A stretch of DNA of 64,000 nucleotides from Allobosea sp. CS1GBMeth4 (GTDB lineage Bacteria > Pseudomonadota > Alphaproteobacteria > Rhizobiales > Beijerinckiaceae), in contig NZ_FYAS01000031.1 in NCBI RefSeq assembly GCF_900185715.1, positions 62,001 through 126,000 of the forward strand, read 5' to 3'. How positions within the stretch are numbered: position 1 is the first letter of the stretch; every line of letters begins with the position of its first letter. Both the position numbers and the translations under genes were made by a program. Shown here one piece after another: positions 1 to 64,000 of this stretch. The notes beneath the pieces are model-generated. The model was given only the letters and a program-made list of their open reading frames with translations. It searched no databases and had not been told where the DNA came from.

Positions 1-225
1 TCGACCCTGCTCTCGATGATCTGGACACTCGGCGACTTCAACAGTGTCTACCTGCTCACCGGCGGCGGCCCGGGCGATCTCAACCACGTGCTGGCGACGC
101 TCGGCATCCGCTACATGCGCAACAACAATCTCGACCTCGGCATCGCCTCGATCATCGTCGCGATGCCGCTGATCCTGCCCATGGTGTGGTTCATGGTGAA
201 GCGTCTGTCGAAGGGAGCCGAGTGA
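1..225 (+). CDS. Sugar ABC transporter permease, MalF/UgpA type (3' end only)
   Basis: Only the last 74 codons are present; the gene begins before the window and ends with TGA at 223-225. The visible part includes the LLTGGGPGD segment and a last hydrophobic helix followed by a short basic tail, typical of the C-terminal end of MalF-type permeases (binding-protein-dependent transport system inner membrane component). In the family this subunit forms half of the membrane channel for a carbohydrate importer. The stop codon overlaps the start of the next permease by one base (TGATG), so the two are almost certainly translationally coupled. The substrate cannot be told from this fragment. Confidence 0.85.
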   Translation, partial: STLLSMIWTLGDFNSVYLLTGGGPGDLNHVLATLGIRYMRNNNLDLGIASIIVAMPLILPMVWFMVKRLSKGAE

Positions 226-1061
226 TGAAGAGAGTTCTCGACGAGGGCAAGCTCATCCTGATCGCCATTCCGGTCCTGATCTGGACCCTGCTGCCGATCT
301 ACCATCTCTTCGTGCTGTCGATCTCCAACCAGGAATCCATGCTGGCCGGCAAGCTCTGGCCCGACAAGCCGACGCTGCAGAACTTCCAGATCGTCTTCAA
401 CCAGCAGCACTACTACCTCAACAATTTCTGGCTGCAGCTGTTTAACAGCTTCCTCATCGCGATCGCGACCGGGCTGATCACCCTGTTCGTCGCGACCTGC
501 GCCGCCTTCGCCATCTCGCGGCTGCGGGCGCCCGGCGGCCGCACCATCATGAACTTCGCCCTGGCGACCTATCTGATCCCGGCCGCCTTCCTCGCCATTC
601 CCATGTACAAGGCCATGGGCACCTTCGGGCTGCTCAACACCCGCACGGCGCTGATCCTCGCCATGGTGGCGCTGGCCTCGCCCTATGCCATCTGGGTGCT
701 GAAGCAGGCCTCGGACAAGCTGCCCAGGGAGCTCGACGAGGCCGCGATCATGGACGGGGCGACCTCGCTCCAGCTCTTCCGGCTGGTCTACCTGCCGCTG
801 ATGAAGCCTTCGATGGTGGTGATCGGCATCTACGCGCTGCTCCTCGCCTGGAACGAATATCTCTACGCCTTCCTGCTGCTCTCGAGCGAGCAGGCGCTGC
901 CACTCGCGGTCGGCCTCGGCCTCTTCCTCTCGGCCGACGACGCGCCCTGGAACCTGCTGATGACGGCCGGGCTGATCTACGCCATCCCGCCGGCGGTGAT
1001 TTATTACGGCTTCCGCAACAACATGGTCTCGGGCCTGACCTCGGGGGCGGTGAAGAGCTGA
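225..1061 (+). CDS. Carbohydrate ABC transporter permease, MalG family
   Basis: 278 residues, the usual size for MalG-type inner-membrane permeases. Six hydrophobic segments are visible, the first at about residues 10-32. The cytoplasmic EAA loop that docks the ATPase is clear at about 170-195 (ELDEAAIMDGA then LPLMKP). The ATG at 225 is chosen because it overlaps the stop of the upstream MalF-type subunit (TGATG) and gives a normal N-terminus; a longer in-frame start at 186 would lie inside the upstream gene. It acts with the upstream permease, and with an ATPase and binding protein outside the window, to import a sugar or polyol. The transaldolase and dehydrogenase downstream suggest a pentose- or polyol-related substrate, which is inference. 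Confidence 0.9.
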   Translation: MKRVLDEGKLILIAIPVLIWTLLPIYHLFVLSISNQESMLAGKLWPDKPTLQNFQIVFNQQHYYLNNFWLQLFNSFLIAIATGLITLFVATCAAFAISRLRAPGGRTIMNFALATYLIPAAFLAIPMYKAMGTFGLLNTRTALILAMVALASPYAIWVLKQASDKLPRELDEAAIMDGATSLQLFRLVYLPLMKPSMVVIGIYALLLAWNEYLYAFLLLSSEQALPLAVGLGLFLSADDAPWNLLMTAGLIYAIPPAVIYYGFRNNMVSGLTSGAVKS

Positions 1062-1085
1062 CGTCTTTTGCTCTACACCTGCGCC

Positions 1086-1191
1086 GTCATTCCGGCCGCA
1101 GCGAAGCGCTGCGGCGGCATCCATCATGGGGCTCTGGGCGACTACGATGGGTTCCGGAGCTGCGCCGCTCTCGCGGCTTGTCCGGAATGAC
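1086..1191. repeat. REP-like palindromic intergenic element
   Basis: Two perfect 10-base arms, GTCATTCCGG at 1086-1095 and CCGGAATGAC at 1182-1191, enclose about 86 bases with further self-complementarity (for example a GCAGCGAAGCGCTGC run). A third copy of the terminal motif (GCAATGACGG) follows at about 1216. The element lies between the permease and the transaldolase gene and belongs to the same style of CGTCAT...ATGACG palindromes seen elsewhere in this window. No coding potential. Confidence 0.6.
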
Positions 1192-1279
1192 GAAGCGGGT
1201 GGTTCACAAAAGCTCGCAATGACGGCTGGCAGCCCTCATATTGGCGGCGAACGCCGCAACAACCCTGACGGATGACGTG

Positions 1280-2248
1280 ATGACCGCCTCAAAGCTCGAT
1301 CAGCTCCGCGCCATGACCACCGTCGTCGCCGATACCGGCGACATCGAGGCCGTGCGCCGCCTGAAGCCGGTCGACTGCACCACCAATCCGACGCTGCTGC
1401 TCAAGGCGGTGGAGACGCCGGCCTATGCCGCGCTGGTCGAGGAGGCGATCGCCTGGGGCCGGCGGCAGGGCGGCGCCGGCGTGGTCGAGGCGGTGTGCGA
1501 CCGGCTCGCCGTCACCTTCGGCGCGGAACTCGCCAGGATCGTGCCCGGCCGGGTCTCGACCGAGGTCGACGCCGATCTCTCCTTCGACACCGCCGCCAGC
1601 ATCGCGAAGGCACGCGCCATCATCGCCGCCTACAGGGAGCGCGGCGTCGAGCGTGAGCGCATCCTCATCAAGATCGCCTCGACCTGGGAAGGCCTGCAGG
1701 CGGCGCGCGTGCTGCAGCAGGAAGGCATCGACTGCAACCTGACGCTGCTTTTCGCCCTGCCGCAGGCGGTCGCGGCCGCCGATGCCGGGGCGTTCCTGAT
1801 CTCGCCCTTCGTCGGCCGCATCCTCGACTGGCACGTCAAGGCCGGCGGCGGACCCTACACGGCCGAGACCGATCCGGGCGTCGTCTCGGTGCGGACGATC
1901 TACAGCTACTACAAGGCCCACGGCATCGACACGGTGGTGATGGGCGCCTCCTTCCGCAATACCGGCGAGATCGAGGCGCTCGCCGGCTGCGACCGGCTGA
2001 CCATCGGCCCCGGCCTGCTGGATGAACTCGCCGGCGCGACCGGCGAGCTGCCGCGCAAGCTCTCGCCGGAGACTTCCGACCGGGTCCCGGCGAAGCTCGA
2101 CCTCGATGAAAAGGCTTTCCGCTTCGCCATGAACGAGGACGCGATGGCGACCGAGAAGCTCGCCGAGGGCATTCGCGGCTTCGTCAAGGACCTGCGCAGC
2201 CTGCGCAAGCTCGTCGCGGCCAAGCTCGACTCGGCCAAGGCGGCGTGA
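1280..2248 (+). CDS. tal: Transaldolase
   Basis: 322 residues, matching the TalB class of about 317. It transfers a dihydroxyacetone unit between sedoheptulose 7-phosphate and glyceraldehyde 3-phosphate in the non-oxidative pentose phosphate pathway (cytoplasm). The N-terminus TTVVADTGD at 13-21, CTTNP at 33-37 and the Schiff-base lysine in [11 protein letters not shown] (Lys131) are all present, followed by [10 protein letters not shown] 1280 gives the family N-terminus; a TTG 39 bases upstream would add a non-homologous extension. The stop overlaps the next gene by four bases (GTGA). Its place behind a sugar importer suggests it serves that catabolic route rather than, or as well as, the central pathway. 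Confidence 0.93.
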
Positions 2249-2961
2249 GCCCGGCAGCCGCAGCGCAGATCGCCGTCGTCACCGGCGGCGCCGGGGGCAT
2301 CGGCCGCGCCGTCTGCGAGCGCCTGGCGCGGGACGGCGTCGTCCCGGTGGTGTGGGACCTGGCGGATGGCGGTGGCGGCCACGCCTTCGTCGCCTGCGAC
2401 GTCACGGACGAGGCGCAGGTCGCCGCCGCGCTCGAGCGCACCGAGCGCGAGCACGGACCTGTCGCGATCCTCGTCAACAATGCCGGGCTGACCGGTCCCT
2501 CGACGACCGTGGCCGAGACGCCGCTGGCGCAATGGCAGAGAGTCCAGGCGGTCAATCTGACCGGCACCTTCCTCTGCTCGCGCGCCGTCGCGGCGGCGAT
2601 GGTGCCGCGCGGGCGGGGCCGCATCGTCAACATCGCCTCGCTCGCCGGCAAGGAGGGCACGCCGACCCTCTCGGCCTACAGCGCCGCCAAGGCCGGCGTG
2701 ATCGCGCTGACCAAGGCCCATGGCAAGGAACTCGCCGGCACCGGCGTCCTGGTCAACGCGGTGGCGCCGGCGGCGATCGAAACCGAATTGCTGCGGCAAA
2801 TGAGCGAGGAGACCGTCGCGACCATGATCGCCAAGAGTCCGCTGAAGCGGCTCGGCACGGTCGACGAGCTCGCCGAACTGGTCGCCTGGCTCGCCAGCGA
2901 GACATGCAGCTTCTCGACCGGCGCCGTCTTCGACCTGTCCGGCGGCCGCGCGACCTACTGA
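2245..2961 (+). CDS. SDR-family NAD(P)-dependent oxidoreductase
   Basis: 238 residues, a classical short-chain dehydrogenase. The dinucleotide-binding motif TGGAGGIG is at 13-20, NNAG at 78-81, the catalytic Ser at about 132 and YSAAK (Tyr145, Lys149) as the active-site pair. The GTG start overlaps the transaldolase stop (GTGA), so it is translated from the same mRNA. By family it could be a sugar/polyol dehydrogenase or a 3-oxoacyl reductase; placement in a sugar-uptake operon favours oxidation of a sugar, polyol or sugar acid. The exact substrate cannot be read from the sequence. It converges on the next gene with a 7-base overlap of the two 3' ends. Confidence 0.88.
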
Positions 2962-3473
2962 GGCTGCGCCGCGGCCCGCAAATCTGCCTTCGTCTCCAGC
3001 GCGGGCGGAACGACAGGGGCCGTGGCGGAGGGGGTGAAATAGGCCCGCCCGCGGGCAGCCGCCGTTTCGAGCGTCTCGCGCTGGGCCTTCGGCAGCCGCT
3101 TCGTGTCTTCGAGTGCTGCGAAGTCGCTGGTCAGATGGTCCGACGAACGCTGACCGTTGAAGACGACGACTCCGCTGCGGGTGACGACGATGTCGCCTTT
3201 CCGCAGGGTCGGGTCGCGCAGATACCAGTAGGCGTCGCTCGCCGGGTCGAGCTTGACCGCGGGTTCCGCCGGCTTCGGACTGGCGGGGCGTGCCTTCTGC
3301 GGCTTCGGCTTGATCGCCGGCCCGTCCGGCGCGCCGATCGCGGCGGGTGGCCTCGGACTGCCGAATATCGCCTGCGTCAGGTCGTCGAAGAAGCCGGCGG
3401 CCCGGGCCTGCGGTGCCATCGCAATCCCGATGCCGGCGGCCAGGCCCGTCGCCAGGATCATCCGTCGCGTCAT
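2955..3473 (-). CDS. Hypothetical exported protein, 172 aa
   Basis: Not recognised as a named family. The N-terminus MTRRMILATGLAAGIGIAMA with an ARA-A cleavage motif is a good signal peptide (about 25 residues), so the protein is probably periplasmic. A Pro/Lys/Ala-rich linker at about 40-75 precedes a compact C-terminal region of about 90 residues containing DAYWYLRDPTLRKGDIVV, which reads like a small globular beta-rich domain. It is transcribed alone and converges with the dehydrogenase. No metal-binding or catalytic motif is evident. Confidence 0.6.
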   Translation of the reverse strand: MTRRMILATGLAAGIGIAMAPQARAAGFFDDLTQAIFGSPRPPAAIGAPDGPAIKPKPQKARPASPKPAEPAVKLDPASDAYWYLRDPTLRKGDIVVTRSGVVVFNGQRSSDHLTSDFAALEDTKRLPKAQRETLETAAARGRAYFTPSATAPVVPPALETKADLRAAAQPQ

Positions 3474-3597
3474 CGCCGAATCTCCCCTTCCTGCGTCGCT
3501 CGATCTGCGCCGCGCTTGTCGCTGTCAGCGCCGCAATCGAGGGATCAGGCGCCCGTTCCTCTCAAACGAGGCTAGGGCGGGAAGGTTCGGTGCGAGT

Positions 3598-5268
3598 TCA
3601 ACCTTTCGCGGCGAGCGCCTCGGCCCGGATGGTGGAGAGCGATTTCGCTGGCGTGATCGCCTCGGGATCGAGCAGGCAATGGATGATCGCGGGCTTGCCG
3701 CTGGTCAGCGCCCGCTCGAAGGCAGGCGCGAACTCCCCGGTCGTCTCGACGCGCTCGCCATGGCCGCCGAAGGCCCTCGCATAGGCGGCGAAATCGGGAT
3801 TCTTCAGCGTGGTCGCCGAGACCCGGCCCGGATATTCGCGCTCCTGATGCATGCGGATGGTGCCGTACATGCCGTTGTCGACGACGATGACGATCACCGG
3901 CAGTTCGTATTGCACCGCGGTCGCGAAATCCTGGCCGTTCATCAGGAAGCAGCCATCGCCGGCGAAGGCGACGACGGTGCGCTCCGGAAACAGCCGCTTG
4001 GCGCCGATCGCCGCCGGCACGCCATAGCCCATCGAGCCCGAGGTCGGCGCGAGCTGCGTCGCGAATCTGGTGAAGCGATGGAAGCGATGCACCCAGGTCG
4101 CGTAATTGCCGGCGCCGTTGCACAGGATCGCGTCGGGTGGGAGATTGCGGCGCAGCCAGGTCACCATCTCGCCGGGGTGGAACTTGCCCGGCACCGGCGC
4201 CGGCTGCTCGGTCCAGGCGAGATAGGCGTCGTGCGCCGCGGCGGCGGCGCCGGACCAGGGGACCGACTGCGGTGGGTGGACCGTCTCCAGCGCGGCGCAG
4301 AAGGCCGTGGGCGAGGCGTTGATCGCCAGCTCCGGCCGGTAGACGCGGCCGAGCTCTTCCGGGTCGGGATGGACGTGCACCAGCGGCCTGCCCGGATTGG
4401 GGATGCCGAACAGGGTGTAGGACTGGCTCGGCATCTCGGAGAGCCGGCCGCCCACCATCAGCACGAGGTCGCTGTCCTTGATCCGCTGCAGCAGCTTCGG
4501 ATTGGGGCCGATGCCGAGATCGCCGGCGAAGTTCGGATGATCGGCCGGAAACAGCATCTGCCGGCGGAACGAGACCGCGACCGGCAGGTCGAAGCGCTCG
4601 GCAAAGCGCTGGAAGCGCTCGATCGCCTGCGGGTTCCAACGCGAGCCGCCGAGGATGGCGATCGGCGCCTTCGCCGCCCAGAGTCGCTTCTGCAGGTCGA
4701 TCGTCTGCAGCAGCGAGGGGTGCGTCTCGGTGACCTGATAGGGCTGCGCGTCCGGGACGTCGGCGAGGTCGGTCAGCACGTCTTCGGGCAGCGCGATCAC
4801 CACCGGGCCGGGCCGGCCGGCGGTCGCGACATGGAAGGCGCGGCTGATGATCTCTGGGATGCGCGCGGCGTCGTCGATCTCGGTCGCCCATTTGGTCATC
4901 GTGCCGAAGACGGCGCGATAGTCGAGCTCCTGGAAGGCCTCGCGCTCGCGCATGCCGCGCTCGATCTGGCCGACGAACAGGATCATCGGCGTGGAATCCT
5001 GATGCGCGATATGGATGCCGGGCGAGGCGTTGGTCGCGCCCGGGCCGCGCGTCACGAAACAGATGCCCGGCCTGCCGGTCAATTTGCCGGCGGCCTCCGC
5101 CATCATCGCGGCGCCGCCCTCGGCGCGGCAGATCGTGACCTTGAGGTCGGCGTCGTGCAGCGCGTCGAGCACGGCGAGATAGCTCTCGCCCGGCACGCAG
5201 AAGGCGTCGGTCGCGCCGTGGATCAGGAGTTGGTCGACGAGGATCTGCCCGCCGGTGCGCTCAGCCAT
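3598..5268 (-). CDS. Thiamine-pyrophosphate-dependent enzyme, acetolactate-synthase-like
   Basis: 556 residues with the three-domain arrangement of the acetolactate synthase/benzoylformate decarboxylase superfamily. The conserved Glu that activates the cofactor is Glu50 (ICRAEGGAAMMAEA), and the TPP/Mg motif begins GDGCFLMNGQ at about 437 and ends VDNGMYG. It carries no obvious FAD-specific signature of true IlvB and has no IlvH partner nearby, so a non-anabolic role is likelier. It starts within the end of the upstream CoA-transferase gene (8-base overlap) and so is co-translated with it. The 2-oxo-acid substrate is unknown; in this block it may belong to amino-acid or dicarboxylate breakdown. 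Confidence 0.82.
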   Translation of the reverse strand: MAERTGGQILVDQLLIHGATDAFCVPGESYLAVLDALHDADLKVTICRAEGGAAMMAEAAGKLTGRPGICFVTRGPGATNASPGIHIAHQDSTPMILFVGQIERGMREREAFQELDYRAVFGTMTKWATEIDDAARIPEIISRAFHVATAGRPGPVVIALPEDVLTDLADVPDAQPYQVTETHPSLLQTIDLQKRLWAAKAPIAILGGSRWNPQAIERFQRFAERFDLPVAVSFRRQMLFPADHPNFAGDLGIGPNPKLLQRIKDSDLVLMVGGRLSEMPSQSYTLFGIPNPGRPLVHVHPDPEELGRVYRPELAINASPTAFCAALETVHPPQSVPWSGAAAAAHDAYLAWTEQPAPVPGKFHPGEMVTWLRRNLPPDAILCNGAGNYATWVHRFHRFTRFATQLAPTSGSMGYGVPAAIGAKRLFPERTVVAFAGDGCFLMNGQDFATAVQYELPVIVIVVDNGMYGTIRMHQEREYPGRVSATTLKNPDFAAYARAFGGHGERVETTGEFAPAFERALTSGKPAIIHCLLDPEAITPAKSLSTIRAEALAAKG

Positions 5269-6451
5269 TGTATGGCCCTCCCCAGGCCGGGTCGTTCAGG
5301 ATGTCGTGCGCATGCTCGCCGAGGCGCGGGCTCGGCCGGCTCGCGACCTGCCTGACGCCGTCGAGCACGATCGGCGAGGCGATGGTCGGCGTCGCGCCGG
5401 CCCGGGCTGCCGGGTTCGGCAGGTCGACGCGCACGCCGCGCGCCTTGACCTGCGGGTCGGCGAAGACCTCGTCGATCGTGTTGATCGGGCCGGCCGGCAC
5501 GCCGACGGCCTCCAGCCTGGCGAGCAGGTCGCGCTTCGGAAAGCGGCTGGTCAGCGCGTTGAGGCGCGCCGTCAGGGCAACCCGGTTGGCGACGCGCGAG
5601 CGGTTGTCGACATAGTCGGGTTCGGCCGCGAAGCCGGCATCGCCGACCACCTCGCAGAGCTTGCGCCATTGCCCGTCATTGCCGGTGGCGATGATGATGT
5701 GCCCGTCCGCCACCGGGAAGACGTCATAGGGCACGATGTTGGGATGGGCGTTGCCGAGGCGCTGCGGCGCCTTGCCCGAGACGAGATAGTTCATCGCCTG
5801 GTTGCCGAGCACCGCGATCTGCGCGTCGAGCAGCGCCATGTCGAGCGTCGCGCCTTCGCCGGTCTGGTCGCGCCGGCGCAATGCGGCGAGGATGCCGGTC
5901 GTGGCGTAGAGGCCGGTATAGATGTCGGCGACGGCATAGCCCGCCTTCATCGGCGCGCCGTCCGGCTCGCCGGTGACAGACATCGGACCGCCCATGCCCT
6001 GGACCAGGAAGTCGTAGCCGGCGCGCGGCGCATAGGGGCCGTCCTGGCCGAAGCCGGTGACCGAGCAATAGATCAGCCGCGGATGGGCCTTGCGCATCGC
6101 GGCGGCGTCGAGCCCGTATTTGACGAGGCCGCCGACCTTGAAGTTCTCGATCACCACATCGGCATGGGCAGCGAGCCGGTGCACCAGCGCCTGGCCTTCC
6201 GGCGTGCGGAAATCGGCCGTGATCGAGCGCTTGCCGCGATTGGCCGAATGGAAATAGGCGGCCGAGAGATGCTCCTCGCCCGCGCCCTCGACGAAGGGCG
6301 GCCCCCATTTGCGAGTGTCGTCGCCCTCGGGCGCCTCGACCTTGATGACATCGGCGCCGAGATCGGCAAGGAGCTGGCCGATCCACGGCCCGGCGAGGAT
6401 GCGCGCCAGCTCGAGGATGCGCAGGCCGGCGAGGGGAGGGGTATTGGACAT
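5261..6451 (-). CDS. CaiB/BaiF (class III) CoA-transferase, candidate succinyl-CoA:glutarate transferase
   Basis: 396 residues, the normal size for class III CoA-transferases. The N-terminal LAGLRILELARILAGPW segment, VIKVEAPEGDD and the catalytic Asp (Asp147 in RAGYDFLVQGMGG), which forms the acyl anhydride intermediate, are all visible. ATG 6451 gives this family N-terminus; an upstream ATG at 6532 adds 27 poor residues that lie in a palindromic repeat. The nearest upstream gene on the same strand is glutaryl-CoA dehydrogenase. In mammals (SUGCT) and pseudomonads (GcdG) a CoA-transferase of this class activates glutarate for that enzyme, so this function is proposed here as inference. Confidence 0.85.
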   Translation of the reverse strand: MSNTPPLAGLRILELARILAGPWIGQLLADLGADVIKVEAPEGDDTRKWGPPFVEGAGEEHLSAAYFHSANRGKRSITADFRTPEGQALVHRLAAHADVVIENFKVGGLVKYGLDAAAMRKAHPRLIYCSVTGFGQDGPYAPRAGYDFLVQGMGGPMSVTGEPDGAPMKAGYAVADIYTGLYATTGILAALRRRDQTGEGATLDMALLDAQIAVLGNQAMNYLVSGKAPQRLGNAHPNIVPYDVFPVADGHIIIATGNDGQWRKLCEVVGDAGFAAEPDYVDNRSRVANRVALTARLNALTSRFPKRDLLARLEAVGVPAGPINTIDEVFADPQVKARGVRVDLPNPAARAGATPTIASPIVLDGVRQVASRPSPRLGEHAHDILNDPAWGGPYNG

Positions 6452-6465
6452 CGACTGATCCACGT

Positions 6466-6546
6466 CGTCATGGTCGGCCTTGAGCCGACCATCTCTTCGG
6501 GAGTCTGGTTCGGGGAGAGACGGCCGGGTCAAGCCCGGCCATGACG
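6466..6546. repeat. REP-like element with two internal hairpins
   Basis: Outer arms CGTCATGG (6466-6473) and CCATGACG (6539-6546) enclose two further inverted repeats: GGTCGGC-CTTGA-GCCGACC at the left and GGCCGGG-TCAA-GCCCGGCC at the right. The whole can fold as a branched structure. It lies between glutaryl-CoA dehydrogenase and the CoA-transferase on the same strand, so it would form inside their transcript and could affect stability or readthrough. Confidence 0.65.
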
Positions 6547-6555
6547 CTGGATATC

Positions 6556-7773
6556 TCAGAAGAACGCCTGCAGCCCGGTGACGGCCCGGCCGAGGATCAG
6601 CGCATGGACGTCGTGCGTGCCCTCATAGGTGTTGACCGTCTCGAGGTTCGCCGCGTGGCGCATGACGTGGTACTCGATCTGGATGCCGTTGCCGCCGTGC
6701 ATGTCGCGGGCGGCGCGGGCGATGTCGAGCGCCTTGCCGCAATTGTTGCGCTTGACGAGGCTGATCATCTCCGGCGCCATCTTGCCCTCGTCGAGCAGCC
6801 GCCCGACGCGCAGCGAACCCTGCAGGCCGAGCGTGATCTCGGTCACCATGTCGGCGAGCTTTTTCTGGAAGAGCTGCGTCTGGGCGAGCGGCTTGTTGAA
6901 CTGCTTGCGGTCGAGCCCGTATTGGCGGGCGCGGTGGAAGCAGTCCTCGGCGGCGCCCATCGCGCCCCAGGAGATGCCGTAGCGGGCGCGGTTGAGGCAG
7001 CCGAACGGACCCTTGAGGCCGGAGACGTTCGGGAGCAGGTTCTCTTCCGGCACGATCACGCCGTCCATGACGACTTCGCCGGTGATCGAGGCGCGCAGCG
7101 AAAGCTTGCCGCCGATCTTCGGGGCGGACAGGCCCTTCATGCCCTTTTCGAGGATGAAGCCGCGGATCTGGTTGTCATGCGCGGCCGACTTCGCCCAGAC
7201 GACGAAGACGTCGGCGATCGGCGAGTTCGAGATCCACATCTTCGATCCCGTCAGCCTGTAGCCGTCGGCGACCTTCTCGGCCCGGGTCTTCATCCCGGCC
7301 GGGTCGGAGCCGGCATCCGGCTCGGTCAGGCCGAAGCAGCCGACCCATTCGCCCGAGCCGAGCTTGGGCAGGTACTTCCTGCGCTGGTTCTCGTCGCCAT
7401 AGGCGTAGATCGGGTACATCACCAGCGAGGACTGGACCGACATCATCGAGCGGTAGCCGGAGTCGATGCGCTCGACCTCGCGGGCGACGAGCCCGTAGGA
7501 GACGTAATTGGCGCCGGCGCAGCCGTATTCCTCGGGAACCGTCACGCCGAGCAGGCCGAGCTGGCCCATCTCGTTGAAGATCTCGCGGTCGGTCTTCTCC
7601 TCGAGATAGGCCTCGGCCACGCGCGGCAGCAGCTTCTCCTGCGCGTAGTCGCGCGCGGTGTCGCGGATCAGCCGCTCGTCTTCGGTCAGCTGCTCGTCGA
7701 GCAGGAAGGGGTCTTCCCAGTTGAACTCGGCCAGCTTGTGGCTGTGGGCGCTCTTGCGCGCGGCTTCGGCCAT
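6556..7773 (-). CDS. gcdH: Glutaryl-CoA dehydrogenase (decarboxylating acyl-CoA dehydrogenase)
   Basis: 405 residues. It oxidises and decarboxylates glutaryl-CoA to crotonyl-CoA using FAD, the last special step of lysine, tryptophan and glutarate degradation. The N-terminal [17 protein letters not shown] segment is characteristic of this subfamily, as are [13 protein letters not shown] and the C-terminal [16 protein letters not shown], whose Glu (about 384) is the catalytic base. The start at 7773 has a good GGGAGA ribosome site. It is followed on the same strand by a CoA-transferase that could supply its substrate and preceded by an ALDH7 gene, separated by a palindromic repeat. Confidence 0.93.
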
Positions 7774-7800
7774 GATGCTCTCCCTGCTTTTCCTTGCCTA

Positions 7801-7892
7801 CCGTCATTGCGAGGAGCGTAGCGACGAAGCAATCCAGGGGGGCTTGGAGCGCTGCCGCCCCTGGATTGCTTCGCTGCGCTCGCAATGACGGC
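7801..7892. repeat. REP-like palindrome (CCGTCATTGCGAG ... CGCAATGACGG)
   Basis: The two ends, CCGTCATTGCGAG and CTCGCAATGACGG-type arms, together with the inner arms GAAGCAATCCAGGGG and CCCCTGGATTGCTTC, form a nearly complete palindrome of about 90 bases. Repeats beginning CGTCATTGCGAG and containing GAAGCAATCC are common intergenic repeats in many proteobacterial genomes. Here it sits between the ALDH7 gene and gcdH, both on the minus strand, so it may act within a shared transcript. Confidence 0.75.
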
Positions 7893-7913
7893 GTGGTTCC
7901 TCAGTTCAATGTC

Positions 7914-9434
7914 TCACGCATCCACCTCGAAGCTGACGCCCTGCGCCAGCGGCAGCGTGGTGCCGTAGTTCAGCGTATTGGTGGCGCGGCGCATATAGGC
8001 CTTCCAGGCGTCCGATCCGGCCTCGCGGCCGCCGCCGGTCTCCTTCTCGCCACCGAAGGCCCCGCCGATCTCGGCGCCCGACGGGCCGATATTGACGTTG
8101 GCGATGCCGCAATCCGAACCCTCGTCGGAGACGAACAGTTCGGCCTCGCGCATGTTCAACGTGAAGATCGAGGAGGACAGGCCGGCGCCGACCGCGTTCT
8201 GCAGCGCAATCGCTTCCTCGATCGAGCCGTACTTCATGACGTAGAGGATCGGCGCGAAGGTCTCGCGCAGGACCGGGCCGCATTGGCTGGGCATCTCGAC
8301 CAGCGCCGGACGGACATAGAAGCCGCCGGTACCGACATCGACCTTCTCGCCGCCATGGACCTTGCCGCCCTCGGCCTTGGCCTCGGACAGCGCCTTCTGC
8401 ATGCCGTGATAGGCGGCCTCGTCGACCAGCGGGCCGACCAGCACGCCCGCCTCGCGCGGATCGCCGATCGTCACGGATCCGTAGACCTTGGCGAGCTTCG
8501 GCACGAGCCGGTCGTAGACGCTCTCGTGCACGATCAGGCGGCGCAGCGTGGTGCAGCGCTGGCCGGCCGTGCCCATCGCCGCGAAGGCGATGCCGCGCAG
8601 GGCGAGGTCGAGATCGGCCGAAGGCGCGACGATCGCGGCATTGTTGCCGCCGAGCTCCAGGATGGCGCGGGCGAAGCGGGCGGCGAGCTTCTGGCCGACC
8701 TCCTTGCCCATCCGGGTCGAGCCGGTGGCGGAGACGACCGGGACGCGATGGTCCTGCACCAGGATGTCGCCGATCTCGCGGCCGCCGATCAGCACCCCGG
8801 ACAGGCCGGCGGGCGCCTCGGGACCGAAGCGCTTCATCGTCTTCTCGACGATCGCCTGCACGGCGAGCGCGGTCAGCGGGGTCTTCTCCGAGGGTTTCCA
8901 GACGACGCTGTCGCCGCAGACGAAGGCGAGCGCGGCATTCCAGCACCAGACCGCGACCGGGAAGTTGAAGGCCGAGATCACGCCGCAGACGCCGATCGGA
9001 TGCCAGGTCTCCATCATGCGGTGGTTCGGCCGCTCGGTCGCGATGGTGAGCCCGTAGAGCTGGCGCGACAGGCCGACCGCGAAGTCGCAGATGTCGATCA
9101 TCTCCTGGACCTCGCCGAGGCCCTCGGAGGTGACCTTGCCGGCCTCGAGCGTCACGAGCAGGCCGAGATCGGCCTTGTGCGTGCGCAGTTCCTCGCCGAG
9201 CAGCCGGACGAACTCGCCGCGCCGCGGCGCCGGCACCTTGCGCCAGGCGAGATAGGCCGCCTGCGCCCGGCCGATCGCCGCCTCGGCCTCGGCCGGGCTG
9301 GTCTCGCGCAGCGTCGCCACAGTCTCGCCGGTGATCGGCGAGCGGGCGGTGAGCCCGGCGCCGGCATAGGCGCTCTCCGGCACGCCGAGGCGCTTCAGCA
9401 GGGCGAGGGCGTCGTTCGGAAGGGAGGTCGTCAT
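7914..9434 (-). CDS. amaB: ALDH7-family semialdehyde dehydrogenase (2-aminoadipate semialdehyde / piperideine-6-carboxylate type)
   Basis: 506 residues, the length of the antiquitin (ALDH7A1/AmaB) group. The cofactor-binding SAFNFPVAVWCWN stretch, the general-base motif ELGGNNAAIV and the nucleophile motif GQRCTTLRR with its catalytic Cys are those of ALDH7 rather than general ALDH. The family oxidises 2-aminoadipate 6-semialdehyde (in equilibrium with piperideine-6-carboxylate) to 2-aminoadipate in lysine and pipecolate catabolism. Neighbouring gcdH, a CoA-transferase, a divergent LysR regulator and a FAD amine oxidase fit this pathway. The start at 9434 is the only good one. Assignment to lysine catabolism is strong for the family and inferred for this gene. 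Confidence 0.88.
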   Translation of the reverse strand: MTTSLPNDALALLKRLGVPESAYAGAGLTARSPITGETVATLRETSPAEAEAAIGRAQAAYLAWRKVPAPRRGEFVRLLGEELRTHKADLGLLVTLEAGKVTSEGLGEVQEMIDICDFAVGLSRQLYGLTIATERPNHRMMETWHPIGVCGVISAFNFPVAVWCWNAALAFVCGDSVVWKPSEKTPLTALAVQAIVEKTMKRFGPEAPAGLSGVLIGGREIGDILVQDHRVPVVSATGSTRMGKEVGQKLAARFARAILELGGNNAAIVAPSADLDLALRGIAFAAMGTAGQRCTTLRRLIVHESVYDRLVPKLAKVYGSVTIGDPREAGVLVGPLVDEAAYHGMQKALSEAKAEGGKVHGGEKVDVGTGGFYVRPALVEMPSQCGPVLRETFAPILYVMKYGSIEEAIALQNAVGAGLSSSIFTLNMREAELFVSDEGSDCGIANVNIGPSGAEIGGAFGGEKETGGGREAGSDAWKAYMRRATNTLNYGTTLPLAQGVSFEVDA

Positions 9435-9476
9435 GGTGTCTTTCGCCTCGATTTAGCGCGAGCGTTTGGGCCGAGC

Positions 9477-9524
9477 GCGCCGTCATCCCGGAGCTCCGCT
9501 TCGCTGCGTCCGGGAAGACGGCGC
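9477..9524. repeat. Short REP-like inverted repeat
   Basis: Arms starting GCGCCGTC at 9477 and ending GACGGCGC at 9524 are perfectly complementary, with CCCGG/CCGGG continuing inside. It lies in the 183-base space between the divergent ALDH7 and LysR genes. It may be only a repeat, but its position means it could also influence either promoter. Confidence 0.5.
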
Positions 9525-9617
9525 GGGTCGGGAGCTCGCGAATTCAAGCCGGGACAATGCCCTCTTCCGGCCGCTCTCCGCAACCGATATGTTCTCACCA
9601 CTTGATGAGGTCAGCTC

Positions 9618-10532
9618 ATGAATTCGGAGATCGTCCCCGGCCGTCTTTCGGTGCCCTCGCTTTCGGCGCTCGCCGCCTTCGAGGCGGCGGCGCGCCATGG
9701 CAGCTTCACCCGGGCGGCCGAGGAGCTCAGCCTGACCCAGGGCGCCGTCAGCCGGCAGATCGCGCTGCTCGAGCAGAGTCTCGGCCTCAAGCTGTTCGAG
9801 CGGGTGAAGAAGCGCGTCAGCCTGACGCCGGCCGGCGGCGCTTATGCGGCCGAGGTGCGCGACGGGCTGTCGCGGCTCGCCGCGGCGACGCTCTCTGCCA
9901 TGGCCTTCCGCGGCGCGGCCGGCCTGCTTCACCTCGCCATCCTGCCGACCTTCGGCACGCGCTGGCTGATCCCGCGCCTGCCGCGCTTCACCGAGGCCCA
10001 TCCCGGCGTCACCATCAACTTCTCGACCCGGCTGGTGCCGTTCGATTTCGCCCATGACGAGGCCGACGCCGCCATCCATTTCGGCCATCCGGTCTGGCCG
10101 GGCGCGCGGCTGCACCGGCTGATGGGCGAGGAGGTCGTGCCGGTCGCCGCGCCCGCGCTGGTGGCGCGGGCCGGCATCGGCGTGGCGGCCGATCTCCTGC
10201 GCCAGCCCTTGCTGCAGCAGTCGACCCGGCCGCGCGCCTGGGCCAATTGGCTGGAGCAGCAGGGCCTGCCGCCGGAGCGGGCGCTGATGGGGCCCCGCTT
10301 CGAGCAGTTCGCCATGGTGGCGCAGGCGGCGGTGGCCGGCCTCGGCGTCGCCATCGTGCCGCGCTTCCTGATCGAGGAGGAGTTGCGCTCCGGCACGTTG
10401 GTCATCCCGGTCGACCGACCGGTTCGAGGTCCGGAAGGCTATTACCTCGTCTATCCCGAGGCCAAGGCGAGCCTGCCGGCGGTGATCGCCTTCCGCGACT
10501 GGCTGCTCGGCGAGTGCGAGGGGATGAGCTGA
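9618..10532 (+). CDS. LysR-family transcriptional regulator (GcvA-like)
   Basis: 304 residues. The winged helix-turn-helix occupies about residues 10-70 (LSALAAFEAAARHGSFTRAA, then LTQGAVSRQI), followed by the linker helix and a substrate-binding domain of about 200 residues. The sequence style (SLSALAAFEAAARHGSFTRAA) is that of the GcvA/AmpR branch. It is divergent from the ALDH7 gene across 183 bases and parallel to the FAD oxidase downstream, the normal arrangement for a LysR regulator that controls its neighbours. The effector is probably a lysine- or glutarate-pathway intermediate (inference). Confidence 0.9.
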   Translation: MNSEIVPGRLSVPSLSALAAFEAAARHGSFTRAAEELSLTQGAVSRQIALLEQSLGLKLFERVKKRVSLTPAGGAYAAEVRDGLSRLAAATLSAMAFRGAAGLLHLAILPTFGTRWLIPRLPRFTEAHPGVTINFSTRLVPFDFAHDEADAAIHFGHPVWPGARLHRLMGEEVVPVAAPALVARAGIGVAADLLRQPLLQQSTRPRAWANWLEQQGLPPERALMGPRFEQFAMVAQAAVAGLGVAIVPRFLIEEELRSGTLVIPVDRPVRGPEGYYLVYPEAKASLPAVIAFRDWLLGECEGMS

Positions 10533-10661
10533 CCGGCGGGGACCGTCCGGGCTGCACGCTTCGCCGCGGTGACGCAGGCGCCGGCGATCCCCTCTCGACA
10601 AGCGCCGGCTGAGCCGTCATTCATGCGCAAAGATCACGAACCATCGCTGCGCAGGTCGCTC

Positions 10662-11882
10662 ATGTCTTCCGTTTCCGGCTCGGCCGACATCGTCGTCGTG
10701 GGGGGCGCCGCCATCGGCTCCTCCGTCGCCTATCACCTCGCCAGCGACCCCGGCTTCAAGGGCAGGGTGATCGTCGTCGAGAAGGACCCGGCCTATCGGC
10801 TCTCGGCCTCGGCGCTCTCGGCGGCCTCGATCCGCCAGCAATTCTCCAGTGCGGTGAACATCCGCGTCTCGCTCTTCGGCATCGAATTCTTGCGCAACAT
10901 CGGCCGCTACCTCTCGGTCGAGGGCGAGGTGCCTTCGATCGATCTGCACGAGGGCGGCTACCTCTATGTCGCCAGCGGCGAGGGCCGCAGGGTTCTCGAA
11001 CAAAATCAAACACTTCAACAGCGGGAAGGCGCCGATATTGCGCTTTATGCTGCAGACATGCTGCGCAGCAAATTCAGCTGGCTAAATACGTCCGACCTAG
11101 CCTGCGGCAGCTATGGCGTCAGCGGCGAGGGCTGGTTCGACGGCTGGGCCCTGCTGCAGGCCTTCCGCAGGAAGGCGCGCTCGCTCGGCGTCGAGTACCG
11201 CCAGGGCGAGGTCGCCGCCTACGTTGTCGAGGGCGGGCGTGTCACCGGCGTCGAGCTTGCCGACGGCAGCCGCATCGCCTGCGCCGCCGCGGTCAACGCC
11301 TCTGGCACGCATGGCGCGAAGCTCGCCGCGACCGCCGGGGTCGCCATCCCGGTCAGGTCGATGAAGCGCTATGTCTTCAGCTTCACCTGCAAGGGCGAGG
11401 TCGACAACTGCCCGCTGCTGATCGACACCTCCGGCGCCTATGTCCGCCCCGAGGGCAAGCGCGGCAGCGACGGTCAGATGTTCATCTGCGGCGCCTCGCC
11501 GCCGGCCGAGCTCGACCGCGAATGGATCGAGACCGACCCCGATGTCGAGGATGTCGACTGGTCCTTCTTCGAGGAGCATGTCTGGGCGCCGCTCGCCCAT
11601 CGGGTGCCCGCCTTCGAGGCGATCAAGGCCGGCCGCGCCTGGGCCGGCCCCTACGACATGAACGGGCTCGACGGCAACGCCATCCTGGGCCCTGCGGTCG
11701 GCGTGCCGAACCTCTATCTCGCCAACGGCTTCTCGGGCCATGGCCTGCAGCAGTCCCCGGCGGTCGGCCGCGGAATCGCCGAGCACCTGCTGAACGGCCG
11801 TTACCGTTCGCTCGACCTCTCCGACCTCGGGCACGCGCGCATCGTCGAAGGGCGCCCCCTGCGGGAAGCGAACATCATCTGA
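10662..11882 (+). CDS. FAD-dependent amine oxidase of the DAO/glycine-oxidase family (candidate L-pipecolate oxidase)
   Basis: 406 residues from the ATG at 10662, which lies just before the FAD-binding ADIVVVGGAAIGSS motif (dinucleotide motif at 14-19). Earlier in-frame ATGs at 10569 and 10623 would add an Arg-rich tail before the fold, so they are less likely. The C-terminal NGFSGHGLQQSPAVGRGIAE segment is typical of the family. In Pseudomonas putida, AmaA of this family oxidises L-pipecolate to the substrate of AmaB, and an AmaB-type gene lies just upstream, so that role is proposed. Sarcosine, proline or other amines remain possible. About 110 bases in the middle of the gene have unusual codon use (see findings). 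Confidence 0.8.
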   Translation: MSSVSGSADIVVVGGAAIGSSVAYHLASDPGFKGRVIVVEKDPAYRLSASALSAASIRQQFSSAVNIRVSLFGIEFLRNIGRYLSVEGEVPSIDLHEGGYLYVASGEGRRVLEQNQTLQQREGADIALYAADMLRSKFSWLNTSDLACGSYGVSGEGWFDGWALLQAFRRKARSLGVEYRQGEVAAYVVEGGRVTGVELADGSRIACAAAVNASGTHGAKLAATAGVAIPVRSMKRYVFSFTCKGEVDNCPLLIDTSGAYVRPEGKRGSDGQMFICGASPPAELDREWIETDPDVEDVDWSFFEEHVWAPLAHRVPAFEAIKAGRAWAGPYDMNGLDGNAILGPAVGVPNLYLANGFSGHGLQQSPAVGRGIAEHLLNGRYRSLDLSDLGHARIVEGRPLREANII

Positions 11883-11926
11883 TCGCGGCGGGGATCGAGC
11901 TCAGGCGGCAGAACCGGTGTGTATTG

Positions 11927-12032
11927 GTCGTCCCGGGCGACCGCAGGAAGACCCGGGACCCATGCCTCGGCCTCTCCGATCAACGCTCTGGCATGGATCC
12001 CGGCTCTCCGCTGCGCTCCGGCCGGGATGACC
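11927..12032. repeat. REP-like palindromic element
   Basis: GGTCGTCCCGG at 11927-11937 is complementary, with one mismatch, to CCGGGATGACC at 12022-12032. Inside lie paired GACCCGGGACCCATGCC and GGCATGGATCCCGG segments. It fills most of the space between the FAD oxidase and the DinB gene. The CCCGGGATGACC-type motif recurs in intergenic spacers of this window. Confidence 0.6.
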
Positions 12033-12085
12033 GCGAGGGACGTGTACGGCAGGTTTGGCGTCATCGCGCGAAGGAGACCAATGTC

Positions 12086-12592
12086 ATGATCGACAAGAGC
12101 TTCGTCACCACCATGGCGCGCTATAACCGCTGGCAGAATCAGAGCCTCTACGGCGCCGCGGGCGGGCTGACCGACGCGGCGCGACGGCAGGATCGCGGCG
12201 CCTTCTTCGGTTCGATCCATGGGACCTTCTGCCATCTGCTCTGGGCCGACCGGATGTGGCTCTCGCGCTTCGCCGACATGCCGAGACCAACTGTCCCGGG
12301 CAGCGAATCCGCCCGGATGATCGAGGCATGGGACGAACTCGTCGCCGAGCGTCGCGCGACCGATGACGTGATCGGCGACTGGGCGGGCGGGCTCTCGTCC
12401 GACTGGCTGGCGGGCGACCTGACCTGGGTTTCGGGCATCTCCCGCCGGGAGCTCACCAGGCCCCGGGCCCTGCTGGTCATGCACTTCTTCAATCACCAGA
12501 CCCATCACCGCGGCCAGATCCACGCCATGCTGACGGGGGCGGGCGCGAAGCCGGACGACACCGACCTGATGCTGATCGACCTGCACGGGTGA
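12086..12592 (+). CDS. DinB/YfiT-like four-helix metalloprotein
   Basis: 168 residues of the DinB superfamily, four-helix bundle proteins that bind a metal through three histidines; several members are thiol-dependent transferases, but most bacterial ones are uncharacterised. His50 (GTFCHLLWAD) and the HFFNHQTHHRGQIH cluster (about His133-146) give the expected ligand set. The ATG at 12086 follows an AAGGAG ribosome site by about 9 bases; the reading frame stays open far upstream but without a plausible start. It stands alone, with an unrelated minus-strand gene downstream. No function beyond the family is claimed. Confidence 0.85.
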   Translation: MIDKSFVTTMARYNRWQNQSLYGAAGGLTDAARRQDRGAFFGSIHGTFCHLLWADRMWLSRFADMPRPTVPGSESARMIEAWDELVAERRATDDVIGDWAGGLSSDWLAGDLTWVSGISRRELTRPRALLVMHFFNHQTHHRGQIHAMLTGAGAKPDDTDLMLIDLHG

Positions 12593-12632
12593 GAGCGGGG
12601 CTTCCTCTCCGCGTTGGAGAAGGCCGCGCGGA

Positions 12633-13160
12633 TTACCGGTTCTTGGGAGTGCCCTTTGCAGAGCGCGACGGCCGCCGGGCCTCCGCCCCGTCCTCGTGAT
12701 CCCCGGCCTCGTCCGGAATCGCGGCCGTCACCCGGTGGCTGAGCTTCTGGAACAGGCCGAGGCCGACCAGCGCCGCCACCGCGACCAGCATCAGCAGGGC
12801 CGGGAACAGGATCTCGGCCGGTTTCTCGCGCGAGGCCTTGGTGATCAGCACCAGCGACTCGAGGCTGAGCGCGACGATGATGATCGTCATGAACTTGGTC
12901 AGCGAGCCCCGCGCTTCGGCCGGACGCCGGAGCTCCCGGTCGGCGATCACTTCCTCCTCGAACAGGAACTTGCCGACATCGGCGACGGCGACCGCGATGA
13001 TCACCAGCCCGATGCCGTCGAGCATGGCGTCGAGCGCGCCCTCCCCGGTCCGGAAGCCGGTGAAGGCGCGCGAGATCGCCACCCCCATCAACAGGACCGA
13101 CGCCAGCAGCAGGGCGCCGGCGATGCCGGAATAGAGCAGGCGGCTGAACACACTCATCAT
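12633..13160 (-). CDS. Hypothetical four-helix membrane protein
   Basis: 175 residues with four hydrophobic segments, at about 6-32, 46-66, 88-108 and 118-140, and a charged C-terminal tail rich in Arg, Glu and Asp. Not recognised as a named family. The ATG at 13160 is chosen because a GGGGGAAG ribosome site lies just upstream and because the preceding in-frame residues are Arg-rich and not membrane-like. It is convergent with the DinB gene and divergent from the LysE-type exporter. Nothing in the sequence suggests a catalytic role. Confidence 0.65.
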   Translation of the reverse strand: MMSVFSRLLYSGIAGALLLASVLLMGVAISRAFTGFRTGEGALDAMLDGIGLVIIAVAVADVGKFLFEEEVIADRELRRPAEARGSLTKFMTIIIVALSLESLVLITKASREKPAEILFPALLMLVAVAALVGLGLFQKLSHRVTAAIPDEAGDHEDGAEARRPSRSAKGTPKNR

Positions 13161-13336
13161 GCGCTTCCCCCCGGAGAGTGATGCGCCATGAACCCGGAAC
13201 GCGTCTGCTCGTTCCCGCCATCTCCTGTCAGCGATCGACGATCCGGGATGGCGGCGTTGCGGCCGCCGCATGGAGCGCGGCTTGCGGCTCTTGCCGGCAG
13301 TGTCATGGTTCCCGCTCCCCTGCGCTGAGGAACGCC

Positions 13337-13969
13337 ATGACCGACACGGCCAATCTCGTCACCTTCATCCTGCTCGCGCTCGGCATGGTCCTCACGCCCG
13401 GCCCGAACATGATCTACCTGATCTCGCGCTCGATCTCGCAGGGGCCCGCCTCGGGGCTGATCTCGCTCGGCGGCATCGCGCTCGGCTTCGTGTTCTACGT
13501 CTTCTGCGCCGCCTTCGGCATCACCGCGCTGCTCTTCGCCGTGCCCTTTGCCTATGACGCGCTGCGGCTGGCCGGCGCCGCCTATCTGCTCTGGCTTGCC
13601 TGGCAGGCGGTCCGGCCCGGCGGCCGCTCACCCTTCCATGTCCGCGAGCTCCAGCACGACCGGCCGCGCAAGCTATTCGTGATGGGCTTCCTGACCAGCC
13701 TGCTCAATCCGAAGATCGCGATGTTCTACCTCGCGCTGCTGCCGCAGTTCATCGATCCCGCCGCCGGGAGCGTGCTGGCGCAGTCGATCGTCCTCGGCTT
13801 CATCCAGATCATCGTCTCGGTCAGCGTCAACACGCTGATCACCTTCGCCGCCGGCGGCATCGCGGTGTTCCTGCGCACGCGCCCGTTCTGGTCGCTGGTG
13901 CAGCGCTGGCTGATGGGGACCCTGCTCGCGGGCTTCGCTCTGCGCATGGCGGCCGAAGCGCGCCGCTGA
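13337..13969 (+). CDS. LysE/RhtB-family amino acid exporter
   Basis: 210 residues, the usual length. The family N-terminal motif is clear (MVLTPGPNMIYLISRSI at about 15-32) followed by GLISLGGIALG, then LNPKIAMFYLALLPQF in the middle. Six hydrophobic segments can be placed. Members export amino acids or homoserine lactone-type compounds through the inner membrane. A GAGG ribosome site precedes the ATG at 13337. It is tempting to link it with the lysine-catabolic genes 2 kb upstream, but they are in separate transcription units and the substrate is not determined. Confidence 0.9.
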   Translation: MTDTANLVTFILLALGMVLTPGPNMIYLISRSISQGPASGLISLGGIALGFVFYVFCAAFGITALLFAVPFAYDALRLAGAAYLLWLAWQAVRPGGRSPFHVRELQHDRPRKLFVMGFLTSLLNPKIAMFYLALLPQFIDPAAGSVLAQSIVLGFIQIIVSVSVNTLITFAAGGIAVFLRTRPFWSLVQRWLMGTLLAGFALRMAAEARR

Positions 13970-14012
13970 TCGTCGGCACTGCGGAGGGCTGCGGCGCGCC
14001 GGCGCGCCGCTC

Positions 14013-15491
14013 TCAGGCGGCGGCGACGCGCTTCAGGAACTGATGCATCGCGGTCACGAGCTCTTCGGCCTTGCCCTCGAGCGCGGTGGCCGAACCCAGC
14101 ACCGCGCCGGCGACCTCATGGGTCTGATGGGCCGAGCCGCGGATATTGTTGGTGGTCTGGGCGAGATATTCCGTGCCCGTCGCGACCTCGGCGATGCTGC
14201 GGCTGATGACATGCGTCATCTGGCCCTGCTCTTCCAGCGCCGACGCGATCGAGAGTGTCCGCTCGTCCATGTCGGTCATGCCGTTGGTCAGCCTGGCGAT
14301 CGTCTCGACCACGCCGGCCGTCGCCTGCTTGATCTCGGCGATCTGCCCGGCGATGTCCTGCGTCGCGATCGCTGTCTGCTGCGACAGGCTCTTCACCTCG
14401 CTGGCGACGACGGCGAATCCCTTGCCGGCATCGCCGGCGCGGGCGGCCTCGATCGTCGCGTTGAGCGCCAGCAGATTGGTCTGCTCGGCGATGCCGCGGA
14501 TCAGGGCGACGATGCCGTCGATCCGCTGGACCGCCTGATCGAGCGTGTCGACCGTCGTGGAGGTGGTACGGGCGCTGCCGTTCATGTCGGCCACCAGCGC
14601 CTGGGTGGTGGCGAGCTGTCGGTCGATCGCGGTGATCGCGGTCGAAAGCTGCTCGGTTGCGGCGGCGACGTCCGAGACGTTGCGCGAGGATTCCTCCGAG
14701 GTGGAAGCCACGGCGGCGACTTCGCCATTGGTGATGTTGGCGATCTCGTTCAGCGAGGCGGCACGCTCCTTCAGGTCGCGGATGCTCTGCAGCACGGTGT
14801 CGAGCGTGGCGAGGAACTGCGCGTTGAAGCCGCTGATGATGTCCTGCGTCGCCTTGCGGCGGGCCGCCTCGCGCTCGATGTCGCGCAGCTGCGCCTGGTG
14901 CAGCTCCTCGGCCTGCTCGGTCGCGTCGCGCCTGGCCTGGGCCGCCATCTCGCCGGCGGCCGCGAGCGTCCGGGCCTGTTGCCGGATGATCCAGAGCAGC
15001 AGCCCGAGCTGGATGACGGCGCAGGCGAGGAAGAGGATCTCGTCCCCCATCGTCGCGTCGGCTTTGGACTGGAGTGCCCCGAGGAGGGTGACGTGCCCGA
15101 GCGCCGCGATCGTGGTGGCGACGAGGGGCTGCCAGGCGCACCAGCCGGCGGAGAGCGTCAGCATGATCAGGAGCACGATGTGCCCGGCCTCGTGCCATTC
15201 GGAGCCCGCGAGCGCCTGGGTGAAGGCCAGGGCGCTGGCGGTCGCGCCCAGCGAGAGGATGATCTGCGTCGCGGTGCCGACCGGGTCCCGCCGCCAAACC
15301 AGGGTCGCGAAGGCCGCCACTCCGATCGTCGTCAGCACCGGCGGCAGCGGGGCGACGCCGCCCGGCGCGAATGACGCGGCCAGCACCGTCGCCGGCACGA
15401 GGAGCCAGAGGAGCAGGGTCAGGGCGCCGCCGACGCGCAAACGCGACTGTGTCAGATGGGCTGCGGCAGGAGCTGTCTGCATGCGGGGCAC
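14013..15491 (-). CDS. Methyl-accepting chemotaxis protein with a membrane-embedded sensor
   Basis: 492 residues. The first 175 residues hold several hydrophobic helices (about 22-40, 48-64, 75-95, 105-125, 128-140, 152-170) and no sizeable periplasmic domain, so sensing is likely to be within the membrane or cytoplasmic. A coiled coil at about 178-215 leads to the signalling domain with the hairpin tip [20 protein letters not shown] and [19 protein letters not shown], the signature for CheA/CheW contact. Methylation helices flank the tip. It is a single gene with no che genes nearby. The signal is unknown. Confidence 0.9.
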
Positions 15492-15695
15492 AGGCCTTGT
15501 CAGCGCGCGATCGGGGCGGCCGACGCGCTCGGCAGCCCCTCGCGAGACCCTGCCTGCGCTCGCTGAATTTTCGCTTAATCGCGGGCGCGCCGATCCCGAG
15601 CCGCGCCGCGGGTCTGCCGGGCCTGCGCACCTCTCCTATCGCCTCGGAGACGGCTTGGCTAAGCTCGCGGCCACCTCTCGACCCGGAAGCCGACC

Positions 15696-16904
15696 ATGAC
15701 CGATACGACACAGGAAGAAGCCCGCATCCTCGCCTGGCTCGCCGAGCGCAAGCAGCAGATGATCGATCTCCTGCGCGAGCTCGTGGATACCGATTCAGGC
15801 TCCTACGACAAGGCCGGCGTCGACCGGGCCGGCCAGGTGCTGGCGCGCTTCCACGAGGCGAACGGGCTCTCCGTCGAGATCCTCCCCGATGCCCGCTATG
15901 GCGACGCGGTCAAGGCGCGCCTCGCCAACCCGACGGCGAACGACCAGCGCCCGATCCTGCTGCTCGGCCATCGCGACACGGTCTTCCCGGAGGGCGAGCC
16001 GACGCGCCGGCCCTTCACCATCCGCGACGGCCGCGCTTATGGGCCTGGGGTCGCCGACATGAAGGCCGGGCTCGTCATCGAGGCCTTCGTCGCCGCCGCC
16101 TTCGCCGCCAATGGCGGGCTGAAGGCGCCGCTGACGATGCTGACCACCAGCGACGAGGAGATCGCCTCGCCGTCCTCGCGCCCGGTGATCGAGGCGGCGG
16201 CGCGCGAATCGCGCTGCGTCTTCAACGCCGAACCGAGCCGGCTTCCGGCCGGCACCGATTATGGCCGCGACCACAGGCAGTCGATCACCTCCGGCCGCAA
16301 GGGTGGCGTGTTCATGCGGGCCGAGTTCACCGGCAAGGCGGCCCATTCCGGCGCCAATTACGAGAAGGGCGTCTCGGCGATCGTCGATCTCGGCCACAAG
16401 ATCCCGCGCCTGCAGGGGCTGACCGACCTCGAAGCCGGCGTCACCGTCAATGTCGGGCTGATCGGCGGCGGCCAGACCGTCAACACCGTCGCGCCGTCGG
16501 CCTGGTGCGAGATCGACCTGCGCTACAAGACGGCGGCCCAGCGCGAGGAACTGGTCGAGGCGATCCGCGACATCGTCGAGACGCCGGTGGTCGAGGGCAC
16601 CTCGGCCAGGCTGGCCATCAAGGGCGAGTTCCACCCGCTGGAGCAGACTCCGGATTCGCTCCTGCTCTACGACACCTATCGCGAGGCCGCCGCCGGCCTG
16701 GGCATCGCCGTGACCGCCGAATACACCGGCGGCTGCGCCGATTCCGGCTTCACCGCGGCGCAGGGCTGCCCGACGCTGTGCAGCGTCGGCCCGGTCGGCG
16801 GCATGGCCCATACGCCGGACGAGTTCCTGGAAGTCGAGAGCATCGTGCCGGCGGCACAGACGCTGGCGCTGGCGGTGATGCGAACCGCGGCCAGGATGGA
16901 TTGA
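15696..16904 (+). CDS. M20-family zinc peptidase (carboxypeptidase G2-like)
   Basis: 402 residues. The metal ligands of the M20A family are present: GHRDTVF (His92, Asp94), the bridging Asp121 in GPGVADMKAG, and Glu154-Glu155 in TSDEEI, of which the first is the catalytic base. A dimerisation domain is inserted at about residues 205-315. Family members cleave C-terminal glutamate from folate analogues or deacylate N-acyl amino acids. There is no operon context to narrow this; it diverges from the chemoreceptor and converges on clpB. Confidence 0.88.
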   Translation: MTDTTQEEARILAWLAERKQQMIDLLRELVDTDSGSYDKAGVDRAGQVLARFHEANGLSVEILPDARYGDAVKARLANPTANDQRPILLLGHRDTVFPEGEPTRRPFTIRDGRAYGPGVADMKAGLVIEAFVAAAFAANGGLKAPLTMLTTSDEEIASPSSRPVIEAAARESRCVFNAEPSRLPAGTDYGRDHRQSITSGRKGGVFMRAEFTGKAAHSGANYEKGVSAIVDLGHKIPRLQGLTDLEAGVTVNVGLIGGGQTVNTVAPSAWCEIDLRYKTAAQREELVEAIRDIVETPVVEGTSARLAIKGEFHPLEQTPDSLLLYDTYREAAAGLGIAVTAEYTGGCADSGFTAAQGCPTLCSVGPVGGMAHTPDEFLEVESIVPAAQTLALAVMRTAARMD

Positions 16905-16911
16905 CCAAGTA

Positions 16912-16939
16912 CGTCATGCTCGAGAATGCGAGAATGACG
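16912..16939. repeat. Short REP-like inverted repeat
   Basis: CGTCATGCTCG (16912-16922) and CGAGAATGACG (16929-16939) pair with one mismatch over a 6-base loop. This is the smallest member of the CGTCAT...ATGACG palindromes of the window and lies just after the M20 peptidase stop, where it may serve as a transcript-end hairpin. Confidence 0.5.
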
Positions 16940-16944
16940 GCATG

Positions 16945-16971
16945 AAAAAGGGCGCCGCGTGAGCGGCGCCC
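16945..16971 (-). terminator. Rho-independent terminator of clpB
   Basis: A perfect 9-base stem, GGGCGCCGC (16950-16958) and GCGGCGCCC (16963-16971), with a 4-base loop. On the minus strand it is followed by five T residues (A-run at 16945-16949 on the plus strand), about 25 bases past the clpB stop codon. Confidence 0.85.
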
Positions 16972-16996
16972 TTCGTCATCTCGGCGATGTTGCGGC

Positions 16997-19618
<2,622 letters not shown>

Positions 19619-19713
19619 TCGTTTGCCTCCGCCCACCGGTCGCGCCCCGTAGCGGCGGAGCCGGCTGCCTTCGTCAGGATAGGACCCCCTGGCGGGCAGC
19701 CCTTCGCACCACA

Positions 19714-19741
19714 AGATAGTGTTGCCCTTGCGCAACAAAAG
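19714..19741 (-). promoter_or_regulatory. Candidate RpoH-type promoter of clpB with an internal dyad
   Basis: On the minus strand CTTTTG (plus 19736-19741) and CTATCT (plus 19714-19719) are separated by 16 bases. The -10 fits the alphaproteobacterial heat-shock sigma pattern (CTATNT), though the -35 differs from the ideal CTTGAA. The spacer contains the dyad GTTGC-N6-GCAAC (19721-19736), which could bind a regulator. The call rests on sequence resemblance and on clpB being a heat-shock gene. Confidence 0.35.
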
Positions 19742-19797
19742 GGGGAGGGCGCAGCTTTCGCATTGACCTTCGTCAAAAGCCGCCCCCAGCCTGCGGC

Positions 19798-20130
19798 ATG
19801 GTCGGCACCAGGCGGCAACAGGCGATTCGCAAGGCGCTGCGGGCGCTCGCGCCCGGCATCCCGCTGGCGGACGCCGAGGCGGTGCTCGCGCGCGCGGGCC
19901 GGGCGCAGATGAAGGCGCTGCCGCCCTCGACCGCGCTCTGGCTCGCGCTCGGCGCCCATGTCCGGCACAGCCACACCGAATATGATCGCCTGCTCGCCGA
20001 GGGCTATGAGCGCGATGCCGCCCGCTTCTTCGTCGCCGACGCGATTGACGACGTGCTGTCCGGCTGGGGCTGCCAGCGCTCGATCCTCGACGAGGAGGAT
20101 GCGGGGGAGGGCGCGGAGCAGCCGCCTTGA
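19798..20130 (+). CDS. DUF2293 domain protein
   Basis: 110 residues. The region [29 protein letters not shown] (in two parts, about residues 56-84) is the hallmark of DUF2293, a small domain of unknown function found in proteobacteria. The N-terminal half contains two predicted helices with several Arg and Ala residues. The gene starts at the first ATG after the clpB regulatory region and overlaps a possible upstream extension of the next frame only slightly. No signal peptide, so cytoplasmic. Function unknown. Confidence 0.75.
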
Positions 20131-20234
20131 TCGCAGCGATGCAATCCCGTCATCGGCCTCGGCGCCCGGCGCGGTGGCGTCCCGTCGCCCGGCATGGCAC
20201 CGTCCGCCGCCTCTCAACCGGAAGGGCAGAGTCC

Positions 20235-21023
20235 ATGCGTGTCGCGTCGCTGTTTCGCTACCCGGTCAAGGGCCTGTCGCCGGAGCGGTTGAGCCGGGCG
20301 GAGCTGCCGGCCGGCGGCTATTTCCCGGGCGACCGGCTCTTCGCCATCGAGAACGGCCCATCCGGCTTCGACCCGGCGGCGCCCGAGCACCAGCCGAAGA
20401 TCAAGTACCTGATGCTGATGCGCCACGAGGCCTTGGCGCGTCTGCGCACCCGTTATGACGACCCGAGCGGCGAGCTCGTCATCGCCCATGCCGGTTCGCA
20501 GATCCGGATCGCCACGGGAACGGATGCCGGGCGCGAGCGCCTCGCAGCCTTCCTCGAGAGCTATATGCCGGAGGCGCTGCGCGGCCAGCCGCGCCTGCTC
20601 GCGGCGCCGGACGGCTATCGCTTCACCGATTCGCGCTCGGGCTTCGTCTCGATCATCAACCTCGCCAGCATCGCCGATCTCGAGGCGCGGCTCGGCCTGC
20701 CGGTGGATCCGCTGCGCTTCCGCGGCAATGTCATGGTCGAGAATCTGGCGGCCTGGGCCGAGCTCGACCTGGCCGGCCGCGAGCTTGCCGCGCCGTCGGG
20801 CCTGCGGCTCCAGGTCATCAAACGGATCGAGCGCTGCGCCGCCACCAATGTCGATCCGGAGACGGGCATCCGCGACCTGCAGATCCCGAAGGCGCTGATG
20901 CAGGGGTACGGCCATGTCGATTGTGGCATCTATTGCCGGATCGTCGCTGGCGGAACGCTCGCCGAAGGCGACAGGCTGACCCTGGTCGATGCGGGAGAGG
21001 CAGCCACGCTCGGCGTCGCCTGA
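20235..21023 (+). CDS. MOSC domain protein (molybdenum cofactor sulfurase C-terminal type)
   Basis: 262 residues. An N-terminal MOSC_N beta-barrel (VASLFRYPVKGLSPE at the start) is followed by the MOSC domain with the conserved Cys in the motif RCAATNVDPETGIRD (about residue 200). MOSC proteins of this arrangement (YcbX/mARC type) handle Moco and, with an electron-transfer partner, reduce N-hydroxylated bases. No ferredoxin domain is fused here, unlike E. coli YcbX. ATG 20235 starts exactly at the family N-terminus. A terminator hairpin follows. Confidence 0.85.
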   Translation: MRVASLFRYPVKGLSPERLSRAELPAGGYFPGDRLFAIENGPSGFDPAAPEHQPKIKYLMLMRHEALARLRTRYDDPSGELVIAHAGSQIRIATGTDAGRERLAAFLESYMPEALRGQPRLLAAPDGYRFTDSRSGFVSIINLASIADLEARLGLPVDPLRFRGNVMVENLAAWAELDLAGRELAAPSGLRLQVIKRIERCAATNVDPETGIRDLQIPKALMQGYGHVDCGIYCRIVAGGTLAEGDRLTLVDAGEAATLGVA

Positions 21024-21029
21024 AACAGC

Positions 21030-21053
21030 GAGAGGGCCCTCGCGGGCCCTCTC
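21030..21053. terminator. Bidirectional terminator hairpin
   Basis: A perfect 10-base stem, GAGAGGGCCC and GGGCCCTCTC, with a TCGC loop lies between the convergent MOSC and DUF4167 genes, 7 bases after the MOSC stop. There is no clear T-run on either strand, but the position and symmetry fit termination for both genes. Confidence 0.65.
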
Positions 21054-21090
21054 GGTCAGCTTGCTGTTGCAGCCTGGTCTTGCGCGGCGT

Positions 21091-22089
21091 TCACTCGGCC
21101 GGCGTCTCGCCGGCGTCGTTGCCGAGCGCATCCATCACCTCGCGCGGCGAGCGCCGGCGGGCGCGGCTGCGCTTGGGCTTCTCGCCGGCCTCGGCCGATC
21201 CCTCGGCGGCTTCCGGCAGGACGGCGGCCGCCGGAGCCTCGCCATCCTCGGTGATTGCGATCGGCACGCGGGTCGGGGTGGTGAGGAAGGCAGGCAGCCC
21301 CGCCGGGGCGTCCTGGTCCTCGCTGCCGGCGCGGGCTTCCTCGCGGTCGCGGCGCTGGTGGCGCTCACCGCGCGCAGGCCTGTCACCGCGGCGCTCGTCG
21401 CGCTCCGGCCGCTCGAAGCGGCGCTCGCCCTGCTGAGCCGGCGCGATGTCTGGCTGCTCGGCACCGGGCTGGGCCTCGGGACGCGGGACATAGGAACCGT
21501 TCTGGCCCTCGTGCCGGTCGAAGCGACGCTCGCCGCGGTCCTGCCGCTCGCCACGATCCTGGCGGTCGAAACGGCGCTGGCCGCCGCGGTCGAAATTACG
21601 CTCGTGACGATTCTGCCGGTCGAAGCGCTGGGGATTGCCCTGTCCGGCCTCACCCTCCTCGCCGTCCTGGCGCTGGCCGCCAGGAGCGTTCGCGCCGTTG
21701 TGCTGACGCTCGCCCTGCGGCTGGCCGCCCTGAAAGCCGGCCTCATCCTCGCCATCCTCGTCGGACTCGTCCGGATCCTCGACGAAGGCACGGTTCGGCT
21801 GGAAGCTGTGACCGAACTGTTGGGTCATCTGCTCCTGTGCCGCGAGCAGGATGCGATAGTAATGCTCGGCGTGCTGGAAATAGTTCTCGGCCGCCACCGG
21901 GTCGCCCGAAGACTGGGCATCGCGGGCGAGCTGCAGGTATTTTTCAGCGACATGCTGAGCCGTGCCGCGGACCTTCACGTCCGGGCCGTTCGACTCGTAG
22001 CTTCGCTGCAACGGGTTCGGGGCCTTCCGGTTGCCGCTGTTATTGTTGTTGTTACGGCCGCGCATACGCCGGTTCTGACCTGGTCTCAT
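21091..22089 (-). CDS. DUF4167 domain protein, low-complexity and highly charged
   Basis: 332 residues. Residues 1-85 form the conserved alphaproteobacterial DUF4167 domain: a basic Asn-rich start (MRPGQNRRMRGRNNNNN), then VRGTAQHVAEKYLQLARDAQ and AENYFQHAEHYYRILLAA. The rest is a disordered tail of repeated RFDRQ/GERR/DRGERR units with acidic patches, as expected for an RNA-associated protein, though no role has been proven. In many Hyphomicrobiales this gene follows prmC, as it does here, with 367 bases between them. Confidence 0.85.
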   Translation of the reverse strand: MRPGQNRRMRGRNNNNNSGNRKAPNPLQRSYESNGPDVKVRGTAQHVAEKYLQLARDAQSSGDPVAAENYFQHAEHYYRILLAAQEQMTQQFGHSFQPNRAFVEDPDESDEDGEDEAGFQGGQPQGERQHNGANAPGGQRQDGEEGEAGQGNPQRFDRQNRHERNFDRGGQRRFDRQDRGERQDRGERRFDRHEGQNGSYVPRPEAQPGAEQPDIAPAQQGERRFERPERDERRGDRPARGERHQRRDREEARAGSEDQDAPAGLPAFLTTPTRVPIAITEDGEAPAAAVLPEAAEGSAEAGEKPKRSRARRRSPREVMDALGNDAGETPAE

Positions 22090-22456
22090 TCGCGTCTGTC
22101 TCGCGTTGTGTTCATTCTAAGCAACCTGGAGGTCGTCATGCACGTCGTGTCACGCGGCGGGTTGCGACGCCGCGCGTAAGGTATCCGACCTGAAAGGCTT
22201 TGCGCCGATATGGGTCTTCACGCGCTCTTTCCAACGGAGCCTCGCCGGCTCCCGATCCGAATGGCTGTCTCGCGCATGCGGAGCCTCGGTCTCGCCATGT
22301 CAGTAACGTCGATTGGGGCAGTGAGCCGTGGGAGCGGTCCGCGTCGTGGACCCTCTCCGAAGGTCGAATGCTGTCGACACTGTCTTCGAGACCATGCGTG
22401 CATAGCCGGTTTTGCCGCTTCTTCCAAGCAAATTCGCGCGGCAGGCTCTGCACCGT
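22090..22456. other. 367-base spacer between prmC and the DUF4167 gene
   Basis: No credible gene was found on either strand; the open frames here are short and have no ribosome sites. On the minus strand TAGAAT (plus 22114-22119), preceded by TGCT, resembles an extended -10 box about 25 bases upstream of the DUF4167 start, but no convincing -35 was found. The spacer probably holds the DUF4167 promoter and a leader. There is no clear terminator for prmC. Confidence 0.4.
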
Positions 22457-23341
22457 TCACAGATCATGCCCGAAGACAAGGGCGCGAATATGGCCGCCGA
22501 GATCACGGCGGGAGGCGATGTGGCGCAGGCCGGCGTCCTGCAGCAGTCCGACCACCGCCGCTTCCTGCCCGGCGCCGATCTCGAGGATGGCGAGGCCGCC
22601 AGGCTCGAGCAGGTCCGGCAGGGCGGCGGCGAGGGCGCGATAGGCGTCCAGCCCGTCAGGGCCGCCGTCCAGGGCGAGCAGCGGATCGTTCTCGCGCACC
22701 GTGCGGTCGAGCTCGGCGATCTCGCCGCTGGCGATATAGGGCGGGTTCGACAGGACGAGGTCGAAGCGCTCCTCGATGCCGGCGGCCCAGTTTCCCCGCC
22801 GGAAGGCCGCGCGAGCGGCGACGCCATTGCGCGCGGCGTTGCCTGCGGCGGTGGCGAGCGCATCCGGCGAGAGGTCGATCCCGAGCCCCGTCGCCTGCGG
22901 GAACTCGCGCAGCGCCGCGACGAGCAGGCAGCCGGTGCCTGTGCCGAGGTCGAGGATACGCAGCTTTTCGAGCCGGCGCCGGGCGAGATGGGCGAGCGCC
23001 GCCTCGATCAGGGTCTCGCTGTCCGGCCGCGGCTCCAGCGTCCCGGGCGAGAGCGAAAAGCTCAGGCCCCAGAATTCGCGCGCGCCGAGGATGCGCCAGA
23101 GTGGCTCGCCCGCGAGCCGCCGTGCGAGCGCATGCTCGAGCCGCGCGGCCGCCGCTTCGTCGATCGGGTCGCCTGCGCCGGCGAGGTCCTCGATCAGGAT
23201 GCGGGCCTCATAGGTGAAATCGCCGATGCCGCCGCGCTTCAGCGCCAGCGCGATCGCCTTCCGGACGGCAGACACGCTTTCGCCCGCTGCCTCGAGGGCG
23301 GCGGGCGCGATCTCGTCCTTTTGTCTGCCGGTGCCGGTCAA
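22457..23341 (-). CDS. prmC: Peptide chain release factor N5-glutamine methyltransferase
   Basis: 294 residues. It methylates the glutamine of the GGQ motif in release factors 1 and 2. The SAM-binding motif DLGTGTGCLLVA lies at about 130-141 and the diagnostic NPPY motif, which holds the target glutamine, at about 198-201. The N-terminal helical domain has the typical EPLWRILGAREFWGL segment. The gene lies downstream of prfA on the same strand, the usual pairing with its substrate, but a small secreted-protein gene separates the two. Confidence 0.93.
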   Translation of the reverse strand: MTGTGRQKDEIAPAALEAAGESVSAVRKAIALALKRGGIGDFTYEARILIEDLAGAGDPIDEAAAARLEHALARRLAGEPLWRILGAREFWGLSFSLSPGTLEPRPDSETLIEAALAHLARRRLEKLRILDLGTGTGCLLVAALREFPQATGLGIDLSPDALATAAGNAARNGVAARAAFRRGNWAAGIEERFDLVLSNPPYIASGEIAELDRTVRENDPLLALDGGPDGLDAYRALAAALPDLLEPGGLAILEIGAGQEAAVVGLLQDAGLRHIASRRDLGGHIRALVFGHDL

Positions 23342-23368
23342 GCGTATCCTTGCCCGGCACGCGGCCGG

Positions 23369-23614
23369 TCAGTTGCCCTGCATCCCTTCCCGGATGCATT
23401 CCTTCATCTTGATCCGCAGCGCGGACTTGCTCTCCCTAGCGCCGCGATACTGGCGCTGGCAATCGCGGCGCGCCTGCGCCTCGGTCTTGGCATTGTGAAG
23501 CGTCGCCGGTTGACCGCCGAGGACCTTCCTCGCGGTCTGCTCCTGCGCGCTCGCGGAGGCCGGCGCGAGTGCGACGGCGGCGGCGAGGGCAATCGCACTG
23601 AACAGGACTTTCAT
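23369..23614 (-). CDS. Small secreted protein, 81 aa
   Basis: Not recognised with certainty. Residues 1-23 (MKVLFSAIALAAAVALAPASASA) are a signal peptide, giving a mature protein of about 58 residues with two Cys (in RRDCQRQY and KMKECIREG) that could form one disulfide, and many charged residues. ATG 23614 has an excellent GGAGGAGAG ribosome site. The pattern of Cys, Lys and Arg recalls PsiF-type periplasmic proteins only loosely. It lies between prfA (59 bases upstream) and prmC (27 bases downstream) on the same strand, so it is likely on their mRNA. Confidence 0.7.
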   Translation of the reverse strand: MKVLFSAIALAAAVALAPASASAQEQTARKVLGGQPATLHNAKTEAQARRDCQRQYRGARESKSALRIKMKECIREGMQGN

Positions 23615-23673
23615 CTCTCTCCTCCCCATGGAAACGGTCGGTGCGTCCAGAACGCGCGAAGGGGAGGAAGGTT

Positions 23674-24759
23674 TCACACGCTGCCCTGCTCGGCGAGCTG
23701 CTCGGCCTGGCGCTGCGCGGTCAGGGCGTCGATGATCTCGTCGAGGGCCAGCCCCTGCATCATCTCGTCGAGCTTGTAGAGGGTCAGGTTGATGCGGTGG
23801 TCGGTGACGCGTCCCTGCGGGAAGTTGTAGGTGCGGATGCGCTCGGAGCGGTCGCCGGAGCCGACCTGGGAGCGCCGGTCGGCCGAGCGTTCGGCCTCGG
23901 CGCGACTGCGCTCCATGTCGTAGAGCTTGGCGCGCATCAATTCATAGGCGCGCGCCTTGTTCTTGTGCTGCGAGCGCTCGTCCTGCACCAGGACCACGAT
24001 GCCCGTCGGGATATGGGTGAGGCGGACGGCCGACTCGGTCTTGTTGACGTGCTGTCCGCCGGCGCCGCCGGCCCGCATCGTATCGATGCGCAGATCCTTC
24101 TCGTCGAGCACGACGTCGACCTCGCCGGCCAGCGGCAGCATGGCGACGGTCGCGGCCGAGGTGTGGATGCGCCCGCTCGCCTCGGTGTCGGGCACGCGCT
24201 GCACCCGATGCACGCCGGATTCGTATTTCAACCGGGCGTAGACGCCCTTGCCGGCGATCTCGGCGACGACTTCCTTGAAGCCGCCCATCGTGCCTTCGCT
24301 CTCGGACAGGATCTCGACGCTCCAGCCCTTGCCGGCGGCGTAGCGCTGGTACATGCGCAGCAGGTCGCCGGCGAACAGCGAGGCCTCGTCGCCGCCGGTG
24401 CCGGCGCGGATCTCGAGGATGACGCCGCGCTCGTCGGCGGCGTCCTTCGGCAGCAGCGCGATCAGGATCTCGCGGGCGCGCGCTTCGATCTCGGCCCTGG
24501 CGGCGTCGCGCTCCTCATAGGCGAGGTCGCGCATCTCCGCATCGGTCTGCGGGTCGTCGATCAGGGCGAGCGCCTCGTCGAGCCCGGTCCGAGCCTTGCG
24601 CCAGGCCGCGATCGCCGCGACCACCGGATCGAGCTCCGCCAGTTCCTTCGACAATTCGACGACCCGGGCCGCTTCGGTCGCATGGTTGAGCGCGTCGCTC
24701 GCCGCGGCGTGGCGGGCGACGATCGAGTCCAGGCGGTCTTGCGGGAGCGGGAGCGACAT
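23674..24759 (-). CDS. prfA: Peptide chain release factor 1
   Basis: 361 residues, the normal length for RF1. It reads UAA and UAG in the ribosomal A site. The peptidyl-tRNA hydrolysis motif GGQ is present ([19 protein letters not shown] in part), and the [15 protein letters not shown] and [10 protein letters not shown] segments match RF1. The ATG at 24759 gives the family start [12 protein letters not shown]; the reading frame extends far upstream but that part overlaps ptsP. It lies 56 bases after ptsP on the same strand, the conserved alphaproteobacterial order. Confidence 0.96.
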
Positions 24760-24815
24760 GATGCGAAAAACGATCTCGAGCGGGGTGGCGTGCGCGGGCG
24801 ACCAGGGCGGCGTCG

Positions 24816-27083
24816 CTAGACCGGCACTTTCATTTCGGCGGCGAGCGCGGCGAGCAGCGGCCGCAGGCTGGCTGCGCCGTCGGAGGAGGACAGCCAGGCG
24901 TCGAGGCGCTGGCGCGCCTTGCCGGCGTCGAGCGCGCGCAGCATCGCCTTGACCGGTCCGATCGAGGCGGCGGACATCGAGAAGGAATGATAGCCGAGCG
25001 CGATCAGCGCCAGGGTCTCGATCGGCTTGCCGCCCATCTCGCCGCAGACGGTGACCGGGCAGCCGGCCTTGCCGGCCTCGTCGATGATGCTGCGCAGCGC
25101 GCGCAGGCCGGCGGCGCAGAGCGGGTCGAAGCGCTCGGAGACGCGCTTGTTCTCGCGGTCGGCCGCGAACAGGAACTGCATCAGGTCGTTGGTGCCGATC
25201 GACAGGAAATCCGCCTCGCGCGCGATCTCCGGCAGCTCGAACAGCAGCGAGGGCACCTCGATCATGACGCCGAGCCTGAGGCTCGCCGGCGCCGGCCGGC
25301 CGTCGCGTTCGAGCATCGCGAGCTCGCGCCGCACCAGGAGGCGGGCGCGCAGGAATTCGTTCACGGTCGCGACCATGGGCAGCATGATCTTCATGTCGCA
25401 GCCGGCGCCGGCACGCAGCAGCGCCCGGATCTGGCCCCGCAGCAGCCGCGGCCGGTCGAGCCCGATGCGGATGGCGCGCCAGCCCAGCGCCGGGTTCTCC
25501 TCCTCGAGCCGCTCCATATAGGGCAGCACCTTGTCGCCGCCGATATCGAGCGTCCGGAAGGTCACCGGCCGGCCGTTCGCCGCCCTGAGCACGGCGCCGT
25601 AGAGCGCCTGCTGCTCGGCGGTGCTCGGCATGTGCTGCGCCACCATGAACTGCAGCTCGGTGCGGAACAGGCCGACGCCGGAGGCATTGGTCTCGTCGAG
25701 ATTGGCCATGTCGACCAGCAGGCCGGCATTGATCTGCAGCTGGATCTCGACCCCGTCCCTGGTCACCGCCGGCTGCGTCTTGAGCTTGCGGTACTGCTCC
25801 TGCTTGCGGGCGCGCAGGCGCGCCTTGTCCTTGTAGGCGTTCTCGACGTCCGGCTGCGGCCGGATCTGCACCTCGCCGGCCTGGCCGTCGACGATCACGG
25901 CGTCGCCGGCCTGGATCAGCGCCGTGGCATTGGCGATCTCGCCGACCGCGGGAATGCCGAGCGCGCGCGCCACGATGGCGATATGGCTGGCCGGGCCGCC
26001 TTCCTCGAGCACGAGGCCGCGCAGATGCCTGCGGTCGTAATCGAGCAGCGCCGCCGGCCCCATCGAGCGGGCGATCAGGATGGCGTTCTCGGGCAGCTGC
26101 TCGCGCATGACGCCGTTGGGCTTGCCGACCAGCGTCCGCAGCAGCCGGTTGGCGAGGTCGTCGAGGTCGTGCAGGCGCTCGCGCAGATAGGGGTCGGTCT
26201 GGCGCAGCATCTTGGCGCGGGTGTCCGACTGCACGCGCTCGACCGCCGCCTCGGCGGTCAGGCCGGTCATCACCACCTCGCGCATGCGCCTGAGCCAGCC
26301 CTGGTCGTGGGCGAACATGCGGAAGGTCTCGAGCACGTCGCGGTGCTCGCCGGTATGGGCGACGTCGCCGCGCTCGATCAATTCGTCGATGGCGACCCGC
26401 ATCGTCGCGATCGCGGCCTCGAGCCGCTGCACCTCGCGTCCCGGGTCCTCGGCGATCAGGTTGGTGATCGCGACGCGCGGCTCGTGCAATACGGCATGAC
26501 CGAGCCCGACGCCGTCCGCCAGCGTGGTGCCGATGCCATGGATCGGCCGGTCGAGGCCGATGGTCGCGCCAGGCTTCGACAGCGCCTTCAGCCCGCCGGC
26601 CGCGATCATCTCGGCCATGATCATGGCCGTGGTCTGCAGCGACTCGACCTCGTCCTCGCTGTAGACCCGCGAGGCGCGGTTCTGCACGACGAGCACGCCC
26701 ATCACCGCGCCGCCGCGCAGGATCGGCACGCCGAGGAAGGAGCGGTAGATCTCCTCGCCGGTCTCGGGCCGGTAGGAGAAGGCCGGATGCGACTGCGCGT
26801 CGGACAGGGCCAGCGGTTCGGCCTCGCTGGCGATCAGGCCGACGAGGCCCTCGCCGGCACGCATGGTGGTGAGGTGGACCGCCTCGCGGTTGAGGCCTTC
26901 GGTGGCGTAGAGCTCGAGCGAGCCGTCCTCGCGCAGGACATAGACCGAGCACACCTCGGCCACGAGGTTGCTGGCGATCACGACGACGAGCCGGTCGAGC
27001 CGCTCCTGCGGACTGACCGGCGCCGCCATCACCTCGCGGAGACGGCGCAGCAGGACGCCTGATCCCCCGAGTGCGCCTCGCAT
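24816..27083 (-). CDS. ptsP: Phosphoenolpyruvate-protein phosphotransferase PtsP (nitrogen PTS enzyme I)
   Basis: 755 residues. It takes phosphate from PEP and passes it to the HPr-like protein NPr in the regulatory nitrogen PTS. The N-terminal GAF domain covers about 20-160, the phosphohistidine domain carries [15 protein letters not shown] with the active His, and the PEP-binding TIM barrel contains [17 protein letters not shown] and [13 protein letters not shown] 27083 gives the start [17 protein letters not shown] usual in Hyphomicrobiales; an upstream ATG at 27164 is less likely. Located upstream of prfA as in related genomes. Confidence 0.94.
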
Positions 27084-27199
27084 CAAGAAAGCCCTCCGCC
27101 CGCCTCCTCGGCCGCTCCAGCCGAACACGTCAGCAGACCTGACATCGCGCCGGCTGAGTCGCAAGCGTCAGCCGGATCTGCTGCCCCTGACGGCAGCTT

Positions 27200-28753
27200 C
27201 TAGCGAGCAGAGGGAGCGTTCGGCAAGGGCTTGGCGCGAACCGGATCGAAATCCCGACCCGCCTTCCGGGGCTGGCCGTGCGCGACACTGCTGCGTGCGG
27301 GCTTGGCGGGGCTGCCCGATCTGCGTGTGCCGCGCGGCAGCTTCGGCGTGCCCGGCGGCACGCTGTCTCCGCTCGGAACGTCGAGGCCGGAGAGCGCGGC
27401 GAGGTAGCGCGACGTCCACCAGGCGATGTCGGTCGACGAAATCGTGGCGTAGAGCCGTTCGAAACGGCGCAGGCGCTCGGATCTCGGCATGGCGAGCGCG
27501 GTCCGGATCGCCTCCGCCACCTCGTGCGTGTCGAACGGATTGACGATCAACGCCTCGCCGAGCTGCTGCGCCGCTCCCGCGAAGCGCGACAGGATCAGGA
27601 CGCCGGGATCCTCGGGATTCTGGGCGGCGACATACTCCTTCGCGACCAGGTTCATGCCGTCGCGCATCGGCGTCACAAGGGCGACCTGCGCGCGCCGGTA
27701 GAGCCCGGCCAGCGCGTTGCGGGAATAGGCCTTCTTGACCACTCGGATCGGCGTCCAGTCGAATTCTCCGAGCGCGGCGTTGAGCCGGCCCGCCACCTCG
27801 TCCGACAGGCGGTCGAGCTCGGCATATTCCGGCACGTCGGTGCGGGACGGCGGCGCGATCTGCAGCAGGCCGACCTCGCCGCGGTGCTCCGGATGGTTGC
27901 GCAGGAAGGTGCCGAAGGCTTCGAGCCGCTGGACGATGCCCTTGGAATAGTCGAGCCGGTCGACCCCGATCACCAGCTTGCGGCCGCCGAGCGGCCCGGT
28001 CGTCGCCCGGACCGGCTGGGTCGCGGCTCGCACCGATGCCGCCGCGAGCTTGCGGAAGGCCTCCACGTCGATGCCGATCGGGAAGGCCTGGACCACGGCC
28101 TCGCGCTGGCCGGCCCTGACCCGGTTGCCCTCGCGGCGCGCGCCGCAGAGCGTCACCAGCCCGTCCGCGAGGTTCCTCGCGTCGTTCTGGGTCTGCATGC
28201 CGATCAGGTCGTAGGCGGTCATCGTGCTGATCAGCGTCGAGGAGAAGGGCAGGGCGGCGAAGACCTCGGCCGGCGGCCAGGGAATGTGATGGAAATAGCC
28301 GATCCGGTTGGTGACCCCGCGCCGGCGCAGCTCGGCCGCCAGCGGGATCAGGTGGTAATCGTGGATCCAGATGACGTCGTCGGGCTTGAGCAGCGGCTGC
28401 AGCAGCCTGGCGAAGCGGCGGTTCACGCCGAGATAGCCGGCGTAGTCGGCGCGGCTGAACTCGGTGAGGCCGAGCCGGTAGTGCATCAGCGGCCAGAGCG
28501 CCCGGTTGGCGAAGCCGAGATAATAGCTCTGCCGTTCCGATTCGGTCAGGTCGGTGAGGGCATAGCTCACCTTGCCGTGCTTGACGGGGCTCACGCTGGT
28601 CGCAGGTTCGGCGCTCGTCGCCCCGCTCCAGCCGAACCACAGGCCGCCATGCTGCTCGAGCGCCGAACGCAAGGCCACCGCCAATCCACCTGCCGCCACC
28701 TTTTCGCCTCGTTCCGGCATGGTGACGCGGTTGGACACGACGACAAGACGCAT
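27200..28753 (-). CDS. otsA: Trehalose-6-phosphate synthase
   Basis: 517 residues, a GT20 glycosyltransferase that joins UDP-glucose and glucose 6-phosphate. The start RLVVVSNRV, the AAGGLAVAL glycine loop, IWIHDYHLIPLA and GVDRLDYSKG are all conserved in OtsA. The last 60 residues are Pro/Arg/Ser-rich and probably disordered, longer than in E. coli OtsA. A GAGG ribosome site precedes ATG 28753. It is divergent from otsB across 219 bases, unlike the otsBA operon of enterics, so the two steps may be controlled from a shared regulatory region. Confidence 0.95.
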   Translation of the reverse strand: MRLVVVSNRVTMPERGEKVAAGGLAVALRSALEQHGGLWFGWSGATSAEPATSVSPVKHGKVSYALTDLTESERQSYYLGFANRALWPLMHYRLGLTEFSRADYAGYLGVNRRFARLLQPLLKPDDVIWIHDYHLIPLAAELRRRGVTNRIGYFHHIPWPPAEVFAALPFSSTLISTMTAYDLIGMQTQNDARNLADGLVTLCGARREGNRVRAGQREAVVQAFPIGIDVEAFRKLAAASVRAATQPVRATTGPLGGRKLVIGVDRLDYSKGIVQRLEAFGTFLRNHPEHRGEVGLLQIAPPSRTDVPEYAELDRLSDEVAGRLNAALGEFDWTPIRVVKKAYSRNALAGLYRRAQVALVTPMRDGMNLVAKEYVAAQNPEDPGVLILSRFAGAAQQLGEALIVNPFDTHEVAEAIRTALAMPRSERLRRFERLYATISSTDIAWWTSRYLAALSGLDVPSGDSVPPGTPKLPRGTRRSGSPAKPARSSVAHGQPRKAGRDFDPVRAKPLPNAPSAR

Positions 28754-28972
28754 AATACCTCACTTTTTGCTGACGCTCGCCGTAAAGGCGCGGGAACAGA
28801 ACGCGCGGGCAGGCGTAATGTTTCGGTGCACGCCGGCTTCCCGGCCGGATCGCGTCGCCGCCGTGGCCGGATCGCGGCGCCAAGGTGCCAAACTGCCACC
28901 CGAATGTGGCGACCTGGCGGACACTCCGCTTCCGTCGTCCTTTTGCCCGCTTCGCTCGCTAACCAAGCCGCC

Positions 28973-29770
28973 ATGTCGCAGATGCCGAACCTCCAAATCA
29001 CCGAGCCGCCCGCCGAAGCCGCCGTTCGGACCGGCCCGATCGCCCTATTCCTGGACTTCGACGGCACCCTGGTCGAGATCGCCCCTTCGCCGGACGATGT
29101 GCGGGTCGACCGGCGCTTGCCGGCGGCGCTCGATGCGTTGCGCCGGCGGCTGGACGGCGCGCTGGCGCTCGTTTCGGGGCGGCCCGTCGCCCTGCTCGAC
29201 GAGATGATGGCGCCTTACCGCTTCGACGCCGCCGGCCTGCACGGCGCGCAATTGCGCCTCGGCGGCGGGGAGGCGCCACTCGCTGCGCCCTCCGATGCCC
29301 TGCGCGCCGCGATGCGCGCCCTGGTCCGCTTCGCCAACGCCCATGTCGGCGTCATCGTCGAGGACAAGCGCCAGTCGGTGGCGCTGCACTGGCGGCTCGC
29401 GCCGGCTCTCGCGGACGAGGCGCTGGCGCTGATGGAAGCCGTCGCGGCGGAGATTGGCCCGTCCATGCGTCTGCAGCGCGGAAAGGCGGTCGCCGAGCTC
29501 GTGCCCGCCACCGCCAGCAAGGGCGGCGCCATCGCCTGGCTGATGCGGCAGCAGGGCTATGCCGGCCGCACGCCGGTCTTCGTCGGCGACGACATCACCG
29601 ACGAGGACGGCTTCGCCGCGGTGAACGCGGCGGAGGGCCTGTCGATCCGGATCGGCGAGGGCCGGACCTGCGCCCGCCATCGTCTGGCCTCGCCGACGGC
29701 TTTGCATCATGTTCTGCTGGCGGCCGCCGAAGGCGGCGACCTCACGCTCGAAACCTTCCTCCAGGGCTGA
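28973..29770 (+). CDS. otsB: Trehalose-6-phosphate phosphatase
   Basis: 265 residues of the HAD superfamily. Motif I is DFDGTL (about residues 25-30) with the nucleophilic Asp, motif II the SGR turn, and the C-terminal motif GDDITDEDGF holds the Mg ligands; the cap domain lies between. It removes phosphate from trehalose 6-phosphate made by OtsA. The ATG at 28973 is the first sensible start after the shared promoter region; the same frame is open far upstream but antisense to otsA. A GH15 gene follows after 14 bases, so they form an operon. Confidence 0.93.
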   Translation: MSQMPNLQITEPPAEAAVRTGPIALFLDFDGTLVEIAPSPDDVRVDRRLPAALDALRRRLDGALALVSGRPVALLDEMMAPYRFDAAGLHGAQLRLGGGEAPLAAPSDALRAAMRALVRFANAHVGVIVEDKRQSVALHWRLAPALADEALALMEAVAAEIGPSMRLQRGKAVAELVPATASKGGAIAWLMRQQGYAGRTPVFVGDDITDEDGFAAVNAAEGLSIRIGEGRTCARHRLASPTALHHVLLAAAEGGDLTLETFLQG

Positions 29771-29784
29771 TTTCAGGGACAGGC

Positions 29785-31626
29785 ATGACCGTGACGACTA
29801 CCGCCCCGCCGAGCGTTGCCTCGCTCGATCTCGGCGTCATCGGCAATTGCACCATCGCGGCGCTGATCGACCGGCGCGCGCGCATCGTCTGGAGCTGCTT
29901 CCCGCGCTTCGACCGGGACCCGGTGTTCTGCTCGCTGATCGACAACCAGATCGACGATGGCGAGGACGCCATGCCGAGGAAAGGCGTCTTCGCCATCGAG
30001 ATGGCGGGGATGACGCGCTGCGAGCAGAGCTATCTCGACAACACCGCGATCCTCTCCTCGGTGCTCTCGGACGATCATGGCAATGCGCTGGAGATCCTCG
30101 ATTTCGCGCCGCGCTTCGTCCGCTACGAGCGCTTCTTCCGGCCGCCGCAGCTGGTGCGCCGCGTGCGGCGGATCTCCGGCCGCCCGCGCATCCGCGTCGT
30201 GGTCAAGCCCTGCCTCGGCCTCGGCGAGGAGCCGGACGAGATCACGCGCGGCTCCAACCATGTCCGCTTCGTCGGCGCCGACCAGACGATCCGCCTGACC
30301 ACCGATGCGCCGATCTCCTATGTGCTGGAGGGCATCCCCTTCGCGGTGGAGAAACCGTTCTCCTTCTTCATCGGCTCGGACGAGGCCCTGCGCGCCGAGA
30401 TCGAGACGACCTCGCGCGAGTTCCTCGACAAGACCACCGATTACTGGCGCGACTGGGTCCGTTCGCTGTCGATTCCCTTCGAATGGCAGCGCGAGGTCAT
30501 CCGTGCCGCGATCACGCTCAAGCTCTGCTCCTTCGAGGAGAGCGGCGCGATCGTCGCGGCGCTGACCACCTCGATCCCCGAGGCGCCGGGCACGCAGCGC
30601 AACTGGGATTACCGCTTCTGCTGGCTCCGCGACGCCTATTTCGTCGTTCACGCCCTCAACCGCCTGGGCACGACCCGGACGATGGAGGATTATCTCGGCT
30701 TCATCACCAACATCGTCGACACCTATTCGGAAAGCGGTGCCGAGCATCTGCCGCCGCTCTACCCGATCACGCGCGGCGGCGAACTGCGCGAATTCGAGGT
30801 GCAGAGCCTCGCGGGCTATCGCGGCCATGCCCCCGTCCGCGTCGGCAACGGCGCCGCGACCCAGATCCAGAACGACGGCTATGGCGCGGTCGTGCTCGCC
30901 GCGACTCATTCCTTCTTCGACCGCCGCCTGATCCAGCCCGGCAAGGAGGCGCTCTTCGCCCAGCTCGAGCGCATGGGCGAGCGCGCGATCGCCGTCTTCG
31001 ACAAGCCCGATGCCGGCCCCTGGGAATTGCGCGAGAGGCAGGTCGTCCACTCCTTCTCCAGCGTCATGTGCTGGGCGGCTTGCGACCGGCTGGCCCGCAT
31101 CGCCGGCACGCTCGGCCGTGCCGACCGCAGGGAATACTGGCGCAGCGAGGCCAGACGCCTGAAGGACATCATCTCCGACCGGATCTGGAACCAGGAGAAG
31201 GGCCATTTCGTCTCGACCTTCGACGGCACGGACCTCGATGCCACCCTGCTGCTGATCGCCGAGCTCGGCTTCGTCGCCGCCGAAGACCCGCGCTACATCG
31301 CGACGGTCGAGGCGATCGGCCGCGAGCTCGGCCGCGGCGACCTGATCCTGCGTTACGGCACGGAAGACGATTTCGGCTTCATGCATACAGGGTTCCTCAT
31401 CTGCGCCTTCTGGTATGTCGATGCGCTGCACGCGATCGGGCGCAAGGACGAGGCCAAGGAGCTGTTCGGCCGCATCCTGCAGCGGCGCAACAGCTTCGGC
31501 CTGCTCTCGGAGGACGCTGATCTCGAAACCGGCGAGCTCTGGGGCAATTTCCCGCAGACTTATTCGATGGTCGGCCTGATCAATTCGGCGATGCGGCTCA
31601 GCCGGAATTGGGAAGAGGCGTTCTGA
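29785..31626 (+). CDS. Glycoside hydrolase family 15 protein
   Basis: 613 residues. The N-terminal beta-domain (about 1-240, beginning LDLGVIGNCTIAALIDR) and the alpha/alpha-barrel with the family catalytic region NWDYRFCWLRDAYF (about 273-286) and the second acid region ETGELWGNFPQTYS near the C-terminus match GH15. GH15 enzymes act as glucoamylase, glucodextranase or trehalase. Its place directly behind otsB favours trehalose or glucan turnover during stress, but it lacks a signal peptide, so it acts inside the cell. An AGGGA ribosome site lies before ATG 29785. Confidence 0.9.
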   Translation: MTVTTTAPPSVASLDLGVIGNCTIAALIDRRARIVWSCFPRFDRDPVFCSLIDNQIDDGEDAMPRKGVFAIEMAGMTRCEQSYLDNTAILSSVLSDDHGNALEILDFAPRFVRYERFFRPPQLVRRVRRISGRPRIRVVVKPCLGLGEEPDEITRGSNHVRFVGADQTIRLTTDAPISYVLEGIPFAVEKPFSFFIGSDEALRAEIETTSREFLDKTTDYWRDWVRSLSIPFEWQREVIRAAITLKLCSFEESGAIVAALTTSIPEAPGTQRNWDYRFCWLRDAYFVVHALNRLGTTRTMEDYLGFITNIVDTYSESGAEHLPPLYPITRGGELREFEVQSLAGYRGHAPVRVGNGAATQIQNDGYGAVVLAATHSFFDRRLIQPGKEALFAQLERMGERAIAVFDKPDAGPWELRERQVVHSFSSVMCWAACDRLARIAGTLGRADRREYWRSEARRLKDIISDRIWNQEKGHFVSTFDGTDLDATLLLIAELGFVAAEDPRYIATVEAIGRELGRGDLILRYGTEDDFGFMHTGFLICAFWYVDALHAIGRKDEAKELFGRILQRRNSFGLLSEDADLETGELWGNFPQTYSMVGLINSAMRLSRNWEEAF

Positions 31627-31634
31627 GAGGGGCT

Positions 31635-31778
31635 CGTCTTTCCGAGGCAGGCTGCAGGCCTGAGCCCGGAACCCATGAACACCATGGTTGCCGGAGGGGC
31701 CGAGGCGGCTCGGCTCGACTTGATGCGTCGTGTTCTTGGGGGTCCGGGCTCTTCGCTGCGCGAAGCCCCGGAAAGACG
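31635..31778. repeat. REP-like palindrome (CGTCTTTCCG ... CGGAAAGACG)
   Basis: Perfect 10-base outer arms at 31635-31644 and 31769-31778 enclose paired inner segments (GAGCCCGGAACC and GGTCCGGGCTC). The element fills nearly all of the space between the convergent GH15 and metW genes and may double as a transcription barrier. It differs in its outer motif from the CGTCATT group but has the same architecture. Confidence 0.65.
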
Positions 31779-31784
31779 ACGACG

Positions 31785-32408
31785 CTAGCCCCGCTTCAAC
31801 AAAAACACCGCCTGAGCGCCGAACAGGTTCCAGAACCACCAGGGCGCGCTGACGCCGACCCTGCCGCCGGAAACGTCGAGAGCGACGGCGCGCTCCTTCT
31901 GCGCGCCGATCATGTCGCAGAGCGCGACGAAGTCGCGGATCGTGCAGAAATGGATGTTCGGCGTCTCCCACCAGGCATAGGGCAGCGAGTCCGTCACCGG
32001 CATTCGCCCCATGAAGAAGACCTGGGCGCGCATCCGCCAATGTCCGAAATTCGGGAAGGAGACGATGGCACGCCGGCCGATGCGCAGCATGTGCTCGAGC
32101 ACGAGGCGCGGATTGCGGGTCGCCTGGATGGTTTGCGAGAGGATGACGTAGTCGAACGAATCGTCGGGATAATCGGCGAGGTCGGTATCGGCGTCGCCCT
32201 GGATCACCGAGAGCCCGCGGGCGACGCAGCCGGCGACGCCCTCGCGCGAGAGCTCGATGCCGCGGCCGTCGACCCCGCGCGTCTCCGCGAGCAGCGCCAG
32301 CAAGGCGCCGTCGCCGCAGCCGACATCGAGCACCCGCGAGCCCGGCGTCACCATCTCGGCGACGAGGCGCAGGTCGATGCGGTTGGTCTGGTTGTCGGGG
32401 AGGGTCAT
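31785..32408 (-). CDS. metW: Methionine biosynthesis protein MetW
   Basis: 207 residues with a class I methyltransferase fold: SRVLDVGCGDGALLALLA (about 25-42) is the SAM-binding motif I. Conserved MetW segments are YVILSQTIQATRNP, IVSFPNFGHWRMR and LPYAWWETPNIHFCTIRDF. In proteobacteria using MetX for acetylation or succinylation of homoserine, MetW is almost always its partner and is needed for full MetX activity. Here it follows metX on the same strand with 178 bases between, largely taken by a large palindromic repeat. Confidence 0.94.
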   Translation of the reverse strand: MTLPDNQTNRIDLRLVAEMVTPGSRVLDVGCGDGALLALLAETRGVDGRGIELSREGVAGCVARGLSVIQGDADTDLADYPDDSFDYVILSQTIQATRNPRLVLEHMLRIGRRAIVSFPNFGHWRMRAQVFFMGRMPVTDSLPYAWWETPNIHFCTIRDFVALCDMIGAQKERAVALDVSGGRVGVSAPWWFWNLFGAQAVFLLKRG

Positions 32409-32420
32409 GGCGCAACCTGC

Positions 32421-32562
32421 CCCCTCTCCCCTTGCGGGAAAGGGCTGGGGTGAGGGGTCTCGCGACGCTGGTCGTTGGCGGATTTTAGGAGGAAGCGGTC
32501 GGTGCGGCGCGACCCCTCATCCGGCCGCTTCGCGGCTACCTTCTCCCGCAAGGGGAGAGGGG
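32421..32562. repeat. Large palindromic repeat inside the metX-metW operon
   Basis: A perfect 19-base pair of arms, CCCCTCTCCCCTTGCGGGA (32421-32439) and its complement at 32544-32562, surrounds a second pair (GGTGAGGGGTC and GACCCCTCATCC). The element is about 142 bases long and has no coding potential. Repeats with CCCTCTCCC...GGGAGAGGG ends are widespread in high-GC proteobacterial genomes. It would form a very stable hairpin in the metX-metW transcript. Confidence 0.8.
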
Positions 32563-32586
32563 ACGGCGGCGGCGCAAGCCCAGCCA

Positions 32587-33765
32587 TCACAACCCCCTCG
32601 CTCTTGCCGCGGCGCCGATGAAGCCGCGTGCCGTCGCGAACAGGTTGGGCTCTTCCAGCAGGAAGGCGTCGTGGCCCTTGTCGCTCTCCAGCTCGACGAA
32701 GGAGACCGAGGCGCCGGCGGCGTTGAGCGCGTGCACGATGGCGCGCGAGTCGCTGGTCGGGAACAGCCAGTCGGAGGTGAAGGACGCGACGCAGAAGCGC
32801 GTCCGCGTCCCGGCGAAGGCCTTGGCCAGCACCCCGTCATGGTCGGCGGCGAGGTCGAAATAATCCATCGCCCGCGTCACATAGAGATAGGAATTGGCGT
32901 CGAAGCGCTCGACGAAGCTGACGCCCTGGTGACGGAGGTAGCTTTCGACCTGAAAATCGGCGTCGAAGGTGAAGGTCGGCGCGCTGCGCTCCTGCAGCTT
33001 GCGGCCGAACTTGCGGTGCAGCGCCGGTTCCGAGAGATAGGTGATGTGCGCGCCCATGCGCGCGACCGAGAGCCCTTTGGCCGGGCGCGTGCCCTCCTCG
33101 AGATAGCGCCCCCGGCGCCAGTCGGGATCGGCCATCACCGCCTGCCGGCCGACCTCGTGGAAGGCGATGTTCTGGGCCGAATGCTTGGCGGCGGTGGCGA
33201 GCGGCAGCGCCGAGAATACCCGCGTCGGATAGCTCGCCGCCCATTGCAGCACCTGCATCCCGCCCATCGAGCCTCCGGCGACGCAGAACAGGCTGTCGAT
33301 GCCGAGGCTGTCGATGAGATGGGCCTGTGCCCGGACCATGTCGCGGATGGTCACCATCGGGAAGGAGAGGCCCCAGGGCTTCCCCGTTTCGGGATTGGTC
33401 GAGGCCGGGCCGGTGGTGCCCATGCAGCCGCCGAGCACGTTGGCGCAGATGACGAAGAAGCGCTCGGTGTCGATCGGCTTGCCCGGGCCGACCATCGCCG
33501 TCCACCAACCGCCCTTGCCGGTGACTGGATTGCGACTCGCGACATACTGGTCGCCGGTCAGCGCATGGCAGATCAGAACGGCGTTCGAGCGAGCCGCGTT
33601 CAACGAACCGTAAGTCTGATAGGCGATCTGCCAGTGCTCCAGCGTCGCGCCGGAGTCGAGCTGCAGGGCCTTGTCCGGCCCGAACCGGGCGAGCAGGCTC
33701 GAGGGCCGGTTGGCTTCGGCCAGCGGGTCGGCGAGGAGGTTGGGAGCTTGCGTCCGGTTCGGCAT
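32587..33765 (-). CDS. metX: Homoserine O-acyltransferase MetX
   Basis: 392 residues, an alpha/beta hydrolase that acylates homoserine in the first committed step of methionine synthesis. The nucleophile is the Ser of [12 protein letters not shown], and [24 protein letters not shown] and SDWLFP are all present, with the terminal His in [11 protein letters not shown]. Whether acetyl- or succinyl-CoA is used cannot be settled by eye. The start at 33765 lies 155 bases from the divergent chorismate mutase gene. I could not fit a SAM-II riboswitch to the leader, though that element is common before metX in this group. Confidence 0.94.
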
Positions 33766-33786
33766 TCGGATTTGTCTTGTCGCCCG

Positions 33787-33806
33787 GTCCGTTCGTAATA
33801 GCGGAC
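33787..33806. promoter_or_regulatory. Inverted repeat in the metX / chorismate mutase promoter region
   Basis: GTCCG (33787-33791) and CGGAC (33802-33806) flank TTCGTAATAG, 22 bases upstream of the metX start on the minus strand. It could be an operator or a small leader hairpin. A TTGACA hexamer lies further upstream on the minus strand (plus 33834-33839). Weak evidence from sequence only. Confidence 0.3.
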
Positions 33807-33920
33807 TTTACCGATGGCGCGGCTCTTCCCGCCTGTCAACGCGGCGATGCATGGCGAGCGCTTTGCCAAGCCCGGCGGCGGCGGCTAAGAGACCGGGACG
33901 ATTAAAGAAGTCTGGCCCCG

Positions 33921-34754
33921 ATGACGCAAGCCGCACCGACCACGCTCGCCGATCTGCGCAGCGAGATCGACCGCATCGATGCGGCGATGCACGGCCTCCT
34001 CATGGAGCGCTCGCAGATCATCGAGACGCTGATCGCGATCAAGAAGACGCAGGTCTCCGGTTCAGCCTTCCGCCCCGGCCGCGAGGCCGACATGATGAAG
34101 CGCCTGGCGCTGCGTCATCAGGGCCTGCTGCCGCTCGACACCGTCGAGAGCATCTGGCGCATCATCATCGCGACCTTCACCTATGTGCAGGCGAACTACG
34201 CGGTCCATGCCGACATCTCCGGCGGCGACGCGCCGATGCGCGACAGCGCCCGCTTCCATTTCGGCTTCACCGTGCCTTACGTTCCGCATGAGGACGCCCG
34301 CGCCGTGATCGCGGCCGTGGCGGACTCGGCCGGCGATCTCGGCATCTTCCGCATGGACCTCGGCGCCAGCGCGGGCGTCTGGTGGCAGGGCCTGATCGGT
34401 CCCGCCCAACCCAAGATCATCGCGCGCCTGCCCTTCATCGAACGGCCCGACCATCCGGCCGGCACGCCGGTCTACTGCATCGCCAAGCCGCTGACCGACG
34501 CCGCCGTGCGCGAGATCGTGCTCTATGCCGCCCGCGTCGAGCGCTGGTCGGAACAGCTTCGCCACGGCCTTGCCCACCACCTCGCCGAGGTCTCGGCCAG
34601 CGCCGCCGACGGCTCGCATCTGGCGCTGCTGGTGGCCGCCTCCGGCGAGACGCCGGTCGACGCCATCCGGAGCGCGCTCGAGCCCGCGGGCCTCAAGGAG
34701 CTCACCGAGATCGGCAGCCACGCCGCCCGCTTCGCCTTCAAATCCGCTCGTTGA
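33921..34754 (+). CDS. Chorismate mutase, alphaproteobacterial two-domain type
   Basis: 277 residues. Residues about 8-95 form an AroQ-class chorismate mutase helix bundle ([20 protein letters not shown] and [18 protein letters not shown]) that converts chorismate to prephenate. The C-terminal 180 residues contain no prephenate dehydratase motif; their ACT-like alternation of strands and helices suggests a regulatory domain, which is inference. It is the first gene of a run with hisC and tyrC, so the operon makes tyrosine or phenylalanine precursors. Confidence 0.88.
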
Positions 34755-34786
34755 CCGAAACTCCTTCTTCTCCAAGGTCCAGCCCC

Positions 34787-35896
34787 ATGGCTCTGCCCGC
34801 CTCCCGCCCCGTCCCGCGTCCCGGCGTCCTCGACATCGAGGCCTATGTTCCCGGCAAGTCCGCGGCGCCGGCCGGCGTCAAGCTGCACAAGCTCTCCTCC
34901 AACGAAACCCCGCTCGGCCCGAGCCCGAAGGCCGTCGCCGCCTTTGGCGGCCTCGCCGGCAAGCTCGAGTTCTATCCCGACGGCTCGGCGACGAAGCTGC
35001 GCGAGGCGATCGCCGGCCGCTATGGGCTCGATCCCAACCGCATCGTCTGCGGCACCGGCTCGGACGAGTTGCTGCAGCTGATCACCAAGGCCTATCTGGG
35101 TGAGGGTGACGAGGGCGTGTTCACGCAGCACGGCTTCCTGGTCTACCGCATCGCCATCCTCGCCGCCGGCGGCAGGCCCGTGGTCGTGCCGGAGAAGACC
35201 CCCACCGCCGATGTCGACGCCATCCTCGCCGCGGTGACGCCGCGGACCAAGATCGTCTTCCTTGCCAATCCCAACAACCCGACCGGCACCTATCTGCCCT
35301 TCGACGAGGTCAAGCGCCTGCATGCCGGCCTCCCGGCCCATGTGCTGCTGGTGCTCGACGCCGCCTATGCCGAATATGTCCGGCGCAACGATTACGCCGC
35401 GGGCCTCGAACTCGTCGCCGAGAGCGAGAACGTCGTGATGACGCGCACCTTCTCCAAGATCTACGGGCTGGCCAATCTGCGGCTCGGCTGGCTCTACGGG
35501 CCGGCCCATATCGTCGATGCGCTGAACCGCACCCGCGGCCCCTTCAACGTCAACGGCGCCGCGATCGAGGCGGGCATCGCCGCGATCGCCGACGAGGCGC
35601 ATCTCGCCGCCGCAATCGAGCACAACGAGACATGGCTGGCCTGGACCACGGCCGAGCTCGAGAAGCTCGGCCTCGTGGTGACGCCCTCGGTCGGCAACTT
35701 CATCCTGATCCACTTCCCGAAGGAAGCCGGCAGGAGCGCGAAGGAGGCCGACGCCTTCCTGACCCGGCGCGGGCTGATCCTGCGCGCCGTCGGCGCCTAC
35801 GGCCTGCCCGACGCGTTGCGCATGACCATCGGCAGCGAGGAGGCCAACCGCCTCGTCGTCGCGGCGCTGGCCGAGTTCCTGGGCAAGGCCGCGTGA
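34787..35896 (+). CDS. hisC: Histidinol-phosphate / aromatic aminotransferase
   Basis: 369 residues of PLP aminotransferase fold type I. The sequence [17 protein letters not shown] near the start, [12 protein letters not shown] in the middle, and the cofactor lysine in [17 protein letters not shown] are HisC features. HisC-like enzymes also transaminate aromatic amino acids; placed between chorismate mutase and prephenate dehydrogenase it likely serves both histidine and tyrosine/phenylalanine synthesis. ATG 34787 is chosen as the first start after the upstream stop and fits the family N-terminus. Its stop overlaps the next start (GTGA). Confidence 0.93.
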
Positions 35897-36837
35897 GCGC
35901 GCCGGACAGCTTCGCGCCGCGCCGGGACGAGCCGCTCTTCGGGCGGCTCGCCGTCATCGGCATCGGCCTGATCGGCTCCTCGATCGCGCATGCGGCCAGG
36001 GAGCTCAACCTCGCCCGCCACATCGTGCTGAGCGACGCCGATGCCGAGGTCCGCCGCCGGGCCCGCGAGCTCGGCCTCGGCCACGAGGTCGCAGAGACCG
36101 CCGCCGAGGCGGCGCGCGACGCCGACCATGTCGTGCTCTGCGTGCCGGTCGGCGCCTGCGGGGCGGTCGCGGCCGAGATCGCCGGCGTGCTGAAGCCCGG
36201 CGCGATCCTCTCCGATGTCGGCTCGGTCAAGCACGCGGTCGTGGAGGCGGTGACGCCGCACCTGCCGGAGGGCGTGCATTTCGTCCCGGCCCATCCGGTC
36301 GCCGGCACCGAGAATTCTGGCCCCGATGCCGGCTTCCCCAGCCTCTTCCTCAACCGCTGGTGCATCCTGACGCCGCCGGCCGGCACCGACCAGGGCGCCG
36401 TCGCCCGCACCCGCCAGTTCTGGGAGGGCATGGCGGCGATCGTCGAGGTGATGGGCTCGCAGCACCATGATCTCGTCCTCGCCATCACCAGCCATCTGCC
36501 GCATCTGATTGCCTACAACATCGTCGGCACGGCCGAGGATCTGGCGGCGGTGACGCAGTCGGAGGTGATCAAGTTCTCGGCCGGCGGCTTCCGCGACTTC
36601 ACCCGCATCGCGGCCTCGGATCCGACCATGTGGCGCGACGTCTTCCTCGCCAACAAGGAGGCGGTGCTGGAGATGCTCGGCCGCTTCAACGAGGACCTCG
36701 CCATCCTCACCCGCGCCATCCGCTATGGCGACGGCGAGACCTTGCACAAGCACTTCACCCGTACGCGGGCGATCCGGCGCGGCATCGTCGCGCTCGGCCA
36801 GGAGAAGGCCGAGACGGAGAAGCTGAAAAAGGGATGA
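35893..36837 (+). CDS. tyrC: Prephenate/arogenate dehydrogenase
   Basis: 314 residues. The NAD(P)-binding motif [12 protein letters not shown] occurs at about residues 20-31, then [14 protein letters not shown] and the conserved [14 protein letters not shown] segment that binds prephenate or arogenate. [13 protein letters not shown] is the family His region. It oxidatively decarboxylates prephenate (or arogenate) toward tyrosine. The GTG start overlaps the hisC stop by four bases. A GC-rich hairpin (8-base stem GCGGCTCC/GGAGCCGC at 36853-36880) follows within 45 bases. Confidence 0.92.
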
Positions 36838-36852
36838 GGCGGCGCGGCCTCG

Positions 36853-36880
36853 GCGGCTCCGCGGCCGGCCGTGGAGCCGC
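36853..36880 (+). terminator. Possible terminator after tyrC
   Basis: Stem GCGGCTCC (36853-36860) and GGAGCCGC (36873-36880) with a 12-base loop that itself contains GGCCGGCC. No T-run follows, so it may be a weak or Rho-assisted terminator separating tyrC from the tRNA gene. Confidence 0.4.
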
Positions 36881-36940
36881 CCGGCGCGCCGGCACTTTGC
36901 CTTGCCAAAGCGGGGGAGGGCTGATACAGCCCCACCCGTC

Positions 36941-37016
36941 GCCGCAATAGCTCAGCTGGTAGAGCACGTCATTCGTAATGATGGGGTCGGGGGTTCGATT
37001 CCCTCTTGCGGCACCA
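36941..37016 (+). tRNA. tRNA-Thr (anticodon CGT)
   Basis: 76 bases with CCA encoded. Acceptor stem GCCGCAA/TTGCGGC, D-arm GCTC...GAGC with GGTAGAGC, anticodon arm CGTCA-TTCGTAA-TGATG giving anticodon CGT (reads ACG), and T-arm GGGGG-TTCGATT-CCCTC. All stems pair with at most G-T wobbles. A possible promoter lies upstream: TTGCCA followed 15 bases later by GATACA. No integrase or attachment repeat was seen next to it. Confidence 0.97.
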
Positions 37017-37257
37017 TTTTCCTGATCCCGGCATTCGCAGATTCTCGAGAGACCGCCGGAACGGCCGTTCCCGGCGTTCGGCCTTCGCTGGCGCGCATCG
37101 CCGCCGCGAGCCTTCGCGAACAATGGCGGCCTGTGCGTCGGTGCGGGCCCGATGGACCTGCTGCATCCGGCCTTGAAGGCCGGCCGGCAGCGCCCAAATT
37201 GATCGCCGCGAAGATCCTTCGCGCCAATCGAAAGGAGCTTTCTGAAGGGGTTCATCG

Positions 37258-37608
37258 ATGAGCCAGCCATCGATCGCGATCAGGCCGCCCACGCGTCCCC
37301 AGACCGACGACGCGGCCCTCGACCGGCTGTTGCACCCCAGCCGGTTCTATGAACGCCCCGGCGATGTCCTGCTCGACACCTCGCTGTCGCGCTCGGAAAT
37401 GCGGGCGATCCTGTCATCCTGGGCTTCCGATGCCTGCGCCGTGGACTCGTGCCCTGCGTTGCGGCACCCGCCTTTCGCACCTCGGCCGGTCGGCTCCGAT
37501 GAGGTCATGGAGGCGCTGTCCGTTCTCGATCGCGGCGCCGGCGGCGGACCGGCCGGCGCGGCGGGTATGAGTGCCGGCCTGTCGTCCGGAGCGCCGGTCT
37601 TCGTGTGA
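37258..37608 (+). CDS. Conserved hypothetical protein, 116 aa
   Basis: A small cytoplasmic protein. The core LLHPSRFYERPGDVLLDTSL, followed by EMRAILSSWASDACAVDSCPALRHPP, is a pattern I recognise from uncharacterised proteins of Hyphomicrobiales, where related genes often lie near stress genes. The ending is Gly/Ala-rich and less conserved. A GAAGGGG ribosome-like site precedes ATG 37258. The next gene starts 15 bases downstream, so the two are likely co-transcribed. Function unknown. Confidence 0.72.
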   Translation: MSQPSIAIRPPTRPQTDDAALDRLLHPSRFYERPGDVLLDTSLSRSEMRAILSSWASDACAVDSCPALRHPPFAPRPVGSDEVMEALSVLDRGAGGGPAGAAGMSAGLSSGAPVFV

Positions 37609-37622
37609 CCAAGGAGGTCCGG

Positions 37623-37742
37623 ATGGCGACCGTCACGGCCCCCCGGAGCGGGCGGCTCAGCGACAGGGGCCTGGCCCGCTTCGCGGCACTCGCGATGCTC
37701 GCCGGAGCGAGCGGGTTCCTCTTCGCGATCATCCTGGCATAG
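37623..37742 (+). CDS. Small single-helix membrane protein, 39 aa
   Basis: A 39-codon gene with a near-perfect ribosome site (AAGGAGGT, 37611-37618, then ATG at 37623). The N-terminal half is basic and polar; residues about 19-38 (RFAALAMLAGASGFLFAIIL) form one hydrophobic helix that ends at the stop codon, so the protein is probably anchored in the inner membrane. A textbook terminator begins 6 bases after the stop, which supports this being a real gene. Function unknown. Confidence 0.65.
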   Translation: MATVTAPRSGRLSDRGLARFAALAMLAGASGFLFAIILA

Positions 37743-37747
37743 CCCGA

Positions 37748-37774
37748 GCCCCGCCGGCTTTCCGGCGGGGCTTT
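37748..37774 (+). terminator. Rho-independent terminator
   Basis: A perfect 10-base stem, GCCCCGCCGG (37748-37757) and CCGGCGGGGC (37762-37771), with a CTTT loop and TTT following. It ends the two-gene unit of the small proteins upstream. Confidence 0.85.
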
Positions 37775-37803
37775 CCGCGTCGGGAAGAACGACGCACTCT
37801 CCT

Positions 37804-37809
37804 CTTGAA
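37804..37809 (+). promoter_or_regulatory. Candidate heat-shock -35 box of the hsp20 gene
   Basis: CTTGAA at 37804-37809 matches the -35 of alphaproteobacterial RpoH promoters and lies 127 bases upstream of the hsp20 start, at the right distance to transcribe a leader containing the thermometer. No strong -10 was found at 16-18 bases, so this is only a candidate. Confidence 0.35.
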
Positions 37810-37860
37810 CAACGATCGATCCGAACCAAATCCTCTGATGCCGATCGCCTTCCGATGGGA

Positions 37861-37935
37861 TCGGCCGGCCAGCCGGCGCCTCGGGACCCGGGCTGGTCCG
37901 TCTTGTACCCATGTTGCTCGATGGAGGATGTGGCT
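37861..37935 (+). ncRNA. ROSE-like RNA thermometer in the hsp20 leader
   Basis: The leader can fold into at least one stable upstream hairpin (GGACC at 37884-37888 with GGTCC at 37895-37899) and a final weak hairpin in which TTGCT (37914-37918) faces the ribosome site AGGA (37925-37928). The TTGCT/AGGA pairing with one internal G-G opposition is the signature of ROSE thermometers, which block translation of small heat-shock genes in rhizobia until the temperature rises. The hsp20 start lies 8 bases past the AGGA. Confidence 0.65.
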
Positions 37936-38412
37936 ATGAGAACAGTGTTCGATTTTTCTCCGCTCTACCGGTCGAGTATCGGCTTCGACCGTATGTTCAA
38001 TGCCCTCGAAGCTGCGAGCCGGCTCGATACGGCCGGCCATTGGCCGCCCTACGACATCGTCAAGACCGGCGACGACGACTATCGCATCACGATGGCGGTC
38101 GCTGGTTTCGCGCAGGACGATCTCACCGTCACGCATGAGCCGAACATGCTCATGGTCTCGGGGCACAAGGCTGGCCAGGATGCGGGCGAATATCTCCATC
38201 ACGGCATCGCCGAGCGCACCTTCGAGCGCCGTTTCGAGCTCGCCGACCACGTCAAGGTCGTCTCGGCTAGCCTCGAGAACGGTCTGCTGACGGTCGACCT
38301 CAAGCGCGAACTGCCGGAGGAGATGAAGCCGCGCCGGATCGAGATCGCGGCCGGCACGGCGCCGCTGCAGGGCGGGCGAGCCCAGATCGAAGCCGGGAAG
38401 CGCGCGGCCTGA
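37936..38412 (+). CDS. Hsp20 / alpha-crystallin small heat-shock protein (IbpA type)
   Basis: 158 residues. The start FDFSPLYRSSIGFDRMFNAL is the N-terminal arm of class A rhizobial Hsp20 proteins; the alpha-crystallin domain runs from PPYDIVKTGDDDYRITMAVAGF to the conserved A-x-x-x-N-G-L motif (SASLENGLLTVDL), and the C-terminal region follows. Such proteins form oligomers that hold unfolding proteins for ClpB/DnaK. A GGAGGA site 8 bases upstream is likely masked by the leader structure. A strong GC hairpin (GCCGGGC-GCGA-GCCCGGC at 38440-38457) follows the gene. Confidence 0.93.
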   Translation: MRTVFDFSPLYRSSIGFDRMFNALEAASRLDTAGHWPPYDIVKTGDDDYRITMAVAGFAQDDLTVTHEPNMLMVSGHKAGQDAGEYLHHGIAERTFERRFELADHVKVVSASLENGLLTVDLKRELPEEMKPRRIEIAAGTAPLQGGRAQIEAGKRAA

Positions 38413-38439
38413 GCCGCGCTGCCGGCCCCGAGGTCGGGC

Positions 38440-38457
38440 GCCGGGCGCGAGCCCGGC
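38440..38457 (+). terminator. Hairpin after the hsp20 gene
   Basis: GCCGGGC-GCGA-GCCCGGC, extendable by GGGC/GCCC on either side past a small bulge, begins 27 bases after the hsp20 stop. No T-run follows, so termination may be Rho-assisted. The rest of the space up to 38708 shows no gene or clear signal. Confidence 0.5.
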
Positions 38458-38708
38458 GTCGCCCGGATCGAACGTGTCGCGATCAGGCATTGAGCGATCG
38501 GCCCGAGCGCCGGCGACGGACCCGGACGCTGCCGGACTCGCCGCCGGAGGGTCGGCTCCGGACGAATGTCCGAGCGTTCGGAACCGGCCGCGCTCTCTTC
38601 CCGTTCTAGCTCCATCGTCTCGCCGAGGGCGGCTGCTCTCTCGGTCCTTCCAGCCCGTCACCGCTCGCTTCATGGCCGGTGCGTTGTCGTATCGATCAGG
38701 TCCCGCCG

Positions 38709-39806
38709 ATGAAAATCGCCCAGATTGCCCCGCTCGCCGAATCCTGCCCGCCCAGGCTGTACGGAGGGACGGAACGGATCGTCTCCTACCTGACCGAGGA
38801 ATTGGTCCGCCAGGGACACGAGGTGACCCTGTTCGCCAGCGGCGACTCGATGACCCGGGCCGAGCTCGTCCGTTGCTGCGACATGGCCCTGAGATTGAAT
38901 CCGGCGGTCAAGGACCATCTGCCGTTCCACATCATGATGCTCGACGAGGTCCGGCGCCGGGCGGACGAGTTCGACGTCCTGCATTTCCACATCGAGCTTC
39001 TGCACTACCCGCTCATCCGCGACTTCGCCGATCGCACCGTCACGACCTTGCACGGCCGGCTCGACCTGCCCGATCTGAAGCCCTTCTACGCGGCCTTCCC
39101 GGAGATGCCGCTGGTCTCCATCTCGCATGACCAGCGCCGCCCTCTTCCCGACCATCTCAACTGGGCCGGCAATGTCCATCACGGCCTGCCGCGAGACCTG
39201 CTGCCCTTCAGGCCCGGGCCGCATGGCGACTACCTCGCCTTTCTCGGCCGCATCTCGCCGGAGAAGCGGCCGGACCGTGCCATCGAGATCGCTGCGCGCG
39301 CCGGGATGAAGCTCAAGATCGCGGCCAAGGTCGACAGGGTCGACCAGGCCTACTGGGACAGCACGATCGCCCCGCTGATCGCATCGCACCCGAATGTCGA
39401 GTTCATCGGCGAGATCGACGAGCCGCGGAAGGCCGAGTTTCTCGGTAATGCCCGCGCTCTGCTGTTTCCGATCGACTGGCCGGAGCCGTTCGGTCTCGTC
39501 ATGATCGAAGCCATGGCCTGCGGGACACCGGTGATCGCGTTCCGCAGCGGCTCGGTTCCGGAGGTGATCGACGACGGCCTGTCAGGCTACATCGTCGACA
39601 CCGTCGGCGATGCGGCGGAGGCGGTGGCTCGTCTGGATCAGCTCGATCGTGGTAGGGTGCGGGCGACCTTCGAGGAGCGCTTCACCGCCGAGCGGATGAC
39701 GCAGGATTATCTCGCGGTCTATCGCGACCTGCCGGGCGCGCGGACCCAGATGGCACCCGTCCGGCAGCGCCGCGGCCACGAGCTTCCTCTGCAGGTCGTC
39801 GCATAG
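38709..39806 (+). CDS. Glycosyltransferase family 4
   Basis: 365 residues of GT-B fold. The acceptor domain begins MKIAQIAPLAESCPPRLYGG with the glycine-rich loop of GT4; the donor domain holds FLGRISPEKRPDRAIEIA and the EX7E-type motif (PEPFGLVMIEAMACGTPVI). Cytoplasmic or membrane-associated. ATG 38709 gives the usual N-terminus; one at 38679 adds ten non-conserved residues. A glucan-debranching gene follows 13 bases after the stop, a pairing seen in other rhizobia, so together they may build or remodel a storage or stress glucan. Confidence 0.88.
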   Translation: MKIAQIAPLAESCPPRLYGGTERIVSYLTEELVRQGHEVTLFASGDSMTRAELVRCCDMALRLNPAVKDHLPFHIMMLDEVRRRADEFDVLHFHIELLHYPLIRDFADRTVTTLHGRLDLPDLKPFYAAFPEMPLVSISHDQRRPLPDHLNWAGNVHHGLPRDLLPFRPGPHGDYLAFLGRISPEKRPDRAIEIAARAGMKLKIAAKVDRVDQAYWDSTIAPLIASHPNVEFIGEIDEPRKAEFLGNARALLFPIDWPEPFGLVMIEAMACGTPVIAFRSGSVPEVIDDGLSGYIVDTVGDAAEAVARLDQLDRGRVRATFEERFTAERMTQDYLAVYRDLPGARTQMAPVRQRRGHELPLQVVA

Positions 39807-39819
39807 AGGCGGATCGGAT

Positions 39820-42033
39820 ATGCAGCCACTCGGCGCCGAAGCCATACCGCACGCACCCGCGCCGGCGGGAGGCGAAGCGGCCCACCAGGTTCAGTTCTTC
39901 ATCCCCGCCACCGCCTCGCTTCAGGAGCGCCGGCCGCGGACGCTGAAGCACGACGACAGCTTCGCCGTCTTCGATCACAATGGCGACGCCCTCTCGGGGC
40001 CCGGCAGCCCCGAGGGCATCTTCTACCGCGATACCCGGCATCTGTCGCATCTCTACCTGACGATCGAGGGCCGGCGCCCGATGCTGTTGTCGTCGACGAT
40101 GCGCGACGACAACGCGACCCTGACCTGCGACCTCACCAATCCCGATCTCTATGAAGATGGCCGGCTCAAGCTCGAGCATGACCTCATTCATGTGCGTCGC
40201 TCGCGCTTCCTCTGGAAAGCGGCGTGCCTCGAGCGCCTCGTCGTGCGGAACTACGACGAACGTCGCCGGCGGATCTCGCTGGAGATCGCCTTCGAGGCCG
40301 ATTTCGCCGATCTGTTCGAGGTGCGCGGCACGCGGCGCGCCCGCCGCGGCGAGAAGCACCCGCCGAGGCTGGCCGCCGGCCGGGTGACCCTCGGCTATAC
40401 CGGTCTCGACGGCAACCACCGGGTCACGACCCTGTCCTTCGAGCCGGCGCCGGCGCAACTCGCCGGGAATCGCGCGGTCTTCAGCTTCGATCTGGAACCG
40501 GGGGAGGCGCGGTCCCTGTTCGCGGAGATCAGTTGCGGCGCGGAGGAGGCGGATCATTCGCCGCGCCGCGCCTTCTTCGTCGCGCTGCGGGATGCGCGGC
40601 GCGCGCGGCGGGCTTCTGCCGCTCTGGCGGCCTCGATCACGACCTCGAACGAAGTCTTCAACGAGGGGGTGCGGCGAAGCATCTCGGACCTCTACATGCT
40701 GGTCACCGAGACGCCCGAGGGCTCCTACCCCTATGCCGGCATACCCTGGTTCAGCACGGTGTTCGGCCGCGATGCGCTGATCACGGCGCTCCAGACGCTG
40801 TGGTTCGACCCTTCGATCGCCCGCGGCGTGCTTCGCCATCTCGCCGCCAACCAGGCCAGGGCGCAGGATGCCGTGGCCGATGCCGAACCGGGCAAGATCC
40901 TCCACGAGGTCCGCTATGGCGAGATGGCCGAGCTCGGCGAGGTGCCGTTCCGCCGCTATTACGGCAGCGTCGATTCCACGCCGCTCTTCGTGATGCTCGC
41001 CGGCGGCTACCTGCGCCGCACCGGCGATCTAGCCACCCTGCGCCAGCTCTGGCCGAGCATCCAGGCGGCGCTCGGCTGGATCGAGCATCATGGCGACCGC
41101 GATGGCGACGGCTTCGTCGAATATGGCCGGCAGACCATCGAGGGCCTGGTCAATCAGGGCTGGAAGGACAGCCATGATTCGGTCTTTCACAGCGACGGCA
41201 CCCTGGCGCGCGGACCGATCGCGCTGGCCGAGGTCCAGGCCTATGTCTACGCCGCCTGGCTTGCGGCCGGCGATATCGCCGGCCGCCTCGGCCATCCCGG
41301 TGAGGCCACGCGCTATCGCGAGCGGGCCGAGGCGTTGCGCGCCGCGTTCGATAGGACCTTCTTCGACGAGGCGCTCGGCACCTATGTGCTCGCCCTCGAC
41401 GGCGAGAAGCGGCCATGTCGTGTCCGGACCTCGAATGCGGGGCACGCGCTGGCGACCGGCATCGCCTATCCGGAGCGGGCGGGCTCGGTCGTCCGGACCC
41501 TGATGGCCGGGGATTCGTTCTGCGGTTGGGGCGTACGCACCGTCGCCTCCGGCGAGGCCCGCTACAATCCGATGAGCTATCACAACGGCTCGGTCTGGCC
41601 GCACGACAATGCGCTCATCGCGGCGGGCTTCGCCCGCTACGGCTTCCGCCACGAAGCCGCGCGCGTCTTCGAAGGGCTCCATGCAGCCTCGACCTATATC
41701 GATCTGCATCGCCTGCCGGAGCTGTTCTGCGGCTTCCGGCGCCGGCGCGCCCAAGGTCCGACCTTCTATCCCGTCGCCTGCGCCCCGCAGGCCTGGGCCG
41801 CGACCGCGCCCTTGTTCATGCTCCAGTCGAGCATTGGTCTCGGCTTCGACCCCGAGCGGGGCCAGATCCTCTTCGAACAGCCCGTCCTGCCCGGCTTTCT
41901 GGACCAGGTCGTGCTCGACAATCTCACGGTGGCGGGCAACGCGGTGGCGGTGTCGCTCAGGCGTTCCGGATCGCAGGTCGTGGTGGAGGTCCTGAAGCGC
42001 AGCGGCCCCGTCGGCGTGCTGGTCGTCCACTGA
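39820..42033 (+). CDS. Amylo-alpha-1,6-glucosidase-type glycogen debranching protein
   Basis: 737 residues. An N-terminal domain (about 25-225, starting LKHDDSFAVFDHNGDALSG) matches the bacterial GDE_N_bis domain and the C-terminal alpha/alpha toroid (about 270-720) matches the amylo-alpha-1,6-glucosidase group, with YPYAGIPWFSTVFGRDALI, GWKDSHDSVFHSDG and NPMSYHNGSVWPHDNALI. No signal peptide, so cytoplasmic. It would release branches from glycogen-like glucan or process a glucoside made by its glycosyltransferase neighbour. True substrate specificity is not evident from the sequence. Confidence 0.9.
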   Translation: MQPLGAEAIPHAPAPAGGEAAHQVQFFIPATASLQERRPRTLKHDDSFAVFDHNGDALSGPGSPEGIFYRDTRHLSHLYLTIEGRRPMLLSSTMRDDNATLTCDLTNPDLYEDGRLKLEHDLIHVRRSRFLWKAACLERLVVRNYDERRRRISLEIAFEADFADLFEVRGTRRARRGEKHPPRLAAGRVTLGYTGLDGNHRVTTLSFEPAPAQLAGNRAVFSFDLEPGEARSLFAEISCGAEEADHSPRRAFFVALRDARRARRASAALAASITTSNEVFNEGVRRSISDLYMLVTETPEGSYPYAGIPWFSTVFGRDALITALQTLWFDPSIARGVLRHLAANQARAQDAVADAEPGKILHEVRYGEMAELGEVPFRRYYGSVDSTPLFVMLAGGYLRRTGDLATLRQLWPSIQAALGWIEHHGDRDGDGFVEYGRQTIEGLVNQGWKDSHDSVFHSDGTLARGPIALAEVQAYVYAAWLAAGDIAGRLGHPGEATRYRERAEALRAAFDRTFFDEALGTYVLALDGEKRPCRVRTSNAGHALATGIAYPERAGSVVRTLMAGDSFCGWGVRTVASGEARYNPMSYHNGSVWPHDNALIAAGFARYGFRHEAARVFEGLHAASTYIDLHRLPELFCGFRRRRAQGPTFYPVACAPQAWAATAPLFMLQSSIGLGFDPERGQILFEQPVLPGFLDQVVLDNLTVAGNAVAVSLRRSGSQVVVEVLKRSGPVGVLVVH

Positions 42034-42053
42034 GCGGCGGCGCGCAAGCCGCC

Positions 42054-43286
42054 TCAGCTCCCGCCGGCCGAACGCAGCCCCCTCGTCAGAGGCAGCGCCA
42101 GGCCGCACAGCGCGGCCATCGCGAAGAAGGCTGTGGCGCCGTAGCGGGCATAAAGCACGCCGGCTGCGAGCGTCAGCAGTGCCGTCGCCGCACCGGACGC
42201 CACGGCATAGACCGCCTGTCCCGTGGCGGCGAGTTCCGGCGGCACGCTCTGCGTCAGGATCCGGATGCAGGCGAGGTGCAGCAGGGCGAAGGTCGCTCCG
42301 TGGAACGGCTGCACCAGGGCGAGGACCAGCGGATCGGCCGTCAGCGCCATGATGCTCCACCGCGCCAGCCCGGCGAGGGCGGCGATGGCAGCCGCGGCGG
42401 CCGGGCCGACGCGCGCGACCAGGGGCGGGCCGACGACGAAGAACACGATCACCTCCGCCGCGACCGACAGCGACCACAGCAGGCTCGCCGTGCCCGGGCC
42501 GATGCCGGCCGCAGTCCAGCGGATCACCGCAAAGGCGTCGTGCATGGCGTGGCTGCCCAGGATCAGCGCAACAACCAGCAGAAGGCGGCGGAACACGGCG
42601 ATTCGCATGAGCGCCGAGAAGCCGCCTTCGGGCGAAGCCGGGTCCTGCGCTGCCGGTCGCCGGTCGGATGGGGTGTCCGGGACCAGAAGCACCGCGAAGG
42701 CCGACACGACGAGCAGCCCCGCATGAAGCAGGACGATGGAGGTCAGCCCGATCGCGCCGACCATCTGCCCGGCGAGCAGCGTTCCGATGATGAAGGCCGC
42801 CGAGCCGGTGCCGCGGACCCAGCCATACTCGAAGCGCCTGGACCGGCCGTCTCCTGGCGCGACCGCCGCGCGCGAGGCCAGCGCATCCGCCAGGGTGGTG
42901 GTCGGCGCGAGCGCGGCCGCATGGAAGAGGCTGAACAGAAGCAGCGGCAGCAGGCCTCCGGCGGTCGCCAGGCCGAACGCGACCAGGCCTGCGATGCCGA
43001 GGCAGCTGGCGAGCACCATCCGCCGTGCCCTCCGCCGGTCGGCGATCCGTCCCGCTGCCGGGCCGGACACCAGCCGCACCGCCGTGCCGAGGGCGAGGAG
43101 CAGGCCGAGCTCTTCCGAAGCGACGCCGCGCGTCTCGAAATAATGCGGCCAGAACGGCGACGCCACGCCGAAGGCGGCATAGATCAGCGCATAGAGCAGG
43201 ACGAAGCCCGCCAGCAGGTCGCGGTTTACCCCACCTCGCCGATCCTGACCCGCCACGACGCGCTCCAACCGGCAGGTCGGCGTCAT
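42054..43286 (-). CDS. MFS transporter, HcaT/YcaD-like (MFS_1_like)
   Basis: 410 residues with twelve hydrophobic segments and a soluble loop between helices 6 and 7. The N-terminal GFVLLYALIYAAFGVASPFWPHYF resembles the 3-phenylpropionate permease group. Conserved GPAAGRIADRR occurs between helices 2 and 3. The first ATG at 43286 adds about 20 polar residues before helix 1; a GTG at 43256 is another possible start. It lies 144 bases downstream of a DUF1254 gene on the same strand. The substrate is unknown. Confidence 0.8.
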   Translation of the reverse strand: MTPTCRLERVVAGQDRRGGVNRDLLAGFVLLYALIYAAFGVASPFWPHYFETRGVASEELGLLLALGTAVRLVSGPAAGRIADRRRARRMVLASCLGIAGLVAFGLATAGGLLPLLLFSLFHAAALAPTTTLADALASRAAVAPGDGRSRRFEYGWVRGTGSAAFIIGTLLAGQMVGAIGLTSIVLLHAGLLVVSAFAVLLVPDTPSDRRPAAQDPASPEGGFSALMRIAVFRRLLLVVALILGSHAMHDAFAVIRWTAAGIGPGTASLLWSLSVAAEVIVFFVVGPPLVARVGPAAAAAIAALAGLARWSIMALTADPLVLALVQPFHGATFALLHLACIRILTQSVPPELAATGQAVYAVASGAATALLTLAAGVLYARYGATAFFAMAALCGLALPLTRGLRSAGGS

Positions 43287-43430
43287 CGCCGGGCGCCCTG
43301 CTGACCTGCCCCTGCGTGATGAAACGCCGCCGGGGCCGTTCCGGTTGCGCCGGCGAACGACGCCGGCCTCCGGACGGTCAGCCGAGGTCGACGGCGCGCC
43401 CGCCAGGACCCTCGCTCGAGCCGGCCGGTG

Positions 43431-44465
43431 CTATCTCGCGACGGCAGCCGGGAAGGTCCAGGTCCCGTTCAGGATCTCCGCACGGGGACGATAGAGCCGG
43501 ACCATGTAGTTCCAGCCTTCCATGATCGGCAGGCAATTGGGAATCGTGCCGTCGCAGCCGCCGAACTGGATATCGAAGCTGCCGTCGGCGCTTTTCCTGG
43601 CGGTGATGCTGTTGAGCGAATAGGCGCCGAGTTCGTTCTTCTCGAAGAAGCCGTCCTTGTTGTAGAGGCTGACCGACCAGAAAGCGTCGACCGGCACGCT
43701 CGCCGGTACCTTCAGGCCGTAGACCGTCCTGCCGTCGTTCTTCTCGGGGACGACATTGAGGTAGACGGCCTCCTTGTCGGGGTTGCCGCCCCAGCCCGAG
43801 GCGGCGCCGAGCAGGAAGCGGACCGGGTCGACCTCCGCCCGCGTGCCGAACATCCGGTTCTTGTCGGGCAGGGTATCGCTGAGCGCGATCAGCAGGTCGC
43901 GGACCTTCTTCTGGCTGGTCTGGTCCCAGGCCGGGATCTCGAACTTGCCCGGCCCGCCCGGCTGCTCGACCTTGATCGCGTCCTGCACCGCATGGGCCTG
44001 CTTCATGTCGTCCTTGTCGGCCGGATCGGCCAGCGTGCGGAACGCCACGGCCACATAGCGCGTGCCGACGGTGTCGCGCGTCAGGGTGTAGCGGCCCGGC
44101 TTGTAGGCGACCCGATGAGTGTACTGATCCTCGTCGAACACCTGCATCGAGATGAAGCGTCGGCCCGCATCGGGGATCGTGATCGTGACCGGCCCGGCAT
44201 CGAGATCGAACACCGCCGACGAGTAGAGGGTGTCGCGGTTGAGGCGGATCACGGTCTGCTTGTCGAGTGGTGCCGGCTCGCGCGTGTGGTCGAACTTGCC
44301 GAAGCCGCCATTCCTGACGATGCCGGCGAAGTAGAGATCCGATTCCGCGCGCGCGAAGTTATCGACCGTGACCGGGACGGGCTTCGGCTGGGGAGCAGCC
44401 TGCGCATGAGCGGCCGCGACAGGGCCGAGCACGGCCAGGACCGCCAGTGAGAGGAGCTGCTTCAT
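43431..44465 (-). CDS. DUF1254/DUF1214 domain protein, exported
   Basis: 344 residues. A signal peptide (MKQLLSLAVLAVLGPVAAAHA) is followed by a DUF1254-like half (TVDNFARAESDLYFAGIVRN, then IRLNRDTLYSSAVFDLDAG) and the DUF1214 half (AFWSVSLYNKDGFFEKNELG). These domains are common in proteobacteria, often in pairs, with no proven biochemical role. AAGGAAG precedes ATG 44465. The next gene upstream is a second, longer paralogue on the same strand 68 bases away, so they are probably co-expressed. Confidence 0.85.
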   Translation of the reverse strand: MKQLLSLAVLAVLGPVAAAHAQAAPQPKPVPVTVDNFARAESDLYFAGIVRNGGFGKFDHTREPAPLDKQTVIRLNRDTLYSSAVFDLDAGPVTITIPDAGRRFISMQVFDEDQYTHRVAYKPGRYTLTRDTVGTRYVAVAFRTLADPADKDDMKQAHAVQDAIKVEQPGGPGKFEIPAWDQTSQKKVRDLLIALSDTLPDKNRMFGTRAEVDPVRFLLGAASGWGGNPDKEAVYLNVVPEKNDGRTVYGLKVPASVPVDAFWSVSLYNKDGFFEKNELGAYSLNSITARKSADGSFDIQFGGCDGTIPNCLPIMEGWNYMVRLYRPRAEILNGTWTFPAAVAR

Positions 44466-44533
44466 GATCGCTTCCTTGTGTCTGGTGATGGGGATGGGGC
44501 GGGCGGGGATCCGGGCCGAGGGGGCCGCGCGGA

Positions 44534-45967
44534 CTACGCCGCCCGCACGAGCGGCGGCTGCTTCCAGCGGCGGTCCAGCGCCTCGGGCTTGGGCCAGTAG
44601 AGGCGCAGCGTCGTCCAGAACGGCCCGGCGGGCACCGGCAGCCAGTTCGCCTCGCGCTCCGGTCCCGGGGAATCGTGCTGGAGATGGAGCGTCACCAGCC
44701 CGTCCGGATCCCGCTTCAGCGAGGGCAGCATCGGCGAGTTGATGAGGTAGCGGTTGAGCACATTCGCCGAGAGCAGGCTCTGCGGCAGCTCGTAGACGGT
44801 GAGCGACCAGAAAGCGTTGACCGGGAACGAGCGCTTCGGATCGAAGCGCAGCGTATAGCGTCCGTCGCGGCCGTTCAGCGCCTTGCCGGCGGAATCGTTG
44901 TAATAGAAGGGGTAGAGCGCTTCTTCCTTCGAGTTGCCGTAGATGCCCAGCGCGGCCGAGGCCATGCGGATCATGTAGTCGTTCTTCAGGAAGCTCCGCG
45001 TTCCGAATCCCTCCGCCGCGGTGCGCCGGCCGGTGTCGAGCTCGCCGGCCTTGAAGGCGGCGAAGGCCTTCCAGGCGTCGGCCATGCCGTCCTCGAGCAC
45101 CTTGCGCCGCTCGGGCGCGAGGCTGGCGGCATCCAGGACCTTGCCCGGCTCGATGCCGATGCGGGCGAAGCGCTGACGTAGGGCCCGCTCGGACGGGTGT
45201 ATCGGGCAGAATTGCAGGATGAAGCCCAGGATCTGAAAGAACTCGGCCGAATTGCGCTGCTTCTCGGGCGGGGGCGGCCGGGGAAAGTCGATGGCGGGCG
45301 CTGCTGCCGGCGCCGGCTCGCCGAGAAATTGCGAGAGCGGCTGCACCTTGTAGCCAGCCTGGATCGCCTTGACCTTCTCGATGTCGGAGGGCTCGAACAG
45401 CTGGGTCCGGTAGAGCACGAAGGCGAACTGGGTCTCGCAGCGGATGACGCGCTTCACGCCGGGCGGCCTGCGGCCCGTCCAGCCCGGGCCGGCGAGCAGG
45501 AAGCTGCCGGCTTCGTTGCCGGTGGCGCGGCTGCCGACATAGGCGAAGTTGAAGGTGTACTGGTCGATGAACTGGAGCGAGTAGTAGCGGCCCGCCTCGA
45601 CGGCGGGAACGGAGATCACCAGCGGCTCGGCACGCAGGTCGGCGCCGATATAGGAATAGGGCGTGTCCGAGTTCGGCGTCTGGATCGCCTTGTCCTCGGG
45701 CGTATAGACGCGCGCCGTGTTGGCGATCACATTCCACGGCGCCTTGAATTCGGGGCCGCCGCGATCCGCGAAGTACGAATACTGGATGCGGTAATTGTCG
45801 ACGAGCGGGAAGCCCCAGATCGTCGCCTCCTTCGCGATCGCGCGCAGCGCTCCAGCTTCGGCGGCTTCGGCGGAAGGGCTCGCGGCCGGGCCGAGCGCGG
45901 CGCCCGCTCCGATGCCCGCGAGCGATGCGAGCAGGGCTCGCCTGCTGATGGAGAGGGGGCTTGCCAT
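44534..45967 (-). CDS. DUF1254/DUF1214 domain protein, Tat-exported
   Basis: 477 residues. The N-terminus LSISRRALLASLAGIGAGAA contains a twin-arginine motif followed by a hydrophobic stretch, indicating Tat export of a folded, possibly cofactor-bearing protein. The DUF1254 half is clear (FPLVDNYRIQYSYF, then TPNSDTPYSYIGADLRAEP and YSLQFIDQYTFNFAY) and the DUF1214 half carries NAFWSLTVYELPQSLLSANV. ATG 45967 has a GAAGAAG site at good spacing; an ATG six bases upstream is too close to it. Two DUF1254 paralogues and a beta-barrel gene form one minus-strand group, suggesting an envelope function. Confidence 0.85.
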   Translation of the reverse strand: MASPLSISRRALLASLAGIGAGAALGPAASPSAEAAEAGALRAIAKEATIWGFPLVDNYRIQYSYFADRGGPEFKAPWNVIANTARVYTPEDKAIQTPNSDTPYSYIGADLRAEPLVISVPAVEAGRYYSLQFIDQYTFNFAYVGSRATGNEAGSFLLAGPGWTGRRPPGVKRVIRCETQFAFVLYRTQLFEPSDIEKVKAIQAGYKVQPLSQFLGEPAPAAAPAIDFPRPPPPEKQRNSAEFFQILGFILQFCPIHPSERALRQRFARIGIEPGKVLDAASLAPERRKVLEDGMADAWKAFAAFKAGELDTGRRTAAEGFGTRSFLKNDYMIRMASAALGIYGNSKEEALYPFYYNDSAGKALNGRDGRYTLRFDPKRSFPVNAFWSLTVYELPQSLLSANVLNRYLINSPMLPSLKRDPDGLVTLHLQHDSPGPEREANWLPVPAGPFWTTLRLYWPKPEALDRRWKQPPLVRAA

Positions 45968-46091
45968 GATCATCTTCTTCCGCGGAGGGGCCGGACGGGT
46001 CGGAATGGGTCGGCGATCACGCCTGACGGCGGCGCGAGCAGACCCGGCGGGGGGAAGCGGTCGGGCATCGGCATGATGGCCAGGCGCGCCG

Positions 46092-46877
46092 TCAGAACCG
46101 GTAGCTCGCGGCCAGGATCGGGCCGTGCATGGTCGTGTCGTAAAGGAAACGGCCCTTGCGGTAGTCGACATGCAGGGCCCGGTAGCCGGCGTGGAGCGTC
46201 CAGCTCTCGTTCCAGCGGTAGTTCACGGTACCGAGCGCCTGCCATGTCAGCCGCGAGCCGGCATCGAAGCCCCCGACATCTCCGATCAGGGTCACGCTCC
46301 ACGGCCCGCCGAGGCGCGCGATCAGCCGGCCGGCCAGCACCGGATCGAGCCAGCTCTCCGCCTCGGAATGCGTGAGGGCGAGGTTCAGCGCGCCCGGGCC
46401 GATCGTCAGGCGGTTGTCGAGATTCCAGAAGCGCAGGCCGGCACCGAGATCGATGTCGAAGGTCGCGTCGCTGTGAACGCGATAGAGCGCGGAAGCCTGA
46501 ATGGTCACGGTTTGGGAACGCAGCTTCACCGTCGAAAAGAAGGGGCCCGGCAGTGTCGCGCCCGAGGTCATCTGCGAGACCATCACGTCGGCGATGAGGC
46601 CCCAGTTGCCGAGCCGCATCTCGGCGACGCCCATCACCCCGCCGTTGAAGTCCTTCAGGATGTCGCCGAAGCTGAGATCGACCTTTGCCGCGGGCAGCGG
46701 CGGCAGCGTCGAGGCGCGTCCGTGCAGCGCCGAGGCCCAGCCATAGCCGGTGAAGGAGAAGCTCGGGCCGCTGGCCGGAGCGAGCGGGGACGGTTGGTTG
46801 GCCGCGGGCGGCACGTCGGCGGCCGCGGCCGGAGACCCGCCGATCAGGACCGCCGTGACGGCGACAATCAGCTTCAT
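46092..46877 (-). CDS. Outer-membrane beta-barrel protein
   Basis: 261 residues. A signal peptide (MKLIVAVTAVLIGGSPAAAA) is followed by alternating hydrophobic/polar strands and a C-terminal Phe after YRF, the recognition signal for the outer-membrane assembly machinery. Segments such as FSFTGYGWASAL, LGAGLRFWNLDNRL and WTLHAGYRALHVDY are typical strand-turn units of small eight-stranded barrels. GGAGG lies upstream of ATG 46877. It is the first gene of the group with the two DUF1254 genes. No substrate or function is evident. Confidence 0.8.
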   Translation of the reverse strand: MKLIVAVTAVLIGGSPAAAADVPPAANQPSPLAPASGPSFSFTGYGWASALHGRASTLPPLPAAKVDLSFGDILKDFNGGVMGVAEMRLGNWGLIADVMVSQMTSGATLPGPFFSTVKLRSQTVTIQASALYRVHSDATFDIDLGAGLRFWNLDNRLTIGPGALNLALTHSEAESWLDPVLAGRLIARLGGPWSVTLIGDVGGFDAGSRLTWQALGTVNYRWNESWTLHAGYRALHVDYRKGRFLYDTTMHGPILAASYRF

Positions 46878-47261
46878 GCCCTGGTGTCCTCCATGATCGT
46901 CCGCTCGGGCGTTGCTTCGAAGACGAGGCGGATCCGAGCCGCCCATTCCGTCGCGGCTTGCCGCTCTCGTCATTGCGCCCGCCCGGGCCGCCGCTGGCGG
47001 CCCGGTTCGGCTCGCCTGCCGCTAATGCCTTGGGCTTCTGCCGAGTAGAGGCGGAGATTTGCGATGAAGGAACAGCCCGGCGAAGCAGGAAGCTATTTCG
47101 TCTCCTCATCCTTACTCCAAGTTTTCTTATATATGTAAAGATCTACTCGGTCGGCGGCATTGAAAGTCGGCATCGGTCGACATCTGCGTTGCACTAGCGG
47201 GTAGTATGGTCGCTCCTGAAATCGTATTTTGTCCCGAATCGGACAAAGTTGGAGTTTTTTC
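46878..47261. other. 384-base divergent promoter region with an AT-rich block
   Basis: This space separates the beta-barrel gene (minus) from the Crp-type regulator (plus). From about 47095 to 47261 the base composition falls well below the surroundings, including TTTTCTTATATATG near 47118-47131. It is likely to hold promoters for both directions. The only clear structured element is the dyad at 47228-47247. The segment 46878-47090 is GC-rich and shows no gene with a credible start. Confidence 0.5.
47228..47247 (+). promoter_or_regulatory. Perfect dyad TTTGTCC-N6-GGACAAA, candidate operator
   Basis: TTTGTCC (47228-47234) and GGACAAA (47241-47247) are exact inverted repeats with a 6-base spacer, ending 14 bases before the start of the Crp-type gene. 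Dimeric Crp/Fnr proteins bind dyads of this size, so it may be the binding site of the encoded regulator (autoregulation). It is not a classic FNR (TTGAT-N4-ATCAA) or CRP site. Confidence 0.6.
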
Positions 47262-47951
47262 ATGGGGCAAGTCGGCAGGGCGCGTGCCGAGCAGATCATG
47301 AGCGAGCGTGGCTGGCTGCCCTTGCTGCCGGAGGCGTTCCGGGCCGACGTGCTGCGGCGTTCGGTCCTGCTGCATTTCGCGCCGGGCGAGACGGTGTTTC
47401 GCCTCGACGATCCCGCCGGCGGGGTTTACGGGCTCGTGGCGGGCACCGTCAGCGTCAGCCTCGCCCCGGCCGGCGCGACGCCGCGCCTGATCCTTTTGGG
47501 CGTGCCGGGTCACTGGACCGGCGAGGGCTGCTTTCTCACGCGCAAGCCGCGCAGGGCCGAGATGAAGGCCGTCGTCGAGACGACGATGCTGCATCTCCCC
47601 CTCGCGGCGATGGACCAGATGGCCGCGCGCGATCCGGCGGTGGTGCACCATGTCTCGCTCTTGCTGATGATGACGGTCGAGTTCCTGTTCCGTGTGATCA
47701 ACGATCTGCAGAAGCCGGAGGCGGACCGGCGGATCGCCTCGGTGCTTCAGCGCACGACCTGGATCGGGGAAGCGCCGATCCCGCTGACGCAGAGCGAGGT
47801 CGGCGTCATGGCGAACGCCTCGCGCAAGCAGGTCAACGCCGCCATCAGACGCTTCTCCGAGGCCGGCTGGCTGACCAATACCTACCGCTCGATCGACATC
47901 ACCGACCCGGCAGCGCTCCGCCGCTTCGCCGATGGGGACGGCTCCGATTGA
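47262..47951 (+). CDS. Crp/Fnr-family transcriptional regulator
   Basis: 229 residues. The N-terminal cyclic-nucleotide-binding-type barrel covers about 18-120 (SVLLHFAPGETVFRLDDPAGGVYGLVAG in parts), a dimer helix follows at about 125-150 and the winged helix at about 160-220, with the recognition helix region LTQSEVGVMANASRKQVNAA. It lacks the four Cys of FNR, so the signal is not an iron-sulfur cluster in that manner, and the usual cAMP phosphate-binding motif is not clear. ATG 47262 follows TTGGAG by 7 bases. It is divergent from the beta-barrel/DUF1254 genes, its likely targets. Confidence 0.88.
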   Translation: MGQVGRARAEQIMSERGWLPLLPEAFRADVLRRSVLLHFAPGETVFRLDDPAGGVYGLVAGTVSVSLAPAGATPRLILLGVPGHWTGEGCFLTRKPRRAEMKAVVETTMLHLPLAAMDQMAARDPAVVHHVSLLLMMTVEFLFRVINDLQKPEADRRIASVLQRTTWIGEAPIPLTQSEVGVMANASRKQVNAAIRRFSEAGWLTNTYRSIDITDPAALRRFADGDGSD

Positions 47952-48063
47952 TCGCGAAGGTCCCCGCGGCTCTCGCCCGATGCCGGCTCCGGTTGCGGCG
48001 ATCTTTCCGGCCGTCGCGGCCGCGGGCGCCGGCGTTGGCTGCCGCCGCCCGCGATCGCTCGGC

Positions 48064-49125
48064 TCAGGGCTTGAACTCGTAGCCGGGGCCGATCGCGACG
48101 TCGGCCGGGATCGGCGGCAGGTCGTTGAACAGGGCCGGGTGCTCCTGCATCACCTCGAGGATGTGCTTCGGCTCGATGTGCTTGTTCACGTCGAAGCCGG
48201 ACTTCAGGAAGCCCAGCCGGTTGAGACGGTCGAGCGCCGCCCACATCGCCCGGTAGTTGTTGGCCGAGAGGCGCCTGTCGGCCTGCTGGATGTTGAACTC
48301 CATCGCGGCCTCGGCGATCTCCGGCTTGAGCCCCGGAATCCAGCGCGTGCCGACATGGGCGGCGGCCTTCGGGTTCTTGCGCATCCACTGATCGGCCTCG
48401 GAGACCGCGGCGAGGAATTTCTCGATCTTGGCGCCGTTGGCGGCCACCCAGGGCCGCAGCGCGACGTTGAAGCCGACATAGGCGATGACGTCGCCGCCGC
48501 GGATGACCTCGATCGCGCCCGGAACGTCCTTGAGCGCGATGATAGGCCAGGGATCCCAGCCGACGAAGGCGTCGATCCCCTTGGCCAGCAGCGCCACCGT
48601 CATATCGGGCGGCGGCGTGTTGACCAGCGTCACATCGGCGACGCCGAGCCCGCCCTTCTCGATCAGGGCGAGGATGTAGAGATGGTTGATCGTGCCGAAG
48701 GAGGCGGCGATCTTCTTGCCCTTGAGGGAGGCGAGATCGCCCTTGGCGATCCCGGCATCGGAGCGGGCGACGAGCGCCATGGTGGCGTCCGAGCCGCGGC
48801 GGGTCGCATTGCCGCTGTAGTTGCCAAGCGCGACGAGATCCATGCCCCGCACCACGGCCCCGATCATCGGCACGCCGACCTGGACGATCTCGCTCTCGCC
48901 GGCCTGCAGCGCGTTCAGGGCGTCGACGCCGGTCGCGTAGGGCCGGGCGATATCGACGTCGAGCCCCCATTTCTCGAAGAAGCCCCGCTCCAGCGCGATG
49001 GGCAGGCCGAGCTGGTCGATGCCGGTGACCATCCCGGCCTTCAGCTTCGCCAGCTGCTGCGCCCTGACGACGGCCGGCGCGGCGACGACCGCCGCTCCGG
49101 CAAGCATGGTCCTGCGTGTGATCAT
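48064..49125 (-). CDS. ABC transporter substrate-binding protein, nitrate/sulfonate/taurine type
   Basis: 353 residues. A twin-arginine-like signal (MITRRTMLAGAAVVAAPAVVRA) starts the protein. The mature part shows SsuA/TauA-family features: LAKLKAGMVTGIDQLGLPIA, then DALNALQAGESEIVQVGVP and LKGKKIAASFGTINH. The ligand could be an aliphatic sulfonate, nitrate/bicarbonate or a thiamine-like compound; no residue set decides this by eye. ATG 49125 overlaps the stop of the preceding small gene (TGATG) and has a GGGAGG site. It is the last gene of a five-gene operon with the permeases first. Confidence 0.87.
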   Translation of the reverse strand: MITRRTMLAGAAVVAAPAVVRAQQLAKLKAGMVTGIDQLGLPIALERGFFEKWGLDVDIARPYATGVDALNALQAGESEIVQVGVPMIGAVVRGMDLVALGNYSGNATRRGSDATMALVARSDAGIAKGDLASLKGKKIAASFGTINHLYILALIEKGGLGVADVTLVNTPPPDMTVALLAKGIDAFVGWDPWPIIALKDVPGAIEVIRGGDVIAYVGFNVALRPWVAANGAKIEKFLAAVSEADQWMRKNPKAAAHVGTRWIPGLKPEIAEAAMEFNIQQADRRLSANNYRAMWAALDRLNRLGFLKSGFDVNKHIEPKHILEVMQEHPALFNDLPPIPADVAIGPGYEFKP

Positions 49126-49457
49126 CACGATCCTCCCGGTTGCAAGGGCTCGATCCTCTTCACCCAGTGGTACCGGGCGATGGCGTTGAGTTGGCTCTTG
49201 TCGATATTCCTGACCTCGACGCTGTTGCCGTCGGTGCCCGAGACGCGCCCGAAGCGCTGGAAGATCAGGATGTGGAAGCGCTCGGGGGCGAAAGGCAGCG
49301 AGATCAGCGCGCTGACGCGCTGGCGCTCGGGGAAGCCGCCGGCGATCTTGGCGGGGGCTGCCAGCACGAGCCAGCCCTGCCAGGCGAGCCACGCGACCAG
49401 CAGGCCGAGCAGGATGCGGCCGCGCCTGGACGCGAGGGCTGCGCGGACCAGCGTCAT
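49125..49457 (-). CDS. Small membrane-anchored protein inside an ABC operon, 110 aa
   Basis: Not recognised. One hydrophobic helix at about residues 14-34 (ILLGLLVAWLAWQGWLVLA) follows a basic start, giving an inner-membrane anchor with about 75 residues probably in the periplasm. The soluble part (LISLPFAPERFHILIFQRFGRV, in parts) is beta-strand-like. It is fused translationally on both sides: its start overlaps the ATPase stop (ATGA) and its stop overlaps the binding-protein start (TGATG). This tight coupling implies it works with the transporter. I know of no such subunit in sulfonate or nitrate importers. Confidence 0.7.
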   Translation of the reverse strand: MTLVRAALASRRGRILLGLLVAWLAWQGWLVLAAPAKIAGGFPERQRVSALISLPFAPERFHILIFQRFGRVSGTDGNSVEVRNIDKSQLNAIARYHWVKRIEPLQPGGS

Positions 49458-50212
49458 GCTGCCCTCACCAGCGCCAGGACCTTGTTGGACAGGGATTTGA
49501 AGGCGTCGTCCTCGACCAGCCTGTCCCAGACGCGCGGCCGCGCCAGCGGCACCTCGACCTGCTCCAGGATGCGGCCCTTCGACAGCACCACGACGCGGTT
49601 CGCCAGGAAGACCGCCTCGGGCACGTCATGCGTGATGAAGACGACGGTCGGCCGCCGATCCTCCCAGATCCGGGTGAGCTCCTCCTGCAGCGTCATGCGG
49701 GTCTGCGCGTCGACGCTGGCGAAGGGCTCGTCCATCAGCAGGATGTCCGGCTCGTTGGCGAGGGCCCGCACGACGCCGACGCGCTGCTGCATGCCGCCGG
49801 AGAGCTCGTTGGGATAGCGGTCCGCCGCATGCGCCAGGCCGACCAGCCCGAGATAGTCCCGGGCGATCTCGTCCCGCTCGGCCTTGGGGACGCCGCGCAT
49901 CTTGGGGCCGAAGCCGACATTCTCGAGCACCGTCTTCCAGGGAAACAGGGCGAAGGACTGGAAGACCACGCCCCTGTCGGCGCCCGGCCCCCTGACCGGC
50001 TCGCCGCCGACCAGGATCTCGCCGCCGGACGGCGCGATGAAGCCGGCGACCATGTTCAGGATCGTCGACTTGCCGCAGCCGGACGGGCCGACGATCGCGA
50101 CGAATTCGCCGGCCGGTACGTCCAGCGAGATGTCGTGCAGCGCCGTATGGTGCGAGCCGGCATAGAGGTCGAAATAGGTCTTGGAGAGGGATTTCAGGCT
50201 GAGCGTCTTCAC
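49454..50212 (-). CDS. ABC transporter ATP-binding protein, SsuB/TauB/NrtD type
   Basis: 252 residues. Walker A is VGPSGCGKST (about 40-49), the Q-loop VFQSFALFPW, the signature ELSGGMQQRVGVVRAL, Walker B ILLMDEPFASVD and the H-loop FITHD. It powers the importer formed by the two permeases. The GTG at 50212 overlaps the stop of the permease gene (GTGA); no ATG fits the family N-terminus. The long C-terminal part (LARPRVWDRLVEDDAFKSL) matches the nitrate/sulfonate subgroup. Confidence 0.92.
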   Translation of the reverse strand: MKTLSLKSLSKTYFDLYAGSHHTALHDISLDVPAGEFVAIVGPSGCGKSTILNMVAGFIAPSGGEILVGGEPVRGPGADRGVVFQSFALFPWKTVLENVGFGPKMRGVPKAERDEIARDYLGLVGLAHAADRYPNELSGGMQQRVGVVRALANEPDILLMDEPFASVDAQTRMTLQEELTRIWEDRRPTVVFITHDVPEAVFLANRVVVLSKGRILEQVEVPLARPRVWDRLVEDDAFKSLSNKVLALVRAA

Positions 50213-51015
50213 TGCGTCACGAGCCCCCAGCGACGACCGGTGGCGCGCTCGATCGGCGCCAGCACCCAGGCATCGACGATGTACCAGAGGATGCCGAGCA
50301 CGATCATGCCGAGCACGATCTCGACCACCGATCCGGCCCGGCGCGCATCGAACATCAGGAAGCCGATGCCGCTCGTGCCCACGATCATCTCGGCGGCGAT
50401 CAGCGCGCGCCAGCCATAGCCCAGACCGTTGCGCAGGCCGGTGATGACGTTGGGCAGCGCGCCGGGGATTACGACCTCGGTGAGGACGCGCGCCGGCGTC
50501 GCGCCCAGGCTCTGGGCGGCGCGGTAGAGCTCGACGCGCACGGAGCGGACGCCCAGCACCGTGTTGAGCACCACGGGGAAGAGCACCGTGTAGACGATGA
50601 TGACCGTCATCGTCGTCATGCCGAAGCCGAACCAGATGATCAGGATCGGCAGCCAGGCGATGTCGCCGATCGCCTGGAAGAACAGCAGGATCGGCCACAG
50701 CGCGGTATAGGCGCGTCTGCTGAGGCCGATCAGCAGGCCGAGCGGGATTCCGAGCGCCATGCCGACAGCCGCTCCGGCCGCGAGGCGGGCGATGCTGTCG
50801 CCGAGATACTCGGGCAGGATGCCCCTGTAGACCAGCGAGCCGAAGGCGCGCACCACATCCATCGGCGAGGGAAAGAAGGCGGGTGGGAACGGTCCCCAGG
50901 CCGCGACCGCCCACCACAGCGCGACCACGGGTACGAAGGGCGCGAGCGTCTGCAGCACCGGCCATTTCGCGGAGGTGCGAAGGCACCAGCTCCACAGGAC
51001 GAGGGCTGCGTTCAT
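50209..51015 (-). CDS. ABC transporter permease, SsuC-like (second subunit)
   Basis: 268 residues with about six hydrophobic segments. The coupling motif YRAAQSLGATPARVLTEVVIPGALPNVI and the GYGWRALIAAEMIVGTSGIGF stretch are typical of the nitrate/sulfonate/taurine permease family. It differs clearly from its neighbour, so the channel may be a heterodimer rather than the homodimer common in SsuC systems. Its start overlaps the stop of the first permease (ATGA) and its stop overlaps the ATPase start. Confidence 0.9.
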   Translation of the reverse strand: MNAALVLWSWCLRTSAKWPVLQTLAPFVPVVALWWAVAAWGPFPPAFFPSPMDVVRAFGSLVYRGILPEYLGDSIARLAAGAAVGMALGIPLGLLIGLSRRAYTALWPILLFFQAIGDIAWLPILIIWFGFGMTTMTVIIVYTVLFPVVLNTVLGVRSVRVELYRAAQSLGATPARVLTEVVIPGALPNVITGLRNGLGYGWRALIAAEMIVGTSGIGFLMFDARRAGSVVEIVLGMIVLGILWYIVDAWVLAPIERATGRRWGLVTQ

Positions 51016-51788
51016 GCGCGCACCAGCCCCCAGCGTTCGATCGTGGCCCGCTCGAGCGGGGCCAGAAGCAGCCGGTCGATCGACAGCCAGAGTGCGCCGA
51101 TGACGATCATGCCGAGGACGATCACCTCGGTCTGGTAGAAGTCGCGGGCGACGAACAGCATGTAGCCGAGCCCGACATTGGTCGCGATCATTTCGGCCGC
51201 GATCAGCCCGCGCCAGGCGAAACCGAGCCCGGTGCGGATCCCGGTGACGATGTTCGGCAGGGCGCCTGGCAGCAGCACGTCGCTGAGCATGGCCCGCCGC
51301 CCGGCGCCGAGCGAGGCGGCGGCGTGGCGAAGCGGCATCGGGATCGTCGAGACCCCGAGCAGCGTGTTGTAGACGACGACGAAGAAGACGGCGTTGAAGA
51401 TGACGAAGACGATCGCGCCGAAGCCATAGCCGAACCAGAGCGTGGCGATCGGGATCCAGGCGATGCCGGCGAGCACGGAGAAGAAGCGCAGGAGCGGGGT
51501 CAGGAAGGCGGAGAGGCCCCTGCTGATCCCCATCAGGATGCCGAGCGGAACTGCCACCAGGACGGCGAGGACGGTGCCGATCGCGACCCGCGCGAGGCTC
51601 GTCGCGGCATGTGTCAGCAAGCTGCCGTCGCGCAGGCCGGCAAGACCCGCTCCGATCACGGCCGCGACGCTCGGGAAGATCTGCGGTCTGACCTGGAAAG
51701 CCGGAACGACCACCGCCCAGATCAGGACCAGCGCGGCCAGAGGCATGACAAAGGTCAGCGCCCCCGCGAGGCGGTTGCCGGCTCCCAT
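51012..51788 (-). CDS. ABC transporter permease, SsuC-like (first subunit)
   Basis: 258 residues, six hydrophobic segments. The cytoplasmic loop LRHAAASLGAGRRAMLSDVLLPGALPNIV and the GFAWRGLIAAEMIATNVGLGY region place it in the SsuC/NrtB family. It is the promoter-proximal gene of the operon, with a good GGGAGG site before ATG 51788. Downstream genes follow with four-base or one-base overlaps, so the whole system is one tightly coupled unit. Upstream, 276 bases separate it from the divergent arsR gene. Confidence 0.9.
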   Translation of the reverse strand: MGAGNRLAGALTFVMPLAALVLIWAVVVPAFQVRPQIFPSVAAVIGAGLAGLRDGSLLTHAATSLARVAIGTVLAVLVAVPLGILMGISRGLSAFLTPLLRFFSVLAGIAWIPIATLWFGYGFGAIVFVIFNAVFFVVVYNTLLGVSTIPMPLRHAAASLGAGRRAMLSDVLLPGALPNIVTGIRTGLGFAWRGLIAAEMIATNVGLGYMLFVARDFYQTEVIVLGMIVIGALWLSIDRLLLAPLERATIERWGLVRA

Positions 51789-52028
51789 GCATCCTCCCTT
51801 TCGTGTGCCGACAGGCCACGAAGCACTCGGCCCGGCTGCGCCATGGCGGTGCGTGCCGGGTCAGGAATGCGCGTCCCCTGTCGCGGTCCGGTCGAGCGGG
51901 CCTGGAGACTGTCGCATCGCGCGTTCAAAGGAGTACAGGGCGCCTTTTCGGCCGACAACCCGCATCCGGCGCATGCCCTCGTTACGCCCGGCGGGGTCGG
52001 GCCTCACATGGCGACCTCCACGGGCCGC

Positions 52029-52066
52029 TTGCGTCACCGCTGATATGTCGATAAGTCTCGACATAT
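52029..52066 (+). promoter_or_regulatory. arsR promoter with operator over the -10 box and start codon
   Basis: A -35 (TTGCGT, 52029-52034) and -10 (TAAGTC, 52052-52057) are 17 bases apart, which puts transcription start at about 52064-52065, on the arsR ATG itself. A perfect 9-base dyad, ATATGTCGA (52043-52051) and TCGACATAT (52058-52066), covers the -10 and the start codon, so a bound ArsR dimer would block the promoter. No ribosome site precedes the ATG, which fits a leaderless mRNA. Confidence 0.65.
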
Positions 52067-52421
52067 GGAAAACGAGCTTGTCATCCTCGCTTTGGCCGCG
52101 CTGGCGCAGGGCACCCGCCTCGACGTGTTCCGCCTGCTGGTGGCGGCGGAGCCCGAGGGGCTGCCGGCGGGTGAGGTCGCGCGGCGGTTGGAGGTGCCGC
52201 ACAACACCATGTCGTCGCATCTCGGCATCCTCAGCCGCGCCGGCCTGATCCGTTCGGAGCGCTTCAGCCGCTCGATCGTCTACCGGGCCGATCTCGATGC
52301 CCTGCGCTCGGTGCTCGCCTTTCTCCTCAAGGATTGTTGCGGCGGCCATCCCGAGATCTGCGCGCCCCTGCTTGCCGAACTGACCCCTTGCTGCCCGCCG
52401 AAGGTGACGACCGATGCCTGA
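52065..52421 (+). CDS. arsR: ArsR-family arsenite-responsive repressor
   Basis: 118 residues, a winged helix with the recognition region VPHNTMSSHLGILSRAGLI. At the C-terminus DCCGGHPEIC (Cys91, Cys92, Cys99) matches the As(III) site type of Acidithiobacillus ferrooxidans ArsR, and another Cys pair (109-110) follows. Unlike plasmid R773 ArsR there is no CVC motif in the DNA-binding helix. It is expected to repress the arsC-arsB genes downstream until arsenite binds. Its stop overlaps the next start by 8 bases. Confidence 0.92.
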   Translation: MENELVILALAALAQGTRLDVFRLLVAAEPEGLPAGEVARRLEVPHNTMSSHLGILSRAGLIRSERFSRSIVYRADLDALRSVLAFLLKDCCGGHPEICAPLLAELTPCCPPKVTTDA

Positions 52422-53367
52422 TCGCGTCTACAACGTACTGTTCCTCTGCACCCACAACTCCGCCCGCTCGATCATGGCCGAGGCGCTGCTCAACCATCTC
52501 GGGGCAGGCCGCTTTCGCGCTTTCTCGGCCGGCAGCGAAGGTGGCCCCGGCCCGAAGCCGATGGCGCTCAAGGTGCTCGAGGCCGAGGGCATCCCGACCG
52601 CCGGGCTGTCGTCGAAGACCTGGGACGTGTTCGCGGCGCCCGGCGCCCCGGTCATGGATATGGTCGTCACCGTCTGCGATCAGGCGGCCGGCGAGACGTG
52701 CCCCTACTGGCCCGGTCAGCCGATCACCGCCCATTGGGGGATCGAGGATCCCTCGCATGTGGAAGGCAGCGAGATCGAGCGCGAGCGCGCCTTCGTGACC
52801 GCGCTCCGGTATCTGCGCAACCGCATCGGCGTGCTGCTCTCGCTGCCTGTCGCCAGCCTCGGCCAGATGGCGCTGGCGCAGCAGCTCCGGCAGATCGGTG
52901 CGCTCGACGGCGCGACCCGGCAGGCGTCCGGAGCCGACATGATGGACGTCGTCATCTACCACAATCCCGACTGCGGCACGTCCCGCAACGTGCTCGGCCT
53001 GATCCGCAATGCCGGGGTCGAGCCTCACGTCGTCGAATACCTGAAGACGCCGCCGACACGTGCGCTGCTGCAGCGGCTTCTGGCCCGCGCCGGGCTGAGC
53101 GTGCGCGAGATCCTGCGCGAGAAGGGCACGCCCTTCGCTGAGCTCGGGCTGGGCAACCCGGACCTTGCCGACGACGCGCTGCTCGACGCCATCGAGGCTC
53201 ATCCCATCCTGATCAACCGGCCGCTCGTGGTCTCGCCCAAGGGCGTGCGGCTGTGCCGTCCGTCCGAGGCCGTTCTCTCGCTGCTGCCGCCGCAGCTCGG
53301 CGAGTTCCGCAAGGAGGACGGCGAGCTCGTCGTCGATGCGGCCGGCCGTCCCGTCGCTCTCGCCTGA
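52414..53367 (+). CDS. arsC: Dual arsenate reductase: LMW-phosphatase-type ArsC fused to glutaredoxin-type ArsC
   Basis: 317 residues in one open frame. Residues about 6-140 are a low-molecular-weight-phosphatase-type arsenate reductase: FLCTHNSARS gives the C-X5-R loop (Cys12, Arg18), with VCDQAAGETCPYWPG (Cys88, Cys96) and the general acid in IEDPS. After a linker, residues about 178-295 are a glutaredoxin-dependent ArsC of the R773/Spx class: IYHNPDCGTSRN (Cys187), REILREKGTP (Arg235), INRPLVVSPKG (Arg269) and RLCRPSE (Arg282). The two classes are unrelated in fold and use different electron donors (thioredoxin-like and glutathione/glutaredoxin). Both active sites look intact. Confidence 0.93.
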   Translation: MPDRVYNVLFLCTHNSARSIMAEALLNHLGAGRFRAFSAGSEGGPGPKPMALKVLEAEGIPTAGLSSKTWDVFAAPGAPVMDMVVTVCDQAAGETCPYWPGQPITAHWGIEDPSHVEGSEIERERAFVTALRYLRNRIGVLLSLPVASLGQMALAQQLRQIGALDGATRQASGADMMDVVIYHNPDCGTSRNVLGLIRNAGVEPHVVEYLKTPPTRALLQRLLARAGLSVREILREKGTPFAELGLGNPDLADDALLDAIEAHPILINRPLVVSPKGVRLCRPSEAVLSLLPPQLGEFRKEDGELVVDAAGRPVALA

Positions 53368-53374
53368 GGTCGCC

Positions 53375-54427
53375 ATGTCCACCTTCGAACGTTATCTCAC
53401 GGTATGGGTCGCGCTGTGCATCGTCGCCGGTGTCGCGCTCGGCCACCTCATGCCCGGCGTCTTCCAGGCGATCGGCATGGCCGAGATCGCCAAGGTCAAC
53501 CTGCCGGTCGCGGTGCTGATCTGGCTGATGGTCATCCCGATGCTGCTGAGGATCGACTTCGCCGCGCTCGGCGAGGTCGGCCGGCACTGGCGCGGCATCG
53601 GCGTGACGCTCTTCGTCAACTGGGCGGTCAAGCCGTTCTCGATGGCCGCCCTCGGCTGGATCTTCATCGCCTGGCTGTTCCGCCCCTGGCTCCCGGCCGA
53701 CCAGATCGACAGCTACATCGCCGGGCTGATCATTCTCGCCGCGGCCCCCTGCACGGCGATGGTCTTCGTCTGGTCGAATCTCACCAGGGGCGAGCCGCAT
53801 TTCACGCTGAGCCAGGTCGCGTTGAACGACGCGATCATGGTCGTCGCCTTCGCGCCGATCGTCGGTCTTCTCCTCGGCCTGTCGGCGATCACCGTGCCCT
53901 GGGGCACGCTCCTCCTCTCCGTCGTCCTCTACATCGTCATTCCGGTCGTCGTGGCGCAGTTCGTTCGCCGCCGCGTGCTGGCGCGCGGCGGTGAGGCGGC
54001 GCTGGAGCGCCTGCTCGGCCGTCTGGGGCCGGCTTCGCTGCTCGCGCTGCTCACCACGCTCGTCCTCCTCTTCGGCTTCCAGGGCGAGCAGATCCTCGCT
54101 CAGCCCATGGTGATCGCGCTGCTGGCGGTGCCGATCCTGATTCAGGTCTACCTCAATGCCGGGCTCGCCTATTTCCTCAACCGCATCGCCGGGGAACAGC
54201 ATTGCGTCGCCGGGCCGTCCGCGCTGATCGGCGCCTCCAATTTCTTCGAGCTCGCCGTTGCGGCTGCGATCAGCCTGTTCGGCTTCAATTCCGGAGCGGC
54301 TCTCGCCACCGTCGTCGGCGTGCTGATCGAGGTCCCGGTCATGCTGACAGTCGTCTCGATCGTGAACCGGTCGAAAGCCTGGTACGAGCGCGGAGCCGCC
54401 GTCCGAGAGGTTCGCGTCGCCGATTAA
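53375..54427 (+). CDS. arsB: ACR3-type arsenite efflux transporter
   Basis: 350 residues, about ten hydrophobic helices. The ACR3 family Cys essential for transport is Cys126 in LAAAPCTAMVFVWSNL; NLPVAVLIWLMVIPMLLRID and GASNFFELAVAAAISLFG are further signatures. It expels arsenite produced by the upstream reductase. A GAGGT site precedes ATG 53375, 8 bases after the arsC stop, so arsR-arsC-arsB (acr3) form one operon. The second arsR downstream has its own operator-like sequence. Confidence 0.93.
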   Translation: MSTFERYLTVWVALCIVAGVALGHLMPGVFQAIGMAEIAKVNLPVAVLIWLMVIPMLLRIDFAALGEVGRHWRGIGVTLFVNWAVKPFSMAALGWIFIAWLFRPWLPADQIDSYIAGLIILAAAPCTAMVFVWSNLTRGEPHFTLSQVALNDAIMVVAFAPIVGLLLGLSAITVPWGTLLLSVVLYIVIPVVVAQFVRRRVLARGGEAALERLLGRLGPASLLALLTTLVLLFGFQGEQILAQPMVIALLAVPILIQVYLNAGLAYFLNRIAGEQHCVAGPSALIGASNFFELAVAAAISLFGFNSGAALATVVGVLIEVPVMLTVVSIVNRSKAWYERGAAVREVRVAD

Positions 54428-54445
54428 TTCGATTATTGTCGAAAT
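54426..54445 (+). promoter_or_regulatory. Second ars operator-like dyad
   Basis: AATTCGA-TTATTG-TCGAAAT is an inverted repeat with one mismatch and the same geometry (TCGA-N6-TCGA core) as the operator before the first arsR. It lies immediately after the arsB stop and just upstream of a TTGACC -35-like hexamer (54451-54456), about 40 bases from the start of the second ArsR gene. It likely controls an internal promoter for the distal genes. Confidence 0.5.
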
Positions 54446-54485
54446 ATCGCTTGACCAAACCGACGAGGCGGGGCAAGCTATTTCC

Positions 54486-54803
54486 ATGAACTTCGAAGAA
54501 GCGGCACGGCAGCTGGAAGCGCTCGGCAATCCGACGCGGCTGCAGCTCTACAGGATCCTGGTCAGGGCCGGGCATGCCGGCCTGCCGGTCAATCAGGTGC
54601 AGGAGCGTCTCGGCATCCCGGCCTCGACGCTCTCGCACCACCTTCAGCGCCTCGTGCAGAACGGCCTGGTCTCGCAGGAACGTCAGGCCACGACGTTGAT
54701 CTGCCGGGCCGTCTATCCCGCGATGGCGGCGCTGCTCGGCTTCCTGGCCGACGAATGCTGCATCGAGGAGGGCTGCCCGGCCGCGCCGGGACAGGCCGCC
54801 TGA
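54486..54803 (+). CDS. Second ArsR-family regulator
   Basis: 105 residues. Winged helix with ALGNPTRLQLYRILVRAG and the recognition region IPASTLSHHLQRLVQNGLV. The C-terminal ECCIEEGC (Cys91, Cys92, Cys97) is a probable three-Cys metalloid site, with tighter spacing than in the first ArsR. This difference could mean a different ligand, such as methylarsenite or antimonite, or a different affinity. It precedes the flavoprotein and MFS genes and may control them separately from arsC-arsB. Confidence 0.88.
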   Translation: MNFEEAARQLEALGNPTRLQLYRILVRAGHAGLPVNQVQERLGIPASTLSHHLQRLVQNGLVSQERQATTLICRAVYPAMAALLGFLADECCIEEGCPAAPGQAA

Positions 54804-54822
54804 GCGGCTTTTTATTTGCCAT

Positions 54823-54836
54823 TTAATTCGATCATT
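54823..54836 (+). promoter_or_regulatory. Half-operator-like sequence before the flavoprotein gene
   Basis: TTAATTCGATCATT matches TTAATTCGATTATT of the upstream dyad (54424-54437) in 13 of 14 positions, but its right arm is degenerate. It lies 25 bases before the flavoprotein start and may be a weaker site for one of the ArsR proteins. Confidence 0.35.
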
Positions 54837-54860
54837 CTAGTATCACTGAAGGAGAGAGAA

Positions 54861-56261
54861 ATGAGAGAACTTCCCGTCGCCGTCATCGGAGCGGGGCCGG
54901 TCGGGCTCGCCGCCGCTGCCAACCTCCTCGCTCGCGGTCTCGCGGTGAAGGTCTACGAGGCCGGCGCCAGCGCCGGCGCCAACGTGGCGGATTGGGGCCA
55001 TGTGCGCCTGTTCTCGCCTTGGGAATACGATATCGACCGCGCCTCGCGCGCCCTTCTCGAACGCTCGGGCTGGCGCGCGCCGGAGCCGGAAAGCCTGCCG
55101 ACCGGCGCGGAGCTGGTCCGGCGATATCTCGTTCCCCTGGCGCAGACCCCCGAGCTGGCGGCCGTGATTGAATACGGCACGCGGGTCACGGCGATCGGCC
55201 GCCACGGCATCGACAAGGTCGTCAGCCATGATCGTGAATTGCACCCGTTCCAGCTTACGATCGTCGACGCGGCCGGCCGCACCCGCCGTGAACTCGCCCG
55301 TGCCGTGATCGACGCTTCCGGGACCTGGCGGTCGCCCAACCCGCTCGGAGCCGGCGGCGTCCCTGCCGAAGGCGAGGAGGCACTGGCCGGGCGCATCGAC
55401 TACGGCATTCCGGACGTGCTCGGGCGCGATCGCGCCAAGTACGCGGGGAGCACGACCCTGGTGATCGGCGCCGGCCATTCTGCCGCGAATGTGCTGCTCG
55501 ATCTCGCCGAGCTCGCGCTGGAGGAGCCCGCGACCAGGGCGATATGGGCGACGCGCGGCACCGATCTGTCCCGCGTCTATGGCGGCGGGGCGGACGACCA
55601 GCTCGCCGCGCGGGGCGAACTCGGCCAGAGGCTCAGGCAGCTGGTCGAGAGCAATGCCATCGGGCTCGTCACCGGCCTCGCCGTCACGGCGCTGCGCCAG
55701 GCGAGCGGGGGCGTCGCGGTCGAGGGCGAGACGTCCACGGGCCCGCGCACGATCGGCCCGGTCGACCGCATCGTGGCCTGCACCGGCCAGCGCCCGGACC
55801 TCTCGCTGACCCGCGAACTGCGTCTCGAGCTCGACCCCTGGCTGGAGAGCGTCAGGGCGTTGGGCCCGCTGATCGACCCGAACCTGCATTCCTGCGGATC
55901 GGTGCCGCCGCATGGGCATCGCGAATTGGCCCATCCGGAGCCTGGCTTCTACACCGTCGGCATCAAGAGCTATGGGCGCGCCCCGACCTTCCTGATGGCG
56001 ACCGGCTACGAGCAGGTCCGCTCTGTGGTCGCCGCGATCGCCGGCGACAGGGCGGCCGCCGACGACGTCCAGCTCGTCCTGCCGGAGACCGGGGTCTGCA
56101 CGACGACGCGCGACAGCGTCGGCGGCGGGTGCTGCGGCGGCCCGGCTCCGGCCGAACCGGACGCCTGCTGCGTCGACGATGCCGCCGCGAAAGCGCAGGG
56201 CAAGCCGGGCTGCGGCTGCGGCGGCTCGGCGAGGGCAGGCGAGGCCGCCCCGGCGCGATGA
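54861..56261 (+). CDS. Flavin-dependent oxidoreductase of the ars operon with a Cys-rich tail
   Basis: 466 residues. FAD motif AVIGAGPVGLAAAANLLARG near the start, a second dinucleotide motif VIGAGHSAANVLLDLAE at about residues 200-216, and the terminal FAD region FLMATGYEQV. This two-domain arrangement resembles flavoprotein monooxygenases and thioredoxin-reductase-like enzymes found in arsenic clusters (ArsO-type). The last 55 residues hold seven Cys (about 413, 424-425, 436-437, 451 and 453) in CC and CxC motifs, probably a soft-metal binding tail. A GGAGAG site precedes ATG 54861. The substrate could be arsenite, an organoarsenical or its thiol adduct; this is not proven. Confidence 0.85.
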   Translation: MRELPVAVIGAGPVGLAAAANLLARGLAVKVYEAGASAGANVADWGHVRLFSPWEYDIDRASRALLERSGWRAPEPESLPTGAELVRRYLVPLAQTPELAAVIEYGTRVTAIGRHGIDKVVSHDRELHPFQLTIVDAAGRTRRELARAVIDASGTWRSPNPLGAGGVPAEGEEALAGRIDYGIPDVLGRDRAKYAGSTTLVIGAGHSAANVLLDLAELALEEPATRAIWATRGTDLSRVYGGGADDQLAARGELGQRLRQLVESNAIGLVTGLAVTALRQASGGVAVEGETSTGPRTIGPVDRIVACTGQRPDLSLTRELRLELDPWLESVRALGPLIDPNLHSCGSVPPHGHRELAHPEPGFYTVGIKSYGRAPTFLMATGYEQVRSVVAAIAGDRAAADDVQLVLPETGVCTTTRDSVGGGCCGGPAPAEPDACCVDDAAAKAQGKPGCGCGGSARAGEAAPAR

Positions 56262-57481
56262 CGAGGCAGCCGACCCCGCAAGCCGAGCCGGCCGTCGAGG
56301 CCGGAGCCTCGCTCATCCTGGCGCTGGGGGTGACGCAGGTCGCCGGCTACGGCGCGCTCTATTATGCCTTCGCGGTGCTGGCGCCCGGCATCACCAGAAG
56401 CCTGGGCTGGGCGCCCGAATGGACCTATGGCGGCTTTGCCCTCGGCCTGCTCGCCGGCGGTCTGGCCGCTCCCTTCGCCGGGCGCCTGATCGACCGCCAT
56501 GGCACGCGCCGCATGATGAGCATCGGCAGCGTGCTGGCGAGCCTGTCGCTCCTCGCCTTGTCGAGGGCCGAGGGAGCTGTCGGCTATTACGCGGCGATGA
56601 TCGCTCTCGAGGTCGTGTCGACGCTGGTGCTGTACGACGCCGCGTTCACGGCTCTCACCCAGGCGCATGGCGCGCGCGCCAGACGCGCGATCAGCAAGCT
56701 GACGCTGATCGGCGGCTTCGCCTCGACCCTGTTCTGGCCGCTGACCACCGCGCTGCAGGCGCATACCGACTGGCGGACCATCTACCAGATCTACGCGCTG
56801 GGCTACGGCGTCCTGGCCTTGCCCTTGCATGCGTTCCTCCTGCCGCGCGGCCGGGCCACGCTGGCCGCGAGAGCGGCCCCGCCGTCCGGGACGCCGAGCC
56901 CCGGGGGCTATCTCGCCGGCACGGCCCGCCGGCGGGCCTTTGCCCTGCTCGCGATCGCGTTTTCGCTGCAGGGATTCGTCGTCTCGGCCATGTCGGTCCA
57001 CATGCTGACGCTGCTGCAGGGGTTCGGCTTCAGTGCGGCGCTGGCGGTCACGCTGGGAGCCATGGTCGGTCCCTCGCAGGTAGCCGGACGCCTCGTCGAG
57101 ATGCTGTTCGGCGCAAACGTGTCTCCGGTGACGACCGCCTGGGTGTCGGGCGCCCTCATGCCGCTCGGCTTCGCCCTGCTCGCTGCCGGCGGTGGCATGG
57201 CTGCGCTCGCCGGGCTGTTCGCCGTCGCCTATGGCGTCAGCATGGGGTTGAGCTCGATCGTCCGCGGCACGGTGCCGCTCCAGCTCTTCGGTCCGGCCGG
57301 CTATGGCGCCATGCTCGGCAAGCTGTCCGCGCCCGGCCTCGCCATTCGCGCCGCCGCGCCGCTCGCCTTCGCGGTGATGATGGAGCGCGCCGGGCTTTTC
57401 GCGAGCACGGCGGTGCTGATCGGGCTGTCCGGTGCGGCGGCGCTGGCGCTGCTCCTGCTCGCCCGCGGGGTGCCGCGATAG
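56258..57481 (+). CDS. MFS transporter of the ars operon
   Basis: 407 residues, twelve hydrophobic helices in two halves. The motif-A-like loop GRLIDRHGTRRMM is between helices 2 and 3. The start overlaps the flavoprotein stop (ATGA), so it is coupled to it. MFS proteins in ars clusters include ArsJ (exports 1-arseno-3-phosphoglycerate) and ArsK (exports trivalent arsenicals); no GAPDH-like partner of ArsJ is present, so an ArsK-like role is more plausible. It is the last gene of the operon and is followed by decayed DNA. Confidence 0.83.
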   Translation: MTRQPTPQAEPAVEAGASLILALGVTQVAGYGALYYAFAVLAPGITRSLGWAPEWTYGGFALGLLAGGLAAPFAGRLIDRHGTRRMMSIGSVLASLSLLALSRAEGAVGYYAAMIALEVVSTLVLYDAAFTALTQAHGARARRAISKLTLIGGFASTLFWPLTTALQAHTDWRTIYQIYALGYGVLALPLHAFLLPRGRATLAARAAPPSGTPSPGGYLAGTARRRAFALLAIAFSLQGFVVSAMSVHMLTLLQGFGFSAALAVTLGAMVGPSQVAGRLVEMLFGANVSPVTTAWVSGALMPLGFALLAAGGGMAALAGLFAVAYGVSMGLSSIVRGTVPLQLFGPAGYGAMLGKLSAPGLAIRAAAPLAFAVMMERAGLFASTAVLIGLSGAAALALLLLARGVPR

Positions 57482-57556
57482 CGGGCTGAGGCTGGGGGCC
57501 GGAGTCGTCGGCTTGCCGGGCCGGGGACGTCATGCCCCGGCTGGCGCCATCGGCGG
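57482..57556. other. Short spacer after the ars operon
   Basis: GC-rich DNA between the MFS stop and the ABC ATPase remnant. No strong terminator hairpin is evident and no gene is seen. Confidence 0.4.
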
Positions 57557-57951
57557 TCAGCTGCGTGGCGTGAGCCGGTGGCAGCGGGCCTCGTGCCCGC
57601 TCGCGACCGGGACCGGTTGCGGCACGGCCCCAGCGCAGGCCTCGACGAAGCGTTCGCAGGGCGGGCCGAAGGCGCAGCCGGGCGGTAGCGCGGCGAGGTC
57701 CGGCGGCGCGCCGGGATCGCCTTGAGGCGCTCGCCAGGGCCCAGCGTGCCATGGGCGCGCGAGGCGAGCAGACCCTGCGTATAGGGATGCGCGGCGTTGC
57801 TGGTGACGTTGCGGCAGGAGCCGCTCTCGACGATGCGCCCGCCATACATCACGGCGATCCGGTCGGCGATCTCGACGGCGACGCCGATATCGTGCGTCAC
57901 GAAGACGATGGCGAGGCCGAACTCGCGCTGGAGCTCGCGCAGCAGCAGCGG
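57557..57951 (-). pseudogene. Remnant of a peptide/nickel ABC transporter ATPase (OppD/DppD type)
   Basis: Only the last third of the ATPase remains. LLLRELQREFGLAIVFVTHDIGVAV with the H-loop (THD), DRIAVMYGGRIVESG and HPYTQGLLAS are read in one frame; after KAIP the sequence PPDLAALPPGCAFGPPCERFVEAC, the oligopeptide-specific C-terminal domain, continues in another frame, so there is a one- or two-base indel at about 57708-57720. Walker A, Q-loop, signature and Walker B are missing. It ends at a normal stop (57557). Clearly non-functional. Confidence 0.85.
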
Positions 57952-58067
57952 AAGAGCGCGTCGTCGACATATTTCTCGTGGATCTTCTGGAGGATCGCGG
58001 TCTGCTCCTTCGGGTCGAAGGTGATGCGGACGTGATCGAAGAGCTTGTCCATCTCCGGATCGCAGTG
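57951..58067 (-). pseudogene. Remnant of a peptide-binding protein (SBP family 5) joined to the ATPase remnant
   Basis: On the minus strand, CDPEMDKLFDHVRITFDPKE followed by QTAILQKIHEKYVDDALF reads as a C-terminal segment of a dipeptide/oligopeptide-binding protein. It runs straight into the ATPase fragment in a different frame, so the binding-protein gene, the permeases and the front of the ATPase gene were lost in one internal deletion. The left limit is uncertain because there is no start codon. The DNA from 58080 to the next gene shows no homology I can recognise. Confidence 0.75.
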
Positions 58068-58282
58068 CGCGCGCGATCGATGGGCGAAACGGCGCGGAAA
58101 GCGGCTGCTTCGGGCGAAGTCCTATCGTTCGGGCCCGCCTCTTCGCCCCGCCGGCCGCTGGTGTCGGCGGTTTCCGGGCGACGAGGCCTCGGACGGAGGG
58201 GAGAGGCTGGGGCCGCCGGCCCTTTCCAGCACGCCGGCGATCTGGATAATGACGTGGTACCCCCATCGGACTGATCGGCGAT

Positions 58283-59365
58283 ATGACCATCTCCATCGGA
58301 GTCATCGGCGCCGGGCTGATCGGCCGCCGGCATCTGCGGACGATCGCCGACCATCCCGACTTCGCGCTGGCGGGCATCGCCGACCTGAACGCAGAGGCGG
58401 TCGCAGCGCAAAATCCCGGCGCGCGCATCTTCGCCGATTATCGCCGGCTTCTCGACGAAGCCCGCCCCGAAGCCGTGATCGTCGCTTCGCCCAATCAGCT
58501 CCATGGCGAGAACGGCATCGAATGCGCGCGGCGCGGCATTCACATCCTGGTCGAGAAGCCGGTCACCGATACGCTCGAGGCGGCGGCTGCGCTGATCGCC
58601 GAGGTCGACCGCACCGGGGTCCGGTCGCTGGTCGGCCACCATCGGCGCCATCACCGGCAGGCCGGGACATTGCGCGACCTGCTGCGCGAGCGCCGGATCG
58701 GCGATCTCGTCGGCGTTTCCGCCGTCTGGGCGGCCTGCAAGCCCGAGAGCTATTTCGCGGCCGCGCCCTGGCGGACGCAGGCCGGCGGCGGGCCGGTCCT
58801 GATCAACCTGATCCACGAGATCGACCTGCTGCGCTTCGCGGTCGGCGAGATCGCCGCGGTCGGCGCCGTCACCTCCAATCATCGGCGCGGCTTCAGGGTG
58901 GAGGACACCGCCGCGGTGCTGATCGAGTTCGAGACCGGCGCCCTCGGCTCCATCTTCATCAGCGACAGCGCGGTCTCGCCCTGGACCACCGAACAGGGCG
59001 TCGGCGAGTCCGCCGAGCTCCCGTTCAGCGGCGAGAGCAACTACCGCTTCATGGGCAGCCTGGGCGCGCTCGAATTCCCCGGCTTGGTGCACTGGTCGCA
59101 GGACGAGGGTGCGCGGGGCTGGAATCATCCGATCCGGGCGCAGCGCCTGCTTGCGGCGACGATCGACCCTTACCGGGCCCAGCTCGACCATTTCCGCGAT
59201 GTGATTCGCGGCGCCGCGCCGTCCCTGCAGACCGTGGAGGACGGGGCACGCACGCTCGTCGCCACGCTGGCGGTGACGGAGGCCGCGGCAAGCGGCCGCC
59301 GCGTCGACCTCCGCGACCGTTACGCCCTGCTCGGCGGCGCGGCTCGGCAGCGCAAGACGTCCTGA
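58283..59365 (+). CDS. Gfo/Idh/MocA-family oxidoreductase
   Basis: 360 residues. The Rossmann start SIGVIGAGLIGRRHLRTIA and the conserved ILVEKPVTDTLEAAAAL (with the EKP catalytic motif) identify the family; the C-terminal domain begins at about residue 125. Members oxidise or reduce sugars, inositols and related compounds with NAD(P). It has no neighbour in the same direction close enough to suggest a pathway; the peptide-transporter remnant just upstream hints that it once belonged to a larger catabolic operon. The start is the first ATG with a normal N-terminus. Confidence 0.87.
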   Translation: MTISIGVIGAGLIGRRHLRTIADHPDFALAGIADLNAEAVAAQNPGARIFADYRRLLDEARPEAVIVASPNQLHGENGIECARRGIHILVEKPVTDTLEAAAALIAEVDRTGVRSLVGHHRRHHRQAGTLRDLLRERRIGDLVGVSAVWAACKPESYFAAAPWRTQAGGGPVLINLIHEIDLLRFAVGEIAAVGAVTSNHRRGFRVEDTAAVLIEFETGALGSIFISDSAVSPWTTEQGVGESAELPFSGESNYRFMGSLGALEFPGLVHWSQDEGARGWNHPIRAQRLLAATIDPYRAQLDHFRDVIRGAAPSLQTVEDGARTLVATLAVTEAAASGRRVDLRDRYALLGGAARQRKTS

Positions 59366-59434
59366 GCGCGGGGAATGGCCGGGAACACGGCCCGATCCAG
59401 ACGCGATAGCACGAGATCGAGCCGTCTCGCGCGA

Positions 59435-60022
59435 TCAGCGGACGAACTTGATCCCGCTGGGCACGGCGAACAGCGAAGCCGGCTGCGGCCCGACGACGAC
59501 ATTGCTGTCGCGGATCACCAGCGTGCCTTTCGAATTGCCCTGCTCGTCCGGGATCGTGTGGCGCGCCTCGATCAGGACGCCGTCCTTGCGGCAGGTCAGC
59601 TGCGAGATCTGCTGCTGCTCGCCGTTGACGTCGGCCGTGATCGTGACGGTGACCGTGCCGTCACCGCGATCCTGGGAGTTGACCTTGATGTCGCGCCGGC
59701 GCTGGTTGGGCGGGGCAGGGAGGCGGATACCCGCCTTGCTCTCGGGATTGAAGACGATGGTGCCGCTGGTGGGGCCCGCGGTGATCTTCACCTCCGGTCC
59801 GGCCTGACCCGGCCCCTCTTCGCGCTTCTTCGCCCCGGAAACATAGATCTTGACGCGCTGAGACCCTTCCGGCCCGGAAACGGTGCGGTCTGCGCTATAG
59901 GAGCCGGGCGCGACCTTGACGCACTCGTTCGCGCTCGCGGCCGGCGCGAGGGCGGATGCGGCGCAGAGCAGGAAGGCGGCGGGGAGAGCGGGACTATGTC
60001 GCGCGGTCATGGCGGTCCTCAT
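59435..60022 (-). CDS. Secreted beta-rich protein, last gene of the Fap-like cluster
   Basis: 195 residues. A signal peptide (about residues 1-31, ending ASA-N) and no membrane helix afterwards. The rest is strand-rich with no Cys apart from two (ANECVKV and QLTCRKDG) that may form a disulfide; the end SLFAVPSGIKFVR recalls LolA/DUF4412-type periplasmic proteins. The start overlaps the stop of the C39 peptidase gene by four bases, so it is translated from the same mRNA. In the Fap system a periplasmic or secreted accessory (FapA or FapE) has no fixed sequence; this protein may play such a part. That is inference. Confidence 0.65.
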   Translation of the reverse strand: MRTAMTARHSPALPAAFLLCAASALAPAASANECVKVAPGSYSADRTVSGPEGSQRVKIYVSGAKKREEGPGQAGPEVKITAGPTSGTIVFNPESKAGIRLPAPPNQRRRDIKVNSQDRGDGTVTVTITADVNGEQQQISQLTCRKDGVLIEARHTIPDEQGNSKGTLVIRDSNVVVGPQPASLFAVPSGIKFVR

Positions 60023-60717
60023 CGCAGGGACGGTGGCAGACGTTCGAAGCCGTTCAGCATGACGTCTCCGACGATACGGGAGACCGAGGTGCCGTCCTTC
60101 ACCGCCGACAGCGCGGATCCCTTGGGGAGGTCGGCCTTCCGCTTCGCGATCGCCAATGCCTTGCCTGTATATTGCGGCCGCAGGTCGGCCCGCGTCATCA
60201 CCGTCTGGCCGACGATCGAATCGGCCATGTAATAGACGTCCGAGGCCGCCCGACGCAGCACGCTGAAGTGCTGGAACTTGCCCTTGTCGAGGTGCAGGAT
60301 CACCGGAGCGGCCAGCTTGGGCAGGTCTTCCAGGCTGATCTCTGCGCCGGCAGCCTCATAACCCAGCTTCTTCGCCGCGAAAATGAGGTCGTCGAAGGAA
60401 ACGCCGTTGCCTTCGCGGTTCTTCCACTGTTCGGCGGTGTAGCGCGACCGGATGAGCTCGAGCACCTCGATCTCGCCGGTCGGCCGGTTCCAGTAGAACG
60501 TCAGGATGGTCGCGACGGAGGCGGCGCCGCAGGTGAAGTCGGCGGTCTGGCCGATGACCCCGTCGAACTTGCGGTCGATGAAGGATTTCGGCCGGCGCAC
60601 CGAACCTTCCTGGGCCGGGGCATCCTCGGCTCGCGCCAGGCCCCCCCCGGCGAGCGACAGGCACAGGGCTGCGCCGGAGCCGATGACATGACGTCGTGTC
60701 GGAACGGCTCGCGGCAT
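60019..60717 (-). CDS. C39-type cysteine peptidase, FapD-like
   Basis: 232 residues with an N-terminal export signal (PTRRHVIGSGAALCLSLAGG, twin-arginine-like). The peptidase core shows the C39 triad: Gln57 and Cys63 in GQTADFTCGAASVATIL, His150 in GKFQHFSVL and Asp166 in YMADSIVG. This arrangement with VLELIRSRY and a single domain is that of FapD, the periplasmic peptidase of the Pseudomonas functional-amyloid system, not of ABC-transporter C39 domains. It lies 12 bases downstream of the barrel gene and overlaps the next gene, so they are co-translated. Confidence 0.82.
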   Translation of the reverse strand: MPRAVPTRRHVIGSGAALCLSLAGGGLARAEDAPAQEGSVRRPKSFIDRKFDGVIGQTADFTCGAASVATILTFYWNRPTGEIEVLELIRSRYTAEQWKNREGNGVSFDDLIFAAKKLGYEAAGAEISLEDLPKLAAPVILHLDKGKFQHFSVLRRAASDVYYMADSIVGQTVMTRADLRPQYTGKALAIAKRKADLPKGSALSAVKDGTSVSRIVGDVMLNGFERLPPSLR

Positions 60718-60729
60718 GGCTGCCGGTCC

Positions 60730-61857
60730 TCAGAAGCGCTTGCGCAGGGAAAGCGAGAAGGCGGCGTCCGGAGCGTCGTCGGTCAGGCCGAGCGTAACCG
60801 AGGGCTCGAACCAGAAATCCTGCCCGACCCGCTGGATCAGCGTGAAGCGGGCGGTCAGGAGCTCGTTGACCGAATTGGCGACGGGCACGCCGCCGACCTT
60901 GAACCGCTCCGAAAGGGCGCCGTTGAACGAGACGCCGAGCGTGGAGCGCTCCGAGAGGGCGAAACCGAAACCCATATTGTAGGTGATGCGGTATCCCGGC
61001 TCGACCTTGATCCCGGCGAAGCTCTTCGGAATGGCGTAATCGGCGCCGACACCGAAGAACAGGATCAGCGGATCCACCGTCTTGAAGAACTGGATCGCGC
61101 CACGCGGCACCCAATGGCCGCTGGACTGGTTCAGGGCCAGCGGGTCGGTCGGGATCACCCCCGCGCGCAGGTTCATCAGATCGTAAGGGGTGTCTCCGGT
61201 CGGGATCGACACACCGAGAGTCAGCGCTGCGCCGGGGTACCACTCGTCCTCCCGCCAGAGATTGGTGGAGGCCTGGAAGGAGATGTCGGCCAGACCGGAT
61301 CGATTGCGGACGATGGTCTGGTTGAAGGCGTTGGTCCGGCGTTGCGACGCGAAATAGGGCACCGACAGCGCCAGCTCGATATCGTTGCTGACGCCGTATC
61401 GGAACGTGGTGGTGGCGCGGAAACTGCGATCGTTCTGGACGAAACTGGTCCCGCGGCCATAGTCGAAGCTCTGCGACATCTCGAACTTGTTGCTCTGCAA
61501 CGTCGGGATGTTGTCGCGGGCCAGGAAGGCTTCCTGTGCGACCGCGCTCTTCTGCTGGCCGGGAGGTTGCTGGGGCGCATCCCGCGGCCCCTGCGCCGTC
61601 TGGCTGTTGGCACCTGCCGCCTGCGGCCGCTCGGCTCCGCGGCGTGCGGGAGCCGGCTGGGCCTTGTCGCGCTTGGTGATCTCGCTCTCGAGCGATTTCA
61701 GGCGCGCTTCGAGTTGCTGAATGCGCCGCTCGAGCAGCTCTTCTTTCGATTGACCAGAAGCCGAAGCGCTGGCGGCCAGCAAAGCCGCCAGCGACACCCC
61801 GGTCACACGCGCCGCATGGCGCGCCATCACAACGGACGTCCTACGCAACAATCCCAA
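60730..61857 (-). CDS. Outer-membrane barrel with N-terminal coiled coil, FapF-like
   Basis: 375 residues. After a signal peptide (about 10-35) comes a short coiled coil (SKEELLERRIQQLEARLKSL, about 37-64), a Pro/Gln/Ala-rich linker to about 110, then a beta-barrel of alternating strands from QSNKFEMSQSFDYGRG onward that ends in KRF, the outer-membrane signal. The RATTTFRYGVSNDIELALSV region matches proteins often labelled 'MetA-pathway of phenol degradation', a group that contains FapF, the trimeric secretion channel for amyloid subunits. It follows the Tyr-rich gene by 81 bases on the same strand. Confidence 0.78.
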   Translation of the reverse strand: MGLLRRTSVVMARHAARVTGVSLAALLAASASASGQSKEELLERRIQQLEARLKSLESEITKRDKAQPAPARRGAERPQAAGANSQTAQGPRDAPQQPPGQQKSAVAQEAFLARDNIPTLQSNKFEMSQSFDYGRGTSFVQNDRSFRATTTFRYGVSNDIELALSVPYFASQRRTNAFNQTIVRNRSGLADISFQASTNLWREDEWYPGAALTLGVSIPTGDTPYDLMNLRAGVIPTDPLALNQSSGHWVPRGAIQFFKTVDPLILFFGVGADYAIPKSFAGIKVEPGYRITYNMGFGFALSERSTLGVSFNGALSERFKVGGVPVANSVNELLTARFTLIQRVGQDFWFEPSVTLGLTDDAPDAAFSLSLRKRF

Positions 61858-61938
61858 TCCCTATCCACCGGGCAGGCCGGAACCGATCGCAACAAGCCGG
61901 ATCAGACGAGGCGGCGATCCAGCCTGTCGGTGGGGTTA

Positions 61939-62256
61939 TCAGGCGTTGTAGTACTGATAGTAGTAGGCGTTGTAAAGGTACTGGGTGGCGTAATAGGAAT
62001 AGTAATACGCCGCATAATAGTAGTTGGCATTCGAATATGCATAACCGTAATAAGCGTAATAATACGCATAGTACGAATAGACATAGCCGTAGTAGCCGTA
62101 GTAATCGGCATAGTAACCCTTGCCGACAACTTTCTTGTTGGCGTCCGGCGTCAGCACCTTGGCGCTGGCGTCGCCGAAGATCTTCGCCGTGTCGGCGGCG
62201 GCCGGAATGGCGCTGAGCGCAAGCGCTGCAGCCGAGGCGAGCAACAGCTTCTTCAT
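61939..62256 (-). CDS. Secreted tyrosine-rich low-complexity protein (putative Fap-like substrate)
   Basis: 105 residues. The signal peptide MKKLLLASAAALALSAIPAA is followed by a cleavage site at about residue 21. After a 25-residue linker (DTAKIFGDASAKVLTPDANK, in part) residues 48-105 contain 32 Tyr in 58 positions, arranged as YY and YYY blocks separated by Ala, Gly, Ser, Asn or Gln, with almost no charge. No such composition occurs in the amyloid repeats of FapB/FapC. ATG 62256 has an AAGGGGA site at good spacing, and a sigma-70-type promoter lies upstream. It is the first gene of the cluster. A surface polymer, adhesin or dityrosine-cross-linked material is possible but unproven. Confidence 0.82.
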   Translation of the reverse strand: MKKLLLASAAALALSAIPAAADTAKIFGDASAKVLTPDANKKVVGKGYYADYYGYYGYVYSYYAYYYAYYGYAYSNANYYYAAYYYSYYATQYLYNAYYYQYYNA

Positions 62257-62309
62257 GAGAAATCCCCTTGATGTCGCGGCAGGCGAGAATAAGCCCAACT
62301 TGCGTTTAT

Positions 62310-62338
62310 GGAATACGCCCGTGACGTTGCGGCGTCAA
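62310..62338 (-). promoter_or_regulatory. Sigma-70-type promoter of the tyrosine-rich gene
   Basis: On the minus strand TTGACG (plus 62333-62338) and TATTCC (plus 62310-62315) are 17 bases apart, placing the start of transcription at about 62303 and a leader of about 46 bases. The -35 is part of a perfect TGACG-N6-CGTCA dyad (62322-62337) that could also bind a regulator. Confidence 0.65.
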
Positions 62339-62748
62339 GCAATAAATCCTGACTAAAAAGCATTAGAGGAAGATCTGTCGGGCGGCTCTAGCTAAATCGT
62401 TCTAAATTTTTAATTCAAGCAAGATGTCAGGATAAAATGTTTAAAGCTGAATAATCGTCGCCGCTTGCAGGGGGCGGAACGGATTCCATCGAGTGGGCCT
62501 CTACGCCGGGATAAAGTATGGATACCTTGATCAATTATCTCATTCAGTTTCTCGACTTTCGCTTTCTTTTACCGATCTGACCATGGCCGCGTCGATGGCG
62601 GACGGTTGACGCGCTGTGCTGTCGGAGCGTCTCCGCTGCCGCGTAAAGTCGCACGTGCCGGCGCGCCTTTGCGCACCGAGGCCGGATTGCGGCGGTCGCG
62701 GCTGCGCCCTATCCCTGGGGCCCGGGAGAGAAGCGAGGCGGAGTGGCC
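62339..62748. other. AT-rich intergenic region upstream of the Fap-like cluster and the GMC gene
   Basis: About 410 bases without a gene. The part at 62340-62580 is far richer in A and T than the rest of the window (for example AAATTTTTAATTCAAG near 62403), while 62580-62748 returns to normal. No open frame with a ribosome site was found on either strand. The AT-rich part, just behind the cluster promoter, may be a binding region for a silencer or regulator, or a trace of acquired DNA. Confidence 0.5.
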
Positions 62749-64000
62749 ATGGCCGACGAGATCAGCATCGGCACCTTCGATTATGTCGTCATCGGCGCCG
62801 GCTCGGCCGGCTGTGTGCTCGCCAACCGGCTCTCGGCCGATTCGCGCCGCAAGGTCCTGATCGTCGAGGCCGGCGGCAAGGACGACTGGATCTGGTTCCA
62901 CATCCCGGTCGGCTATCTCTACGCCATCGGCAATCCACGTGCCGACTGGCTGTTCCAGACCGAGGTCGAGGCCGGGCTCGGCGGGCGCTCGCTCGCCTAT
63001 CCGCGCGGCAAGGTGGTCGGCGGCTGCTCGGCGATCAACGCGATGATCTACATGCGCGGCCAGGCCGCCGACTATGACGGCTGGCGCCAGCGAGGTCTCG
63101 AGGGCTGGGGCTGGGACGACGTCCTGCCGTTCTTCCTCAAGCACGAGGACCACATCGCCCCGGACGGCCGCTTCCATCGCGCCGGCGGCGAATTGCGCGT
63201 CGAGCATCCGCGCGTCCGCTGGGACATCCTCGATGCGGTGCGCGACGCGGCCGAGACGGCGGGCATCCGCAAGATCGACGACTTCAACACCGGCGACAAC
63301 GAAGGCTCCTCCTATTTCCAGGTCACCCAGAAGCGCGGCCGGCGTTTCAGCGCCGCGCGCGCCTTCCTCGAGCCGGCGCTGGACCGGGACAACCTGCGGG
63401 TCGAGCTCGGCTGCCTGGTCGAGCGCATCCTCGTCGAGGACGGGCGGGCCGTCGGGGTCGTCCTGTCGCGCGGCGGCGAGCGCTATGTCGCCCGCGCATC
63501 CGGCGAGGTCCTGCTCAGCGCCGGTGCCGTCGGCTCGCCTGCCATCCTCGAGCGTTCTGGCATCGGCGACGGCGAGCGCCTGCGCGGGCTCGGCATCGAC
63601 GTTGTCCACCATGCGCCCGGCGTCGGCGAGAATCTGCAGGACCATCTGCAACTCAGGCCGATCTACAAGGTCGAGGGCGTGAAGACGCTCAACACGGACT
63701 ATGCCAGGCTCTGGCGCCGGCCGCTGATGGCGCTGGAATATGCGGTGCGCCGCACCGGGCCCCTGACCATGGCGCCATCGCAGATGGGTGCCTTCGCCAA
63801 GTCGGCGCCGCATTACGCCACCGCCAATCTCGAATTCCACTTCCAGCCGCTCTCGCTCGACAAATGGGGCGACGGGCTCCACCCCTTCGGAGCCTTCACC
63901 GCCAGCGTCTGCAATCTGCGCCCGAGCAGCCGGGGCCGCGTCCACATCAAGTCGCCGGATCCGGCGGCCGCACCGGCGATCGCGCCGAACTACCTCTCCA
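62749..64000 (+). CDS. GMC-family FAD oxidoreductase (5' part; runs off the window)
   Basis: About 417 codons are visible and the gene continues past the end. FAD motif YVVIGAGSAGCVLANRLS at about 12-29, then EAGG and the family signature YPRGKVVGGCSAINAMIYMRG, and GAVGSPAILERSGIG, identify glucose-methanol-choline oxidoreductases. The full-length enzyme would be about 530-550 residues; the catalytic His region lies outside the window. Members oxidise alcohols, choline or polyethylene glycol-type substrates. ATG 62749 is preferred (GAGGCGGAG upstream); a GTG six bases earlier is an alternative. No operon partner is visible. Confidence 0.9.
   Translation, partial: MADEISIGTFDYVVIGAGSAGCVLANRLSADSRRKVLIVEAGGKDDWIWFHIPVGYLYAIGNPRADWLFQTEVEAGLGGRSLAYPRGKVVGGCSAINAMIYMRGQAADYDGWRQRGLEGWGWDDVLPFFLKHEDHIAPDGRFHRAGGELRVEHPRVRWDILDAVRDAAETAGIRKIDDFNTGDNEGSSYFQVTQKRGRRFSAARAFLEPALDRDNLRVELGCLVERILVEDGRAVGVVLSRGGERYVARASGEVLLSAGAVGSPAILERSGIGDGERLRGLGIDVVHHAPGVGENLQDHLQLRPIYKVEGVKTLNTDYARLWRRPLMALEYAVRRTGPLTMAPSQMGAFAKSAPHYATANLEFHFQPLSLDKWGDGLHPFGAFTASVCNLRPSSRGRVHIKSPDPAAAPAIAPNYLS

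What the first reader, a model, noticed from the sequence alone, without database searches (positions are those of the whole stretch)
59435..62338. Fap-like secretion cluster with a tyrosine-rich putative substrate
Seen: one minus-strand unit with a sigma-70-like promoter encodes a secreted 105-aa protein (32 Tyr in its last 58 residues), a coiled-coil plus beta-barrel outer-membrane protein ending in Phe, an exported C39 peptidase with Cys63/His150/Asp166, and a secreted beta-rich protein; the last two genes overlap. Known: FapF (coiled coil plus barrel) and FapD (C39 peptidase) are the conserved export parts of Pseudomonas functional amyloid. Inference: the Tyr-rich protein is the exported substrate of a distinct Fap-like system, possibly giving an amyloid-like or cross-linked surface layer. 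The substrate is unlike FapB/FapC, so this may be a new class.
Basis: partly seen in the sequence, partly recalled or inferred. Interest (0 to 1): 0.92.

Follow-up and report, generated by a model that had tools for sequence, protein, structure and literature searches.

The report
Tyrosine-rich protein with Fap-type exporter
A soil bacterium (Bosea) carries a small gene set that looks like the export machine of a known biofilm fibre, but its apparent cargo is a tiny protein that is more than half tyrosine, which would be an unusual extracellular material if it is exported as predicted.

Summary
A minus-strand four-gene unit (59435-62256) encodes a Sec-signalled 105-aa protein with 32 Tyr in its last 58 residues, a FapF homologue, a stand-alone exported FapD-type C39 peptidase, and an orphan beta-rich protein. 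The block is in 4 of 67 genomes of the genus (Bosea), at a different site in the window genome than in the other three, each time with the Tyr-rich gene. The trio Tyr-rich/barrel/C39 recurs in the same order in a second family (G482), without the fourth gene. Between signal peptide and Tyr domain lies a conserved L[ST]x6VxGK-G stretch resembling the C39 leader LSx2ELx2IxGG; related leaders stand beside other FapD-type peptidases, including at the FapE position of Pseudomonas fap operons. Inferred: Sec export, C39 maturation near G-K-G, release through the FapF-like channel, Tyr-rich extracellular polymer. It works like Fap but is not a Fap system: no FapA/B/C/E homologue in the window, and scores far below equivalog cut-offs. 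The closest published minimal system is the Neisseria NapP/NapF island (2025). New variant of a known kind.

The parts
61939..62256 (-). Tyr-rich putative substrate, 105 aa (32 Tyr in residues 48-105)
   Evidence: homologues in the other 3 Bosea genomes with the block and in G482
62194..62256 (-). Sec signal peptide of the Tyr-rich protein (residues 1-21, MKKLLLASAAALALSAIPAAA)
   Evidence: read from sequence; K-rich start, hydrophobic core, A-A-A before D22
62116..62193 (-). predicted C39-type leader (residues 22-47), ...KVLTPDANKKVVGK-G
   Evidence: L, S/T, V, G-K-G shared with G482 and with orphan proteins of G171 and G200
61942..62115 (-). predicted mature Tyr-rich domain (residues 48-105)
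61858..61938 (-). 81-nt spacer with a conserved imperfect inverted repeat (CCACCGACAGGC ... GCCTGCCCGGTGG); folding z-scores from -0.4 to -2.5 in four Bosea copies, weak
60730..61857 (-). FapF-like outer-membrane protein: signal, short coiled coil, barrel with PTG motif, C-terminal Phe; TTG start (the ATG at 61827 is not conserved)
60019..60717 (-). exported stand-alone C39 peptidase, FapD type, C63/H150/D166
59435..60022 (-). secreted beta-rich protein of unknown family; conserved in the four Bosea copies, no similar ORF in the 18 kb around the G482 trio
62322..62337 (.). inverted repeat TGACG-N6-CGTCA, candidate operator, conserved upstream of the Tyr gene in all four Bosea copies

Best explanation
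A two-stage export system for a Tyr-rich structural protein. The 105-aa pro-protein goes through Sec and loses its signal peptide. In the periplasm the C39 peptidase recognises the conserved leader (L[ST]x6VxGK-G) and cuts at or beside G-K-G, freeing a 58-residue, almost uncharged peptide that is 55% Tyr. A FapF-type channel (trimeric in FapF; not tested here) carries it across the outer membrane, where it assembles into a surface or matrix polymer. Shown by computation: homology of both machine parts, their own lineage, repeated co-occurrence with a Tyr-rich gene, and the conserved leader. Inferred: cleavage, export route, assembly. Speculative: amyloid order, dityrosine or DOPA cross-links.
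For: FapF and FapD profile hits; solved FapF matched over the barrel; FapF and FapD of four Pseudomonas-type fap loci hit the window's barrel and C39. Of FapF-type loci outside Bosea, 23 of 24 and 14 of 17 fetched later (the 3 misses had FapF E of 2e-4 to 6e-4) hold a C39 ORF within about 6 kb. Same four-gene block in 4 of 67 Bosea genomes, at another locus in the window genome than in the other three, with similarity ending at 59435 and about 62348: it travels as a unit. Trio in the same order in G482, another family: barrel 35% and C39 43% identical, Tyr-rich protein with leader LSHAQAAQVTGK-G and C-terminal FYSAYYYRYYS against LYNAYYYQYYNA. Trio C39s form one clade (100/98) apart from 45 other FapD-type and 18 ABC-transporter C39s. 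L[ST]x6[VI]xG[GK] after a signal-like stretch hit 3 of 358 distinct predicted genes, all three trio substrates (pattern written after seeing them, and the gene caller missed the window's own copy and the orphans). FapE-position proteins of fap operons carry LKDAEMA[ED]LRGR, VPEHELAEMRGR and, as far as printed, LKDQELAQL (4 of 4 loci). R/T/H-G leaders: 18 of 55 signal-like genes within 1.5 kb of a FapD-type C39 (17 of 37 loci) against 1 of 83 others; two broader forms 17 of 55 against 7 of 83, and 15 of 55 against 10 of 83. FapD is periplasmic and its Cys is needed for FapC export (PMC5557850, passages).
Against: No experiment. A weight matrix built from leaders of other FapD-type clusters scores the Bosea leader -3.7, below the best 45 of 195 signal-like genes: it lacks E-8 and L-7 and has K for the last G. 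Two Bosea genomes (G171, G200) carry an orphan protein with the same signal-plus-leader and a Tyr-free tail but no barrel match and no FapD-model match; G171 has no C39 match at all, so the leader is not tied to the machine. Rare and patchy: 4 of 67 Bosea, 1 of 30 in G482's family. The copy outside Bosea was found by searching with the leader itself. In loci fetched as a later test the leader pattern hit only 2 of 8.
Confidence: 0.7

Rival explanations
1. The Tyr-rich protein is a bacteriocin-like or autolysis peptide, matured and exported as proposed for the Neisseria nap island, and the fourth gene is an immunity or accessory factor.
For: Same parts list: small GG-motif peptides, stand-alone C39 (NapP), FapF homologue (NapF), horizontally acquired island (PMC11798529, abstract and passages). 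The Bosea block moves as a unit.
Against: Naps are described as cationic; the window's mature peptide has no Lys, Arg or His and one Asp, though G482's has five K/R. The fourth gene differs in G482.
Confidence: 0.14
2. A true functional-amyloid machine whose main fibre subunit is encoded elsewhere; the Tyr-rich protein is an accessory such as a FapE-like activator or nucleator.
For: In Fap the FapE-position protein carries the C39-type leader; FapE was the only Fap protein with complete N-terminal processing (PMC5557850 passages).
Against: FapA, B, C and E of four fap loci have no homologue among 604 window ORFs, and the trio stands alone in two families. The rest of the genome was not searched for FapB/C.
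Confidence: 0.1
3. The barrel is a COG4313/Phenol_MetA_deg-type uptake channel and the C39 and Tyr-rich genes are chance neighbours.
For: The best Pfam hit is Phenol_MetA_deg (E 3e-5); FapF and the uptake channel Pput2725 are structurally similar (PMC6173800 section 8).
Against: Trio order kept between two families; FapF is the best NCBIfam model; N-terminal coiled coil. PMC6173800 says C39 peptidases have not been reported with COG4313 pores.
Confidence: 0.06

Closest known systems
Fap (functional amyloid of Pseudomonas) FapF/FapD export pair
   Same: Sec-exported C39 peptidase plus coiled-coil barrel with PTG motif and a GLTDDAPD-like last strand; substrate with Sec signal
   Different: No FapA, B, C or E homologue in the window; one 58-residue Tyr-rich cargo; 57.6 and 69.6 bits against equivalog cut-offs of 700 and 330; own C39 clade
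nap island of Neisseria (NapP, NapF, NapA-C)
   Same: Minimal horizontally acquired island: small GG-motif peptides, C39 peptidase, FapF homologue (PMC11798529, abstract and passages)
   Different: Nap peptides are cationic and promote autolysis; the Bosea cargo is Tyr-rich and uncharged, with GK-G. NapP/NapF were not fetched or compared here
Fil putative pilus system (FilB, FilC)
   Same: FilB (C39) and FilC (barrel) profiles also match, E 5e-12 and 1e-8
   Different: Weaker than FapD/FapF and far below cut-offs; no other Fil model matched the four proteins
Double-glycine leader peptides with C39 ABC transporters
   Same: Leader LSx2ELx2IxGG (quoted in PMC3897388) resembles LSHAQAAQVTGK and LTPDANKKVVGK
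   Different: Here the leader follows a Sec signal and the C39 has no ABC transporter; the C39s are in a separate clade

Membership tests
Fap system (fapABCDEF) | FapF-type channel | tested here: inconclusive
   Homologous (E 9e-16; E about 1e-10) but 57.6 bits against equivalog cut-off 700
Fap system (fapABCDEF) | FapD-type periplasmic C39 with Cys/His/Asp | tested here: inconclusive
   E 2e-19 and triad present, but 69.6 bits against cut-off 330 and a separate clade
Fap system (fapABCDEF) | FapB/FapC repeat subunits in the operon | tested here: not met
   Genes at the fapA-C positions of four fap loci (as far as my gene caller found them) hit no window ORF at E up to 0.01; no Fap match of the Tyr-rich or fourth protein in Pfam or NCBIfam at E up to 1 (I did not check that those libraries hold FapB/C models)
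Fap system (fapABCDEF) | FapE in the operon | tested here: not met
   FapE-position proteins of four fap loci hit no window ORF; the fourth gene has no xDxELxxxRG[RGK] leader by eye
Fap system (fapABCDEF) | Extracellular amyloid fibres | not testable with these tools
   needs bench work
Nap-like minimal C39/FapF island | Exported C39 without ABC transporter plus FapF homologue beside small leader-bearing secreted protein | tested here: met
Nap-like minimal C39/FapF island | Canonical GG motif in the peptide | tested here: not met
   GK-G instead of GG in all five trio substrates
Nap-like minimal C39/FapF island | Cationic peptide | tested here: not met
   The window's mature peptide has no K, R or H; G482's has five K/R, so this fails for Bosea only. 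Lysis not testable
C39 peptidase family (PF03412) | Domain above gathering score with catalytic Cys and His | tested here: met
   60.8 bits against 22; C63, H150, D166
COG4313 / Phenol_MetA_deg uptake channels | Uptake of hydrophobic molecules | not testable with these tools
   Pfam Phenol_MetA_deg matched at E 3e-5

The most novel reading that the evidence does not exclude
Fap-type exporters are a general 'Sec first, C39 second' route in Proteobacteria whose cargo carries a tandem leader (signal peptide plus double-glycine-like motif ending G[GRKQ]). This identifies FapE-type proteins as FapD substrates. In Hyphomicrobiales the route has been given over to a new extracellular material, a 55%-tyrosine peptide polymer that could be cross-linked through dityrosine or carry charge along stacked rings.
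Probability: 0.3. Interest if true: 0.88.

Novelty: new variant of a known kind. Interest (0 to 1): 0.74.

Why it matters
No bacterial secreted protein this rich in tyrosine with a dedicated exporter appeared in the listings of my literature searches (open-access library only, top rows seen). A peptide dominated by one aromatic residue would be a natural model for aromatic peptide materials. The leader comparison also makes an open question testable: the target of FapD was called unclear in 2017, with FapE suspected (PMC5557850), and a motif now predicts the cut site in FapE-position proteins and in this one.

Tried and rejected

A weight matrix from leaders of other clusters was tried as a test of the Bosea leader and did not support it. 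A leader search in the order matched 124 of 297 genomes at E up to 0.05, mostly over the signal peptide alone; I opened 7 of the listed matches, of which only G482's showed a leader-bearing secreted protein, and scanned four more regions (L162-L165) only for Tyr-rich ORFs, so those counts are not used. The plasmid collection gave no match to the Tyr-rich protein (the low-complexity filter may hide one) and only remote barrel matches, 11 records, all under 60% identity. sigma-70 promoter: none at the scan's threshold. A terminator or processing hairpin after the Tyr gene is not convincing. 'A full Fap operon' and 'a chance neighbour of an uptake porin' were considered and set aside for the reasons under the rivals. 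No other clear copy of the trio was found: C39 profile in 199 genomes of the order, 18 with a match, all but the own one in open frames of 708-1229 aa; barrel profile in 385 genomes of the class, 14 with a match, best after the own one E 3e-17. Two of the 11 loci fetched (L198, L199) were not analysed; they overlap L084 and L079.
Full report
WHAT IS THERE. Four minus-strand genes lie at 62256-59435: a Tyr-rich secreted protein (105 aa), a barrel protein (375 aa), a C39 peptidase (232 aa) and a secreted beta-rich protein (195 aa). Spacings are 81 nt, 12 nt and a 4-nt overlap, so one transcription unit is likely but not shown. Tyr makes up 32 of the last 58 residues; the next best stretch in the 536 ORFs of at least 58 aa in the window has 8. 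The host genus is taken as Bosea: G011, same genus as the window genome, has the contig length of the Bosea lupini LMG 26383 record that a protein scan returned; G207 likewise matches a record titled Methylobacterium MAG that the genome collection places in the same genus.

THE MACHINE. The barrel matches the FapF model (E 9e-16) and FilC (1e-8); the peptidase matches FapD (2e-19) and FilB (5e-12), all far below the curated equivalog cut-offs. A profile of four Bosea barrels matches solved FapF at about 1e-10, including the PTG loop and the last strand ('GLTDDAPD' against 'GMTDDAPD'). FapF and FapD from four Pseudomonas-type fap loci find the window barrel (E 8e-11 to 2e-15) and C39 (4e-13 to 2e-17) among 604 window ORFs, while the genes at the fapA-C and fapE positions find nothing. 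The barrel's N-terminus has a three-heptad coiled coil, read from the sequence. Of the 48 FapF matches outside the own genome I fetched the surroundings of most: 23 of 24 loci, and 14 of 17, hold a C39 ORF within about 6 kb. In a tree of 69 C39 domains the five trio peptidases form one clade (100/98), apart from 45 other barrel-linked FapD types and 18 ABC-transporter C39s; long branches are present, and a lone C39 from G063 joins the trio on a long branch that the program flags.

THE BLOCK IS A UNIT. The barrel is found in 4 of 67 genomes of the genus, own included, and each has the Tyr-rich gene in front. A search with the Tyr-rich alignment finds full-length copies in the same 4 and leader-only matches in 2 more. 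In the other three the block sits between different genes from those in the window, and DNA similarity to the window (80-82%) runs from about 62348 to 59435, the end of the fourth gene. Across the four, the Tyr-rich gene has 0.51-0.70 synonymous and 0.050-0.061 nonsynonymous differences per site, so the Tyr pattern is kept by selection.

AN INDEPENDENT COPY. Searching 297 genomes of the order with the signal-plus-leader region gave, among much signal-peptide noise, a Tyr-rich protein in G482 of another family. A FapD-type C39 lies 1.7 kb away (E 8e-22), with a FapF-like barrel between them. Barrel 35%, C39 43% identical. The substrate has 19 Tyr in 64 residues after GKG, the leader LSHAQAAQVTGK-G, and a C-terminus FYSAYYYRYYS like LYNAYYYQYYNA. 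Nothing like the fourth Bosea protein is in the 18 kb around it. Only 1 of 30 genomes of that family has the barrel. G482's handle lies in the range handed out, where the FapF model did not report it, so rarity may be partly a matter of sensitivity.

THE LEADER. Between signal peptide and Tyr domain all five trio substrates keep L-[ST]-x6-V-x-G-K-G. The published C39 leader is LSx2ELx2IxGG (quoted in PMC3897388, passages). L[ST]x6[VI]xG[GK] hits 3 of 358 distinct signal-like predicted genes, all trio substrates. I wrote the pattern after seeing them, and my gene caller missed the window's own copy and the orphan proteins, so this is not a census. Proteins beside other FapD-type peptidases carry related leaders: LKDAEMA[ED]LRGR at the FapE position of fap operons, IDPARLAEMRGG, MDDAALSGITGQ and others. 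The form with R/T/H before G is in 18 of 55 signal-like genes within 1.5 kb of a C39 (17 of 37 loci; one, in L110, overlaps the signal peptide) and in 1 of 83 others; two broader forms give 17 of 55 against 7 of 83 and 15 of 55 against 10 of 83. The patterns came from the same loci, so the p-values (1e-7, 8e-4, 0.02) are descriptive. In nine loci fetched and analysed afterwards, eight had a C39; the pattern hit in 2 of 8 (L192, L193), and by eye 3 more (L195-L197, from two genomes of one family) have LSATQMDAVAAGG-like leaders in a small secreted protein next to C39 and barrel; three were negative or unresolved. Results against: the matrix of other leaders does not recognise the Bosea one (-3.7, below the best 45 of 195), and G171 has a leader-bearing orphan protein but no C39 match at all.

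HOW IT MOST LIKELY WORKS. Sec export; periplasmic cut by the C39 at or beside G-K-G; passage through the FapF-type channel; assembly outside. The first two steps rest on the signal, the leader and what is known of FapD (periplasmic, Cys needed, FapE the suspected target: PMC5557850, passages). Export rests on FapF homology. Assembly rests on composition alone: 58 residues, 55% Tyr, no Lys, Arg or His. Amyloid order, dityrosine links or conduction are possible and untested.

COMPARISON AND NOVELTY. Rouse et al. 2018 (PMC6173800, sections 6 and 8 read) already saw fapD/fapF pairs in five further phyla. Poncin et al. 2025 (PMC11798529, abstract and passages) describe a horizontally acquired island with a C39 peptidase, a FapF homologue and small GG peptides, and propose periplasmic cleavage and export. 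The architecture is therefore known. The Tyr-rich cargo with a GK-G leader, its recurrence in two families, and the shared leader across FapD neighbours are what I did not see in the listings of searches (open-access papers only). Hence: new variant of a known kind.

REGULATION. No sigma-70 site reached the scan threshold. A perfect TGACG-N6-CGTCA inverted repeat 66-81 nt upstream of the ATG is invariant in the four Bosea copies; it is not in the G482 locus.

On re-reading I corrected the background count, added the broader pattern forms and the misses, and replaced a recalled absence of FapA-C/E by a direct test.

Noticed in passing
L104:5683-6435(+), L105:3346-4089(-), L107:3269-4006(-), L106:3327-4181(-), fap operons: The protein at the FapE position carries, right after its signal peptide, a double-glycine-like leader (LKDAEMA[ED]LRGR, VPEHELAEMRGR; L106 begins LKDQELAQL, rest not printed) that would fit the missing FapE N-terminus and point to FapE as FapD's target.
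   Followed up: partly
L125:1471-1887 and L126:1468-1884 (Bosea G171, G200): Orphan secreted proteins share the signal-plus-leader of the Tyr-rich protein (ADTAKVFGTAQVKVLSPDQARAVSGKG in G171) but have a Tyr-free Gly/Pro-rich tail; no FapF-like match or FapD-model match in either genome, and G171 lacks any C39 match.
   Followed up: partly
L195:879-3121, L196:661-2885, L197:6983-9254 (two alphaproteobacterial genomes): Another minimal set: 113-aa secreted protein with LSATQMDAVAAGG-like leader, C39, FapF-like barrel; cargo not Tyr-rich.
   Followed up: no
L060, L062, L063, L065, L066 and L061, L064, L067: A C39/FapF-like cluster with a FadL-like porin (label recalled) and, in several, small secreted proteins with TGQ-ending leaders such as MDDAALSGITGQ, distinct from fap; resembles the Fil set.
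   Followed up: partly
L004:564-2070 (G063, same family as Bosea): Stand-alone exported C39 behind a small secreted Gly/Ala-rich ORF, with no barrel recognised by eye in the 3.4 kb held.
   Followed up: no
window 62322-62337: Perfect inverted repeat TGACG-N6-CGTCA, the only one in the window (0.08 expected), invariant upstream of the Tyr gene in four Bosea copies.
   Followed up: partly
plasmid listings H15, H17, H22: Very small plasmids (6-10 kb) of Campylobacter and Acinetobacter carry an annotated C39 family peptidase similar to the query.
   Followed up: no
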